From Rhodococcus sp. CH91 (GTDB lineage: Bacteria; Actinomycetota; Actinomycetes; Mycobacteriales; Mycobacteriaceae), in assembly GCF_022554085.1 (NCBI RefSeq), contig NZ_JAKFYR010000002.1, positions 496,001-560,000 on the forward strand: a stretch of DNA of 64,000 bases. The letters are read 5' to 3'. Position 1 is the stretch's first letter. Each line of letters begins with the position of its first letter. The notes below the pieces were generated by a model, which was not told where the DNA came from, did no database searches, and saw nothing but the letters and a program-made list of their open reading frames with translations. Position numbers and translations under genes: made by a program. Below are positions 1-64,000 of this stretch, piece after piece.

Positions 1-437
1 CCCTCATGGGGATCCAGGCGATCAAGGGTGTCGAGGTGGGCGACGGGTTCGAGACCTCGCGTCGCCGCGGCAGCGCCGCGCACGACGAGATGACGCCCGG
101 CCCCGACGGCGTCCTGCGCTCGAGCAACCGTGCCGGTGGTATCGAAGGCGGCATGACCAACGGTGAGCCGCTGCGTGTGCGGGCGGCGATGAAGCCGATC
201 TCGACCGTGCCCCGCGCACTCTCGACCGTCGACATGACCACCGGTGACGAGGCGGTCGCGATCCATCAGCGCTCGGACGTGTGTGCGGTTCCCGCCGCCG
301 GTGTCGTCGCGGAGGCGATGGTCGCGCTGGTCGTGGCGCAGGCTGCACTCGAGAAGTTCGGCGGGGATTCCCTCACCGAGACGACGAGCAACATCCAGCA
401 CTACCTGAAGGGCATCGCGGCGCGGCCGCCGCGGTGA
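1..437 (+). CDS. aroC: Chorismate synthase, C-terminal part (5' end outside window)
   Basis: This enzyme makes chorismate from 5-enolpyruvylshikimate-3-phosphate with reduced FMN, the last common step of aromatic biosynthesis, in the cytoplasm. Only about 145 C-terminal residues are present; the frame is open from base 3. The segment has the family's conserved core: [15 protein letters not shown], then [16 protein letters not shown], then the FMN-site stretch [15 protein letters not shown], and the late [17 protein letters not shown] block. The stop lies 4 bases before aroK, so aroC, aroK and aroB form one transcription unit. Identification is secure; the start cannot be seen. Confidence 0.96.
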
Positions 438-441
438 TCTC

Positions 442-2728
<2,287 letters not shown>

Positions 2729-2817
2729 GAGAATCTCCTCGGGGTCGGCTACCCGTACAGACCGGCGCCGCCGAGAAAACTGAGCACCCGCCCGCTACAG
2801 GGCGGGTCGGGACAGGC

Positions 2818-3402
2818 TCACTGCTTCGGTTCGATCCGCGGGAAGATCTCGGTGGGAGCGTCGTCGTTGCGCCATGCGGGATCGGCCGGCCGGGCCCCTG
2901 CCGTCGAGGTCGCTCCGGCGTTCGCGGGCGCATGATGCTCCCGGTGGACGGACCAGTCGTCGTTCTTCGTGGCCTTGCGTTCGCTGCGGCGCGCGAAGAA
3001 GCGGCCGAGTGTGACCGCCGCCATCGCCGGCAGGAAGACCAGCAGCACCGTGAATGCGGCTCCCGAGGTCACCTCGAAGAACAGGGATGTCACGCCGACC
3101 GGCACCGGGGCGATCGTGTCGACGAACCAGGTGAGGACTCCGCCCACGATTCCGGTCACCGCGCCGGCGGCGAGCCAGCGCATCGTCAGGTCTGCACCCT
3201 CGTCGGGGTCGGGATGCGCGCGATGGTCACGGATGCCGTCGAGACCGGCCCAGACGAATGCCGCGATCACCACCACGGCGAAGCCCAGCCAGCGCAGCAC
3301 CGATCCCTGCAACGGCCACTGGACGAGAGCGGCACCGAGCAGGACGCGCACGACCACGTGGACCAGGGCAAGCCCGAGTCCGCGGAGCAACCAGGGTTTC
3401 AT
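2818..3402 (-). CDS. Small integral membrane protein, B-4DMT family
   Basis: A 194-residue membrane protein with four predicted hydrophobic segments: residues about 5-25, 33-52, 75-95 and 105-135. A hydrophilic tail of about 55 residues rich in Arg, Asp and Ala follows. It resembles the actinobacterial B-4DMT (four-TM drug/metabolite transporter-like) proteins; the M. tuberculosis homologue (Rv2536) lies at the same place beside pepQ. The ATG at 3402 is chosen because it precedes the first membrane segment directly; the open frame upstream is only antisense to the peptidase gene. Transport substrate unknown. Confidence 0.7.
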   Translation of the reverse strand: MKPWLLRGLGLALVHVVVRVLLGAALVQWPLQGSVLRWLGFAVVVIAAFVWAGLDGIRDHRAHPDPDEGADLTMRWLAAGAVTGIVGGVLTWFVDTIAPVPVGVTSLFFEVTSGAAFTVLLVFLPAMAAVTLGRFFARRSERKATKNDDWSVHREHHAPANAGATSTAGARPADPAWRNDDAPTEIFPRIEPKQ

Positions 3403-3464
3403 GTTCCCGAGAGTAACGGGTGAGGGCGGCGCCGGTGTGGCTCGTCCCACAACTGTGCGGCCGG

Positions 3465-3470
3465 TAGGTT
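3465..3470 (+). promoter_or_regulatory. Candidate -10 box (TAGGTT) for a leaderless transcript
   Basis: TAGGTT fits the actinobacterial TAnnnT -10 consensus and ends 7 bases before the ATG at 3478. That spacing puts the transcription start at or next to the start codon, as in leaderless mRNAs. No Shine-Dalgarno sequence is present, which agrees. The -35 region is not recognisable. Confidence 0.5.
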
Positions 3471-3477
3471 GAACGTC

Positions 3478-4575
3478 ATGTCTGCCGACCATGCTTCCCG
3501 CCGTCGCGCGCTGCGTGTGCTGCTCGTCGAACGCGAACTCGACGCGCTGCTGGTGACGGATCTGATCGACATCCGCTATCTCACGGGTTTCACGGGCTCC
3601 AATGCGGCCCTGCTCGTGTCCGCGGCGGACGGCGACGACGAGGCACACACCGTGATCTGCACCGACGGCCGTTATCTGACACAGGTGGGCGAGCAGGTGC
3701 CCGACCTGCGCTCGGTGATCGCGCGGTCGTCGGCCACCCAGCTGATCCTCGAATTCGGGACCGGCTCGGCGCGTTGGGGATTCGCGAGCGACGTCGTCAC
3801 GGTCGACGAGCGGGCGCGGTGGGACGGTCTCGACGTGTCCGTCCGGTTCGTTCCCCTCACCGGGCTGGTCGAACAGTTGCGCGCCGTCAAGGACGAACAC
3901 GAGATCGGGTTGCTGCGCGAGGCGTGCGCGGTGGCCGACCGGGCTCTGGCCGATCTGATCGCCGCGGGGGGTCTGCGACCGGGGCGCACCGAGAAGGAGG
4001 TGGCCCGCGATCTCGAATGGCGCATGTTCGAGCACGGCGCCGACGGGATCTCCTTCGAGACCATCGTCGCTGCCGGAGCCAACTCCGCGGTGCCGCATCA
4101 CCGCCCCACCGCAGCGGTGCTCGCGGACGGTGACTTCGTCAAACTCGACTTCGGTGCCCAGATCGGTGGATATCACTCCGACATGACCCGCACCTACGTC
4201 CTCGGCAGGGCCGCGGACTGGCAACGCGAGCTGTACGAGCTGGTCCTGCGCGCGCAGCAGGCGGGCCGTGATGCGCTCGCCCCCGGTGTCGACTGTGCCG
4301 CGGTGGACGCCGCCGCGCGTAGCGTCATCGCCGAGGCCGGATACGCCGACCTGTTCCTGCACGGCCTCGGCCACGGGGTAGGACTCGAGATCCACGAAGC
4401 GCCGGGAATCGGTGCCTCGGCGACCGGTACACTTGTCGCCGGTGCGGCGGTGACCGTCGAGCCGGGTGTGTACTTCTCGGGGCGCGGAGGCGTGCGGATC
4501 GAGGACACGCTCGTGGTGCGGGAGCGGACTCCGGAGCTGCTCACGCTCACCGACAAGACATTGACCGTCGTTTGA
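3478..4575 (+). CDS. pepQ: Xaa-Pro aminopeptidase/dipeptidase (M24 family)
   Basis: A cytoplasmic di-metal peptidase that cleaves peptides with proline at the second position. The 365-residue protein has an N-terminal creatinase-like domain (to about residue 130) and a C-terminal pita-bread domain. All five metal ligands are visible: the two aspartates in [19 protein letters not shown], the histidine in [13 protein letters not shown], and the glutamates in TVEPGVY and VRIEDTLVV. An in-frame TTG lies at 3469, but ATG 3478 is preferred because it sits correctly behind the -10 box. PepQ versus PepP specificity cannot be settled from sequence. Confidence 0.88.
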
Positions 4576-4609
4576 GGGCGGTTCCTCGACCCTAGGAGAC
4601 ACGAACCAA

Positions 4610-5173
4610 GTGGCTGATACCAGTGACTTCAAGAACGGACTCGTTCTGAAAATCGACGGACAGCTCTGGCAGATCATCGAGTTCCAGCACGTCAAGCCGG
4701 GCAAGGGCCCCGCTTTCGTGCGTACGAAGCTCAAGAATGTGACGTCGGGCAAGACCGTCGACAAGACCTGGAACGCCGGTGTGAAGGTCGAGACCGCCAC
4801 CGTCGATCGCCGCGACATGACCTACCTCTACAACGACGGCACCGACTACGTCTTCATGGACGGCGAGACCTACGACCAGATCTCGATCTCGCCCGAGCTG
4901 CTCGGTGACGGCGCGAAGTTCCTGCTCGAGAACATGCCGGTACAGGTCGCGACCCACGAGGACGTCCCGCTGTTCGTGGAGCTGCCCGTCACCGTGGAGC
5001 TCGTGGTCAAGCACACCGATCCGGGCCTGCAGGGCGACCGTTCCACCGGCGGCACCAAGCCCGCGACCCTCGAGACCGGCGCCGAGATCCAGGTCCCGCT
5101 GTTCATCAACACCGGCGACAAGCTCAAGGTCGATTCCCGTGACGGCAGCTACCTCGGGCGAGTGAATTCCTGA
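4610..5173 (+). CDS. efp: Elongation factor P
   Basis: EF-P rescues ribosomes stalled on polyproline stretches. The 187-residue protein has the standard three beta-barrel domains, starting [17 protein letters not shown], with the tip-loop segment [17 protein letters not shown] near residue 33. The modifiable residue in this loop is a lysine flanked by PG and GP. The signature [13 protein letters not shown] appears in domain III. GTG 4610 follows an AGGAGA site at 4593-4598. The gene abuts nusB without a gap, so they are co-transcribed. Confidence 0.97.
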
Positions 5174-5683
5174 GTGTCCGGTAACCAGAAGAAGCTCGGG
5201 GCCCGCCACAAGGCCCGCAAGCGCGCCGTGGATCTGCTCTTCGAAGCCGAGGCCCGCGACGTGCATCCGGTCGACCTCGCCGCCGATCGCGTCGAACTCG
5301 CGGTCGCCGACGACCAGGTCGCTCCGGTCCCGGCGTACACGCAGGCCATCATCGGCGGTGTCGCCGACCATCTCGACGAGACCGACCGGGTGATCGCCGA
5401 TCACCTGCACGAATGGACCCTGGATCGGCTTCCGGCGGTCGACCGCGCGATCCTGCGCATCGCGGTGTGGGAACTCTTCCACGCCACCGATGTGCCGCCG
5501 GTGGTCGCCGTCGACGAAGCGGTCGAGCTCGCGAAACAGTTGTCCACCGACGACTCGCCGGCCTTCGTCAACGGAGTGCTGGGCCAGATCGTCGCGGTCG
5601 CCGACCAGGTGCGTGCGGCCGCGGCTGCCACACGCGTGCGACCCGCCGGAGAATCCTCCGGTCCGGAATCCGAACGATCCTGA
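5174..5683 (+). CDS. nusB: Transcription antitermination factor NusB
   Basis: NusB binds boxA RNA with NusE (S10) and promotes antitermination of rRNA operons. The 169-residue protein has the all-helical NusB fold: it starts with [21 protein letters not shown] and has the conserved [19 protein letters not shown] segment and the terminal [24 protein letters not shown]. The GTG start follows the efp stop directly. A strong stem-loop 40 bases downstream probably ends the transcript. Confidence 0.96.
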
Positions 5684-5724
5684 CGTCCGCGTACGCGGCG
5701 ATCGGGACGGCCGAGCCGTGCGAA

Positions 5725-5754
5725 GGGCCCGACGGGAGAGATCCCGTCGGGCCC
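5725..5754 (+). terminator. Stem-loop terminator after nusB
   Basis: A perfect 13-bp inverted repeat (5725-5737 with 5742-5754) closes a GAGA tetraloop. The stem is very GC-rich, but no T-run follows, as is common for actinobacterial terminators. It separates the efp-nusB unit from the pyrimidine operon. Confidence 0.75.
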
Positions 5755-5820
5755 GCGTGCTCTCCGGAGCATGTGTTGCGCTTCACCCGCTGTCCGCGCG
5801 GAGTCGTATCCGGACGCTGC

Positions 5821-5826
5821 TAGGCT
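5821..5826 (+). promoter_or_regulatory. Candidate -10 box (TAGGCT) of the pyr operon
   Basis: TAGGCT matches TAnnnT. Transcription from here would start near 5833, ten bases before the PyrR-type hairpin, giving a leader of about 55 bases before pyrR. No convincing -35 was seen. Confidence 0.5.
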
Positions 5827-5842
5827 CGATATCCGTCAGGCA

Positions 5843-7442
<1,600 letters not shown>

Positions 7443-7486
7443 CGCACACGCCACGCCGGGGAGACACAGAATCAGGAGAACCACAG

Positions 7487-8800
7487 GTGACGCCGCAGGT
7501 GCTCATCCGCAACGTCCGACTCTACGGTGAGGGCGACCCGGTCGACGTGCTGCTCGGCGACGAGCAGATCCTCGCCGTCGGCACCGGTCTCGAGACCGAC
7601 GGCGACGCGGAGATCGTCGACGGCACGGGACAGATCATGCTGCCCGGCTTCGTCGACCTGCACACCCATCTGCGCGAGCCCGGACGCGAGGACACCGAGA
7701 CCGTCGATTCGGGTTCGGCCGCCGCGGCACGCGGTGGGTACACCGCGGTGTTCGCCATGGCCAACACCGACCCGGTCGCCGACTCGGCGGTGGTGACCGA
7801 CCACGTGTGGCGCCGCGGACAGGAGGTCGGCCTCGTCGACGTGCATCCCGTGGGTGCGGTCACGGTCGGGCTCGGAGGCAAGCAACTCGCCGAGATAGGC
7901 ACGATGGCTGCCGGTGTCGGCCGGGTGAAGATGTTCTCGGACGACGGCATGTGCGTGTACGACCCGCTGATCATGCGTCGCGCTCTCGAGTACTCCGCCT
8001 CGCTCGGCGTGCTCGTCGCCCAGCACGCCGAGGAACCGCGCCTGACCGTCGGGGCCGTCGCCCACGAGGGACCCACCGCGGCGCGTCTCGGGCTCGCCGG
8101 CTGGCCCCGCGCCGCCGAGGAATCCATCGTCGCCCGCGACGCGTTGCTCGCCCGCGACGCCGGAGCGCGCGTACACATCTGCCATGCCTCCACGGCCGGA
8201 ACCGTCGAGCTCGTCCGCTGGGCGCGCTCGCAGGGTATCGCGATCAGCGCCGAGGTCACCCCCCACCACCTGCTCCTCGACGACTCGCGCCTCGAGAGCT
8301 ACGACGGCATCAACCGGGTGAACCCGCCTCTGCGGGAGAAGTCCGACGTCGAGGCTCTGCGCCGTGGACTGGCCGACGGGATCCTCGATTGTGTGGCCAC
8401 CGACCACGCCCCGCACGCCGAACAGGACAAGTGCTGCGAGTTCTCGCAGGCACGTCCGGGAATGCTCGGGCTCGAAACGGCGTTGTCCGTCGTGGTCGAG
8501 ACGATGGTCCGGCCCGGACTCCTGGACTGGCGTGGCGTCGCGCGGGTGATGAGCGAGCGCCCTGCCGAGATCGTGGGTCTCGACGACCAGGGCCGTCCCC
8601 TCGAGGTGGGTGAGCCGGCCAACCTCGTGCTCGTCGACCCGGAGGCCGAGTGGACGGTGCACGGTCCGGATCTGGCGAGCATCTCCCACAACACGCCGTA
8701 CGAAGACATGACCCTGCCGGGGCGCGTCACCACCACCGTCTTGCGCGGACGGATCACCGCCCGCGACGGTGAGGTGTTCCCCCGCACGAGCGAAAGGTAG
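7487..8800 (+). CDS. pyrC: Dihydroorotase
   Basis: PyrC cyclises N-carbamoyl-aspartate to dihydroorotate. It is a binuclear-zinc amidohydrolase with [12 protein letters not shown] (metal histidines), [12 protein letters not shown] and TDHAPH in the expected order. GTG 7487 gives 437 residues beginning [15 protein letters not shown], matching the family start, and has AGGAG at 7474-7478 with 8-base spacing. An in-frame GTG at 7439, overlapping the pyrB stop, would add 16 poorly conserved residues and is the alternative. Confidence 0.95.
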
Positions 8801-8808
8801 GAACCGAC

Positions 8809-9300
8809 ATGGATCGCTTTCTTCTCACCGTCGGATTCCTCGCGCTGTGGATCGTGCTCGTCCTGCTGATGTGGAAGGGCTGGCGCGGCCGCGCCCGACG
8901 CCAGCAGGACGTGGTCGGCGAACTGCCGACGGTGCCCGCCGAACTGGGGGAGCCGCTCGTCGAACCGACCACGGGCCTGTACGTGGGCAGCACTCTCGCC
9001 CCGAGCTGGCAGGACCGCATCGCGGTCGGTGACCTCGGTTACCGTGCGAACGCGGAACTGAGCCGCTACCGAACCGGTGCTCTGCTCGAACGCGACGGCG
9101 CATCCCCGATCTGGATCCCGCAGGACTCGATCCGGGCGATCCGCACCGAGCGCGGTCTGGCAGGCAAGGTCATGTCCAAGGACGGGCTGCTGGTCATCCG
9201 CTGGCAGCTGCCCTCCGGGACGGAGGTCGACACCGGCTTCCGCGGCGACGACAAATCGGTCTACCCGCTCTGGACGAGCGGGGCGGGCGAACACTCTTGA
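8809..9300 (+). CDS. Membrane-anchored PH-like domain protein between pyrC and carA
   Basis: A 163-residue protein with one N-terminal membrane segment (about residues 5-22) followed by a charged RGRARRQQD turn and a compact domain of about 120 residues. It sits in the same place as M. tuberculosis Rv1382, conserved between pyrC and carA, so it is co-transcribed with pyrimidine genes, but its role is unknown. The C-terminal part (KVMSKDGLLVIRWQ, FRGDDKSVYPL) looks like the PH-like fold annotated in these proteins. The frame after its TGA stays open through to carA (see findings). Confidence 0.75.
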   Translation: MDRFLLTVGFLALWIVLVLLMWKGWRGRARRQQDVVGELPTVPAELGEPLVEPTTGLYVGSTLAPSWQDRIAVGDLGYRANAELSRYRTGALLERDGASPIWIPQDSIRAIRTERGLAGKVMSKDGLLVIRWQLPSGTEVDTGFRGDDKSVYPLWTSGAGEHS

Positions 9301-9417
9301 GACGGTGACGATCACAACGACGATGACGATCACGACGAACAACACGACGATCACGACACGCGAGATCTCAGCCTGTGCGGCCGGCTCTGGTGCGGTCGAA
9401 GAGAACGGAGACAACGC

Positions 9418-10601
9418 ATGAGCGGCAGAACATTCGGCGGTGGCACGGCGGTGCTGGTCCTCGAGGACGGACGGGTCTTCCGTGGCATCCCCTTCGGGGC
9501 CGTCGGGCAGACCCTCGGTGAAGCGGTCTTCAGCACGGGCATGACCGGCTACCAGGAGACCCTGACCGATCCCAGTTACCACCGGCAGATCGTGGTGGCC
9601 ACGGCCCCGCAGATCGGCAACACCGGCTGGAACCACGAGGACAACGAGTCCGTCGGCCCGACCGGCGACGCCGCCGACTCCAAGATCTGGGTCGCCGGCT
9701 TCGTGGTGCGCGACCCGTCGCGCCGCGTGTCGAGCTGGCGTGCCAACGGATCGCTGCAGGACGAACTCGAACGCCAGAACGTCGTGGGCCTGGCCGGTAT
9801 CGACACCCGCGCACTCGTGCGGCACCTGCGCACCCGCGGCTCGATGCGCGCCGGCGTCTTCTCCGGCGACGCGCTCGCCTGGAAGGGCGACGAACTCGAC
9901 ATCGACGTGCTGCTCGACCGCGTGCGGAGCCAGCCCTCGATGCTCGGTGCCGACCTGGCCGGTGAGGTGAGCACCACCTCCGGTTACGTCGTCGAACCCA
10001 CCGGCGGCGAGGCGCGTTTCACGGTCGCGGCCATCGACCTCGGCATCAAGACGAACACTCCGCGCATGTTCGCCGAACGCGGCATCCGCGTGCACGTGCT
10101 GCCGTCCTCGGCGAGCCTGCACGACATCCTCGACCTGAAGGCCGACGGCGTCTTCCTCTCGAACGGTCCCGGCGATCCGGCGACCGCCGACGGTGCGGTG
10201 CACCTGACGAAGGAGGTTCTCGGACAAGGGCTTCCGTTGTTCGGTATCTGCTTCGGCAACCAGATCCTCGGTCGTGCGCTCGGCCTGGGCACCTACAAGA
10301 TGAAGTTCGGTCACCGCGGCATCAACATCCCGGTCGTCGACCACGAGACCGGCCGCATCGCGATCACCGCCCAGAACCACGGTTTCGCACTCGAAGGCGA
10401 GGCCGGGCAGGAATTCGACACCCCGTTCGGTCGCGCTGTGATCAGCCACACCTGCGCCAACGACGGTGCCGTCGAGGGTGTCAAGCTCGTCGACGGCTCC
10501 GCCTTCTCCGTGCAGTACCACCCCGAAGCGGCGGCCGGACCCCACGACGCCGCCTACCTGTTCGATCGTTTCACCCGCATGCTCGAGGGAGAGAAGAACT
10601 G

Positions 10602-10602
<1 letters not shown>
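9418..10602 (+). CDS. carA: Carbamoyl-phosphate synthase, small (glutaminase) chain
   Basis: CarA hydrolyses glutamine and passes ammonia to CarB. The 394-residue chain has the CarA-specific N-terminal domain ([34 protein letters not shown]) and a class I amidotransferase domain with the catalytic cysteine in [12 protein letters not shown] and the His/Glu pair in [13 protein letters not shown] 9418 follows GGAG at 9407-9410. The stop overlaps the carB start (TGATG). Confidence 0.97.
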
Positions 10603-13942
<3,340 letters not shown>

Positions 13943-13946
<4 letters not shown>

Positions 13947-14770
13947 CGGCCTTCGGGCAGCGGCTCGCCGAGGCGCTCCGGCGTCGCGGGCCGCTGTGCG
14001 TGGGGATCGATCCCCACCCCGGGCTCCTGCACGCGTGGGGCCTCGGCGACGATGTCAACGGTCTCGCCCGTTTCAGCGATCGATGCGTCGAGGCCTTCGG
14101 CGACACCGTCGCGGTCGTCAAACCGCAGGTGGCGTTCTTCGAGGCGTTCGGCTCGGCGGGTATCGCCGTGCTCGAACGCACCATCGCCGAGCTGAGGGCC
14201 TCCGGCACTCTCGTCCTCGCCGACGCGAAACGCGGGGACATCGGATCGACGATGGACGCCTACGCCCGCACGTGGCTCTCGGACGGTTCGCCTCTGTGCG
14301 CGGACGCGGTGACGGTCTCGCCGTATCTGGGCTTCGGTTCGCTCGACCCGGCTCTGGATCTCGCCGTGGCGACGGGCCGCGGGGTGTTCGTGCTCGCGGC
14401 GACGTCCAACCCGGAGGGTGCGCAGATCCAGCGTGCGCGGGTCGCCGACGGACGCAGCGTCGACCAGGTCGTGGTGGACGAGGCCGCCGCTCGCAACGCG
14501 GGTGCCGTCGAGCTGGGATCGGTGGGTGTGGTCGTCGGTGCGACCCTCACCGAAGCTCCCGACCTGTCGGACCTCCACGGGCCCGTCCTGATGCCCGGAG
14601 TGGGCGCTCAGGGCGGCACCGCGCAGGACGTGCGCCGTCTCGTCGGTGACCGTCTCGGCGCGGTCCTGCCCAATGTCTCGCGGGACGTGCTGCGGGCCGG
14701 TCCGTCGGTGGCGGAGCTGCGGGCGGCCGTCGGCCGCAGCCTGGACGGGTTCGCCTTCCTCTCGAACTGA
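13943..14770 (+). CDS. pyrF: Orotidine-5'-phosphate decarboxylase
   Basis: PyrF decarboxylates OMP to UMP, the last step of the pathway. The 275-residue protein belongs to the longer mycobacterial-type (type 2) class: [12 protein letters not shown] near the start, the catalytic lysines in [17 protein letters not shown], then [10 protein letters not shown] and [12 protein letters not shown] 13943 overlaps the carB stop; the open frame further upstream is a shadow of carB. It is the last gene of the pyr operon; pyrD and pyrE are elsewhere. Confidence 0.96.
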
Positions 14771-14781
14771 GATCGCTCCTC

Positions 14782-14818
14782 CTCGTGCCCGGATCGCCAC
14801 GCGCGGTCCGGGCACGAG
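14782..14818 (+). terminator. Stem-loop terminator after pyrF
   Basis: A perfect 12-bp inverted repeat (14782-14793 with 14807-14818) encloses a 13-base loop, starting 11 bases after the pyrF stop. No T-run follows. Its position fits the end of the pyrimidine operon. Confidence 0.65.
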
Positions 14819-15199
14819 CCGTCCGTGCCGATGCATGCGCTCTGACCTGCGATCAGACCCGCGCGACACGCGCAATCGCAAGAAATTTTTCTCGCCCCGG
14901 TCACGCCGTTGCGCGGGGTGAAGAGGGCGTCGGAAGTCACATTCGTGGCCGAGGGGTCCCCGCATCGAGCGGAACGCCTCTGACCTGCTATTTCTGACCG
15001 TTTCGGCAGGTCGTGAGGGTGCGCGGATCCACTGCGGAAGGCGCGGAATCCGCTGCGGAATCGGCGCGCACTACCGCACGGATTTTCGAGTGGAACGCCG
15101 GGGGGTCGGTTCGCATTCGTCGGTGGTCGTGAGTACGGTCGCTATCGCCGCTGGTTGCAGCGGTGAAGACTCGAAAGCCAACGATGAGACGGAGGAACC
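14819..15199 (+). promoter_or_regulatory. Long upstream region of mihF with repeats
   Basis: About 380 bases without a gene, between the pyr terminator and mihF. It contains TCTGACCTGC twice (14841-14850, 14979-14988); the second copy pairs with GCAGGTC at 15006-15012. There is an AT-rich tract (AGAAATTTTTCT, around 14881-14892) and an imperfect 21-base direct repeat at 15027-15067 (ATCC-CTGCGGAA units). TACGGT at about 15135 is a possible -10. These look like a complex promoter region, perhaps for autoregulation by mIHF, which is inference. Confidence 0.4.
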
Positions 15200-15520
15200 G
15201 TGGCCCTTCCCCAGCTGACCGATGAGCAGCGCGCCGCTGCTCTGGAGAAGGCGGCTGCTGCCCGTCGTGCCCGGGCGGAGCTCAAGGAGCGCCTCAAGCG
15301 CGGCGGCACCGACCTCAAGCAGGTGCTCAAGGACGCCGAGAACGATGAGATCCTGGGCAAGATGAAGGTGTCTGCGCTGCTCGAGGCCCTGCCGAAGGTC
15401 GGCAAGGTCAAGGCGCAGGAGATCATGACCGAGCTGGAGATCGCTCCGACCCGCCGTCTGCGCGGCCTCGGCGACCGTCAGCGCAAGGCCCTGCTCGCCA
15501 GGTTCGATTTCGACGCCTGA
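15200..15520 (+). CDS. mihF: Integration host factor, actinobacterial type (mIHF)
   Basis: A 106-residue nucleoid-associated DNA-binding protein, essential in mycobacteria and unrelated in fold to the two-subunit E. coli IHF. Visible features are the basic N-terminal helix ([15 protein letters not shown]), the [20 protein letters not shown] stretch of the helix-two-turn-helix, and [13 protein letters not shown] at the C-terminus. GTG 15200 follows GGAGG at 15191-15195. It leads a cluster with gmk and rpoZ, as in M. tuberculosis. Confidence 0.94.
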
Positions 15521-15525
15521 GCACC

Positions 15526-16137
15526 GTGGTAGCTGACGCACGAACCGTGACGGACAGCGCGCCCGTGACGCGGAGGGGCCGGCTGGTAGTGCTGGCCGGG
15601 CCCTCCGCGGTCGGGAAGTCGACTGTCGTTCGCCTGCTGCGGAGCAGGATCCCGGAATTGCTCTTCAGCGTTTCGGCCACCACCCGGGATCCGCGGCCCG
15701 GTGAGGTCGACGGAGTGGACTACCACTTCGTCACCCGCGCCGAGTTCGATCGGATGATCGACGCCGGGGAGCTGCTCGAATGGGCGGACATCCACGGCGG
15801 GCTGCAGAGATCGGGCACCCCGGCCGAGCCGGTGCGCGACGCGCTGGCCGAGGGCCGACCGGTGCTCGTGGAGGTCGACCTCGCGGGGGCCCGCGCAGTC
15901 CGCGCCGCCATGCCCGACGCGGTGCTGGCCTTCCTGGCACCGCCGAGTTGGGATGTGCTCGTCGACCGCCTGACCTCCCGCGGCACCGAATCCGACGAGG
16001 TGGTGGCCCGCCGCCTCGACACCGCTCGCAGCGAGCTCGCAGCGCAGGACGAGTTCGATGTCGTGGTCGTCAACGACGATGTCGACCGCGCCTGCGACGA
16101 ATTGGTATCCTTGTTGGTTGGACGAGAAACCGACTGA
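15526..16137 (+). CDS. gmk: Guanylate kinase
   Basis: Gmk phosphorylates GMP to GDP. The 203-residue protein has the P-loop GPSAVGKST near residues 25-33, the GMP-binding [21 protein letters not shown] block, and [14 protein letters not shown] with the lid REST-like segment [14 protein letters not shown]. It begins 5 bases after mihF; the first 17 residues are variable, and in-frame GTG codons downstream are possible alternative starts. Confidence 0.95.
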
Positions 16138-17792
<1,655 letters not shown>

Positions 17793-17824
17793 TTTCAATA
17801 CTCGCGCCGACGCGTTCGGAACAG

Positions 17825-17830
17825 TAGCGT
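17825..17830 (+). promoter_or_regulatory. Candidate -10 box (TAGCGT) upstream of metK
   Basis: TAGCGT fits TAnnnT and would give a leader of about 90 bases before metK. A small hairpin GGAGC-ACAC-GCTCC lies within that leader at 17864-17877. No SAM riboswitch consensus was recognised. Confidence 0.35.
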
Positions 17831-17926
17831 CGGCACTGCGATCGGGTTTTCCTGCCCGTTCGGGGAGCACACGCTCCACACGGTTTGTCCGTCCAGCGCC
17901 TGGCGCATCAGTCGAGAGGGAGTTTC

Positions 17927-19141
17927 GTGAGCAAGACCGGCGGTCGGCTTTTCACCAGTGAGTCCGTGACGGAGGGGCATCCGGACAAGATCTGTGACGC
18001 GATCAGCGACTCGGTTCTCGACGCGCTTCTGGCCGAGGATCCCCGTGCCCGGGTAGCGGTGGAGACACTCGTGACCACGGGCCAGGTGCACGTCGTGGGT
18101 GAGGTCACCACCTCCGCCTACGCCGACATCCCCAAGATCGTGCGTGATCGTGTGCTCGAGATCGGTTACGACTCGTCCTCGAAGGGCTTCGACGGGAACT
18201 CCTGCGGGGTCAACATCGCGATCGGCGCGCAGTCGCCCGAGATCGCCGGTGGCGTCGACGTCGCGCTCGAGGCCCGCAGCGGTGTGCTCACCGACGACGA
18301 GGTCGCTCTGCAGGGCGCCGGCGACCAGGGTCTGATGTTCGGGTACGCGTGCTCGGACACCCCCGAACTGATGCCGTTGCCGATCTCCCTCGCGCACCGC
18401 CTCTCCCGCCGTCTCACCGAAGTGCGCAAGTCCGGGGTGCTGCCCTACCTGCGCCCCGACGGCAAGACCCAGGTCACCATCGAGTACGACGGCGACAAGC
18501 CCGTCCGGCTCGACACGATCGTCATCTCCACCCAGCACGCCTCCGATATCGACCTGAACAACCTGCTGACGCCGGATCTGCGTACCCATGTCGTCGACGC
18601 TGTGCTCGCCGACCCCAACCTGGCCGGCCTCGCCACCGACGACGTGCGGCTGCTGGTGAACCCGTCCGGATCCTTCGTGCTCGGCGGGCCGATGGGCGAT
18701 GCCGGACTCACCGGCCGCAAGATCATCGTCGACACCTACGGCGGTATGGCGCGGCACGGTGGCGGTGCCTTCTCGGGTAAGGACCCCTCGAAGGTCGACC
18801 GTTCGGCCGCTTACGCGATGCGTTGGGTCGCCAAGACCGCGGTCGCCGCGGGCCTGGCCGACCGCATCGAGGTGCAGGTCGCCTACGCGATCGGCAAGGC
18901 GGCTCCGGTCGGGCTGTTCGTCGAGACGTTCGGCACCGAGAAGACCGACCCGGCTCGCATCCAGCAGGCCATCGGTGAGGTCTTCGACCTGCGTCCGGGC
19001 GCGATCATCCGCGATCTCGATCTGCTGCGCCCGATCTACGCGAAGACCGCGGCATACGGTCACTTCGGACGCACCGACATCGACCTGCCGTGGGAGAACA
19101 CCGACCGCGCCGACAAGCTGCGCGCGGCCGCCGGTCTGTAG
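17927..19141 (+). CDS. metK: S-adenosylmethionine synthetase
   Basis: MetK makes SAM from methionine and ATP. The 404-residue protein starts [22 protein letters not shown] and holds the [12 protein letters not shown] methionine/ATP loop, the P-loop-like [16 protein letters not shown] and [11 protein letters not shown], all intact. GTG 17927 is chosen because it gives the family N-terminus and follows a GAGAGGGA site; an upstream in-frame ATG at 17885 would add 14 unconserved residues. Confidence 0.96.
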
Positions 19142-19162
19142 ATCCCCGAGGATCGGGCCCGG

Positions 19163-21181
19163 GTGGCTGCCGATTTCGATGCCGCCGAGGTCGATCCGGT
19201 CGCGCGGGTTCTCCCGTTGCTGCCGGTATCGCACCTCGACCGGGAGTTCGACTACCTGATTCCGCGCGAACTGGACGCGGATGCACGACCCGGCGTCCGC
19301 GTCCGCATCCGGTTCGCGGGGCGTCTCGTCGACGGTTTCCTGCTCGCCCGTGCGGCCTCGAGCGAGCACCCCGGCAAGCTCGCCCGGATCGAGCGGGTGG
19401 TCTCTCCCGAGCCGGTTCTCACCCCCGAGATCGCGTCGCTGGCGGACGAAGTCGCGACGCGCTATGCCGGAACCCGCGCCGATGTCCTGCGGCTGGCGGT
19501 GCCGCCCCGGCACGCTCGGGCCGAAGCCGGGGCCTCTCCGGCACCGCCTCCCGTCCATGCACCGGAGGTAGACCGTGCGGCGTGGGGCCGGTACCGGCAC
19601 GGCGAGAACTTCCTCGAGGCGCTCACGCTCGGTCGCGCGCCGCGCGCGGCCTGGCAGGCACTACCCGGTGAGGACTGGCCCCGCCGCCTCGCCGAACTCG
19701 CAGCACTGATCCTCGCGTCCGGCAAGGCTGCCGTGCTCGTCGTCCCGGATCAACGCGATCTCGACCGGCTGGTCGCCGCATGTGAGGACCTGGCCGGAGC
19801 CGATCACGTCGTCGGGCTCGCCGCCGGCCTCGGCCCGGCGGAACGCTATCGCCGCTGGCTCGCGGCCCTGAGAGGGTCCGCCCGCATCGTCGTGGGCACC
19901 CGCGCCGCGGTGTTCGCACCGACACCCGAACTCGGTCTGCTCGTCGTCTGGGACGACGGCGACGACCTGCACTGCGAACCACGATCGCCGTATCCGCACG
20001 CGCGCGAAGTGGCGGCGCTGCGCGCCCACGCCGAAGGTGCCTCGATCGTGATCGCGGGACACGCGCGCACGGCCGAGACCCAGGTGCTCGTCGACGCGGG
20101 CTGGGCGCACGATCTCGTCGCACCTCGTGACATCGTGCGGGCGTGCGCTCCCAAGGTCACGGCGCTCGCCGACAGCGACCACGCCCTCGCGCGCGATCCC
20201 GCTGCACGCGCGGCACGCCTGCCCGCCATCGCGTTCGCCGCCGCCCGTTCCGCGCTCGCAGCGCAGCGTCCGGTGCTCGTACAGGTACCGCGACGCGGTT
20301 ACGTCCCCGCGCTGGCCTGCGGGAAGTGCCGCGCACCTGCGCGATGCCGGCGTTGCAACGGCCCGCTCGCGTTGCCGGTGGCCGGAGGTCCCGACGAGGC
20401 CGCGATCCCCACCTGCCGGTGGTGCGGCGTCGCGGATGCGCGGCATCGCTGCCACGCCTGCGGTGCGCGTTCGCTGCGTGCCGTGGTCGTCGGGGCAGCG
20501 CGTACTGCCGAAGAGCTCGGCCGGGCGTTCCCGGGTGTTCCGGTGGTGACGTCGGGCGGCAACGACGTCAAGCACGCGGTGCCCGGATCCGCTGCTCTCG
20601 TCGTTTCCACGGTGGGAGCCGAACCGGTCGCCGAGGGCGGGTACGGCGCCGCGCTGCTCCTGGACGGCTGGGCGCTGCTCGGCCGTGCCGACCTGCGTGC
20701 GACGGAGGAGACGATGCGGCGGTGGCTCACGGCCTCTGCGCTCGTGCGGTCGTTCTCGGAGGGCGGACAGGTCGTGGTCGTCGCGGATTCCGGCATTCCC
20801 ACCGTGCAGGCGCTCGTGCGATGGGATCCGGTGGGACACGCGCAGTCCGAGGTGTCCGAGCGCGCCGAGGTGGGTTTCCCGCCTGCTGTCCACATGGCCG
20901 CGATCGACGGCGCCCCGGCGGCAGTCGCGGAACTGCTCGAGGCGACGCGTCTGCCCGAGGGCGCCGAGGTGCTCGGACCGGTACCGCTACCGCCGGGGCA
21001 GCGGCTGCCGTTCGGGTCCGACGGTCCCGAACCCGACGAAGTGCACCGGATGATCGTGCGGGTCGCGCGCGACCGGGGTCGCGCGCTCGGCCGCGCATTG
21101 CGCGACGCGCAGGCTGCACGCACGGCACGTCGCGCCGACGGTCCGCTCAGGGTGCAAGTGGACCCACCACGAATCGGCTGA
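19163..21181 (+). CDS. priA: Primosomal protein N' (PriA-like, without helicase motifs)
   Basis: PriA helps reload the replisome at stalled forks. The 672-residue protein keeps the 3'-DNA-binding N-terminal domain (VLPLLPVSHLDREFDYLIP) and the zinc-binding cysteines (CGKCRAPARCRRC, then CRWCG and CHACG). The Walker A lysine loop is absent (the region reads LILASGKAAVLVVPDQ) and the DEEH box is replaced by WDDGDDLH. This is usual for actinobacterial PriA, which is thought to lack helicase activity. GTG 19163 has GAGGA about 10 bases upstream. It lies 21 bases after metK. Confidence 0.88.
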   Translation: MAADFDAAEVDPVARVLPLLPVSHLDREFDYLIPRELDADARPGVRVRIRFAGRLVDGFLLARAASSEHPGKLARIERVVSPEPVLTPEIASLADEVATRYAGTRADVLRLAVPPRHARAEAGASPAPPPVHAPEVDRAAWGRYRHGENFLEALTLGRAPRAAWQALPGEDWPRRLAELAALILASGKAAVLVVPDQRDLDRLVAACEDLAGADHVVGLAAGLGPAERYRRWLAALRGSARIVVGTRAAVFAPTPELGLLVVWDDGDDLHCEPRSPYPHAREVAALRAHAEGASIVIAGHARTAETQVLVDAGWAHDLVAPRDIVRACAPKVTALADSDHALARDPAARAARLPAIAFAAARSALAAQRPVLVQVPRRGYVPALACGKCRAPARCRRCNGPLALPVAGGPDEAAIPTCRWCGVADARHRCHACGARSLRAVVVGAARTAEELGRAFPGVPVVTSGGNDVKHAVPGSAALVVSTVGAEPVAEGGYGAALLLDGWALLGRADLRATEETMRRWLTASALVRSFSEGGQVVVVADSGIPTVQALVRWDPVGHAQSEVSERAEVGFPPAVHMAAIDGAPAAVAELLEATRLPEGAEVLGPVPLPPGQRLPFGSDGPEPDEVHRMIVRVARDRGRALGRALRDAQAARTARRADGPLRVQVDPPRIG

Positions 21182-21216
21182 GATGCGGAACACGAGCCGC
21201 CGAGGGCCGCTCCGGG

Positions 21217-21832
21217 TCACACATCGCTCGGGATCGGCTGCGAAGGGATCGATTCCGCGCCGCTTCCCTTCCACAGGCCTGCGAACCGGCGCCGAAAGCG
21301 CACCCCGAGGACGTGGAGCAGGATGAACCGGGGCACCGCCGGCGCCAGGTGGACGACGTAATCGCGGGACGGCGCGTCGAGACCGTCGATGAGCCAGTTC
21401 CCCTCCTCGGCGAGAGTCGGCATCATCTCGCGTTCTTCGAGTTCGAGGTGGGGGAGAAGGACATCGGACAGTCGGGTCAGCGCGGTGGTGAGTGCTTCTC
21501 CCGAACCGGGGAGGCCGGTGCCGAGGTCCCCGGCTGCATTCTCGACAGTCGCAACGGCCGGTTCGATTCTGCGGTGATCTGCATTCATCCGCTCCACCAG
21601 ATCGGTTGCGCGGGGATTGCGCCGGGCGACGAGCGGGTAGAGACCGCGTTCCTCGGCTTCGTGATGGTGGTGCAGAAAATTCATCATCCACAGCACATGA
21701 TCGGCCAGGGCTGTGTGATGGGTCTCCTATACCCATGATTCGGGTGTCGGCGGGTCCGTCGGGATCGGTGATCATGACATCTCCGGGTGTTTCGGCAAGG
21801 AACGAATCGTGCGGAGGCGACTCGTGAGACAT
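21217..21832 (-). pseudogene. Decayed hemerythrin HHE-domain protein
   Basis: The downstream frame (GTG 21696 to 21217, 159 residues; open up to 21726) has most of an HHE domain: ALADHVLWMMNFLHHHHEAEE, ADHRRIEP and PHLELEEREMMP supply iron-ligand histidines and glutamates, then WLIDGLDAPSRDYVVHLAPAVP. The helix bearing the first ligand is missing. A second frame, from ATG 21832, encodes a plausible N-terminus (MSHESPPHDSFL to DTRIMGI) that runs into the first frame near 21715-21740 out of register. The stretch after EEREMMP is also shorter than I remember for intact relatives. This suggests deletions plus a frameshift; a shortened working protein is the alternative. Confidence 0.6.
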
Positions 21833-22074
21833 GAGCGGAATCGGCGAGCGCGGAGAGCTCGACACCGTGCTCGCAACGTGAAGTCCGGTCGACGAGAGCT
21901 GTTCTCAGTGTGGAACCACCCCGAGGACGAGCGCAAGAGTCTGCGCGACAGTCGTACGGATGAGACCGGAAGGAGAACACTCCCGGGATATCATTTGTCA
22001 CAGTAACGAAATCGGGGGCAATGACCGATCTCTTCCGTAGGTGTCGGGGAGGCACAGAAGGGGAGGGCAGGCGC

Positions 22075-23091
22075 ATGGGTTCCGGTCGAAGTCGGAGCTG
22101 GAGTGGCATCGTGGGTGCGTGCGCCGCGGCGGTGCTCACCGCAGGCGTGGCGGGGGCGCAGCCGCTCTCATCCGGCGACGCGTCGATTCTCGGGCTCGGT
22201 GAGGATTCCGTCAGCAGCGTGCCCGTGCCTGCCGGGCCGGCGGCCTCCGGCCACGCCGCGGCGGCCGAGTTCGCCGAGAACAATCCCGGTGTCGCCCCCG
22301 CCGGCAGCAACGACTTCTCCTGCGTGCCGACGGAGGAACATCCCCGCCCGGTGGTGCTCGCGCACGGCACCGATTCGAGCGCCTACTCCGACTTCGCGGC
22401 GCTCGCACCGTTTCTCGCTGCCTCCGGCTGGTGCGTCTTCGCGCTGAACTACGGACTCGCCGACGGCGCCGAGGACTACGGCACGGGTGATATCCCGGTG
22501 TCGGCGGCGCAATTCGGTGATTTCGTCACCGAAGTGCTCGACGCCACCGGAGCAGGCGAGGTGGATGTCGTCGGCTACTCGCAGGGGGCCACTGTCGCCC
22601 GGTACTACATCAACGAGCTCGGGGGTGCCGAGTTCGTCGACCGCTGGGTCGGACTCGCGTCACCGAGCTACGGAGGCACCTTCTACGGACTCGGTGCTGC
22701 CTTCGCCGCACTTCCGGGAGCAACCGACATCGTCGAGGGCGAATTCTCCGTCGCGCTCGTGCAGCAGGTCCAGGGTTCGGCACTGCTCACCGAACTCAAC
22801 ACTCCGAGTGACACGGTTCCCGGCGTGCAGTACACGACCATCGGAACGAGGGTCGACGAGGTCATCCAGCCCGCCGGTAATGTGGCACTCCGAGGGGACG
22901 GCGCCGTCAACTACGTCATCCAGGATCTGTGCCCACAGAATCTGACCGGGCACTTCAACATGGTCTACGACCCGTTCGCGCTGCACCTGACGCGACACGC
23001 GCTCGCTCCCGACCGCTACGGACTCGGCGAATGCGGTCCCGTGGCGCTGGGCACCGGCATGCCGGAACTGATCCTGCAGTCGAACACCTGA
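22075..23091 (+). CDS. Secreted alpha/beta-hydrolase lipase
   Basis: A 338-residue exported lipase/esterase of the Lipase_2 (EstA/LipA-like) class. It begins with a signal peptide (SGIVGACAAAVLTAGVAGA, cleavage likely before QPL). The oxyanion-side motif VVLAHGTDSSAYSDF comes at about residue 98 and the nucleophile elbow GYSQG at about 167-171, with Ser169. GTRVDEVIQP and GHFNMVYDP carry the likely acid and histidine. ATG 22075 is preferred because it gives a clean signal peptide behind GGGAGGG; ATG 22021 would add 18 charged residues. Natural substrate unknown. Confidence 0.85.
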   Translation: MGSGRSRSWSGIVGACAAAVLTAGVAGAQPLSSGDASILGLGEDSVSSVPVPAGPAASGHAAAAEFAENNPGVAPAGSNDFSCVPTEEHPRPVVLAHGTDSSAYSDFAALAPFLAASGWCVFALNYGLADGAEDYGTGDIPVSAAQFGDFVTEVLDATGAGEVDVVGYSQGATVARYYINELGGAEFVDRWVGLASPSYGGTFYGLGAAFAALPGATDIVEGEFSVALVQQVQGSALLTELNTPSDTVPGVQYTTIGTRVDEVIQPAGNVALRGDGAVNYVIQDLCPQNLTGHFNMVYDPFALHLTRHALAPDRYGLGECGPVALGTGMPELILQSNT

Positions 23092-23145
23092 CCTGCTCCG
23101 TTCTTCCTGCGGCGCGGTGATGCAGGTCGCATCGCCCGGACTCCC

Positions 23146-23151
23146 TAGACT
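23146..23151 (+). promoter_or_regulatory. Candidate -10 box (TAGACT) for fmt-rsmB
   Basis: TAGACT, identical to the boxes before the channel-FUSC gene and rpe, lies 98 bases before fmt. It would give a leader of about 90 bases. No -35 recognised. Confidence 0.4.
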
Positions 23152-23249
23152 GTGGAGGTCGTCGCCGTCGAGAACTGGAGCAGTATTCGTGACCTTCCCG
23201 CAGATCCCTTGCACCGCGCAGCACCTTCCCTCCCCGGTGGTGTCCTGAG

Positions 23250-24173
23250 ATGCGCGTGGTCTTCGCGGGCACGCCGGAACCCGCCGTTCCGTCGCTGCTC
23301 CGGCTCATCGAGTCGTCGCGCCACGAGGTCGTCGCCGTCGTCACCCGCCCCGACGCGACCGCCGGGCGCGGCCGGAAGGTCGTGCGTTCCGAGGTCGGTG
23401 CGGTCGCGGACGAGCACGGTATCGAGGTGCTCACACCCCGGTCGCCCCGCGACCCCGAGTTCGTCGCGCGCCTGACCGAGCTCGCACCCGACTGCTGCCC
23501 CGTGGTGGCCTACGGCGCGCTCATCCCGCAGACGGTCCTCGACATCCCCCCGCACGGATGGGTGAACCTGCACTTCTCCCTCCTGCCCGCCTGGCGGGGC
23601 GCGGCGCCGGTGCAGGCGGCGATCGCCGCGGGTGACGAGATCACGGGTGCGAGTACCTTCCGGCTCGAGGCCGGACTCGACACGGGGCCCGTCTACGGGG
23701 TGGTGACCGAGACGATCCGTCCCACGGACACCGCCGGCGACCTGCTCGACCGTCTCGCCCAGACAGGAGCGACCCTCCTCGAATCCACCCTCGACGGGCT
23801 CGAGGACGGCATCCTCACCCCGGCTCCTCAGCCGGCGGACGGTGTCTCCCACGCCCCGAAGGTCACCGTCGAGGCGGCCAGAGTGCAGTGGACGCTGCCC
23901 GCGCACGTCGTCGACCGGCGCATCCGGGCGGTCACCCCGGCGCCCGGAGCGTGGACGATGATCGGCGACCTGCGGGTGAAGATCGGCCCGGTGACGGTGA
24001 GCGAGACGTCTCTCGAACCCGGCGAGCTCGATGTCCGCAAGGACGGTGTGCTCGTCGGTACGGGTACCACTGCGGTCCGGCTCGGGACGGTCCAGCCGCC
24101 CGGGAAGAAGGCGATGACAGCGACGGATTGGGCGCGTGGCGCCCGCCTCGACTCGAAGGTGCGTGCACGATGA
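23250..24173 (+). CDS. fmt: Methionyl-tRNA formyltransferase
   Basis: Fmt formylates initiator Met-tRNA using 10-formyl-tetrahydrofolate. The 307-residue protein starts [19 protein letters not shown], has the folate-site block [20 protein letters not shown] near residue 110 with the catalytic Asn/His/Asp set, and the C-terminal OB-type domain ([18 protein letters not shown]). Its stop overlaps the rsmB start (ATGA). Confidence 0.96.
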
Positions 24174-25642
24174 CCGATTCCGGTAAACCCCACCGCCCGG
24201 GACGCAAAGCGGCAGGGCGCAATCCTGCGGGCCGCACGGGCGGTGGCCGTCCGGGCCGTGACTCGGCACCGAAGCACACCCCCCGGCCGTCCCGGTCGGA
24301 GGTCGATCCGGCACGCGTCGCCGCGCGGGACGTGCTGCGCGCCGTGCGCGAGCGGGACGCATACGCGAATCTCGTTCTCCCGGGACTGCTTCGGGAACGC
24401 CGCCTCGATGCGCGCGATGCCGCACTGGCCACCGAACTGACCTACGGTGCGGCGCGGGCGCAGGGACTGCTCGATGCGGTGATCGCGGAGGCCGCGAACC
24501 GTCCCGTCGACGAGATCGACGGTGCCTTGCTGGACGTACTGCGTCTCGGCGCCTACCAGTTGCTGCGCACGCGGGTCGCACCGCATGCCGCGGTGGCGAC
24601 GAGCGTGGATCTGGTTCGATCCGAATTCGGTTCGGGTAGGGCAGGTTTCGTGAACGCAGTGCTGCGCAGAGTGGGGGAGAGGTCGGAAGACGAGTGGATC
24701 GAGCTGCTCGCCCCCGACGCGGAACGTGACCCGGTGGGCCATTTGGCCTTCCGCTATGCGCACCCGCTATGGATCGCACAGGCCTTCGCTCACGCGCTCG
24801 GCCCGGATGCGTCGGAACTGGCGGATGTTCTCGCCGCGGACGACGCTCGCCCGATCGTCCATCTCGTGGCCCGCCCCGGTGTGATCACCGCAGAGGAACT
24901 CGCCCTCGTCACCGGCGGCGAGATCGGTCCGTGGTCGCCCTACGCCGTGCACCTCGAGCACGGGGATCCCGGTCGTCTCGAGCCGGTCCGCGACGGGATG
25001 GCCGCGGTCCAGGACGAGGGAAGTCAGCTCGTCGCCCGCGCTCTGACCCTCGCTCCGCTCGACGGCAAGGATCGGGGCCGCTGGCTCGATCTGTGTGCGG
25101 GTCCGGGTGGGAAGGCTGCTCTGCTCGGAGCTCTCGCCGCCATCGACGGTCATACGGTCGATGCCGTCGAGCCAGTCGAACACCGTGCGGAGCTGATCCG
25201 CAAGACGGCGCGCGAACTACCTGTGACGGTGCATGTCGCCGACGGGCGGGATCCCGGCCTGGAACCCGGATACGACCGGATTCTCGTCGACGCTCCGTGC
25301 ACCGGGCTCGGTGCGTTGCGGAGGCGCCCGGAGGCGAGGTGGCGGCGCCGGCCCGCGGACGTCGCGGAACTCGTGCGTCTGCAGAAGGAATTGCTCGCGT
25401 CGGCGATCGCGCTTCTGCGTCCCGGGGGAGTGGTGCTCTATTCGACGTGTTCACCGCACGTCTCGGAGACGGTGGCGGTGGTGTCGGATGCGGTGCGCCG
25501 GCACGGTGTCGAGCAACTCGACACACGCGAACTCGTTCCCGGCGTGCCGCGGGTGGGAGATGGCCCGGGGGTCCAGTTGTGGCCCCATCGGCACGGTACC
25601 GACGCGATGTTCATGGCGGCTCTGCGTAAACCCTCGGACTGA
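24170..25642 (+). CDS. rsmB: 16S rRNA m5C967 methyltransferase
   Basis: RsmB methylates cytosine 967 of 16S rRNA with SAM. The 490-residue protein has a basic Gly/Arg-rich N-terminal tail (about 45 residues), a NusB-like RNA-binding domain ([22 protein letters not shown] onward), and the SAM domain with [36 protein letters not shown] and [12 protein letters not shown]. Both catalytic cysteines (PC and TC motifs) are present. In M. tuberculosis the next gene is rpe; here about 15 kb of other genes intervene. Confidence 0.95.
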
Positions 25643-25671
25643 GGACGCACCTCCCGGAGGGAAATGCGTCC
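25643..25671 (+). terminator. Stem-loop after rsmB
   Basis: GGACGCA (25643-25649) pairs with TGCGTCC (25665-25671), with a further CTCC/GGAG pairing inside. It begins directly after the rsmB stop codon. No T-run. Confidence 0.55.
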
Positions 25672-25732
25672 GTCGAGTGTAGGAGGAGGCAACTGCGCCC
25701 GGTACGGCTCGGGCCGAACGCCCCGCACCGGC

Positions 25733-25738
25733 TAGGGT
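25733..25738 (+). promoter_or_regulatory. Candidate -10 box (TAGGGT), leaderless pfkB-type gene
   Basis: TAGGGT ends exactly 6 bases before ATG 25745, and no ribosome-binding site is present, so transcription probably starts at the start codon. Confidence 0.55.
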
Positions 25739-25744
25739 TTCGGT

Positions 25745-26671
25745 ATGCCCGATATCGTCACGCTGACCATGAATCCGGCACTCGACGTCACGACCTTCGC
25801 CGACGAAGTCGTTCCCACCCGCAAGCTTCGATGTGACGAGCCCTTCTACGACGCGGGGGGTGGGGGCATCAACGTGGCGAAGGTCGCGCGGGTGCTCGGC
25901 GCCTCGGCCGGCGCGGTCTTCCCTGCGGGCGGGGCACGCGGTCGGCAGATGAGCGGCCTGCTCGACGACGACCGTGTCGACGCGTACGTCGTCCCCATCG
26001 CCGACGACACCCGCGAGTGCTTCACCGCGATCGATCGCACGACCGGGGCCGAATATCGATTCGTGACGCCGGGCCCGGATGTGAGCTGCGGCGAGCAGGA
26101 ACGATGTCTCGAAGTGCTGACCGAGGTTGCGCAGGACGCGAAGTACGTGGTGGCCAGCGGCAGTTTTCCGCCCGGTGTCCCCGGCGCCTTCGTCAATCGG
26201 GTGGCGGAGATCGCCCACGCCTCGGGGGCGCGGTTCGTGCTCGACTCGTCCGGTGACGCGCTCACGAGCATCGCGTCGGGGGTGTTCCTCGTCAAGCCGT
26301 CGCTCGGTGAGCTGAGCGAATGGGTGGGGCGCGACCTTCCCACGACGGAGGAGAGGATCGCGGCATCACGTGAACTGGTCGAGCGCGGTGTCGCGGAGAT
26401 CGTGGTGGTGTCCCTCGGCGCCGAGGGAGCCGTCATGGTCACCGCGGACGACGCGGTGGAGGTGCCCGCACTCGAAGTCGACGTGCGCAGTGCGGTGGGT
26501 GCCGGCGACAGTATGGTGGCCGGACTCGTCGTCGGGCTGCTGAAGGAACGGTCGCTGCACGATGCCTTGGCGCTCGGAATCGCGTGCGGTACGGCTGCGC
26601 TGCTGACAGCGGGGAGCCATGTGTGCCGTCGGGAGGACATCGACCGGTTCGACGTACTTGCCCGTCGGTGA
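25745..26671 (+). CDS. pfkB: 1-phosphofructokinase / PfkB-family hexose kinase
   Basis: A 308-residue ribokinase-fold sugar kinase of the 1-phosphofructokinase type. It opens with IVTLTMNPALDV, has the substrate-binding GGGGINVAKVARVLG block near residue 37, the ASGSFPPGVPGAF segment, the VKPSLGELSEW helix and the catalytic AVGAGDSMVAGLVVGLL motif with the general-base aspartate. It could phosphorylate fructose-1-phosphate, fructose-6-phosphate or tagatose-6-phosphate; without an adjacent PTS gene the 6-phosphofructokinase role is at least as likely. It stands alone between rsmB and fluC. Confidence 0.82.
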   Translation: MPDIVTLTMNPALDVTTFADEVVPTRKLRCDEPFYDAGGGGINVAKVARVLGASAGAVFPAGGARGRQMSGLLDDDRVDAYVVPIADDTRECFTAIDRTTGAEYRFVTPGPDVSCGEQERCLEVLTEVAQDAKYVVASGSFPPGVPGAFVNRVAEIAHASGARFVLDSSGDALTSIASGVFLVKPSLGELSEWVGRDLPTTEERIAASRELVERGVAEIVVVSLGAEGAVMVTADDAVEVPALEVDVRSAVGAGDSMVAGLVVGLLKERSLHDALALGIACGTAALLTAGSHVCRREDIDRFDVLARR

Positions 26672-26742
26672 GGCAGGCCGGGGATTTCTCGGCGGCACCC
26701 TCGGAAGTGAACGAAATGCAGGGTTCCCCGGCGACGCTCGGA

Positions 26743-26748
26743 TAGCCT
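26743..26748 (+). promoter_or_regulatory. Candidate -10 box (TAGCCT) of the fluC operon
   Basis: TAGCCT ends 6 bases before ATG 26755, the start of a 17-codon reading frame, the same spacing as at other leaderless starts in this window. Confidence 0.5.
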
Positions 26749-26754
26749 GAGAGG

Positions 26755-26808
26755 ATGGACCTTCGGACGAAGTCCTCCCGCGATCGACATGTCGAGGCAC
26801 GGGCATGA
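26755..26808 (+). CDS. Possible leaderless 17-residue leader peptide coupled to fluC1
   Basis: A short frame, MDLRTKSSRDRHVEARA, starts 6 bases after the TAGCCT -10 box and ends at TGA 26806-26808, which overlaps the fluC1 ATG (26805) as ATGA. No Shine-Dalgarno lies before it, but leaderless translation would not need one; GAGG inside it (26794-26797) could serve fluC1. A hairpin (26757-26775: GGA/TCC and CTTC/GAAG around GGAC) covers its first codons. It may couple translation into fluC1 or be a regulatory leader. Translation is not proven. Confidence 0.4.
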   Translation: MDLRTKSSRDRHVEARA

Positions 26809-27254
26809 GCAGCGGCCGGCCGGCTTATCTCCGGTGGGCCTCGATCGGGCTCGTGGCGATCGGAGGCCTGTTCGGGGCCGGTAGCCGTGAAGGTCTGTCG
26901 CTCGTCATCCCGAAGCTGGGCGAAGTCCCCATCGTGATCGCGATCGTCAACGTCGTCGGCGCGTTTCTTCTCGGCTATCTGTACGAAGCCGTCACCCGGC
27001 TCGACAGTGCGAAGCCCACCGGGAAAAATCTGAAACTTCTCCTCGGAACGGGATACTGCGGTGGTTTCACCACCTACAGTTCCCTCGCGACCGACACCGC
27101 GGTGCTCTTCCGGGACGGATACATCTGGCAGGGGGTGGTGTACGCCCTGGGAACGGTCATCGTCGGTGCGTGTGCCACCTGGGCCGGAATCGCGCTTGCC
27201 AGTAGCGTCAATGCGAGGATGGCGCCGCCCGCCGGAGGAGGGATGACGACGTGA
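26805..27254 (+). CDS. fluC1: Fluoride channel subunit FluC/CrcB (first of pair)
   Basis: Fluc proteins let fluoride leave the cell. This 149-residue subunit has four membrane segments and the family motifs: GGLFGAGSREGL near residue 20, the pore asparagine in VIAIVNVVGAFLLGYL, and GTGYCGGFTTYSSLATDT near residue 82. Two adjacent genes suggest a heterodimer of opposed subunits, as in other Gram-positive bacteria. The stop overlaps the fluC2 GTG. No fluoride riboswitch consensus was found in the leader. Confidence 0.9.
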   Translation: MSSGRPAYLRWASIGLVAIGGLFGAGSREGLSLVIPKLGEVPIVIAIVNVVGAFLLGYLYEAVTRLDSAKPTGKNLKLLLGTGYCGGFTTYSSLATDTAVLFRDGYIWQGVVYALGTVIVGACATWAGIALASSVNARMAPPAGGGMTT

Positions 27255-27628
27255 CGCCGCTCATCTTCATCATGCTGAGTATCGCGGGTGGTGTCGGGGC
27301 GGTTGTGCGGTTCATCGTCGACGGCTTCGTCCGTGCGCACATGACGACGAGGTTCGCGTGGGCGACGACCATCATCAACGTGTCGGGATCGCTCGTCCTC
27401 GGCTTCCTCACCGGCCTCACGGTCGAACATCTCGTCTCCACCGACACGAGCTATGTCATCGGGACCGGATTCCTCGGCGGATACACCACATTCAGTACGG
27501 CGAGTTACGAGACGGTGCAGCTCATCAAGGAACGCCGCTACGGACAATCGTTCATCAGCGGTGTGGTGATGCTGGTGCTCGCTCTGGCAGCGGCAGGACT
27601 CGGGTTGTGGATCGGTACCTCGATCTGA
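27251..27628 (+). CDS. fluC2: Fluoride channel subunit FluC/CrcB (second of pair)
   Basis: A 125-residue second Fluc subunit with GGVGAVVRFIVDG at the start, the pore asparagine in ATTIINVSGSLVLGFL, and GTGFLGGYTTFSTASYET, all matching the family. Four membrane segments are predicted. It begins within the last codon of fluC1 (GTGA overlap), so the two are made together in similar amounts, as a dual-topology heterodimer needs. Confidence 0.92.
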   Translation: MTPLIFIMLSIAGGVGAVVRFIVDGFVRAHMTTRFAWATTIINVSGSLVLGFLTGLTVEHLVSTDTSYVIGTGFLGGYTTFSTASYETVQLIKERRYGQSFISGVVMLVLALAAAGLGLWIGTSI

Positions 27629-27749
27629 GTCCGATCCACCACGCGAGGGCCCGTGCGACCTGCCGCTGAACCGTGGCACCGCCGAAATGTCGACCCGAGC
27701 CATCGCACCGCGGCCGCCCGAGACGGTGTGATGCAGTCGCGGACACCCG

Positions 27750-28676
27750 TCAGGGACGTTCGGCAGCAGGAATGTAGTGCGCGATGACCAGGAACACCCA
27801 CGTCGTGAGGATGTAGGGCCACGTGTAGGTGGGAACGTCGAGGTCGTGCATCACCAGGGTGACCACCGCCGTGACGATGGTGCCGAGCAGCGCAAGGACC
27901 CAGGAGATCACGCTCTCCTTCAAGAAGGTCACCGAGAGCGCGATCGCTGTGAGCACACCGGAATACCCGCTCAGGCCGTTGCCCGTATCGGTGAGACTCT
28001 CACCCAGTGCGAGGGCGCACAGGGTACCGACGACACTTCCGAGAAGACCGGCCAGGCCGACCTTCCAGTTCGCGACGAAGAGACCGATGAGGATGAGTGC
28101 GCCGGCCCAGACGTTGTCGACCAGGACGACTTCGGAGACATTGGTCAGCAACGATCGGAAGAAGGCGACCACGGTCGAGTCGATCGTCATCTGCGACGAC
28201 TCGACCCACCAACGCTCGAAGACGAAATGGATGATGGTCGCGACGATGCAGAACGGTGCTGTCGTCGACGGCAGTGCGTAGGTCTTCAGGGGCGTCTTGG
28301 TGAACAGTTCGTCGACCAACCAGGTGACCGGGGCGGCGAGCGCCCCACCGACCAGCGCGATGGGGTACGAGAACCACTGGCTGCCGAGGGTCGCGAAGGT
28401 TGCCGCACCGACGAGAGCACCGGAGAAACCCTGCATCCCGAAGATCAGGTCGGCCGCTTTCGTCCGGATGACCCACCCGGTGAGGGTCTGTGCCACACAG
28501 CCGATCGCCACGAGTACTGCCATCTGCCAACTGGCGACCACGAAGGCCGCCATGATGAGCAGGGTCGTGTAGATGTTCGCCTGGAAGTAGATCTGCGACG
28601 GACCGTGGCCGAAACCGACGAGCCAGGAGCGAGGCGATCCCATCGACCGGTGGGACTCCGCAGTTCCGGTGGTCAT
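27750..28676 (-). CDS. Urea transporter (UT/SLC14 family)
   Basis: A 308-residue membrane channel-type protein with about ten hydrophobic segments. Recognisable UT blocks occur twice, reflecting the internal repeat: FGMQGFSGALVGAATFATLG in the first half with LPSTTAPFCIVATI, and GNGLSGYSGVLTAIAL in the second. It is the last gene of the urease cluster, 45 bases after ureD, so it very likely imports urea for the enzyme. It ends near the convergent fluC2 gene; no clear terminator was seen in the 121-base gap. Confidence 0.88.
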   Translation of the reverse strand: MTTGTAESHRSMGSPRSWLVGFGHGPSQIYFQANIYTTLLIMAAFVVASWQMAVLVAIGCVAQTLTGWVIRTKAADLIFGMQGFSGALVGAATFATLGSQWFSYPIALVGGALAAPVTWLVDELFTKTPLKTYALPSTTAPFCIVATIIHFVFERWWVESSQMTIDSTVVAFFRSLLTNVSEVVLVDNVWAGALILIGLFVANWKVGLAGLLGSVVGTLCALALGESLTDTGNGLSGYSGVLTAIALSVTFLKESVISWVLALLGTIVTAVVTLVMHDLDVPTYTWPYILTTWVFLVIAHYIPAAERP

Positions 28677-28721
28677 GTCCTGCCCCCTCTGTGCGCTCGT
28701 AGTGGCTCCGTCGGTCCGTTC

Positions 28722-29780
28722 TCAGGTCTTGCGGATCGCCGGTGCGGCCGTCCCGGTGAGCATCTCGTGCGCGGCCGCTGCCGCTGCATGATTCGCGCGG
28801 GCCACCGACACCGGATCGTTCGCCAACAGTCGCATCCAGACCCCTGCGTCGTTCGGCAGTGCGCTGATGCCGAACAGCCCGTCGTCGAATGTGGTGGACA
28901 AGGCATCGTGGAGCAGATCGGTGAGGTCGGCGGCGCGAACCCGGGGAGTGAACACGTACAGCATCGCCAGAATGTCGTGCTCCGCCAGCACCCCGAGTTC
29001 CTCTGCTGCCGGCCGATCGTTCGTGCCACCGGGGCGGAGGCGAACCCGGTCGAGCGCGACAAGCCGCCCGTCGGGGCGACGGACTTCGAGGTCGGATGCG
29101 TACACGTCGTATCGATGCCGTTCGTTGCGGGCAAGTCGGCCGGCGTACACGGTTTCCGCGAGCAGCAGGGACGCCGATTCGTCGAGCGTTACCGAGGTGT
29201 GCTGGTATAACCGCGATCCGGCGAACGGAATGACGGCGTCGGGAAGGTACTCGACGTAGGCATCGGATCCGGCCGTGATATGGGTGACGGACGACGCGTA
29301 GTCGTTGTCCATCCGGTACACCCTGGTCTGGGCCTGGGTCGTCACGTGGGCCGAGGTACCGGCCCCGAATGTGAGGTCGGTGCGTAACCGATCTGCTTGC
29401 AGAACGCCACCGCCCGAGGACATCACATAGGTGTACGGAACGTCGGGGCGGAGCGGATCGAAGTACAGCGGGCGCATGATCTGCAGCGGTGACTTCTGGT
29501 AGTGATGCACGAGCTCGGTCCGGTTGCGGGCAGGATTGCGTTCGAAGCCGAGCTGGAGAACCCCCACTTTGCCGGGACTCCCCACGGGAAGAGTCCCGTG
29601 GGGACTGGTGTGTCGGAGAACTTCGTTCGGGACTCGCGCGGGTTCGAAATAGTCGGGTTGCAGCCGGTAGCCGCCCGGATGTCGTGGGTGCACGGGTAGT
29701 GTGCTCACCTCCGCGAGATCCGTGGGCTCGCCCGGGTCGGGACCGATGTGTGCCGACGCCGCCGGGAGGCCGGCTGTCAT
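28722..29780 (-). CDS. ureD: Urease accessory protein UreD (UreH)
   Basis: UreD is the scaffold that binds apo-urease and, with UreF and UreG, helps insert nickel. The 352-residue protein has the family stretch QIMRPLYFDPLRPDVPYTYVMSSGGGVLQADRL, then HVTTQAQTRVYRM and EYLPDAVIPFAGSRLYQ. ATG 29780 overlaps the ureG stop by one base (TGATG), supporting this start over an in-frame one 30 bases upstream. The N-terminal 75 residues (Pro-rich) are longer than in many homologues. Confidence 0.93.
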   Translation of the reverse strand: MTAGLPAASAHIGPDPGEPTDLAEVSTLPVHPRHPGGYRLQPDYFEPARVPNEVLRHTSPHGTLPVGSPGKVGVLQLGFERNPARNRTELVHHYQKSPLQIMRPLYFDPLRPDVPYTYVMSSGGGVLQADRLRTDLTFGAGTSAHVTTQAQTRVYRMDNDYASSVTHITAGSDAYVEYLPDAVIPFAGSRLYQHTSVTLDESASLLLAETVYAGRLARNERHRYDVYASDLEVRRPDGRLVALDRVRLRPGGTNDRPAAEELGVLAEHDILAMLYVFTPRVRAADLTDLLHDALSTTFDDGLFGISALPNDAGVWMRLLANDPVSVARANHAAAAAAHEMLTGTAAPAIRKT

Positions 29781-30412
29781 CAGACGAGTTCCGTTCGCGT
29801 GTCGTTCCACAGTGACAGGATCTGGTCGAGCAACTCGTCGAGTCCCTCCCCGGTGAGAGAATTCGTGAGGACTACCGGACTACCACCTCGGACCCGGTTG
29901 GCGTCGCTCTCCATCACGCCGAGGTCGGTCCGTACGTACTGGGCGATATCGATCTTGTTGATGACCAGGATGTCGCTGTCGGTGATGCCCGGGCCCCGTT
30001 TGCGCGGCATCTTCTCTCCCTCGGCCGTATCGAGGACGAAGATGAAGACGTCCGCCAGTGCGGGTGAGAACGTGAGCGTCAGATTGTCGCCACCCGATTC
30101 GTAGATCAGGGTGTCGACCTCGGGGAATCGGTGCAGAAGTTCTTCACCTGCGGCGAGATTCATCGTGGGGTCGTCGCGTACCGCGGTGTGTGGGCACGCG
30201 CCGGTCTCGACGCCGACCACGCGTTCGGGGTCGAGGATGCCGTCGAGGACTCGCCGCACGTGGTGGGCGTCCTCCTGGGTGTAGATGTCGTTGGTGATGA
30301 CACCGGGGGTGCGCCCTGCCGCGATGAGCAACGGAACGAGCGCCTCGGTCAGCGCGGTCTTGCCGGAGCCTACCGGGCCCCCGACACCGATTCTCAGAAC
30401 ATTGTCAGCCAT
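29780..30412 (-). CDS. ureG: Urease accessory GTPase UreG
   Basis: UreG is the SIMIBI-class GTPase that carries nickel to the UreD-UreF-urease complex. The 210-residue protein has the P-loop GVGGPVGSGKTAL at residues 9-21, the metal-binding CPH motif in VETGACPHTAVRDD, ESGGDNLTLTFSPALAD, and the guanine-specificity NKIDIA. There is no His-rich N-terminal tail of the kind that stores nickel in some UreG and HypB proteins. Confidence 0.97.
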   Translation of the reverse strand: MADNVLRIGVGGPVGSGKTALTEALVPLLIAAGRTPGVITNDIYTQEDAHHVRRVLDGILDPERVVGVETGACPHTAVRDDPTMNLAAGEELLHRFPEVDTLIYESGGDNLTLTFSPALADVFIFVLDTAEGEKMPRKRGPGITDSDILVINKIDIAQYVRTDLGVMESDANRVRGGSPVVLTNSLTGEGLDELLDQILSLWNDTRTELV

Positions 30413-30469
30413 GTGGGCTCATTCCCCTCGAAGTGTGGCGAAACAGGTGGCCGGTTGTGCGCCGGCCGG

Positions 30470-31162
30470 TCAACTGGCGAACAGGCGGGCTTCTGCCTTC
30501 TCGTGCTGGGCCGACATGATGTCGGCCATGGGCGCGAACCCGCCGAGATCGTGGAGATCACGTTCGACGGCAGCGTTCGCCACCTGTTCGATCACCGGGC
30601 CGAGCGCGTGCAGAATCACTTGCGAGGTCCGATGATCGGTCAACCGCAGGCGCAACGCAGCGCCCACGAAACTCACTGCGAAGGCGGAGAGATCGGCGGC
30701 GACCGCGATCCGTGTATCGACGCCGGTTGCCGAGTAGATCAACGCCGACACCACAGGCTGGCACCCCGGCGTGGCGCGTGCCTCGAGCCGTTGCCGGTAC
30801 TCCGCCAAGGCGTCGCTACCGAGCACCACGCCGGCGAGGTCGGCGAGTTGATGGCCGCTTCGCGTCGAAGCCCGCCGCATCTCGGCGTTCAGTTTGGAGG
30901 CGAACAGACGATCGTCGACCTCCGCGACGAGATCCCAGTCGCCTGCTCCCGCCGCACGGTGAGCAGCGGCGAGAGCAGTCGCGTCCCCGGGCCCGACAGA
31001 GTGGACGAGCAGGGAACTCAACAGGTCCTGCACGTCGTCGGGCTCGACAAGGCGAGCCTGACTGTAACCCTCGAGTCCGTGCGACATGGTGTAGAAGCCG
31101 CTCGGGAACGCCGAGTCCGCGAACTGCAGACTCGTCAGCAACTGACGGATGTCCGACGTCAC
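30470..31162 (-). CDS. ureF: Urease accessory protein UreF
   Basis: UreF bridges UreD and UreG during urease activation. The 230-residue helical protein has the conserved LQFADSAFPSGFYTMSHGLEGY near the start, and SALIYSATGVDTRIAVAADLSAF and HDLGGFAPMADIMSAQHE near the end. GTG 31162 lies 10 bases after the ureC stop; the upstream open frame runs antisense-free through ureC and is not conserved, so it is rejected. A 57-base gap separates it from ureG. Confidence 0.92.
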   Translation of the reverse strand: MTSDIRQLLTSLQFADSAFPSGFYTMSHGLEGYSQARLVEPDDVQDLLSSLLVHSVGPGDATALAAAHRAAGAGDWDLVAEVDDRLFASKLNAEMRRASTRSGHQLADLAGVVLGSDALAEYRQRLEARATPGCQPVVSALIYSATGVDTRIAVAADLSAFAVSFVGAALRLRLTDHRTSQVILHALGPVIEQVANAAVERDLHDLGGFAPMADIMSAQHEKAEARLFAS

Positions 31163-31172
31163 GTCGTCTCCT

Positions 31173-32897
31173 TCACGCCAGGAAGAACTTCTGGGTGAGT
31201 GGGAGCGATTGCGCAGGATCGATCGCGGCGACCTGTCCGTCGTAGGTGACGTCGTAGGTCTCCGGATCGACTTCGATGGCCGGGGTCGCATTGTTGCGCA
31301 CCATGTGCTGCTTTCCGATATTGCGGCACCGCTTCACCGGCAGTATCCGGCTTTCCAGTCCCAATTTCTCGGGCACGCCGAGGTCGATGGAGGCCTTCGA
31401 CATGAAGGTCGCGCGCGTGGACTGCAATGCCCTGCCCTGCGCACCGAACATGGGCCGGTAGTACACCGGTTGGGGGGTGGGGAGCGATGCGTTAGGTTCA
31501 CCCATGAGACCCCAGTTGATCAGGCCGCCTTTGACGACAACCTTCGGCTTGGCCGCGAAGGAGGTCGTCGGCCACAGCACGATGTCGGCGATCTTTCCTT
31601 CCTCCAGTGACCCGATGTACTCCGAGATCCCCTGTGTGATAGCGGGATTGATGGTCACCTTCGCCAGATAGCGCAATACGCGGAAATTGTCGTTGTCTTC
31701 CGCGTCCTCCGGAAGTTTGCCGCGCTTGTCCTTGCAGTGGTGGGCGATCTGGAATGCGCGCATGAACGACTCGCCGATGCGGCCCATGGCTTGGGAGTCG
31801 GACGACACCATCGAGATGATGCCTTCGTCGTGGAACACGGTTTCGGCGGAGATGGTCTCGGCCCGGACGCGGGAGTCCGCGAATGCGACATCCTCCGGAA
31901 TGTCGTGTGACAGGTGGTGACAGACCATCACCATGTCCAGCAGTTCGTCCACCGAGTTCGCGGTGTAGGGAAGCGTGGGATTCGTGGAGGACGGCAACAC
32001 GTTCGGATGACCCGCGACCTTGATGAGATCCGGTGCGTGTCCTCCACCGGCGCCTTCACTGTGGAAGGTGTGGATCGTCCGGCCGTCGATCGCGTCCAGC
32101 GTGTTCTCGACGAAGCCCGACTCGTTGAGGGTGTCGGTGTGCACCGAGATCTGGACGTCGTAGCGGTCGGCGACGTCGAGTGCGTTGCTGATCGCGGCGG
32201 GTGTGGCCCCGTAATCCTCGTGGACCTTCAAACCTGCTGCGCCGGCCTCGATCTGCTCGCACAGAGCCTCCGGGAGCGACCCGTTCCCCTTCCCGAGGAA
32301 ACCCATGTTGACGGGCATCGCTTCGGCGGATTCCAGCATGCGGTGGAGGTTCCAGACGCCGGGAGTGGTGGTGACACCGTTGGTCCCGTCGGTAGGTCCG
32401 GTACCGCCACCGAAGAGCGTGGTGATGCCGTTCGCCAGTGCGGTCACTCCCTGTTGCGGTGAGATGTAGTGCACGTGGGAATCGAATCCGCCGGGCGTCG
32501 CGATGCAGTGCTCACCTGCGAGTAGCTCGGTACCCGGACCGACGACCAGCCGGGGATCCACCCCGTGCTGAAGATGTGGGTTGCCGGATTTTCCGATCCC
32601 CGCGATCTTTCCGTCCCGAACCCCGATGTCGCCTTTGAGAACGCCGAGTATCGGGTCGAGGATGATCGCGTTCGTGATCACAAGGTCCAGCACGCCCTGG
32701 GCGTCGGTTCCCTGGGGGTCGGCCCCCATCCCGTCGCGTGCGGTCTTGCCGCCACCGTAGACGATTTCGTCGCCGTAATTGCCCTCGTTGAAGTCCTTTT
32801 CGATCTCGATGATCAGGTTGGTGTCGGCCAGGTGAACGCGGTCGCCGGTCGTGGGGCCGAAAAGGTCGGTGTATTGCTTACGTGAGATGATCGCCAT
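31173..32897 (-). CDS. ureC: Urease alpha subunit (catalytic)
   Basis: UreC holds the di-nickel centre that splits urea into ammonia and carbamate. The 574-residue chain shows HVHYISPQQ (Ni histidines), the carbamylated lysine in [36 protein letters not shown] with a further ligand, and the mobile flap [22 protein letters not shown] with the catalytic histidine. No residue expected for activity is missing. It starts at ATG 32897, overlapping the ureB stop by one base. Confidence 0.98.
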
Positions 32898-33322
32898 TAC
32901 TTCGCGCCTTTCTTCTTCTTCGAAGTGCTCGCGCTCTCTCGCGCCTTCGGTGTGCCGTCCTGGTACTCGAGTTCCTTCATGAGTGCCATCGCACGAATCT
33001 TCGTGCCCTCGGAGTCCAAACCGCCGTCGACGAGATTGTTGAAGCCGATGACGTGGCGATTGCCGGCATACGCCACGAGGGTCACCTCGCGTGTGTCACC
33101 CGCTTCGACGCGCACGCTCAGGCCCGAAGGGAGGTCCAGGTGCATGCCGTAGGCGAGTTCGCGGTCGAACAGCAGCGCCTTGTTGACCTCGAAGAAGTGG
33201 AAGTGCGACCCGATCTGGATGGCGCGATCTCCGGTGTTGCTGACCTGCAGTGTCACACTGCGACGCCCCGCGTTGATCTCGATGTCGTCTTCCCTGTGGT
33301 GATATGTGGGCTTGGCTACCAT
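32897..33322 (-). CDS. ureB: Urease beta subunit
   Basis: UreB is a structural subunit of the urease trimer. From ATG 33322 the protein has 141 residues and begins close to the family start; [35 protein letters not shown] and [16 protein letters not shown] are diagnostic. A lysine-rich C-terminus (SKKKKGAK) is an extra. GGAAGGA lies 8 bases before this ATG. The frame is open up to GTG 33439, which would add 39 unconserved residues and overlap the CbiX-like gene; I consider that start less likely. Confidence 0.93.
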
Positions 33323-33380
33323 GACGGTTCCTTCCTCGGCGAGCGGCGCGGTGGGGGTCGAGCCGACGTCGGTGTCCTGC

Positions 33381-34256
33381 TCAGTGTGAAGAGGCAGTAG
33401 CGGGGTGCCGGTGACTGCGTTCGGTACCGGGATCTTCACCTCCGTGTCCGTGTCCGTGTCCGTGTCCGTGTGTGCTGCCGGTGGAGGCGTCGAATGCGTG
33501 CGAATGTGCGTAACCGTGTCCGTGATCCGCCATCAGTCCGGCCTCGACTCCGGTGCGGCCGTGGGACAGCTCGTGCAAGGCGGTGTGCGCTCGCATGTCG
33601 ACGATGCGGAACATCGCCTGCTCGCTCATCAACGGTCCGTAGAACCTGGATCCGGAAAAGCGTCCGTCGTCCGGGGGGATGGGGTCCTCGCGGCGAAACC
33701 CTGCGGGAACGACGACGGTGTGCGGGTGATCGAGGCGACGGAGCCGTCGTAGAACCTCGGCAAGGTCGTCCTCGGTCCGTGTCGTGGCGACTTCCACGAC
33801 GTTGCCGGCGCCGTGGGTGCGCACCAGATGCGCGATGCGGTGCAGTTCCGCTTCGTCGAAAGGGTCGGACGCGGGGGCCTGGACCACCATCGCAGCATCG
33901 GGCGAGCTGCGGCGAATTGCGGTAGCCGCCGAGCGCAGCCATGCCGTGAGATGGTCGGCGTTACCGAACGGCTCCGCCAGAGCGAGACGCCCGGGCGCTC
34001 CCGCAGCCAGCCACTGGACGGTCTTGGCCGTGTCGGCGACCAGCGTGGGGTTGCGGCCGAGGGTCATGGGCACGACCGTGATCGGGCCGTCGCCGGATTT
34101 CAGGAGGCGCGCCACGAGATTGTGGAGTGGTCGGCCGATCGGGGTGACGAACCAGCCGGGACGAGCCTGTGCGAGGAACCGCACGTCCGCGCCGCCGGCG
34201 CTCTCGTGGCCCGCGACCAGTACGGTCGTGGCGTCTGCCCCGCCGCCGTCCACCAT
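33381..34256 (-). CDS. CbiX-like protein with His-rich tail, inside the urease operon
   Basis: A 291-residue protein with two sirohydrochlorin-chelatase-like (CbiX) halves. The first half has VLVAGHES (His17, a chelatase-type histidine) and [16 protein letters not shown], where a histidine is usual but Arg68-Asn69 occur. The second half ([20 protein letters not shown] onward) repeats the fold. The last 48 residues hold 12 histidines in [10 protein letters not shown], an HG x5 run and SHRHP, resembling the nickel-binding tails of UreE and HypB. It overlaps the ureA stop (TGATG) and precedes ureB; the cluster has no ureE. A nickel-delivery or storage role is inferred; chelatase activity is doubtful. 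Confidence 0.72.
33441..33470 (+). repeat. Hexanucleotide tandem repeat (TCCGTG x5)
   Basis: Five perfect copies of TCCGTG. On the minus strand they encode His-Gly x5 in the tail of the CbiX-like protein. Gain or loss of units changes the protein by two residues without a frameshift, so the nickel-tail length could vary between strains. Confidence 0.85.
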
Positions 34257-34561
34257 CAGCTCCCGATCGGGTCGTGGCAGGACACCAGTTTGCTGCCGTC
34301 GATGAACGTCGCCTCGACCTGCAGCAGCGGCAGCAATTCGCGAACCCCGCTCATGCAGTCCTTCTCGGAAACGATGGTCTTGCCCAGTTCCATGACTTCT
34401 GCGACGGAACGGCCGTCGCGGGCCCCTTCCAGGATCGCCTCGCAGATGAGTGCGGTCGCCTCGCTGGCGTTGAGCTTCGTGCCGCGGTCACGGCGTCGCC
34501 GCGCGATCTCCGCGACCTGGTAGATGTAGAGCTTTTCGATCTCTCGTGGAGTCAAATCCAT
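34256..34561 (-). CDS. ureA: Urease gamma subunit
   Basis: UreA is the small structural subunit. The 101-residue protein matches the full family length: MDLTPREIEKLYIYQVAEIAR, then LNASEATALICEAILEGARDG, a histidine-poor VAEVMELGKTI and LLPLLQVEATFIDGSKLVSCHDPI. ATG 34561 is chosen from the conserved N-terminus; the frame upstream is open but unrelated. It is the first urease gene, transcribed leftward. Confidence 0.96.
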   Translation of the reverse strand: MDLTPREIEKLYIYQVAEIARRRRDRGTKLNASEATALICEAILEGARDGRSVAEVMELGKTIVSEKDCMSGVRELLPLLQVEATFIDGSKLVSCHDPIGS

Positions 34562-34914
34562 TTTCTGCTCCCGCAATGCCGTAGGTCGGTTTCGATGAGC
34601 ATCTCCCGGCGGCGAGCCGGAGCTCGCTGTTTCCGACGATACGCCGGAGCCACAAGGAAGTTCGCATTTTCGAGGGGTCGTCGGAGGCGGTGCCGTCGAC
34701 GGCGGAGCGGGTGTCGACGGGGACGTCCCGGCGCTCTGATTCCCACGTGGGGTGCGGTGATGTCCATTTTCGGACATACACACATGCTCATATGTGCAGG
34801 CGAGCGCCCGGTGGGAGCGGACCTCGTCCCGACTCGTGTGATCGATCCGTCCGAAATGCGCATCCGCAGGGCATGCAATTGTGCTGTGAAAGCGGAAGTT
34901 GTTGTGTACCGGCC
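34562..34914 (-). promoter_or_regulatory. Upstream region of the urease operon with two palindromes
   Basis: A 353-base gene-free stretch between amt and ureA (both leftward). It contains two neighbouring inverted repeats: ATGTCC-N6-GGACAT at 34760-34777 and CACAT-N6-ATGTG at 34781-34796. Both have the size of dimeric-regulator operators, and they lie about 200-235 bases upstream of ureA. No GlnR, AmtR or nickel-regulator consensus could be matched. The region probably holds the urease promoter. Confidence 0.45.
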
Positions 34915-36540
34915 TTATCCGCTCTCCACCGGCACGACAGTCATCTCGACGAGGTCGTCGCCCAATGCCGACAAGGCGCTCCGCACGGGCGCCAGCGCGT
35001 CCGCCGGGGTCAGGATCTCCGCACGAACCCGTGGGGAGACGTCCAGGGTTCGCTTCTGCCCGCGGACCATCTGATCGACCGAGTCGGTCGTGGTGACGAA
35101 GACTTCGGAGAGTATGGCGCGGCGTGCACCCGCAGCGAGCACCTCCCGTTCCACGCCTGCGGCCCCGGAAGAGTCGAGAACCGCGGTGACCAGGTACACC
35201 TTGTTTCCGGGCTCCATCGGCTTCGGCGCGAGGGCCGAGACCGATCCGTCGGCGGGGTCGGGGGGAGTGGGACCCTCGTGATAGGCGTTCATGCCCTGTT
35301 GGCTGAGATCGAGGTGTTCTTCTTCCTCGGCGCTGACGCGAAGCCCGATCGTCTTCTCGATCGCGAAGCCGATCACCAGGGTGAGTACCAAGGCGTAGAC
35401 GATCACCGCGACCAGTGCGACGACCTGGTAACCCAGCAGTGCCCATCCGCCACCGGCGAACAGTCCGTCTCGGCCGATCGAATTGATGGCCTCTTCACCG
35501 AAGAACCCGACGCACAGCGTGCCGAACACGCCGCCGATGAAGTGGACCGCCAGAACGTCGAGTGCATCATCCACGCGCAGAAGCTTTTTCAGGCCGAGAG
35601 CGACATAACACACCACTCCGGCCAGCGCGCCGATGACCACCGCGGCCCAGGTGTTGACATAACCCGCAGCGGGGGTGATGGTCGCCAGCCCGGCGACCGC
35701 GCCCGTCACACCGCCCAGGACGGTCGAATGACCTTCCCGGTAGCGTTCGATCACCAGCCAGACGAGCATCGCGGCGGCGCCTGCCAACTGGGTGTTGACC
35801 AGGGCTTGGGCCGCAACTCCGTTGGCCTGCAGTCCGTCTCCGGCATTGAAACCGAACCAGCCGAACCAGAGGATGCCCGCGCCCACGATCACCAACGGGA
35901 CCGAGTGCGGCAGTGGCGCGCGGTCGGGTCGTACCTTGCGCCGCCCCAATACGATCAGCAGACCGAGTGCAGCAGCTCCGGCCGAGGAGTGGACGACCAT
36001 TCCGCCGGCCCAGTCCTGTGCTCCCATCTTGGTCAACCAGCCCTCGGGTGCCCACAACCAGTGCGCGACAGGCGCGTACACGATCACCGACCAGATCGCG
36101 ATGAAGACCGCCCACCCCAAGGCCTTGAGGCGATTCGCCACGGCGCCCGTGGCGAGCGCCGGCGTGATGATCGCGAACATCAACTGGTACGCGAAGAAGG
36201 CGAGCGTCGGGATCGCAACGGTTTCGGTCACGACGTGGAGGTCCGGCTTGGGAGCCTCGCCGATATTGGTGAGCGCGACGAAACCGAGATCCGCGATGAT
36301 CCCGTTGCCCCGGTCGTTGCCGAACGCGATACTGTAACCGAACACGAACCAGGTCAGCGAGATGATGCAGAGCCCGACGAGGTTCTGTTGCAACATCACG
36401 AGCGTGTTACGCCTGCTCACCATGCCCGCGTAGAAGAACGCCAGACCCGGTGTCATGAACAGCACGAGGGCCGCACATACCAGCACCCACGCGGTGTCGC
36501 CGCTGTCGATCGCGGCTTGAGCCAGTGTCGTAGAGTTCAT
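34915..36540 (-). CDS. amt: Ammonium transporter with C-terminal PII-like domain
   Basis: A 541-residue Amt/Rh-family channel. Eleven membrane segments cover about residues 10-410, with DTAWVLVCAALVLFMTPGLAFFYAGM, the QDWAGGMVVHSSAGAAAL block and the pore-histidine segments HSSAG and VHFIGG. The last 95 residues (about 447-541) align with PII signal proteins: KVYLVTAVLD, SEVFVT, MVRGQK and SPRVRAEI match the beta strands and T-loop flanks, but the T-loop tyrosine and ATP-binding GK motif are missing. ATG 36540 gives the standard Amt start. It lies upstream of and in the same direction as urease, consistent with ammonium handling. Confidence 0.88.
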   Translation of the reverse strand: MNSTTLAQAAIDSGDTAWVLVCAALVLFMTPGLAFFYAGMVSRRNTLVMLQQNLVGLCIISLTWFVFGYSIAFGNDRGNGIIADLGFVALTNIGEAPKPDLHVVTETVAIPTLAFFAYQLMFAIITPALATGAVANRLKALGWAVFIAIWSVIVYAPVAHWLWAPEGWLTKMGAQDWAGGMVVHSSAGAAALGLLIVLGRRKVRPDRAPLPHSVPLVIVGAGILWFGWFGFNAGDGLQANGVAAQALVNTQLAGAAAMLVWLVIERYREGHSTVLGGVTGAVAGLATITPAAGYVNTWAAVVIGALAGVVCYVALGLKKLLRVDDALDVLAVHFIGGVFGTLCVGFFGEEAINSIGRDGLFAGGGWALLGYQVVALVAVIVYALVLTLVIGFAIEKTIGLRVSAEEEEHLDLSQQGMNAYHEGPTPPDPADGSVSALAPKPMEPGNKVYLVTAVLDSSGAAGVEREVLAAGARRAILSEVFVTTTDSVDQMVRGQKRTLDVSPRVRAEILTPADALAPVRSALSALGDDLVEMTVVPVESG

Positions 36541-37043
36541 CGACGGTCCTGTGCTTTCGGGAGAGGTGTGTGATAGTCCCTGAAGGGGTATGCCGAACAA
36601 GACATTTCGTACTCATGCCGAATCGGGACGTGAAACTGCCGGCTGTGTTCTGTCTGACGGCGATCGACATGCATCCAGCGACCCCCGATCCTCGCATCGG
36701 TCAGTCACGCTTCTCTCGACGCACCGGCAGCGGCAATGTCGCCGGAAGGACGAGACTTGTGGTCCGACGAGAGCATATACACCCTGTTTGTGCGATGCGG
36801 GCAGATCGCGCCAACTCGAATCCCGAATGTGACGCCGTCGCGGACGGATCGCGATGCCGGGGCGTGCCGTTCGTGATGTCAACGACGACCCGGTGAGCCC
36901 GGCACCTTCTTCTGCGCTCGAGTGTTGTACGGAGCGGCGATGTCTCGAAGAAGTGGCGAGCGTCCCGGTCCCAGATCCTCCGTTCTCCGCCGTCGATCTC
37001 GTTCTCCCGCATCTCGGAAGTCGTGTCGCTCTAGACTTGCGCC
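36541..37043. promoter_or_regulatory. Divergent intergenic region between amt and the channel-FUSC gene
   Basis: About 500 bases with no supported gene; the only frames here are short and lack coding character. It must hold the leftward amt promoter and the rightward promoter at 37032. AGGAC about 6 bases before the amt ATG (minus strand) can act as its ribosome site. I searched for GTnAC-N6-GnAAC (GlnR type) spacing around the GTnAC words present and found no good match. Confidence 0.4.
37032..37037 (+). promoter_or_regulatory. Candidate -10 box (TAGACT), leaderless channel-FUSC gene
   Basis: TAGACT ends 6 bases before GTG 37044 and no Shine-Dalgarno sequence is present. This supports both the start and a leaderless transcript. 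Confidence 0.6.
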
Positions 37044-40000
37044 GTGGAGGCCGTCCAGGTGGGGCTCGGAATCGTCATTCTGGGAATGACTCTCGTGGAC
37101 ATATTCCTCACCGCGCTCAATTGCGACGAAACAGGCTTTCTCACGAAATCCGTGACGGCTCGGGTGTGGCGTGTCCTCAGGAGAGTGACACGAAATATGT
37201 CGCGCGACCGGCGTCCTGCCGTACTCCGCCAGGTGACGGGCATTCAGTTCTCGGTCACGGTGGGTGTGTGGGTGGGTGGCGTCATCCTGGGATACGCGTT
37301 CATCTACCTCGGCATGATGAGCGGGCCGAGCTTCCGGTTCGACGGCGTGCCCGAGGGCGTTTTCGGCGCTGTCTATTTCAGCGCGGTCCAGTTGACCACG
37401 GTGGGGACCTCCCAACTCACCCCCGACACCGATGTTTCCCGGATCATCTCGGCCGCGGAGCCCCTCACGGGCTTCGTACTCGTTGTCCTGATTCTCGTGT
37501 TTCTTCTCGGAGTCGGCGGAGCTGTCGGCGCGCTACGCGATCTGTGCGCACAGTTCTACGACCCCGGAGGCGGCCTCGGGGATCCCATTGCGAGCCTGAA
37601 GCCGTACTTTCCGGGTGGTGAACCGCGCGAACTCGATTCGAAACTCGCGTCCGTCACCGATCGTTTCATCCGCTGCACCGAGGGGATCCGGCTCTACCGC
37701 TCCGCCTACTACTTCCAGAGTGGTCGCGACACCGTCGCGCTGCCGTACTCGATCCGGATGCTCAGCGGGGTCGTCGAGGCGCTTCGTTGGGGTTTGCCCA
37801 CATCGCATCCCGCCGCTCTCGAGCCGACGTTGATTCCGCTCACCGACCGGTTCCTGCAGTTCGCGAACTATATGCACTCCGTACTCGGCTGGACGAGCAC
37901 CGATGTTCCCGAGACGAGATCGCACGAGGAGTTCCGGCGGCTGGTCGAGCAGGATATCGAACTGCACCACCCGGCCGGAAATCGCTCTGCGCCCCCGGGG
38001 GAGAGCACGGATCCGTGGGTTGCACGGTTCGCTCGGATGAACCGGAGAATGAGCGAACTCGCCCACCTCGAACCGCTCACCGATCTCGACGACGCCTACG
38101 AACGGTACGTCGAGTGGCTACCGTTCGCGTACCGGGCACACCAGTTCACCGACGCCGTCAGCCGGGATCTCGATTATCAGCCGGTCTACGCTCCCGGCTG
38201 GAAGGAGGTTCCGGAATCGACGACGGACGTTCCCGCCCCGGCGTCCACGACGGGCGGTCTCCGAGCTTTCCTCTCCCGCCGCCGCACACTCATCGATCCC
38301 GGCCACATCCGGCTCTTCGATGCCCTGCGCGTACTCATCGCGGCAATCGTCTCGGTACTGGTGGTGGCCCTCGGCCTCGAGATCGCCGGAAAATCGCCGA
38401 CGCCCACCGCGCTGTTCGGTGGAATGATCGCGATGTTCGCAGGTGGGGTTGCCGCCCAGAGCCGGGCGCGCCCGGGACCGGCCAAATTCGGCGGGATGCT
38501 GGCGCTGATCCCCGTGGTCGTCGCGGTCGGGTTGATCACCGTGGTGCCGCACGAGCCGTTGCCATCGGCGCTCGCCGTCGCCGCACTGGCATTCGTCGGT
38601 GTGTTGCTGTCCCGCTTCGGGCCACAGGGGGCCGGGCTCGGACGCGTGCTGTTCATGACCTTCTACTTCAGCCTGTTGCTCCGGCTCAGCCCCGACGATT
38701 TCTGGGTGTACACGCTCACGGGTCTGGTGAGCGTCACCGCGTCGGTGCTCGTTCAGTTCATCCCGATGGGCCACGGGCACGTCGGACCCGTGCGGGGCGG
38801 ACTGCGGGCGTTCGAGAACAGCGTCGCGAACAGCATCGATCCGCTCGTCGATTCGGTGTCGGCTGCCCGCTGGGATCCGGACCTGCGCAAACGCGTGCAC
38901 AGCGGGCTCGACCAACTGCACCACACGGCGTCGTTTCTGGGCGGGCAGCTCACCGGCGCGTACCCGGCTCTGAACCTCACCGCCCGGCAGCTGAACAACC
39001 TGAGGATACGGATCTTCGACGTCGAACTGGCGACGGTCAACCTGTCGACGGCAGCTCGGGATGCGACCGGAGTCGGGATGCGGCTCCAGACCCGGGCTCG
39101 GCTCGCCGGTGAGCTCGAGCAGCTCCGGCTCCATATCCGCAGCTATCCGCACTCCCCGTCGTGGATGACCGATTCCGAAGAGACCCGCGCGGAGGTGACC
39201 CTTCTGCCCGGAGATGAGGCCGAGCCGGTCGACTGGCCACTGCCGGCGCAGCGGTTGCTCCGTGCCGTGCGGGAGGTCCGGTCCGCTGTGGACGCGCTGC
39301 ACACCGCGCGCGCCGAAGATCTCCTCGGCAGCTCGGGAGTCGTCGATGATGACGACTCGGCTCCTGCGACCGGGGCGGGACCCGGTACGGGCAAGGCGGA
39401 ACCGTCCTCGGGTTCGAGGGGGCGCTTGCTCGGTGGCGCCGGACCGCTTCGCCGTGCGGTGCAGGCCGCACTCGCGACCGGGCTCGCTCTCTGGCTCGGG
39501 GGAACGGTATCGGAGACCTACCAGTATTGGGCCGCCTTGCCGGCCTTCTTCGTCCTGGGTGAGACGGACGGGGAGACCTTCCTCAAGGGAGTGCAGCGCA
39601 TCGCCGGAACCGTGGTGGGTGCGGCGCTGGGCTTCGGCTTCGCGACCCTGATCGGAACCGATGCTCCCTTGGTCCTCCCGCTGCTGGCGCTCTGCGTGTT
39701 CGCCGCGACGTATCTGCGGTCCGTGTCCTCCGTCCTCTCCGCGCTCTGGATGACGACCTTCGTCGCATTGCTCTACGAACTGCTGGGAAAGCTGAACACC
39801 GAAACCATCGAACTGCGTGTCGTGGAGACGGTGATCGGCGCGGTGCTCGCCTTGGTGGTGGCCGCGATCGTTCTGCCCACCCGCACCCGCACCCGCTTGT
39901 CGTCGGACACCTCCCGGTTGGTGCAGACCATCCGGGAGGCCAACGGTCTCTGCCTCGAACACCTGCGGTCCGGATCCTCCGGCAGGCCGGATATACAGGA

Positions 40001-40460
40001 GCTCGAGCGAAGAGAACTGGCCATGACGACGCTGGTCCAGAAGGTCGAGGCCACCGCCGTGCCACTGCGTCGCTCGTCGGGAGCGCTCGACGTCCGAGGT
40101 ATCGAAGGGAGGCTCACGGCCCTGTGGGCGCTGATGTTCTATACGCGGCACGTGGTCTCCGCCACCGAACGTCTGTCGCCGGAGGAGAACGCTCTGGCCG
40201 CGTCGCAGTGGGACGAGATCCACGAGATCATCGAGGGTGATTTCGAAGCACTGCTGACGGCGTTGGCAGGTCGGACACGGTCTGCGCTACCGGAAGGCAT
40301 GGTGACCGCCGGCGAATACGACATCCCGTACGGCACCACCTTGTCCCGGATACTCGAGGCTCTCGAGCGTATCGATCAGACCGTGACGTTCATGGTCGAG
40401 GAGGTACTGCCGAGCGAAGAACGCTTCTCGTGGATCACGTCGTCGTTCCGCCGGATCTAG
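37044..40460 (+). CDS. Fusion of potassium-channel-like pore and FUSC-type membrane protein
   Basis: A 1138-residue membrane protein. The N-terminus resembles a two-TM potassium channel: membrane helices near 5-25 and 70-95, a pore-helix and filter-like segment [15 protein letters not shown] at about 113-127 (TTVGTS replaces TVGYG), then a helix at 138-165. A cytoplasmic stretch follows to about 420. The rest is FUSC-like: six membrane segments (about 430-580), a soluble region, a second six-segment block (about 806-950, beginning [19 protein letters not shown]) and a soluble tail. FUSC relatives export aromatic acids. The combined function is unknown; K+ selectivity is uncertain because the GYG is absent. 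Confidence 0.7.
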
Positions 40461-40485
40461 TCCGGATCTCGACGGCCGTTCCGAA

Positions 40486-40500
40486 TGCCCTTTCAGGGCA
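40486..40500 (+). terminator. Short stem-loop after the channel-FUSC gene
   Basis: TGCCCT-TTC-AGGGCA forms a 6-bp stem with a 3-base loop 25 bases after the stop, followed by a mixed T-containing stretch. It is modest but suitably placed. Confidence 0.4.
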
Positions 40501-40582
40501 GTTGCTTTCGTGTCGCAGTGTTCCGCGGCGAGGCCGTCGGATCAGCGCCGGTGCTGGTGCCTCGACGCGCAGTGCGCTCGTC

Positions 40583-40588
40583 TAGACT
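40583..40588 (+). promoter_or_regulatory. Candidate -10 box (TAGACT) for rpe and the rib genes
   Basis: TAGACT ends 8 bases before GTG 40597. Spacing again suggests a transcript with little or no leader. An ATG at 40595 is out of frame with rpe. Confidence 0.5.
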
Positions 40589-40596
40589 CGATCGAT

Positions 40597-41280
40597 GTGG
40601 CCCACCCGATGATCGCCCCCTCGATCCTGTCCGCAGATTTCGCCCGTCTCGCCGACGAGGCGCAGGCCGTCGCCGGTGCCGACTGGCTCCACGTCGACGT
40701 CATGGACGCGCATTTCGTACCGAACCTGACCCTCGGGCTCCCGGTCGTCGAGTCCTTGCTGAAGGCGACCGACATCCCTCTCGACTGTCACCTGATGATC
40801 GAGAATCCCGGTCGCTGGGCGCCGCCCTACGCGGAGGCGGGCGCGCACAATGTGACCTTCCACGCCGAGGCGACCGACGATCCCGTCGCCGTGGCACGCG
40901 ACATCCGCGCCGCCGGCGGCAAGGCGGGACTGTCCGTGAAACCCGGCACCCCGATCGAGTCCTATCTCGAGATCCTGAAGGAGTTCGACACCCTGCTCGT
41001 GATGAGCGTCGAACCCGGCTTCGGTGGCCAGTCCTTCATCCCGGACGTCCTCGACAAGGCCCGGCAGGTCCGTCGTCTCGTCGACTCCGGTGAACTGCGG
41101 CTGCTCGTCGAGATCGACGGCGGCATCAATGCCGACACCATCGAGGCCGCCGCCGAGGCCGGTGTGGACTGCTTCGTCGCCGGCTCGGCCGTCTACGGCG
41201 CCGACGATCCCGGTGAGGCGGTCCGGAAACTTCGGACGCAGGCCGGGGCCGCGTCCCGGCACCTGACGCTCGCCCCGTGA
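40597..41280 (+). CDS. rpe: Ribulose-phosphate 3-epimerase
   Basis: Rpe interconverts ribulose-5-phosphate and xylulose-5-phosphate in the pentose phosphate pathway; ribulose-5-phosphate is also the RibB substrate made use of downstream. The 227-residue TIM barrel has [13 protein letters not shown], the metal-binding [23 protein letters not shown] and EVDGGIN-type [10 protein letters not shown] motifs. GTG 40597 is chosen behind the -10 box; ATG 40609 is an alternative four codons in. Its stop overlaps ribD. Confidence 0.95.
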
Positions 41281-42296
41281 CCACACCCGAGATCGCCGAA
41301 GCGCTCCAGTTCGCGCTCGACGCGTCGGAGGCGGTGCGGGGCACGACGAGCCCGAACCCGCCGGTCGGCGCGGTGATCCTCGACGCGGACGGCAAGCCGG
41401 CGGGGATCGGTGCCACCGCCCCGCCCGGTGGCCCGCACGCGGAGATCCGGGCTCTCGAAGCGGCCGGGGAACGTGCCCGCGGCGGCACCGCCGTCGTGAC
41501 CCTCGAACCGTGCAACCACACCGGCCGCACGGGCCCCTGCGCGCGTGCGCTCGTCGAAGCGGGTATCGCGACGGTGTACTACTCGGTCGCCGACCCCAAC
41601 CCCGTCGCCGGCGGTGGTGCGGACACCCTGCGTGCCGCCGGAGTGACCGTGCACCCGGGGCTCGGGGCCGAGGCTGTCACGCGGGGACCGTTGCGGGCCT
41701 GGCTGCACCGCCAGCGCACCGGACGACCGCACGTGACGTGGAAGTACGCCGCATCGATGGACGGTCGGAGTGCGGCCGCCGACGGGACGAGCAGGTGGAT
41801 CTCCGGTCCCGAATCACGGGCACGGGTGCACGACCAGCGCAGCCGGCTCGACGCCATCATCGTCGGAACAGGCACGGTGCTCGCCGACGACCCGTGGCTG
41901 ACGGCTCGGCTGCCCGAAGGTGAACTCGCCCCGCACCAACCGCTCCGGGTCGTCGTCGGAATGCGTGAGATACCCACCTCGGCAAGGGTTCTCGACGACG
42001 CTGCCCCCACTCTGGTGCTGCCTACCCACGATGTGGGAGAGGTGCTGGACGCGCTCGGTGATCATCCCGACGTCCTGCTCGAGGGCGGCCCCCGTCTTGC
42101 AGGCGCCTTCCTCGCGGCAGGGTGCGTCGACCGCATCCAGGCGTATCTGGCGCCGGTGGTCCTCGGAGCGGGGGAGGCCGCCGTCGAGGGCGCGGGAGTG
42201 AACACGATCGCGGACGCGTTACGGTTCCGCCGGGAACGCGTCGAAACGGTCGGCTCGGACATCCTGTTGACACTCGTCCCGGACCGGGACGACTGA
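41277..42296 (+). CDS. ribD: Riboflavin biosynthesis deaminase/reductase RibD
   Basis: RibD deaminates and then reduces the pyrimidine intermediate of riboflavin synthesis. The 339-residue protein has an N-terminal zinc deaminase domain (GPHAEIRAL with the catalytic HAE, then [14 protein letters not shown] with zinc cysteines) and a C-terminal reductase domain ([54 protein letters not shown]). GTG 41277 overlaps the rpe stop. Confidence 0.95.
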
Positions 42297-42333
42297 ATCG
42301 AGACCGGTCACCTACCGGGGCAAGGAGCGGAAC

Positions 42334-42939
42334 ATGTTCACCGGCATCGTCGAGGAACTGGGGGAGATCGTGGCGAAGGAGGATCTCGCCGACGCGGCGC
42401 GCTTCACGGTGCGCGGACCGTTGGTCACCTCCGACGCGAAGCACGGTGACTCGATCGCCGTCAACGGTGTGTGCCTGACCGTGGTCGACGTCGTCGACGG
42501 CGGCGCGTTCACCGCGGATGTGATGAAAGAGACGCTGGACCGGTCGTCGCTCGGGCAGTTGGCACCCGGCAGCCCGGTCAACCTCGAACGCGCAGCCGCG
42601 ATCGACAGCCGTCTCGGCGGTCATCTCGTGCAGGGGCACGTCGACGCCACGGGCACGGTCCTGGCCCGCACGCCCTCCGAGAACTGGACGGTCGTGCGCA
42701 TCTTGCTGCCCGCCGAAATCGCCCGCTACGTCGTGGAAAAGGGCTCGATCACCGTGGACGGTGTCTCGCTCACCGTCTCGGGGCTCGGGGGAGAACGCGG
42801 CGACGAATGGTTCGAGATCTCGCTCATCCCGACCACCCTGTCGCTCACGACGCTCGGCACCGCGGCTCCGGGCAGCGTCGTCAACCTCGAGGTCGACGTG
42901 ATCGCCAAGTACGTGGAGCGCCTGCAGAACGCGCGCTGA
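42334..42939 (+). CDS. ribE: Riboflavin synthase alpha chain
   Basis: It joins two molecules of 6,7-dimethyl-8-ribityllumazine into riboflavin. The 201-residue protein has the two internal lumazine-binding repeats: MFTGIVEELGEI, SIAVNGVCLTVVDV and GGHLVQGHVDATG, with the second half VDGVSLTVSG. ATG 42334 follows AAGGAG at 42320-42325. An FMN riboswitch was looked for in the 37 bases upstream and not found. Confidence 0.95.
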   Translation: MFTGIVEELGEIVAKEDLADAARFTVRGPLVTSDAKHGDSIAVNGVCLTVVDVVDGGAFTADVMKETLDRSSLGQLAPGSPVNLERAAAIDSRLGGHLVQGHVDATGTVLARTPSENWTVVRILLPAEIARYVVEKGSITVDGVSLTVSGLGGERGDEWFEISLIPTTLSLTTLGTAAPGSVVNLEVDVIAKYVERLQNAR

Positions 42940-42946
42940 CGCGTCG

Positions 42947-42952
42947 TAGTGT
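42947..42952 (+). promoter_or_regulatory. Candidate internal -10 box (TAGTGT) before ribBA
   Basis: TAGTGT would give a leader of about 75 bases for ribBA. That leader holds a hairpin, CCGGAG-ACCT-CTCCGG (42980-42995), of unknown role. It could give ribBA-ribH expression separate from ribD-ribE. Confidence 0.4.
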
Positions 42953-43033
42953 GGAGCACGACAGTGCTGTGTTGACGAGCCGGAGACCTCTCCGGTGCGG
43001 GTCGTCCGGATACGAGAGTTGGAGTCCAGGGAA

Positions 43034-45308
<2,275 letters not shown>

Positions 45309-45317
45309 CCTGGACCT

Positions 45318-47525
45318 GTGCCCGACCCCTCGACATATCGCCCTGCCCCCGGTTCCATTCCCACGGAGCCGGGGGTCTACAAGTTCCGCGACCCGCACGG
45401 CCGGGTCGTCTACGTCGGCAAGGCGAAGAACCTCCGCTCGCGTCTGAACTCGTACTTCGCCGACATCGCGTCGCTGCACCCGCGGACCCGGCAGATGGTG
45501 ACCACGGCGGGCAAGGTCGAGTGGACGGTGGTGCGCACCGAGGTCGAGGCGCTGCAACTCGAATACAACTGGATCAAGGAGTTCGACCCGCGGTTCAACG
45601 TGCGGTACCGGGACGACAAGACGTACCCGATGCTCGCCGTCACGCTGAACGAGGAGTATCCGAGACTGTTCGTCTACCGCGGTCCGCGTCGTCGAGGGGT
45701 GCGGTATTTCGGACCCTATTCGCACGCGTGGGCGATCCGCGAGACCCTCGACCTGCTGCTGCGTGTGTTCCCGGCGCGCACCTGCTCGGCGGGGGTGTTC
45801 AAACGGCACGCCCAGATCGGCCGCCCCTGCCTGCTCGGATACATCGACAAATGCTCGGCGCCCTGCGTCGGCCGCGTCACCGCCGACGAGCACCGCCGCA
45901 TCGTCGAGGACTTCTGCGACTTCCTCGCCGGTCGCACCGACAAACTCGTGCGCGAGGTCGAGCGACGGATGCACGCCGCTGCCGAGGAACTCGACTTCGA
46001 GACCGCGGCGCGACTGCGCGACGATCTCGGCGCACTGCGCAAGGCACTCGAGAAGCAGGCGGTGGTCCTCGGCGACGGCACCGACGCCGACCTCGTGGCG
46101 TTCGCCGGCGACGATCTCGAGGTGGCCGTGCAGGTCTTCCATGTGCGCGGAGGCCGTGTCCGGGGCCAGCGCGGCTGGATCGTGGAGAAGTCCGGCGACG
46201 TGCTCGACAGGCCCGAGGACCGCGAGGCGGCGGTAGCGGAGGCCGCAAAGAGCGCGGACGGGCGCGTGGGGGACGGCAGTGAGGACGCCGAGGAACTCTC
46301 GCTGCTGGTCGAACAGTTCCTCACGCAGTTCTACGGCGAGGAGGCGGCGCTCGGATCCGGCGACGCCGAGGCGAGCAGTGCGGTGCCGCGCGAAGTGCTC
46401 GTGCCGGCGCTGCCGCCGGATCCGGAGGAGATGGGCCGCTGGCTCGGCCGGTTGCGGGGCGGCCCGGTGCGCCTGCGCATCCCCCAGCGAGGTGACAAGA
46501 AGGCTCTGGCCGACACCGTCGAACGCAATGCCAAGGAAGCACTCGCCCAGCACAAGTTGCGCCGCGCAGGAGACTTCACCGCCCGATCCGCGGCGTTGCA
46601 GGGCATCCAGGACGCTCTCGACCTGGACTCGGCACCGCTGCGCATCGAGTGTGTCGACATCAGCCACGTGCAAGGCACCGACGTCGTCGCGTCCCTCGTG
46701 GTCTTCGAGGACGGCCTGCCGCGGAAGTCCGACTATCGGCACTACGCGATCAAACACGCCGCCGGGGACGGCCGCTCCGACGACGTCGCGTCGATCGCGG
46801 AGGTGACGCGCCGGCGCTTCCTGCGCCACAACAGCGATGTGGCACGGCAGGCCGGTGCTGCCGGCCCGGTACCGGACGGCGCCGACGGAGGAGACCTCGC
46901 CCCCGAAGCGGCACTGGACCCGGCCACGGGCCGCCCGCGCCGGTTCGCCTATCCACCGAATCTGTTCGTCGTCGACGGCGGTGCACCACAGGTCGCAGCA
47001 GCGGCGGAGGTTCTCGACGAGCTCGGGGTCACGGACGTCGCCGTCATCGGGCTCGCGAAGCGTCTCGAAGAGGTCTGGGTTCCCGGCGAGGACGATCCGG
47101 TGATTCTTCCCCGCACCAGCGAATCGTTGTTCCTGCTGCAGCGTATCCGCGACGAGGCGCACCGTTTCGCGATCACCTATCACCGGAGCAAGCGATCCAA
47201 GCGCATGACGGCATCCGCCCTCGACGGAATCCGGGGCCTCGGGGCCACCCGCCGGAAGGCGCTGGTCACCCACTTCGGGTCGGTCGCGCGACTGCGGGAA
47301 GCGAGCGTGGAGGAGATCACCGTGGTACCGGGAATCGGTCGGGCGACCGCACGGGCGGTACTCGAGGCGTTGCGCGACGAGGCACCTGCGGCAGCCGAGT
47401 CGTCCCAAGCCGAGTCGTCCCAGGCGAATGCAGGTGCCGGCGCGGTCTCCGATGCGGGCGACACGCGGGTGGGCGATGATGGCTCCGTCGGCGTGTCGGG
47501 CCTACGAACGGAGTCGGAACAGTGA
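45318..47525 (+). CDS. uvrC: Excinuclease ABC subunit C
   Basis: UvrC makes both incisions in nucleotide excision repair. The 735-residue protein has an N-terminal GIY-YIG nuclease ([25 protein letters not shown]), the Cys-containing [17 protein letters not shown] region, a UVR helical pair (about residues 205-240), an RNase H-like nuclease ([34 protein letters not shown]) and tandem HhH motifs ([33 protein letters not shown]). A variable tail includes a duplicated 15-bp unit (47394-47423). Its stop overlaps rapZ. Confidence 0.97.
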
Positions 47526-48454
47526 CCGAAGTGAGTCGGATCCCCGGAACGACGGAGACGGATGTCGACGGGGCCCAGCCCCCGCATGCCGAGGTCATCG
47601 TCGTCACCGGCCTGTCCGGAGCGGGTCTCAGCACAGCTGCGACGGCGCTCGAGGATCTCGGTTGGTACGTGGTGGAGAATCTGCCGCCGCAGTTGGTGCT
47701 GTCGATGATCGATCTCGCGGTGCAAGCGGAGCCGCCGCTCCAGCGGCTCGCCGTGGTGATGGACGTGCGCAGCCGGTTGTTCACCGGCGACCTCGAACGC
47801 GTCGTCGCCGACCTGGCGGCGCGACCCGTCAACACCCGCGTGCTCTTCCTCGAGGCGACCGATTCGGTGCTCGTGCGGCGGTTCGAACAAGTGCGTCGCA
47901 GCCATCCGCTGCAGTCCGACACCGCAGACCGCACTCTCACCGACGGCATCGCCGTCGAACGCGCACAACTCGCACCGGTCAAGGCCGCCGCGGATCTGGT
48001 GATCGATACGTCCACCCTGTCGGGACCGGATCTGCGCCGCAAGATCGACGCGGCGTTCGGCGACGCCGCTTCCGACACCATCCGGGTGACGGTGGAGTCG
48101 TTCGGGTTCAAGTACGGCCTGCCCATGGACTCCGATGTCGTGTGCGACGTGCGTTTCCTCCCCAATCCGCACTGGATCGCCGAACTGCGACCGCATACCG
48201 GGCAGGAGCCCGCGGTGCGCGAGTATGTACTCTCCCGCGACGGTGCCGAGGAATATCTCGCCACCTACCACCGGCTGCTCGCGCTGACGACAGCCGGTTA
48301 CCGTCGGGAGGGGAAGCGCTACATGACGATCGCAGTGGGATGTACGGGTGGGAAACACCGGAGCGTGGCGATGGCGGAAGCTCTCGCCGCCCGCCTGGAG
48401 GGTGAGCCGGACCTCACGGTGAACGTGGTGCATCGGGATCTGGGGCGCGAGTGA
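47522..48454 (+). CDS. rapZ: RapZ/YvcJ-family nucleotide-binding protein
   Basis: RapZ-family proteins bind nucleotides or small RNAs and regulate cell-envelope precursor metabolism; the actinobacterial role is poorly known. The 310-residue protein has the P-loop-like [21 protein letters not shown] near residues 36-56, where the usual lysine is leucine, and the C-terminal [25 protein letters not shown] and [15 protein letters not shown] blocks. It overlaps uvrC and yvcK, forming the widespread rapZ-yvcK-whiA trio. Confidence 0.92.
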
Positions 48455-49485
48455 ATCCGGCCACCGACCCGGACCCCGAGGTACCGGGCTCCGGGCCGGC
48501 GATCGCTGCGCTCGGGGGTGGGCACGGCCTGTATGCCACCCTCAGTGCGGTGCGTCGCCTGAGCGACCAGGTCACCGCCGTGGTCACCGTCGCCGACGAC
48601 GGCGGTTCCTCGGGCCGCTTGCGTGCCGAACTCGGCGTGGTGCCGCCCGGCGACCTGCGGATGGCCCTGGCCGCCCTCGCCGGTGACAGCGACGAGGTCC
48701 GGACGTGGACCGACACCGTGCAGCACCGCTTCGGCGGGACGGGCGCGCTGGCAGGGCACTCCGTGGGCAACCTCATCCTCGCCGGACTCGCGGAGGTCGC
48801 GGGCGACACGGTCACCGCGCTGGACATGCTCGGCCGGGTCCTCGACGTCCGCGGCCGGGTACTGCCGATGTCGCCGATCCCGCTCGACATCGAAGCCGAC
48901 GTGTCGGGACTCGAATCCGATCCCCGCGTGAGCCGGTGCATCCGCGGCCAGGTCGCGGTGGCGACGACCCCCGGCAAGGTCAGACGGGTCCGTCTCATCC
49001 CTGCCGATCCGCCGGCATGCCGGCCCGCACTCGACGCGGTCTGCGAGGCCGACCTCGTGGTGCTCGGCCCCGGCTCCTGGTTCTCGAGTGTCATCCCGCA
49101 CGTACTCGTACCGGACCTGTACGAGGCGCTCCTCCACACCGAGGCGCTGAAGGTGCTCGTCCTCAACCTCGCGGCGGAGCCGGGGGAGACCGCCGGTTTC
49201 TCCGCGGAACGCCACCTGCACGTTCTCGCTCAGCATGCCCCCGATTTCCGTGTCGACCATGTCGTCGTGGATGCTGCCTCGGTACCGGAAGGGCGCGAGC
49301 GCGAGCATCTGAGTCGATCCGCAGCCCGGTTCGGCGCGAAGGTTTCCTTCGTCGACGTCGCCGAATCCGGTACGCATCGGCACGACCCCGCCAAATTGGC
49401 CGGGGCACTGGAAACATGCCTGTCCTCGCGCGGCGGAATGCGCGCTGCGTCCGGGGACGGAAGGGAGAACGTCTCGTGGCAATGA
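48451..49485 (+). CDS. yvcK: YvcK/CuvA-type gluconeogenesis factor
   Basis: YvcK-like proteins (CuvA in mycobacteria) bind UDP-sugars, support growth on gluconeogenic carbon and affect cell shape. The 344-residue protein has the CofD-like fold: [61 protein letters not shown] and [18 protein letters not shown]. The N-terminal 15 residues are Pro/Asp-rich and variable. GTG 48451 overlaps rapZ. Confidence 0.93.
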
Positions 49486-50459
49486 CAGCGGAGGTCAAGG
49501 ACGAGCTGAGCAGGTTGTCGGTCACCCGGATCAGCAACCGCAAGGCCGAGGTGTCCGCGCTCCTGCGCTTCGCCGGCGGGTTGCACATCGTCGCCGGGCG
49601 TGTGGTGGTCGAAGCCGAAGTGGATCTCGGATCGATCGCACGCCGTCTCCGCCGCGAGATCTTCGAGCTCTACAGCTATCCGGCCGAGATCCAGGTCCTC
49701 AGCGCCGGGGGACTGCGCAAGAGTTCCCGGTACGTCGTCCGGGTCGGCAAGGACGGTGAGGCGCTCGCCCGCCGCACCGGCCTGCTCGACGGCCGGGGCC
49801 GCCCCGTTCGCGGCCTGCCCGCGCAGGTGGTCGGTGGCAGCGTGTCCGACTCCGCCGCGGCCTGGCGGGGTGCCTTCCTCGCGCACGGTTCGCTCACCGA
49901 ACCGGGCCGATCCTCGGCACTCGAGGTCAGCTGCCCCGGCCCGGAAGCCGCGCTCGCGCTCGTCGGCGCGGCCCGCCGTCTCGGTGTGACCGCCAAGGCC
50001 CGCGAGGTGCGTGGTGCGGACCGGGTGGTGATCCGTGACGGCGAGGCCATCGGAGCGCTCCTCACTCAGATGGGCGCCCAGGACACCCGGCTGGTGTGGG
50101 AGGAGCGGCGCATGCGGCGGGAGGTCCGCGCGACCGCGAACCGCCTGGCGAACTTCGACGACGCCAATCTGCGGAGGTCCGCCCGTGCTGCCGTGGCTGC
50201 TGCCGCCCGGGTCGAACGGGCGCTGGCGATCCTCGGAGCGGACGTCCCCGATCATCTCGCGGCGGCCGGAGCGCTGCGCGTCCAGCACCGGCAGGCCTCG
50301 CTCGAGGAGCTCGGTCAGCTCGCGGATCCGCCGATGACCAAGGACGCGGTGGCAGGCCGTATCCGTCGTCTGCTGTCGATGGCGGATCGCCGCGCGAAGG
50401 AACTCGGGATCCCGGACACCGAGTCGGCCGTCACCGCGGAGTTGCTGGACGACGCGTAG
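49476..50459 (+). CDS. whiA: Sporulation/cell-division regulator WhiA
   Basis: WhiA is a DNA-binding protein linked to cell division. The 327-residue protein has the N-terminal LAGLIDADG-like domain ([55 protein letters not shown]) and a C-terminal helix-turn-helix ([30 protein letters not shown]). GTG 49476 is preferred, with AGGGAG 8 bases upstream; ATG 49482, two codons in, overlaps the yvcK stop and is the alternative. Confidence 0.95.
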
Positions 50460-50475
50460 AGGGGCACGCTTGGAA

Positions 50476-50505
50476 GGGAGTTCGCGCCACGGCAGGGCGG
50501 CTCCC
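50476..50505 (+). terminator. Possible stem-loop between whiA and gapA
   Basis: GGGAG (50476-50480) pairs with CTCCC (50501-50505), with an inner CGCC/GGCG pairing. It is imperfect and has no T-run; it fits the break between whiA and the glycolytic genes. Confidence 0.3.
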
Positions 50506-50514
50506 ACAAGGTGA

Positions 50515-51597
<1,083 letters not shown>

Positions 51598-51623
51598 CAC
51601 TCGCAGAACAGGACATCCCAACA

Positions 51624-52835
51624 GTGGCAGTTCAGACCCTGAAGGATCTGCTCGACGCCGGTGTGGAAGGCCGAGGCGTACTCGTGCGCTCCGACCTCAA
51701 CGTTCCGCTCGACGGCGAGACGATCACCGACGCCGGCCGCATCCTCGCGTCGGCACCCACCCTCCGCGCGCTGGCGGAGGCGGGGGCCAAAGTCGTCGTG
51801 ACCGCGCATCTCGGCCGCCCCAAGGGCGAGCCGGATCCGAAGTACTCGCTCGCGCCCGTCGCAGCGAAGCTCGGTGAGGTGCTCGGCCGCAACGTCCAGC
51901 TCGCCGGCGATGTCGTCGGCCAGGATGCTCTCGCACGTTCGGAGGGATTGACCGACGGCGACATCCTTCTGCTCGAGAACGTCCGTTTCGATCCGCGCGA
52001 GACGAGCAAGGACGACGCCGAGCGCCTCGCGTTCGCCCGTCAGCTCGTCGAACTCGTCGGTGACGACGGCGCTTTCGTCTCCGACGGTTTCGGTGTCGTG
52101 CACCGTAAGCAGGCGTCGGTCTACGACGTCGCGACACTGCTCCCGCACTACGCGGGAGATCTCGTCGCCGCGGAGATCGGGGTGCTCACCAAGCTGACCA
52201 CCGACACACAGCGTCCCTACGCCGTGGTGCTCGGCGGTTCGAAGGTCTCCGACAAGCTCGGGGTCATCGAGGCGCTCGCGCCCAAGGTGGACACCCTCGT
52301 CATCGGTGGCGGGATGTGCTTCACCTTCCTTGCGGCACAGGGATACCCGGTCGGCACCTCGCTGCTCGAGGAGTCGATGATCGAGACCTGCAAGCAGTTG
52401 CTCGAGCGGTTCGGCGACGTCATCCACATCCCTCAGGACGTGGTGGTCGCCGACAGGTTCGCGGCCGACGCGCAGTCCCGGACCGTCGCGGCCGACGCCA
52501 TCCCGGAGGGATGGATGGGCCTGGACATCGGGCCGGAGTCCGTGCAGCGCTTCGCCTCCCTCCTCGGCGGGGCGAAGACGGTGTTCTGGAACGGCCCGAT
52601 GGGCGTGTTCGAGTTCGAGAACTTCGCGGCCGGCACCAAGGGAGTCGCCGAGGCGATCATCGAGGCCACCGACAAGGGCGCCTTCAGCGTCGTCGGCGGC
52701 GGCGACTCGGCGGCAGCCGTGCGGTCGCTCGGTCTCGGTGAGGACCGCTTCTCGCACATCTCCACCGGTGGCGGTGCCTCTCTCGAGTATCTCGAGGGCA
52801 AGGAACTGCCCGGCATCGCGGTTCTGGAGGGCTGA
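51624..52835 (+). CDS. pgk: Phosphoglycerate kinase
   Basis: It transfers phosphate from 1,3-bisphosphoglycerate to ADP. The 403-residue protein has [49 protein letters not shown], the hinge-side [19 protein letters not shown] and the nucleotide loop [16 protein letters not shown] 51624 gives the family N-terminus; the open frame before it is a gapA shadow. It lies 26 bases after gapA and 5 before tpiA. Confidence 0.97.
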
Positions 52836-52840
52836 GCGGA

Positions 52841-53626
52841 ATGGCACGTACACCGCTCATCGCGGGCAACTGGAAGATGAACCTCAACCATCTCGAGGCC
52901 ATCGCTCTGGTGCAGAAGATCGCGTTCACGCTCCCCGAGAAGTATCTCGAGAAGGTCGACGTGACGGTCATCCCGCCGTTCACCGACATCCGCTCCGTGC
53001 AGACCCTCGTCGAGGGCGACAAGATCGGCATCACCTACGGGGCGCAGGACCTCTCGGTCCACGACTCCGGGGCCTACACCGGCGAGATCTCCGGTGCGAT
53101 GCTGGCGAAGCTCGGCTGCACCTACGTGGTCGTCGGACATTCCGAACGTCGCACCCTGCACGGGGAGACGGACGAGATCGTCCGCGACAAGGCCAAGGCC
53201 GCGCTGCGGCACGGCCTGACTCCGATCGTGTGCATCGGTGAAGGACTCGATGTCCGCGAATCGGGCAGCCACGTCGAGTACAACGTCGAGCAGTTGACGA
53301 ACTCGCTCGCCGGATTGTCCGCCGACGACATCGCGAAGATCGTCGTTGCGTACGAGCCGGTCTGGGCCATCGGCACGGGCAAGGTCGCCTCCGCGGCGGA
53401 CGCCCAGGAGGTGTGCGCCGCAGTGCGTGCCACTCTCGCCGAACTGGCCTCCCCGGAGGTCGCGGCCTCGATCCGCGTCCTGTACGGCGGCTCGGTCAAC
53501 GCCAAGAACGTCGGCGAGCTCATCGCTCAGCCCGATGTCGACGGTGGTCTCGTGGGAGGTGCCTCCCTCAAGGCCGACGAGTTCGCCCAGCTGTCGGCGA
53601 TCGCCGCGGGCGGTCCGCTGCTCTAG
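52841..53626 (+). CDS. tpiA: Triosephosphate isomerase
   Basis: It interconverts dihydroxyacetone phosphate and glyceraldehyde-3-phosphate. The 261-residue TIM barrel has [12 protein letters not shown] with the catalytic lysine, VVGHSERR with the histidine, [16 protein letters not shown] with the glutamate, and [13 protein letters not shown]. Length and residues are standard. Confidence 0.97.
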
Positions 53627-53640
53627 AGGCGAAGACGCAC

Positions 53641-53683
53641 CGCTGCGGGGCGCAGGATCGCGTGGATCCTGCGCCCCGCAGCG
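53641..53683 (+). terminator. Strong stem-loop terminator after tpiA
   Basis: A perfect 19-bp inverted repeat (53641-53659 with 53665-53683) encloses a 5-base loop GCGTG, 14 bases after the tpiA stop. It is the strongest hairpin in the window; no T-run follows. Confidence 0.8.
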
Positions 53684-53756
53684 TATGTTCGTCCCTCCGC
53701 GTGCGTCCGAGGGGCGTGACCGAGTACACCCACGACGTCCCCGCGCGAGGAGCGGG

Positions 53757-53762
53757 TAAGCT
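53757..53762 (+). promoter_or_regulatory. Candidate -10 box (TAAGCT) for secG
   Basis: TAAGCT fits TAnnnT and would give a leader of about 37 bases with GAAGGA (about 53786-53791) before secG. Confidence 0.45.
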
Positions 53763-53805
53763 GACGCCGACGTCGCCCACCATCCGAAGGACACTGAACA
53801 CCGAC

Positions 53806-54039
53806 ATGGAACTGTTCCTGGACATCCTGCTGATCGTCACCAGCCTGCTGCTGATCCTGCTGGTGCTTCTGCACCGCGGTAAGGGCGGTGGCCTGTCCAG
53901 CCTGTTCGGTGGCGGAGTCCAGTCCAACCTCTCGGGCTCCTCGGTCGCCGAGAAGAACCTCGACCGCCTGACCGTCTTCACCGGCATCATCTGGGTGATC
54001 GCAATCCTCGGTATCGGTCTGCAGATCAAGTTCAGCTGA
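53806..54039 (+). CDS. secG: Preprotein translocase subunit SecG
   Basis: SecG is the small accessory subunit of the SecYEG channel. The 77-residue protein has two membrane helices (about residues 3-22 and 53-73) joined by the conserved [23 protein letters not shown] loop, which marks the family (given here in outline: GKGGG, LFGGG). ATG 53806 gives the typical length; the longer open frame upstream is a shadow of tpiA. Confidence 0.94.
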
Positions 54040-54103
54040 CCCGTTCCGGCGCAGGAGCGCCGTCGCGGTCGCGCCGAGGCCGTCGGCCGCCGATACTGTC
54101 GGC

Positions 54104-56866
54104 ATGACCGACATCGTGCCTGCTTCCGCGACCGAACCATTGCGGGAGGACATCCGCCTGCTCGGCGGCATCCTCGGCAACGTCATCCGCGAGCAGGCGG
54201 GCAGCGACATCTTCGACCTGGTGGAGGCGGCCCGGGTCGAGAGTTTCCGGATCCGCCGTTCGGAAGTCGACCGCACCGCGCTCGCCGAACGCTTCGCCGG
54301 TGCCGCCACCGACGACCTGCTTCCCGTCGCCCGGGCGTTCAGCCATTTCGGTCTGCTCGCCAACCTCGCCGAGGATCTGCACCACGAACGGCGCCGCGCG
54401 GTGCATCTCCGGGCGGGCGACCCGCCGCAGGACAGCGCTCTCGCCGCCACCTACGCCAAACTCGACGCCGCTCGTCCCGGCCTCGACACCGACACCGTGG
54501 CCGACGCGCTGGCCGACGCGCTCGTCGCCCCGGTCATCACCGCCCACCCCACCGAGACCCGGCGGCGAACGGTCTTCGATGTGCAGACTGCCGTCACCGA
54601 GCTCATGAGGCGGCGTGAGCACGCCGACGATCCCGCCGCACTCGACAGCATCGACCGGGCGCTGTACCGGCACATCCTCACTTTGTGGGACACCGCCCTC
54701 ATCCGGCTTGCGCGCCTGCGGATCAGCGACGAGATCGACAACGGGCTGCGCTACTACGACCTCTCGCTGTTCGAGGTGGTCCCCACCCTCAACACCGAAG
54801 TGCGACGCGAACTGCGCCGCCGCTGGCCCGACGCCGCGGTGCTCACCCAGCCGCTCGTACGGCCCGGGACCTGGATCGGCGGCGACCGCGACGGAAACCC
54901 CAACGTCGATGCGGAGGTCGTCACGACGGCTGCGAATCGGGCCTGTGAGACCGCGCTGCGTCACCACCTCACCGAACTCGCCGCCCTCGAACGCGAACTG
55001 TCGATGTCCGAACGCACCGCGACCATCAGCAGCACGCTGAAGGATCTGGCGGAGGCATCGGGTGACGACGATCCCGCGCACAGTGACGAGCCGTACCGGC
55101 GTGCCGTGCACGGGATCCGAGCCGGACTCACCGCGACCGCGGCACGGCTGCTGCCGGGTGTCGACCTGCCCGCGGTCGTCGAGTTGCCGTGCGAGGCGTA
55201 CCCGACACCGGCGCGGTTGCACGCCGATCTCACCGTCGTCGACGCATCGCTGCGCGCGGGTGGAGCAGCGGTGATCGCCGACGACCGGCTGGCCCGTCTG
55301 CGCGGTGCGGTCGAGGTCTTCGGCTTCCACCTCGCGCCCCTGGACCTGCGCCAGAACTCCGAGGTACACGAGAAGGTCGTCGCGGAACTGCTCTCGTGGG
55401 CAGGAGTGACCGACCGGTACCGGGACATGTCCGAGGACGACAGGGTCGCCCTCCTGACCTCCGAACTGCGCATCCGCCGCCCGCTCACCTCACCCGAGGC
55501 GCACCTGTCGGACGAGACCGCCAAGGAACTCGGCATTCTCCGCGCTGCCGCCGAGGTCGTCCGTCGCATCGGACCGGCCGCCATCGAGCACTACATCATC
55601 AGCATGTGCACCTCGGTCTCCGACCTGCTCGAGGTCGAGGTCCTGCTCAAGGAAGTCGGGCTGCTCGACCTGGACCGCGGTTATCCCCGCAGCACCGTGC
55701 AGGTGATTCCGCTCTTCGAGACCATCGACGATCTGCGCGGCGGCGCGGCCACCCTGACGGCGGCGCTCGCCGTTGCCGAGTTCCGCAGTCTCGTCGACGG
55801 GCACGACGGCCTGCAGGAGGTCATGCTCGGCTACTCCGACTCCAACAAGGACGGCGGCTATCTCGCCGCCAACTGGGCGCTCTACCGGGCCGAACTCGAC
55901 CTCGTCGAGGCCGCGCGCGCCGCGGGCATCCGCCTGCGCCTGTTCCACGGTCGCGGCGGCACCGTGGGCCGAGGCGGAGGGCCGAGCTACGACGCGATTC
56001 TCGCCCAACCTCCCGGAGCGGTCCGGGGATCGCTGCGTCTGACCGAGCAGGGCGAGGTCATCGCGGCGAAATACCGCGAACCGGTGCTCGCGCGACGCAA
56101 TCTCGAAGCACTCGTCTCGGCGACGCTCGAATCGAGTCTGCTCGACGTGGAAGGCCTCGGGGAGGATGCCCCGGAGGCCTACCGCATTCTCGACGACCTC
56201 GCCGATCGTGCCCGCGCGGCCTACAGCCGTCTCGTGCACGAGACACCGGGTTTCGTCGACTACTTCACCACGGCGACGCCGGTTTCGGAGATCGGTGCCC
56301 TCAACATCGGCAGCCGGCCGGCCTCCCGCAAACCGACGAAGGCGATCAGCGACCTGCGGGCGATCCCGTGGGTGCTCTCCTGGACGCAGAGCCGCGTGAT
56401 GCTTCCCGGCTGGTACGGCACCGGATCGGCGGTGAGTGAGTGGGTGGCCGGTGATCCCGACCGGCTGGCCACCCTGCAGGATCTCTACCGCCGCTGGCCG
56501 TTCTTCCGGTCGGTGCTGTCCAACATGGCACAGGTGCTCGCCAAATCCGATCTCGGGATCGCTGCCCGTTATTCCGAGCTCGTCGACGACGTGGAGTTGC
56601 GTGAGCGGGTGTTCGGCAGCATCGTCGACGAGCACGCCCGCACGGTCGACGCATACGAGCAGATCACCGGATACGACTCGCTCGTCGCCGACAATCCCGC
56701 GCTCGAGCGGTCGCTGCACAACCGCTTCCCGTACCTCGAACCACTCAACCACCTGCAGGTCGAGCTGTTGCGCCGGTTCCGGGCCGGAGAGGACACCGAA
56801 CGGGTCCGGCGCGGCATCCAGATCACCATGAACGGGCTCGCCACCGCATTGCGCAACAGCGGCTGA
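54104..56866 (+). CDS. ppc: Phosphoenolpyruvate carboxylase
   Basis: Ppc carboxylates PEP to oxaloacetate, refilling the TCA cycle. The 920-residue protein has the catalytic-histidine block [16 protein letters not shown] near residue 145, [49 protein letters not shown], and the second signature [20 protein letters not shown], ending in the invariant-type NG-terminal region (LRNSG). Length is standard. It starts at ATG 54104 with no clear ribosome site; a TACTGT 4 bases upstream is too close for a confident -10. Confidence 0.96.
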
Positions 56867-56884
56867 GACATCTTCTCGTCGCGG

Positions 56885-56911
56885 TGTCGATCCGGAACGA
56901 GTCCGTTCGTC
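56885..56911 (+). promoter_or_regulatory. ECF42-type promoter (TGTCGA-N17-CGTC)
   Basis: TGTCGA (56885-56890) and CGTC (56908-56911) match, as I recall it, the motif reported for ECF42 sigma factors in Streptomyces (TGTCGA at -35 and CG[A/T]C at -10). It lies upstream of the DGPF gene and its ECF42 sigma factor, implying autoregulation. Confidence 0.6.
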
Positions 56912-56954
56912 GTAAGGGTGTAGGACGAACACCACACCGACAGGAGCAACCGTC

Positions 56955-57293
56955 ATGAAGTACATGCTGCTGATCTACGCATCCACGAGCGGCGAACCCA
57001 CCTGCACCGTCGCGGACTGGCAGGACTACGAGAAGGCGATGCGCGACGCGGGAATCCTCGTGTCCGGGCACGCGCTGCAGGATCTCGTCACCGCGACCAC
57101 CGTGCAGGTCGGTGCGGACGGACGGCGCACGGTCACCGACGGGCCCTTCGGAGAGGCCCGTGAGGTGCTCGGCGGATACGACGTGATCGATGTCGGCAGC
57201 CTCGACGAGGCTCTCGACTGGGCGGCGCGCTGCCCCGGTTCGAGAGACGGAGGCAAGGTCGTCGTGCGGCCGATCGCCGACTTCGGGAACTGA
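56955..57293 (+). CDS. DGPF-domain (YCII-related) protein
   Basis: A 112-residue alpha-beta barrel protein of the YCII-related/DGPF family. The naming motif DGPFGEAREVLGGYDVIDV starts near residue 62, preceded by MKYMLLIYAS at the start. Such proteins are regular genomic partners of ECF42 sigma factors; their activity is unknown. ATG 56955 follows AGGAG at 56942-56946. It ends 3 bases before the sigma-factor gene. Confidence 0.9.
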   Translation: MKYMLLIYASTSGEPTCTVADWQDYEKAMRDAGILVSGHALQDLVTATTVQVGADGRRTVTDGPFGEAREVLGGYDVIDVGSLDEALDWAARCPGSRDGGKVVVRPIADFGN

Positions 57294-57296
57294 GCG

Positions 57297-58547
57297 GTGG
57301 GGGAGCCGGCCGCCACCGTCGAAGCGGTGTTCCGGGAGGAACACGGCCGGCTCCTCGCTGCGCTCGTCCATCGCTTCGGCGACCTCGACCTGGCCGAGGA
57401 GGTCGCATCGGAGGCATTGGAAGCAGCGCTCGTGCATTGGCCGGCCGACGGCGTCCCCGACCGCCCGGGCGCATGGTTGCTCACCACCGCCAGGCGCAAA
57501 GCACTGGATCGGGTGCGGCGCGATCGTGTCTACGCGACTCGGCTGGCAGAGCTCGCGATCGACACCGGACGCCGCGCGAGCCAGGACACTCCCACCTCGG
57601 GTGACCTGCCCGACGACCGCCTCGAATTGTTCTTCACGTGTGCTCACCCCGCGCTCGCCGCCGACGACCGTATCGCGCTGATCCTTCGGTGTCTCGGCGG
57701 GCTCACGACGAACGAGGTCGCCCGGGCTTTCCTCGTGACGCCGGCCACGATAGCGCAGCGGATCGTGCGGGCCAAGAGGAAGATCCGGGGCGCACGCATC
57801 CCTTTCCGGGTGCCGGGCTCCGACGAACTACCGGAGCGGCTGCCGGTGGTGCTCGCCGCGCTCTACTCGATATTCACCGAGGGATATGTGGCGAGCAGTG
57901 GCGAGCATCTGCAGCGCGCCCCTCTCGCCGACGAAGCGATCCGGCTCACGCGCATCCTGCACCGGTTGATGCCGGCGCAACGCGAGGTGACCGGCCTGCT
58001 CGCGCTGATGCTGCTCGTCCATGCCCGCCGGGACGCGCGTACCGATCCGTCCGGCGCGGTGATGCTGCTCGACATGCAGGACCGCAGACTGTGGGACCGC
58101 GAGATGATCGAGGAGGGCAGCGCACTGGTGGTCGTGGCCCTCACCGGCGGGCCACCCGGCCCTTATGGGGTGCAGGCCGCGATCGCTGCGCTGCACGACG
58201 AAGCCGACGAGGCGGGCGCGACCGACTGGCCGCAGATCGTCGCGCTCTACGACGTCCTGGCAGCTCTGGACCCGTCGCCGGTCGTGGCGCTCAATCGCGC
58301 GGTGGCCGTGGCGATGCGGGACGGGCCGGAAACGGGGCTGGCACTGCTCGACGATCTCGCCGGCGAGCCGGGTCTGCGCGAGTACGGTCCGTACGCGGTG
58401 GCGCGGGCAGAATTGTCATGCCGCCTGGGGAGGAAAGCCGAAGCGGCCGTGTGGTATCGGCGGTCGCTCGATCTCGCGGGTACCGATCCCGAGCGGCGGC
58501 ATCTGCGAAAGCGGTTGGCAGAGCTCGAGAATCCGCAGCGATGGTGA
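57297..58547 (+). CDS. ECF42-type RNA polymerase sigma factor
   Basis: A 416-residue ECF sigma factor of the class with a long C-terminal extension. Region 2 (VEAVFREEHGRLLAALVHRFGDLDLAEEVASEALEAAL) and region 4 (LILRCLGGLTTNEVARAFLVTPATIAQRIVRAKRKIR) occupy the first 190 residues. The remaining 220 residues form the DUF6596/TPR-like helical domain (YSIFTEGYVASSG, LLDMQDRRLWDREMIEEG, ALNRAVAVAM), which takes the place of an anti-sigma factor in this group. It is paired with the DGPF protein and a matching promoter. The inducing signal is unknown. Confidence 0.92.
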   Translation: MGEPAATVEAVFREEHGRLLAALVHRFGDLDLAEEVASEALEAALVHWPADGVPDRPGAWLLTTARRKALDRVRRDRVYATRLAELAIDTGRRASQDTPTSGDLPDDRLELFFTCAHPALAADDRIALILRCLGGLTTNEVARAFLVTPATIAQRIVRAKRKIRGARIPFRVPGSDELPERLPVVLAALYSIFTEGYVASSGEHLQRAPLADEAIRLTRILHRLMPAQREVTGLLALMLLVHARRDARTDPSGAVMLLDMQDRRLWDREMIEEGSALVVVALTGGPPGPYGVQAAIAALHDEADEAGATDWPQIVALYDVLAALDPSPVVALNRAVAVAMRDGPETGLALLDDLAGEPGLREYGPYAVARAELSCRLGRKAEAAVWYRRSLDLAGTDPERRHLRKRLAELENPQRW

Positions 58548-58560
58548 ATCCATCCGGAGT

Positions 58561-59049
58561 TCAGCGGTATTCGTCCACCAGGCTCAGGTAGTCGTCCCAG
58601 TGAGGGAACGGGATGCCGCTCAGCGCGGCCGTCAGGCGATCGAGGTAGTACTGCCATCCCGGCCCGATCTCGCCGACCGCGGAGCGCGGCACGTGATGAT
58701 GGGTGAAGTCCAGGACGGTGACTCCCTCGCGCGGGTGCAGTGCGATGTCGAGCAGCCATCCGTCCTGATCCACGGTGTAACCGGAGGGGGGAGTGCACCG
58801 GAGTATCCGTACCTCGGTGGTGGCAGTGTCGAGTTCGTCGGTCATCGTCAACTGCACACGTCCCGAGGCCGGGTCGCCTACGTACTCGCCGTACCAGCTG
58901 CCCAGCTCGGCGGGCTCGGTGAGTGCCGCCCAGACCTGCTCGGCGGGGAACGTGAGGTCGCGGTGGTAGACGAGTCGCACCAGCGACGAATCGTCCGGGC
59001 AGTCGGGTTCCGGGATCACCTCGCCCGTCGCTGACGTCGGCGTACTCAT
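58561..59049 (-). CDS. AHSA1/SRPBCC-family protein
   Basis: A 162-residue helix-grip protein of the activator-of-Hsp90-like (AHSA1) type, with a hydrophobic ligand cavity. Recognisable are LVRLVYHRDLTFPAEQVWAALTEPAELGSWYG, then TEVRILRCTPP and GWQYYLDRLTAAL. ATG 59049 follows GAGGAG; a TAGTGT -10 candidate lies at 59100-59105 on the minus strand. Such genes often accompany ECF42/DGPF loci, but here it converges on the sigma gene with its own promoter. Ligand unknown. Confidence 0.85.
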   Translation of the reverse strand: MSTPTSATGEVIPEPDCPDDSSLVRLVYHRDLTFPAEQVWAALTEPAELGSWYGEYVGDPASGRVQLTMTDELDTATTEVRILRCTPPSGYTVDQDGWLLDIALHPREGVTVLDFTHHHVPRSAVGEIGPGWQYYLDRLTAALSGIPFPHWDDYLSLVDEYR

Positions 59050-59223
59050 CACCACTCCTCGGGTTGCGTTCCGTGCCGTCCGAAAGTGTCGTCCACCACA
59101 CACTACCGGTACGGGGCGGGCGCATCTGCCCGTTACGGACCGAACAGATCATTGGGACGAAACGCCGCGTAGCTCCTGCCGCATCTCGTACGCTGCTGCA
59201 CACGGAAGCGACGAGGGGGCGAC

Positions 59224-59904
59224 GTGGACGAACCACAGTACGGGTCTTGGAGCAGGCGGCGTTTCCTCGCCGGGGTGGCCGCGACCGCAGCGGCTCTGGT
59301 GGGCACGGCCGGACTCCTCGCGCAGGAGGCGACCGCGCAACCGCCGGGGCAGGCACCGCCGATCCGCGACACCATCAACGGTGTGCTGGCGTTCGTGGCG
59401 CCGGGCGACGACCCGTACTCCCGGCAGCAGGGAGTCTGGACCGACCGCCCCGGTGGAGCGACACCGGGTGCGGCGGCCTCCCTCGAACGCACCCTGGATC
59501 AGGCGGCACCCTGGCCCCTGTTCGGGCCGGCCGCGGGCAATCTCCCCGGCGCCGCAGCGGTCGCATTGCTGCTCAACACCTTCGCGGTCACGGCAGACGT
59601 GCGGTCGGCGACGGGGCCGTTCTCGGCTCCGTTCGCGAACCTGAGCCAGGCCGGTAAAGCCCAGGTCTTCGAATGGCTCGACACCGACCCCCGATTCGAA
59701 GGACTCGTGCTGAAGTTCGTGGTCAACGCGGTTCCCACCCTGGCGGCGTTCGCAGCATTCTCGGAAGTGTCGGCCTACGACCCGGTTCGTCGCGAACTGA
59801 CCGGCCGACCGGTCGGCTGGGAGATGAGCCGGTACGCCGGGACGAGCGACGGGTGGGACGAGTTCCGCGGCTATTACGGCGGAATCGAGAAGGTGGAGGG
59901 TTAG
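59224..59904 (+). CDS. Tat-exported small subunit of a GMC-type dehydrogenase
   Basis: A 226-residue protein beginning with a twin-arginine signal (WSRRRFLAGVAATAAALVGTAG, cleavage after about residue 38). The mature part resembles gluconate-2-dehydrogenase subunit 3 and the gamma subunit of FAD-dependent glucose dehydrogenases, with no catalytic motif. The catalytic partner follows with no gap and lacks its own signal, so this subunit likely carries it out of the cell. GTG 59224 has GAGGGG just upstream. Confidence 0.75.
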   Translation: MDEPQYGSWSRRRFLAGVAATAAALVGTAGLLAQEATAQPPGQAPPIRDTINGVLAFVAPGDDPYSRQQGVWTDRPGGATPGAAASLERTLDQAAPWPLFGPAAGNLPGAAAVALLLNTFAVTADVRSATGPFSAPFANLSQAGKAQVFEWLDTDPRFEGLVLKFVVNAVPTLAAFAAFSEVSAYDPVRRELTGRPVGWEMSRYAGTSDGWDEFRGYYGGIEKVEG

Positions 59905-61674
59905 ATGACCGACGTCATCGTCATCGGTGCAGGCGGCGGCGGACCCGTCGTGGCCAAGGAACTCGCGGCGCGGGGCCTCGAGGTGCTCGTCCTCGAAGCC
60001 GGCCCCCGCTTCGCGGATCCGGAGAACGAGTGGACCCATTTCGAGGACGACGTCAACAATCCGATCACTGGACTGTTCCGTCACGGACCCGGAGACCGCT
60101 CGCGTACCCCCTGGCTGCGCGACCTGCCCCAGAATTCCTTCGTGTGGCAGGTCGCCGGAGTCGGTGGCACCACCTTGCACTATTTCGGCAACTCGCCGCG
60201 AGCGGCACCCGGAGCGTTCGTCGGGTACGACGGCGCCGATCGCGACATGTACGACACCGCCCATCTGTTCCCCTTCGGCTACGACGAACTGCGGCCCTAC
60301 TACGAGTGGGTCGAGGCCACGCTTCCCGTGCAGACGGCACCGATGGGCGCGAAGGAAGAGTTGTTCCTGCGCGGCGCAGCAGGAATCGGGTTGCCGCATC
60401 AGACCTCGCTCGACACCACCCGCGCCGCCCACCGCGCGCAGCAGAACGCGATCCTGCAGCCCGGCGGCACGGCCGCCCGCACCCGGGACCGCTCTCGCCT
60501 GCGCTATCCGGACGCTCGCGGATGCACGATGTGCGGGCACTGCTATCAGGGCTGTTTCCTGCCGCTGGGTGCACCGCGAAATCTCAAGGCCAAGCGGTCC
60601 ACCGACAATTCGTACGTACCGATGATGCTCACCGCAGACGCGTGGGCACCACAGGGGAAGCCCGTCACGCTCGTCACCGACGCGGTCGTCTCCCGGATCT
60701 TCGTCGAGGAGGTGCACGGAGAGACCACCGTCCGCGGCGTCAGGTTCACGGTCGCGGGGGAGGAGCACGAGGCGACGGCTCCGGTCGTCGTGCTCGCCGC
60801 CGGCTGTATCGAAGGTCCGCGGTTGTGGCTGAACTCGGCGCTGCCGAATCCGAACGGTTGGGCCGGCCGCGGCCTCACCGACCATCACATGGATGCGGTC
60901 TTCGGAGTCTTCGACGAGTACACCGGACAGACGAGGGGACCGGGTTCCAATGCCCGGGTGGACCTGCCGGGTTACGGCGGAATCGAACAGGTGGGCCTGC
61001 CGCCGGCGCTGATCGCGTATGCGCTGAACTTCAGCGACTCCGGGATCCACGGGTACGGAAGCGCGGGAAGCGTCGTCGATCCCGCGGGCGCCGACAGTCT
61101 CGGACGTCTCGTGGGCCGCGACCTGCTCGACACGATGGCCGACACCGACCGGGTCCTCGCCGCGCTCGTCATCGCGGACGACGATGTCGAACCGGACAAC
61201 CGGGTGACGCTGTCGCCATTCCTGTATCCCGACGAGGGCGGGCTCGCGCCGCGGGTGACCGTGCGCCACCGTCGTCGTTCTCCCCGCACCCGGCGCAATC
61301 GGGAATATTCCACCGCCAAGGCGGTCGAATTGATGCGGGCGGCCGGTGCCAAGCGCGTCCATCGTTGCGACTGGCCGCCTCTGATCCTCCATTCGCAGTC
61401 GAGTATGCGGATGGGGCTGAGCGAACACGACTCGGTGCTCGACGCCGATTCCGAAGCCCGGTGGGTGAAAAGACTGTTCATCGCCGACAACTCGGCCCTG
61501 GCGAACAGCCTCGGGGGGCCCAATCCGACGTTGACGACGCAGGCGGTCGCCACCCGTACCGCGGAGAAGATCTTCGCCAAGTACTTCGGGGGCAGTGGCT
61601 GGGTCGGCCACGAGAACCCCGTGTCGTCGATCGACGATCGGGTCACCGCGGCCGTGGTCGAACGCGGTATCTGA
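59905..61674 (+). CDS. GMC-family FAD oxidoreductase with cysteine cluster
   Basis: A 589-residue FAD enzyme. The Rossmann motif VIVIGAGGGGPVVAKEL sits at the start, VAGVGGTTLHYFGNSPR is the FAD-linking loop, and SSMRMGLSEHDSVLD and NSLGGPNPTLTTQAVATR near the end carry the GMC active-site His/Asn pair. Cys207, 210, 213 and 217 form a C-x2-C-x2-C-x3-C pattern, as for an iron-sulfur cluster; related sugar dehydrogenases have such a cluster for electron transfer. It could oxidise a sugar, alcohol or sugar acid outside the membrane. No cytochrome subunit follows. Confidence 0.82.
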   Translation: MTDVIVIGAGGGGPVVAKELAARGLEVLVLEAGPRFADPENEWTHFEDDVNNPITGLFRHGPGDRSRTPWLRDLPQNSFVWQVAGVGGTTLHYFGNSPRAAPGAFVGYDGADRDMYDTAHLFPFGYDELRPYYEWVEATLPVQTAPMGAKEELFLRGAAGIGLPHQTSLDTTRAAHRAQQNAILQPGGTAARTRDRSRLRYPDARGCTMCGHCYQGCFLPLGAPRNLKAKRSTDNSYVPMMLTADAWAPQGKPVTLVTDAVVSRIFVEEVHGETTVRGVRFTVAGEEHEATAPVVVLAAGCIEGPRLWLNSALPNPNGWAGRGLTDHHMDAVFGVFDEYTGQTRGPGSNARVDLPGYGGIEQVGLPPALIAYALNFSDSGIHGYGSAGSVVDPAGADSLGRLVGRDLLDTMADTDRVLAALVIADDDVEPDNRVTLSPFLYPDEGGLAPRVTVRHRRRSPRTRRNREYSTAKAVELMRAAGAKRVHRCDWPPLILHSQSSMRMGLSEHDSVLDADSEARWVKRLFIADNSALANSLGGPNPTLTTQAVATRTAEKIFAKYFGGSGWVGHENPVSSIDDRVTAAVVERGI

Positions 61675-62013
61675 AGACCGCATCGCCTCCGGAGCAGGGG
61701 ATTCGGCCCGGGACGGAACCGTCGGGCGGCTCGGTGCGTCGAACGAGACAAAGGGCCGACGACGACAGCGGTCCGCGACGGGAGGAGTCCACCGGCATGG
61801 ACCCACGAGCTGTGCGATGTGTCCCCGGCCGATCACGCCTGCGGGCGCTCCGATCGACGGCCGGACCGCGGTCTGCCGTCCGGATACTGTGCGCGCGAAC
61901 CCGTCTCGACGACCGGCACGGCATCGAGACGCAGGAGTCGGACGATCCCGACCGGGACGGTACGCGGCCGTGAGGGCGGTCCCGGTCCTCGGCGCTCGCT
62001 CCGCTCCGCTCGG
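61675..62013. other. Gene-poor gap between GMC enzyme and pgl
   Basis: 339 bases between convergent genes. An ATG at 61797 behind GGGAGGAG opens a 58-codon frame (to 61973) of basic, Arg/Asp-rich sequence without recognisable similarity; I do not call it a gene. A hairpin lies at 61902-61931 and a TACTGT at 61885-61890 could be a chance -10. Confidence 0.4.
61902..61931. terminator. Stem-loop between convergent GMC and pgl genes
   Basis: CGTCTCGA (61902-61909) pairs with TCGAGACG (61924-61931) around a 14-base loop. Its place between convergent genes fits a shared terminator. Confidence 0.4.
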
Positions 62014-62775
62014 TTACATGGAGGGCAGTTGCGCTGCGGCCTCGGGATCGAGGAACCACACGGTGCGCTCCGTACCGCGTGCCCCGGCAGCCGGAATCTC
62101 CTCCGGTGCGACGCCACGAACGGCGGCCGCGACCGCCTCGGCTTTCGCGGCGCCGGTGACGAGCAACCAGACCTGGCGGGACCGTCGCACGGCGGGCAGC
62201 GTCAACGTCACCCGGGCGGGCGGCGGCTTCGGAGAATCGTCGACACCCACCACGAAGCGCTCGGATTCGCGCACCGCATCGGTCTCGGGGAACAGCGAGT
62301 TGACGTGGCCTTCGCCGCCCATCCCGAGCAGGTGCACGTCGAAGTCCGGCACCGTGCCGTCGGGGGAGTGCGCCGCCAGAAGTTCGGCGTAGCGCTGCGC
62401 CGATGCCTCCGGCGTGCTGCATCCGTCCTCCCCGAGGGCCGGCATGCTGTGGATCCGCGCGGGGTCGATCGGCACGTGGTCGAGCAGTGCTGCCCGTGCC
62501 TGCACCTCGTTGCGATCCGGATCGCCGGGCGGAAGGAAGCGTTCGTCGCCGAAGTACACGTTCACCGCAGACCAGTCGATTCCACCCTGGTGGTCGCGCA
62601 CATGCTCGAGCATCGCGATACCCGTGCCACCGCCGGTGAGAACCACGTGCGCCTGCACCCGGTCGCGCTGGGCGGCGACGACTGCGTCGACGAAGGCGAC
62701 GGCCGCCGCACGCGCGACCTCGTCCGCGTCGGTGAAGGACAGGACCTCGAACGGATTCTCCACCGGATCAGACAT
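62014..62775 (-). CDS. pgl: 6-phosphogluconolactonase
   Basis: Pgl hydrolyses 6-phosphogluconolactone, the step after Zwf. The 253-residue protein has the family's VLTGGGTGIAMLEHV, VYFGDERFLPPGDPDRNEVQAR, DFDVHLLGMGGEGHVNSLFPE and PPARVTLTLPAVRRSRQVWLLVTG. ATG 62775 overlaps the opcA stop by eight bases. It ends the zwf-opcA-pgl unit, read leftward. Confidence 0.96.
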   Translation of the reverse strand: MSDPVENPFEVLSFTDADEVARAAAVAFVDAVVAAQRDRVQAHVVLTGGGTGIAMLEHVRDHQGGIDWSAVNVYFGDERFLPPGDPDRNEVQARAALLDHVPIDPARIHSMPALGEDGCSTPEASAQRYAELLAAHSPDGTVPDFDVHLLGMGGEGHVNSLFPETDAVRESERFVVGVDDSPKPPPARVTLTLPAVRRSRQVWLLVTGAAKAEAVAAAVRGVAPEEIPAAGARGTERTVWFLDPEAAAQLPSM

Positions 62776-63676
62776 ATTCCACCTTCGGCAGGGCCGACAA
62801 TGCGGCTTCGTACACTTCGTCGGGGTTGAGACGGCGCAGCTCCTCGGCGAGGCACTCCGCGGAGTTCCGCCGAGCCAGGCTGATCAGCGAATCGGGCTTG
62901 TGGGTGCGCGCGAGGGTCGCGACGCGTCCTTCCTGCGGCCGTTCGAGAGTGATCGTCTGTGATGCCGTGTGCAGGTCCACCCGGAGTTCGCCCGTCGCCC
63001 GCTCGATGCGGCAGTCGAGACGACTCGCGAGCCAGCCCGCGAGCAGGTCGACGGCCGGCTCGGTCCGCAGGCCCGAGACCCGTGCCGAGAGCACCGGCTC
63101 GTACGGAGGCTGATCGAGTGCGGAGACCAGCAGGGCCCGCCAGTAGGTGATGCGAGCCCACGCGAGATCCGTATCGCCCGGACGGTAACCGGACAGGACG
63201 GTCCCGAGCTCGGACCGGGGATCCTCCGAGTTCGTCACGTCCGTGATCCGGCGCACCGCCAGACGCCCCACCGGATCGTCGGCAGGTACGGGCGGCGCCT
63301 GGTTGGGCCACCACGCGACGACCGGGGTATCGGGCAGCAGGAAAGGCACGACCACCGATTCCTGATGCTCACCGAGTTCGCCGTGCAAGGCGAGGATCAA
63401 TGCTTCGGAGGCGCCCGCCTCACCGGCGACCCGGATCTCGGCGTCGAGCCGCGACGGACCGTCGTGACGGCCCCGGCCGACGACGATGACGCGGCAGGGA
63501 TTCTCCTTGGACGCCTCGGTTGCCGCGGTGATCGCGGCATCGAGACCTCGCGCGTCGCCCGCGCAGACGATGAACGTGAGAACGCGTCCCTGCGTGACCA
63601 TTCCGCTCGATCGACGCAATTCCACCAGTTTGCGGCTGACCGCATTGGCGGAGGTGTTGCGCAATTGCAGCCTCAC
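62768..63676 (-). CDS. opcA: Glucose-6-phosphate dehydrogenase assembly protein OpcA
   Basis: OpcA activates or helps assemble G6PDH in cyanobacteria and actinobacteria. The 302-residue protein has an N-terminal NTSANAVSRKLVELRRSSG segment, VVPFLLPDTPVVAWWPNQAPP in the middle and a C-terminal domain of unknown mechanism. GTG 63676 overlaps the zwf stop (GTGA) and aligns with the family N-terminus; ATG 63688 would add four residues. It always sits next to zwf, as here. Confidence 0.93.
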   Translation of the reverse strand: MRLQLRNTSANAVSRKLVELRRSSGMVTQGRVLTFIVCAGDARGLDAAITAATEASKENPCRVIVVGRGRHDGPSRLDAEIRVAGEAGASEALILALHGELGEHQESVVVPFLLPDTPVVAWWPNQAPPVPADDPVGRLAVRRITDVTNSEDPRSELGTVLSGYRPGDTDLAWARITYWRALLVSALDQPPYEPVLSARVSGLRTEPAVDLLAGWLASRLDCRIERATGELRVDLHTASQTITLERPQEGRVATLARTHKPDSLISLARRNSAECLAEELRRLNPDEVYEAALSALPKVEYV

Positions 63677-64000
63677 GGACGCCTCCATTCGCGACCCGTG
63701 CGGCGCAGCATCTCATCGGCGGATTCCGGACCCCAGGTACCCGCCTCGTAGGGTTCCGGGCGTCCGTGCGCAGCCCAGTGCTCGAGCACCGGATCGAGGA
63801 TCTTCCAGGACAATTCGACTTCCTCGTCCACGGGGAAGAGGGACGGCACGCCGAGGAGCACGTCGAGGATCAACCGCTCGTACGCCTCGGGAGAGGACAC
63901 CGTGAAGGCCTGGCCGTAACTGAAGTCCATGTTCACGTCCCGGACCTCCATCTCGGAGCCGGGCACCTTCGAGCCGAAACGCATCGTGACACCCTCGTCC
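63673..64000 (-). CDS. zwf: Glucose-6-phosphate dehydrogenase, C-terminal part (5' end outside window)
   Basis: Zwf oxidises glucose-6-phosphate with NADP+, the entry to the oxidative pentose phosphate pathway. About 108 C-terminal residues are visible: FGSKVPGSEMEVRDVNMDFSYG, then SPEAYERLILDVLLGVPSLFP, WKILDPVLEHWA and YEAGTWGPESADEML, all diagnostic. The frame is open to the window edge. It leads opcA and pgl. Confidence 0.95.
   Translation of the reverse strand, partial: DEGVTMRFGSKVPGSEMEVRDVNMDFSYGQAFTVSSPEAYERLILDVLLGVPSLFPVDEEVELSWKILDPVLEHWAAHGRPEPYEAGTWGPESADEMLRRTGREWRRP

Follow-up and report, generated by a model that had tools for sequence, protein, structure and literature searches.

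The window, that is, the whole stretch of 64,000 nucleotides from Rhodococcus sp. CH91 that was analysed, carries a urease operon, and inside this operon lies an open reading frame of 291 amino acids with an ATG start (positions 33381–34256, minus strand, stop included). The gene is named here cbx, a chelatase-like, His-tailed urease accessory gene. All the genes of the operon are on the minus strand, in the order amt, ureA, cbx, ureB, ureC, ureF, ureG, ureD, and urea transporter. The ammonium transporter gene amt (34915–36600) stands upstream of ureA (urease gamma, 34256–34561), and cbx is followed by ureB (urease beta, 32897–33322, with the start assigned at an ATG), ureC (urease alpha, 31173–32897), ureF (30470–31174, start approximate), ureG (29780–30412), ureD (28722–29810), and the gene of a urea transporter of the UT family (27750–28676). 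The UreG protein has eight residues ahead of its P-loop and is without a His tail. Two more Rhodococcus loci (L002 and L003) likewise have an amt gene ahead of the operon, and none was detected near the cbx operons of Microbacterium and Nocardioides (L004 and L005).

The operon is adjoined by a pair of genes for CrcB-like fluoride exporters (26805–27628, plus strand). Fluoride is an inhibitor of urease, so that a link between CrcB-like genes and urease may be meaningful. In the fetched flanks, which are unequal in length and whose single positions are unchecked, CrcB-like matches were counted at 9 of 18 cbx loci, at 1 of 22 ureE loci, and at 0 of 63 other urease loci; the sole ureE locus is that of Roseomonas, where the match falls between ureC and ureE.

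The ureA and cbx genes meet in the sequence GGGAGCTGATGGTG, and it follows from these letters that the stop codon of the former and the start codon of the latter have one base in common. The arrangement recurs: at the 12 loci measured, the nearest cbx start codon overlaps the ureA stop or lies within a few bases of it. The first-pass annotation had described a CbiX-like, His-rich protein between ureA and ureB, with this TGATG overlap and with 12 histidines in its last 48 residues, in an operon devoid of ureE, and this description holds.

What kind of protein is this? CbiX (PF01903) is the only Pfam family that matches the window protein above cut-off, and it does so just above the gathering score (23.9 versus 22 bits, E 5.3e-5); at E values up to 0.1, it matches 9 of 12 cbx members. 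NCBIfam yielded no match up to E 1, and no chelatase came up when solved structures were searched with a sequence profile (best E 0.87). The predicted structure (pLDDT 82, pTM 0.77) has the bilobal fold of class II chelatases, its best structure matches being CbiK, SirB, and ferrochelatases, and the protein can be aligned over 214 columns (E 2.1e-17) with CbiX-L, the large cobaltochelatase that serves cobalamin synthesis.

Of the two catalytic His of class II chelatases, the first is kept in 16 of the 18 members (His17 in the window protein, codon 34206–34208, minus strand), whereas none of them has a His at the place of the second, the aligned residue in the window protein being Thr71 (codon 34044–34046, minus strand). 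The first-pass annotation had also proposed that one chelatase His is replaced; the loss stands, but the residue is Thr71 and not Asn69. Where the FIEL motif has its Glu, the window protein has Thr38; this Glu is taken to correspond to Glu43 of SirB by position, and not from an alignment to SirB. No His pair was seen at the matching sites of the C-terminal half when the alignments were inspected by eye. The catalytic His pair of SirB, CbiK, and CfbA corresponds to His17 and Thr71 in cbx. The MxCxxC motif of CbiX-L is absent, and the window protein has no Cys at all. Other residues are conserved in the cbx family: E18, T65, G67, and R68 are invariant in all 18 members, and S19, G41, and R42 are nearly so. 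In the predicted model, these new conserved residues sit at strand-to-helix turns, which is where chelatases have their active site.

Could cbx still encode a chelatase, one that inserts metal into a tetrapyrrole and is grouped with the urease genes so as to be regulated together with nitrogen metabolism? The class II fold, the CbiX match above cut-off, and the first catalytic His in 16 of 18 members would suit such an enzyme. However, the catalytic pair is broken, and the same genome contains two other CbiX-family genes with both His, which lie beside what are, as judged by eye, sulphate- and nitrite-assimilation genes; for these reasons the chelatase reading is unlikely. Against it are also the replaced Glu, the missing His pair of the C-terminal half, and the linkage to urease genes at 18 of 18 loci, and overall it is very improbable. 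A narrower candidate, cbx as the genome's own siroheme chelatase, is ruled out by the existence of the two other genes.

The C-terminal tail (residues 244–291, positions 33384–33527, minus strand) contains 12 His among its 48 residues, with a P value of 5.6e-9 when the His content of eight neighbouring proteins of the operon, 2.8%, is taken as background, and its pLDDT is below 50 from residue 247. All 18 members have a His-rich tail, although from the tail motif on it measures anything from 16 to 116 residues and holds 5 to 32 His. At the start of the tail, HG(Y/H)AHSH, conservation is among the highest in the protein; H247, G248, H251, H253, and H269 are invariant in an alignment of 12 members, and the remaining six have variants of the motif.

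It is tempting to take such a tail as evidence of nickel binding, as the first-pass annotation did, but 7 of the 9 canonical chelatases in the comparison set bear the same kind of tail, behind the MxCxxC motif, and the tail was discarded as proof of nickel. For CbiX-L, a His-rich tail behind this motif is described in PMC7689651 and PMC5816740, and PMC7689651 presents it as dispensable for cobalt insertion. Given that the tail is normal in CbiX-L and dispensable there, that of cbx may be a leftover; it was probably inherited from CbiX-L, and not acquired specially. The simplest history, read from the sequences, would be that a CbiX-L-like ancestor kept its tail, while its Fe-S motif and its second catalytic His disappeared.

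Two further explanations turn on this tail. If it is an inherited relic, cbx might be an assembly factor or a regulator that binds UreA/UreB and not metal, which would agree with a gene that sits between ureA and ureB and whose start overlaps or nearly abuts the ureA stop at the 12 loci measured. A relic, however, would hardly show a start as highly conserved as HG(Y/H)AHSH, and this explanation appears improbable. Alternatively, the tail could be all that matters, and cbx would then be a store or buffer of nickel (or cobalt) for an abundant urease, comparable to Hpn-like proteins; the tail would sequester the metal, and the rest of the protein would be a mere carrier. The wide variation in tail length and His number fits a store, as does the case of UreE, whose His tail, according to PMC13044922, likewise adds capacity and in Klebsiella is unneeded for urease activation. 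The difficulty lies with the folded domain, which has conserved residues of its own at the old pocket and diverges in step with UreC (over 120 pairs, the correlation between cbx distances and UreC distances is 0.83). The Ka/Ks of cbx is 0.22 in the comparison with either of two relatives from Rhodococcus, and the folded domain is, as judged from these sequences, under purifying selection. A pure store is not expected to keep such a domain, and we consider a storage role rather unlikely.

Who else has this gene? A scan of named genomes led to four relatives, in Rhodococcus coprophilus, Rhodococcus sp. 105337, Microbacterium sp. ASV49, and Nocardioides sp. zg-DK7169, all with the order ureA-cbx-ureB-ureC-ureF-ureG-ureD-urea transporter. 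Two more are plasmid-borne, in Streptomyces sp. NBC_01237 and Embleya sp. NBC_00896. In a draw of 394 genomes from the class, the cbx profile matched in 77; six of the matches are strong (E 1.2e-61 or better), each beside UreC, and the 71 genomes with weak matches only (7e-13 or worse) were left uncounted. Of 24 weak loci that were fetched, 11 are canonical CbiX with both His by the filter used, a count that covers these 11 only. Within one family of the class, cbx occurs in 8 of 197 genomes, and within the genus in 3 of 18. The genome searches score few first-look candidates per genome (6, 15, or 12, depending on the search), so that a miss is not proof of absence. The tree of cbx itself is poorly resolved, with 4 of its 15 inner branches starred.

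The distribution within the genus is instructive. UreC is present in 11 of the 18 genomes; in the three with cbx it is 94–100% identical to the window UreC, and in the eight without cbx it is 52–53% identical. The gene thus goes with one kind of urease and not with the genus. One locus (L158, genome G519) retains ureA-cbx and a short piece of ureB, and no UreC was found in its single-contig genome; it is most likely a urease operon in decay.

Do the ureases that have cbx lack UreE? In the Rhodococcus genome itself (39 contigs, completeness 100), the UreE_N profile (PF02814) has no match; the same search was positive in 2 of 14 control genomes. Across 17 cbx genome handles, corresponding to 16 genomes and leaving out two plasmid carriers, PF02814 was above cut-off in none, and the matches were chance ones with E 0.017 or worse. 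This absence is, nevertheless, a weak argument. In the class draw, UreC was found in 181 of the 394 genomes (178 above cut-off) and UreE above cut-off in 9, all among those 181; of the 172 UreC-bearing genomes without UreE above cut-off, 166 also are without cbx. Since most actinobacterial ureases are without UreE, whether or not they have cbx, the absence of ureE was discarded as proof of replacement. Among 117 urease loci examined in detail, cbx is present at 18 and ureE at 16, and none has both; 83 have neither, meaning that no cbx or ureE was found in the stretch fetched.

Some UreE-less ureases have a His-rich stretch of another kind, namely a His-tailed UreG. Unlike cbx, the tail is N-terminal and on the GTPase itself, and the ureases belong mostly to a different clade. 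Indeed, at the loci devoid of both ureE and cbx (L051–L138), UreG often opens with a His-rich stretch. When His were counted in the last 30 residues before the P-loop, in a set of 103 loci that differs slightly from the set of 117, the 83 loci with neither gene divided into 39 with at least three His, 6 with two, 29 with at most one, and 9 in which no UreG was found. One of these 83 (L052) has ureE by a later profile, and the genome of another locus (L051) has UreE on another contig. One cbx locus (L040) is an exception with a His stretch in UreG, which depends on an upstream start, and one ureE locus (L053) also has three His before the UreG P-loop. The idea of a full complementarity among cbx, ureE, and the UreG His tail was therefore abandoned as incomplete: 29 of the 74 loci with neither gene and with a UreG also are without a His-rich start. 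As actinobacterial ureases without UreE and cbx are common, and 29 of 74 also have no His-rich UreG, a replacement seemingly is not obligatory. In the urease operon of Deinococcus aquaticus (L166, 5765–7247), hypA and hypB occur together with ureE, between ureC and ureF.

The case for replacement rests on the tree of UreC and not on the absence of ureE: the nearest urease lineage carries ureE, and none of the 117 loci has both genes. The tree has a midpoint root only. All 16 cbx ureases in it fall into a single clade (support 100/99), which three ureases accompanied by ureE join (100/100), those of Hafnia alvei, Microvirga lotononidis, and Roseomonas marmotae. A further group of five, with less support (95/76), comes next and has ureE too, and 38 of the 46 rows with neither gene form a clade of their own. 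Rubrobacter and its relatives, eight rows nearby in the tree, have neither gene in the stretches covered, and at least two of these stretches stop short at the end of a contig or record. The final tree was built without L049, L052, and L196, which are partial or long, without L158 and L164, for which no UreC was found, and, among the loci of the class draw with neither gene, without two out of every three; an earlier tree of 74 rows that included L049 and L052 likewise had a single cbx clade, to which Microvirga was the closest outside row.

The gene order agrees with the tree. The Hafnia operon reads ureA-ureB-ureC-ureE-ureF-ureG-ureD-yut and that of the window ureA-cbx-ureB-ureC-ureF-ureG-ureD-yut, so that the urease gene order is the same apart from the exchange of ureE and cbx. 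An ammonium transporter gene stands upstream of ureA in Hafnia too, but in the opposite orientation, and because of this, and because none was detected near the Microbacterium and Nocardioides operons, it was given no weight as synteny. The UreE proteins of Hafnia, Microvirga, and Roseomonas all have long His-rich tails; the one of Roseomonas marmotae (L174, 7581–8234) is annotated as a hypothetical protein, and it is UreE by its profile matches (PF02814 at 2.2e-16, and PF05194). Tree and gene order together form the pattern that the exchange of one accessory gene for an unrelated one would leave. Several points go against replacement: cbx lies between ureA and ureB, and not in the place of ureE after ureC; the Rubrobacter group shows neither gene; the tree has no root other than the midpoint; and L158 keeps cbx without UreC. 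The patchy CbiX matches among cbx members and the lack of a chelatase in the profile search of solved structures also speak against the favoured reading.

Cbx and UreE (PF02814/PF05194) are alike in being encoded in urease operons and in having a His-rich C-terminal tail, and UreE is present in the nearest urease lineage. They differ in that cbx has no match to the UreE family, is predicted to fold as a class II chelatase, and is placed differently in the operon; the GNxH-type motif of the UreE dimer interface (described in PMC13044922) is, by eye, not conserved in the cbx alignment. With CbiX-L, cbx shares the two lobes of the class II chelatases and the His-rich C-terminal tail, and it departs from CbiX-L in the changed positions of the second His and the Glu, the lack of MxCxxC, the new conserved loop residues, and the linkage to urease.

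We therefore favour, with reasonable but not strong confidence, the reading that cbx is a chelatase-derived, nickel-binding accessory protein of urease and that it has substituted for UreE in a single actinobacterial urease lineage. That a UreE replacement had evolved from a class II chelatase was the central proposal of the first-pass annotation; the fold, the lost second His, the UreC tree, and the gene order speak for it, and its argument from the missing ureE is weak. We infer that nickel is the metal, that the protein is in contact with UreG, and that it is required at low nickel. The ancestor was probably a bilobal class II chelatase akin to the CbiX-L cobaltochelatase. The MxCxxC motif and the second of the catalytic His would have disappeared from it, while the His-rich tail was retained and specialised. 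The flexible tail would capture Ni(II), and the folded part, with its new conserved loop residues, might dock to UreG or pass the metal to it; UreG, with UreF and UreD, would then load UreC, as the UreE route does elsewhere. A more specific version is attractive, and we would stop just short of calling it probable: a decommissioned class II chelatase may have supplanted UreE in a single event, at the root of one actinobacterial urease clade, as a nickel metallochaperone whose pocket, rebuilt at the old active site and loaded by the inherited His tail, hands nickel to a UreG without a tail.

No link between CbiX and urease operons turned up in searches of open PMC papers. What would be new, and is partly supported, is a set of urease maturation genes that has a retired, His-tailed chelatase in the place of UreE. 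The definition of this family makes the nickel supply of UreE-less ureases testable, and the UreE-bearing operon of Hafnia offers a control. If the proposal is true, an enzyme that inserts metal has turned into a protein that delivers it, and this would bear on the origin of metallochaperones.
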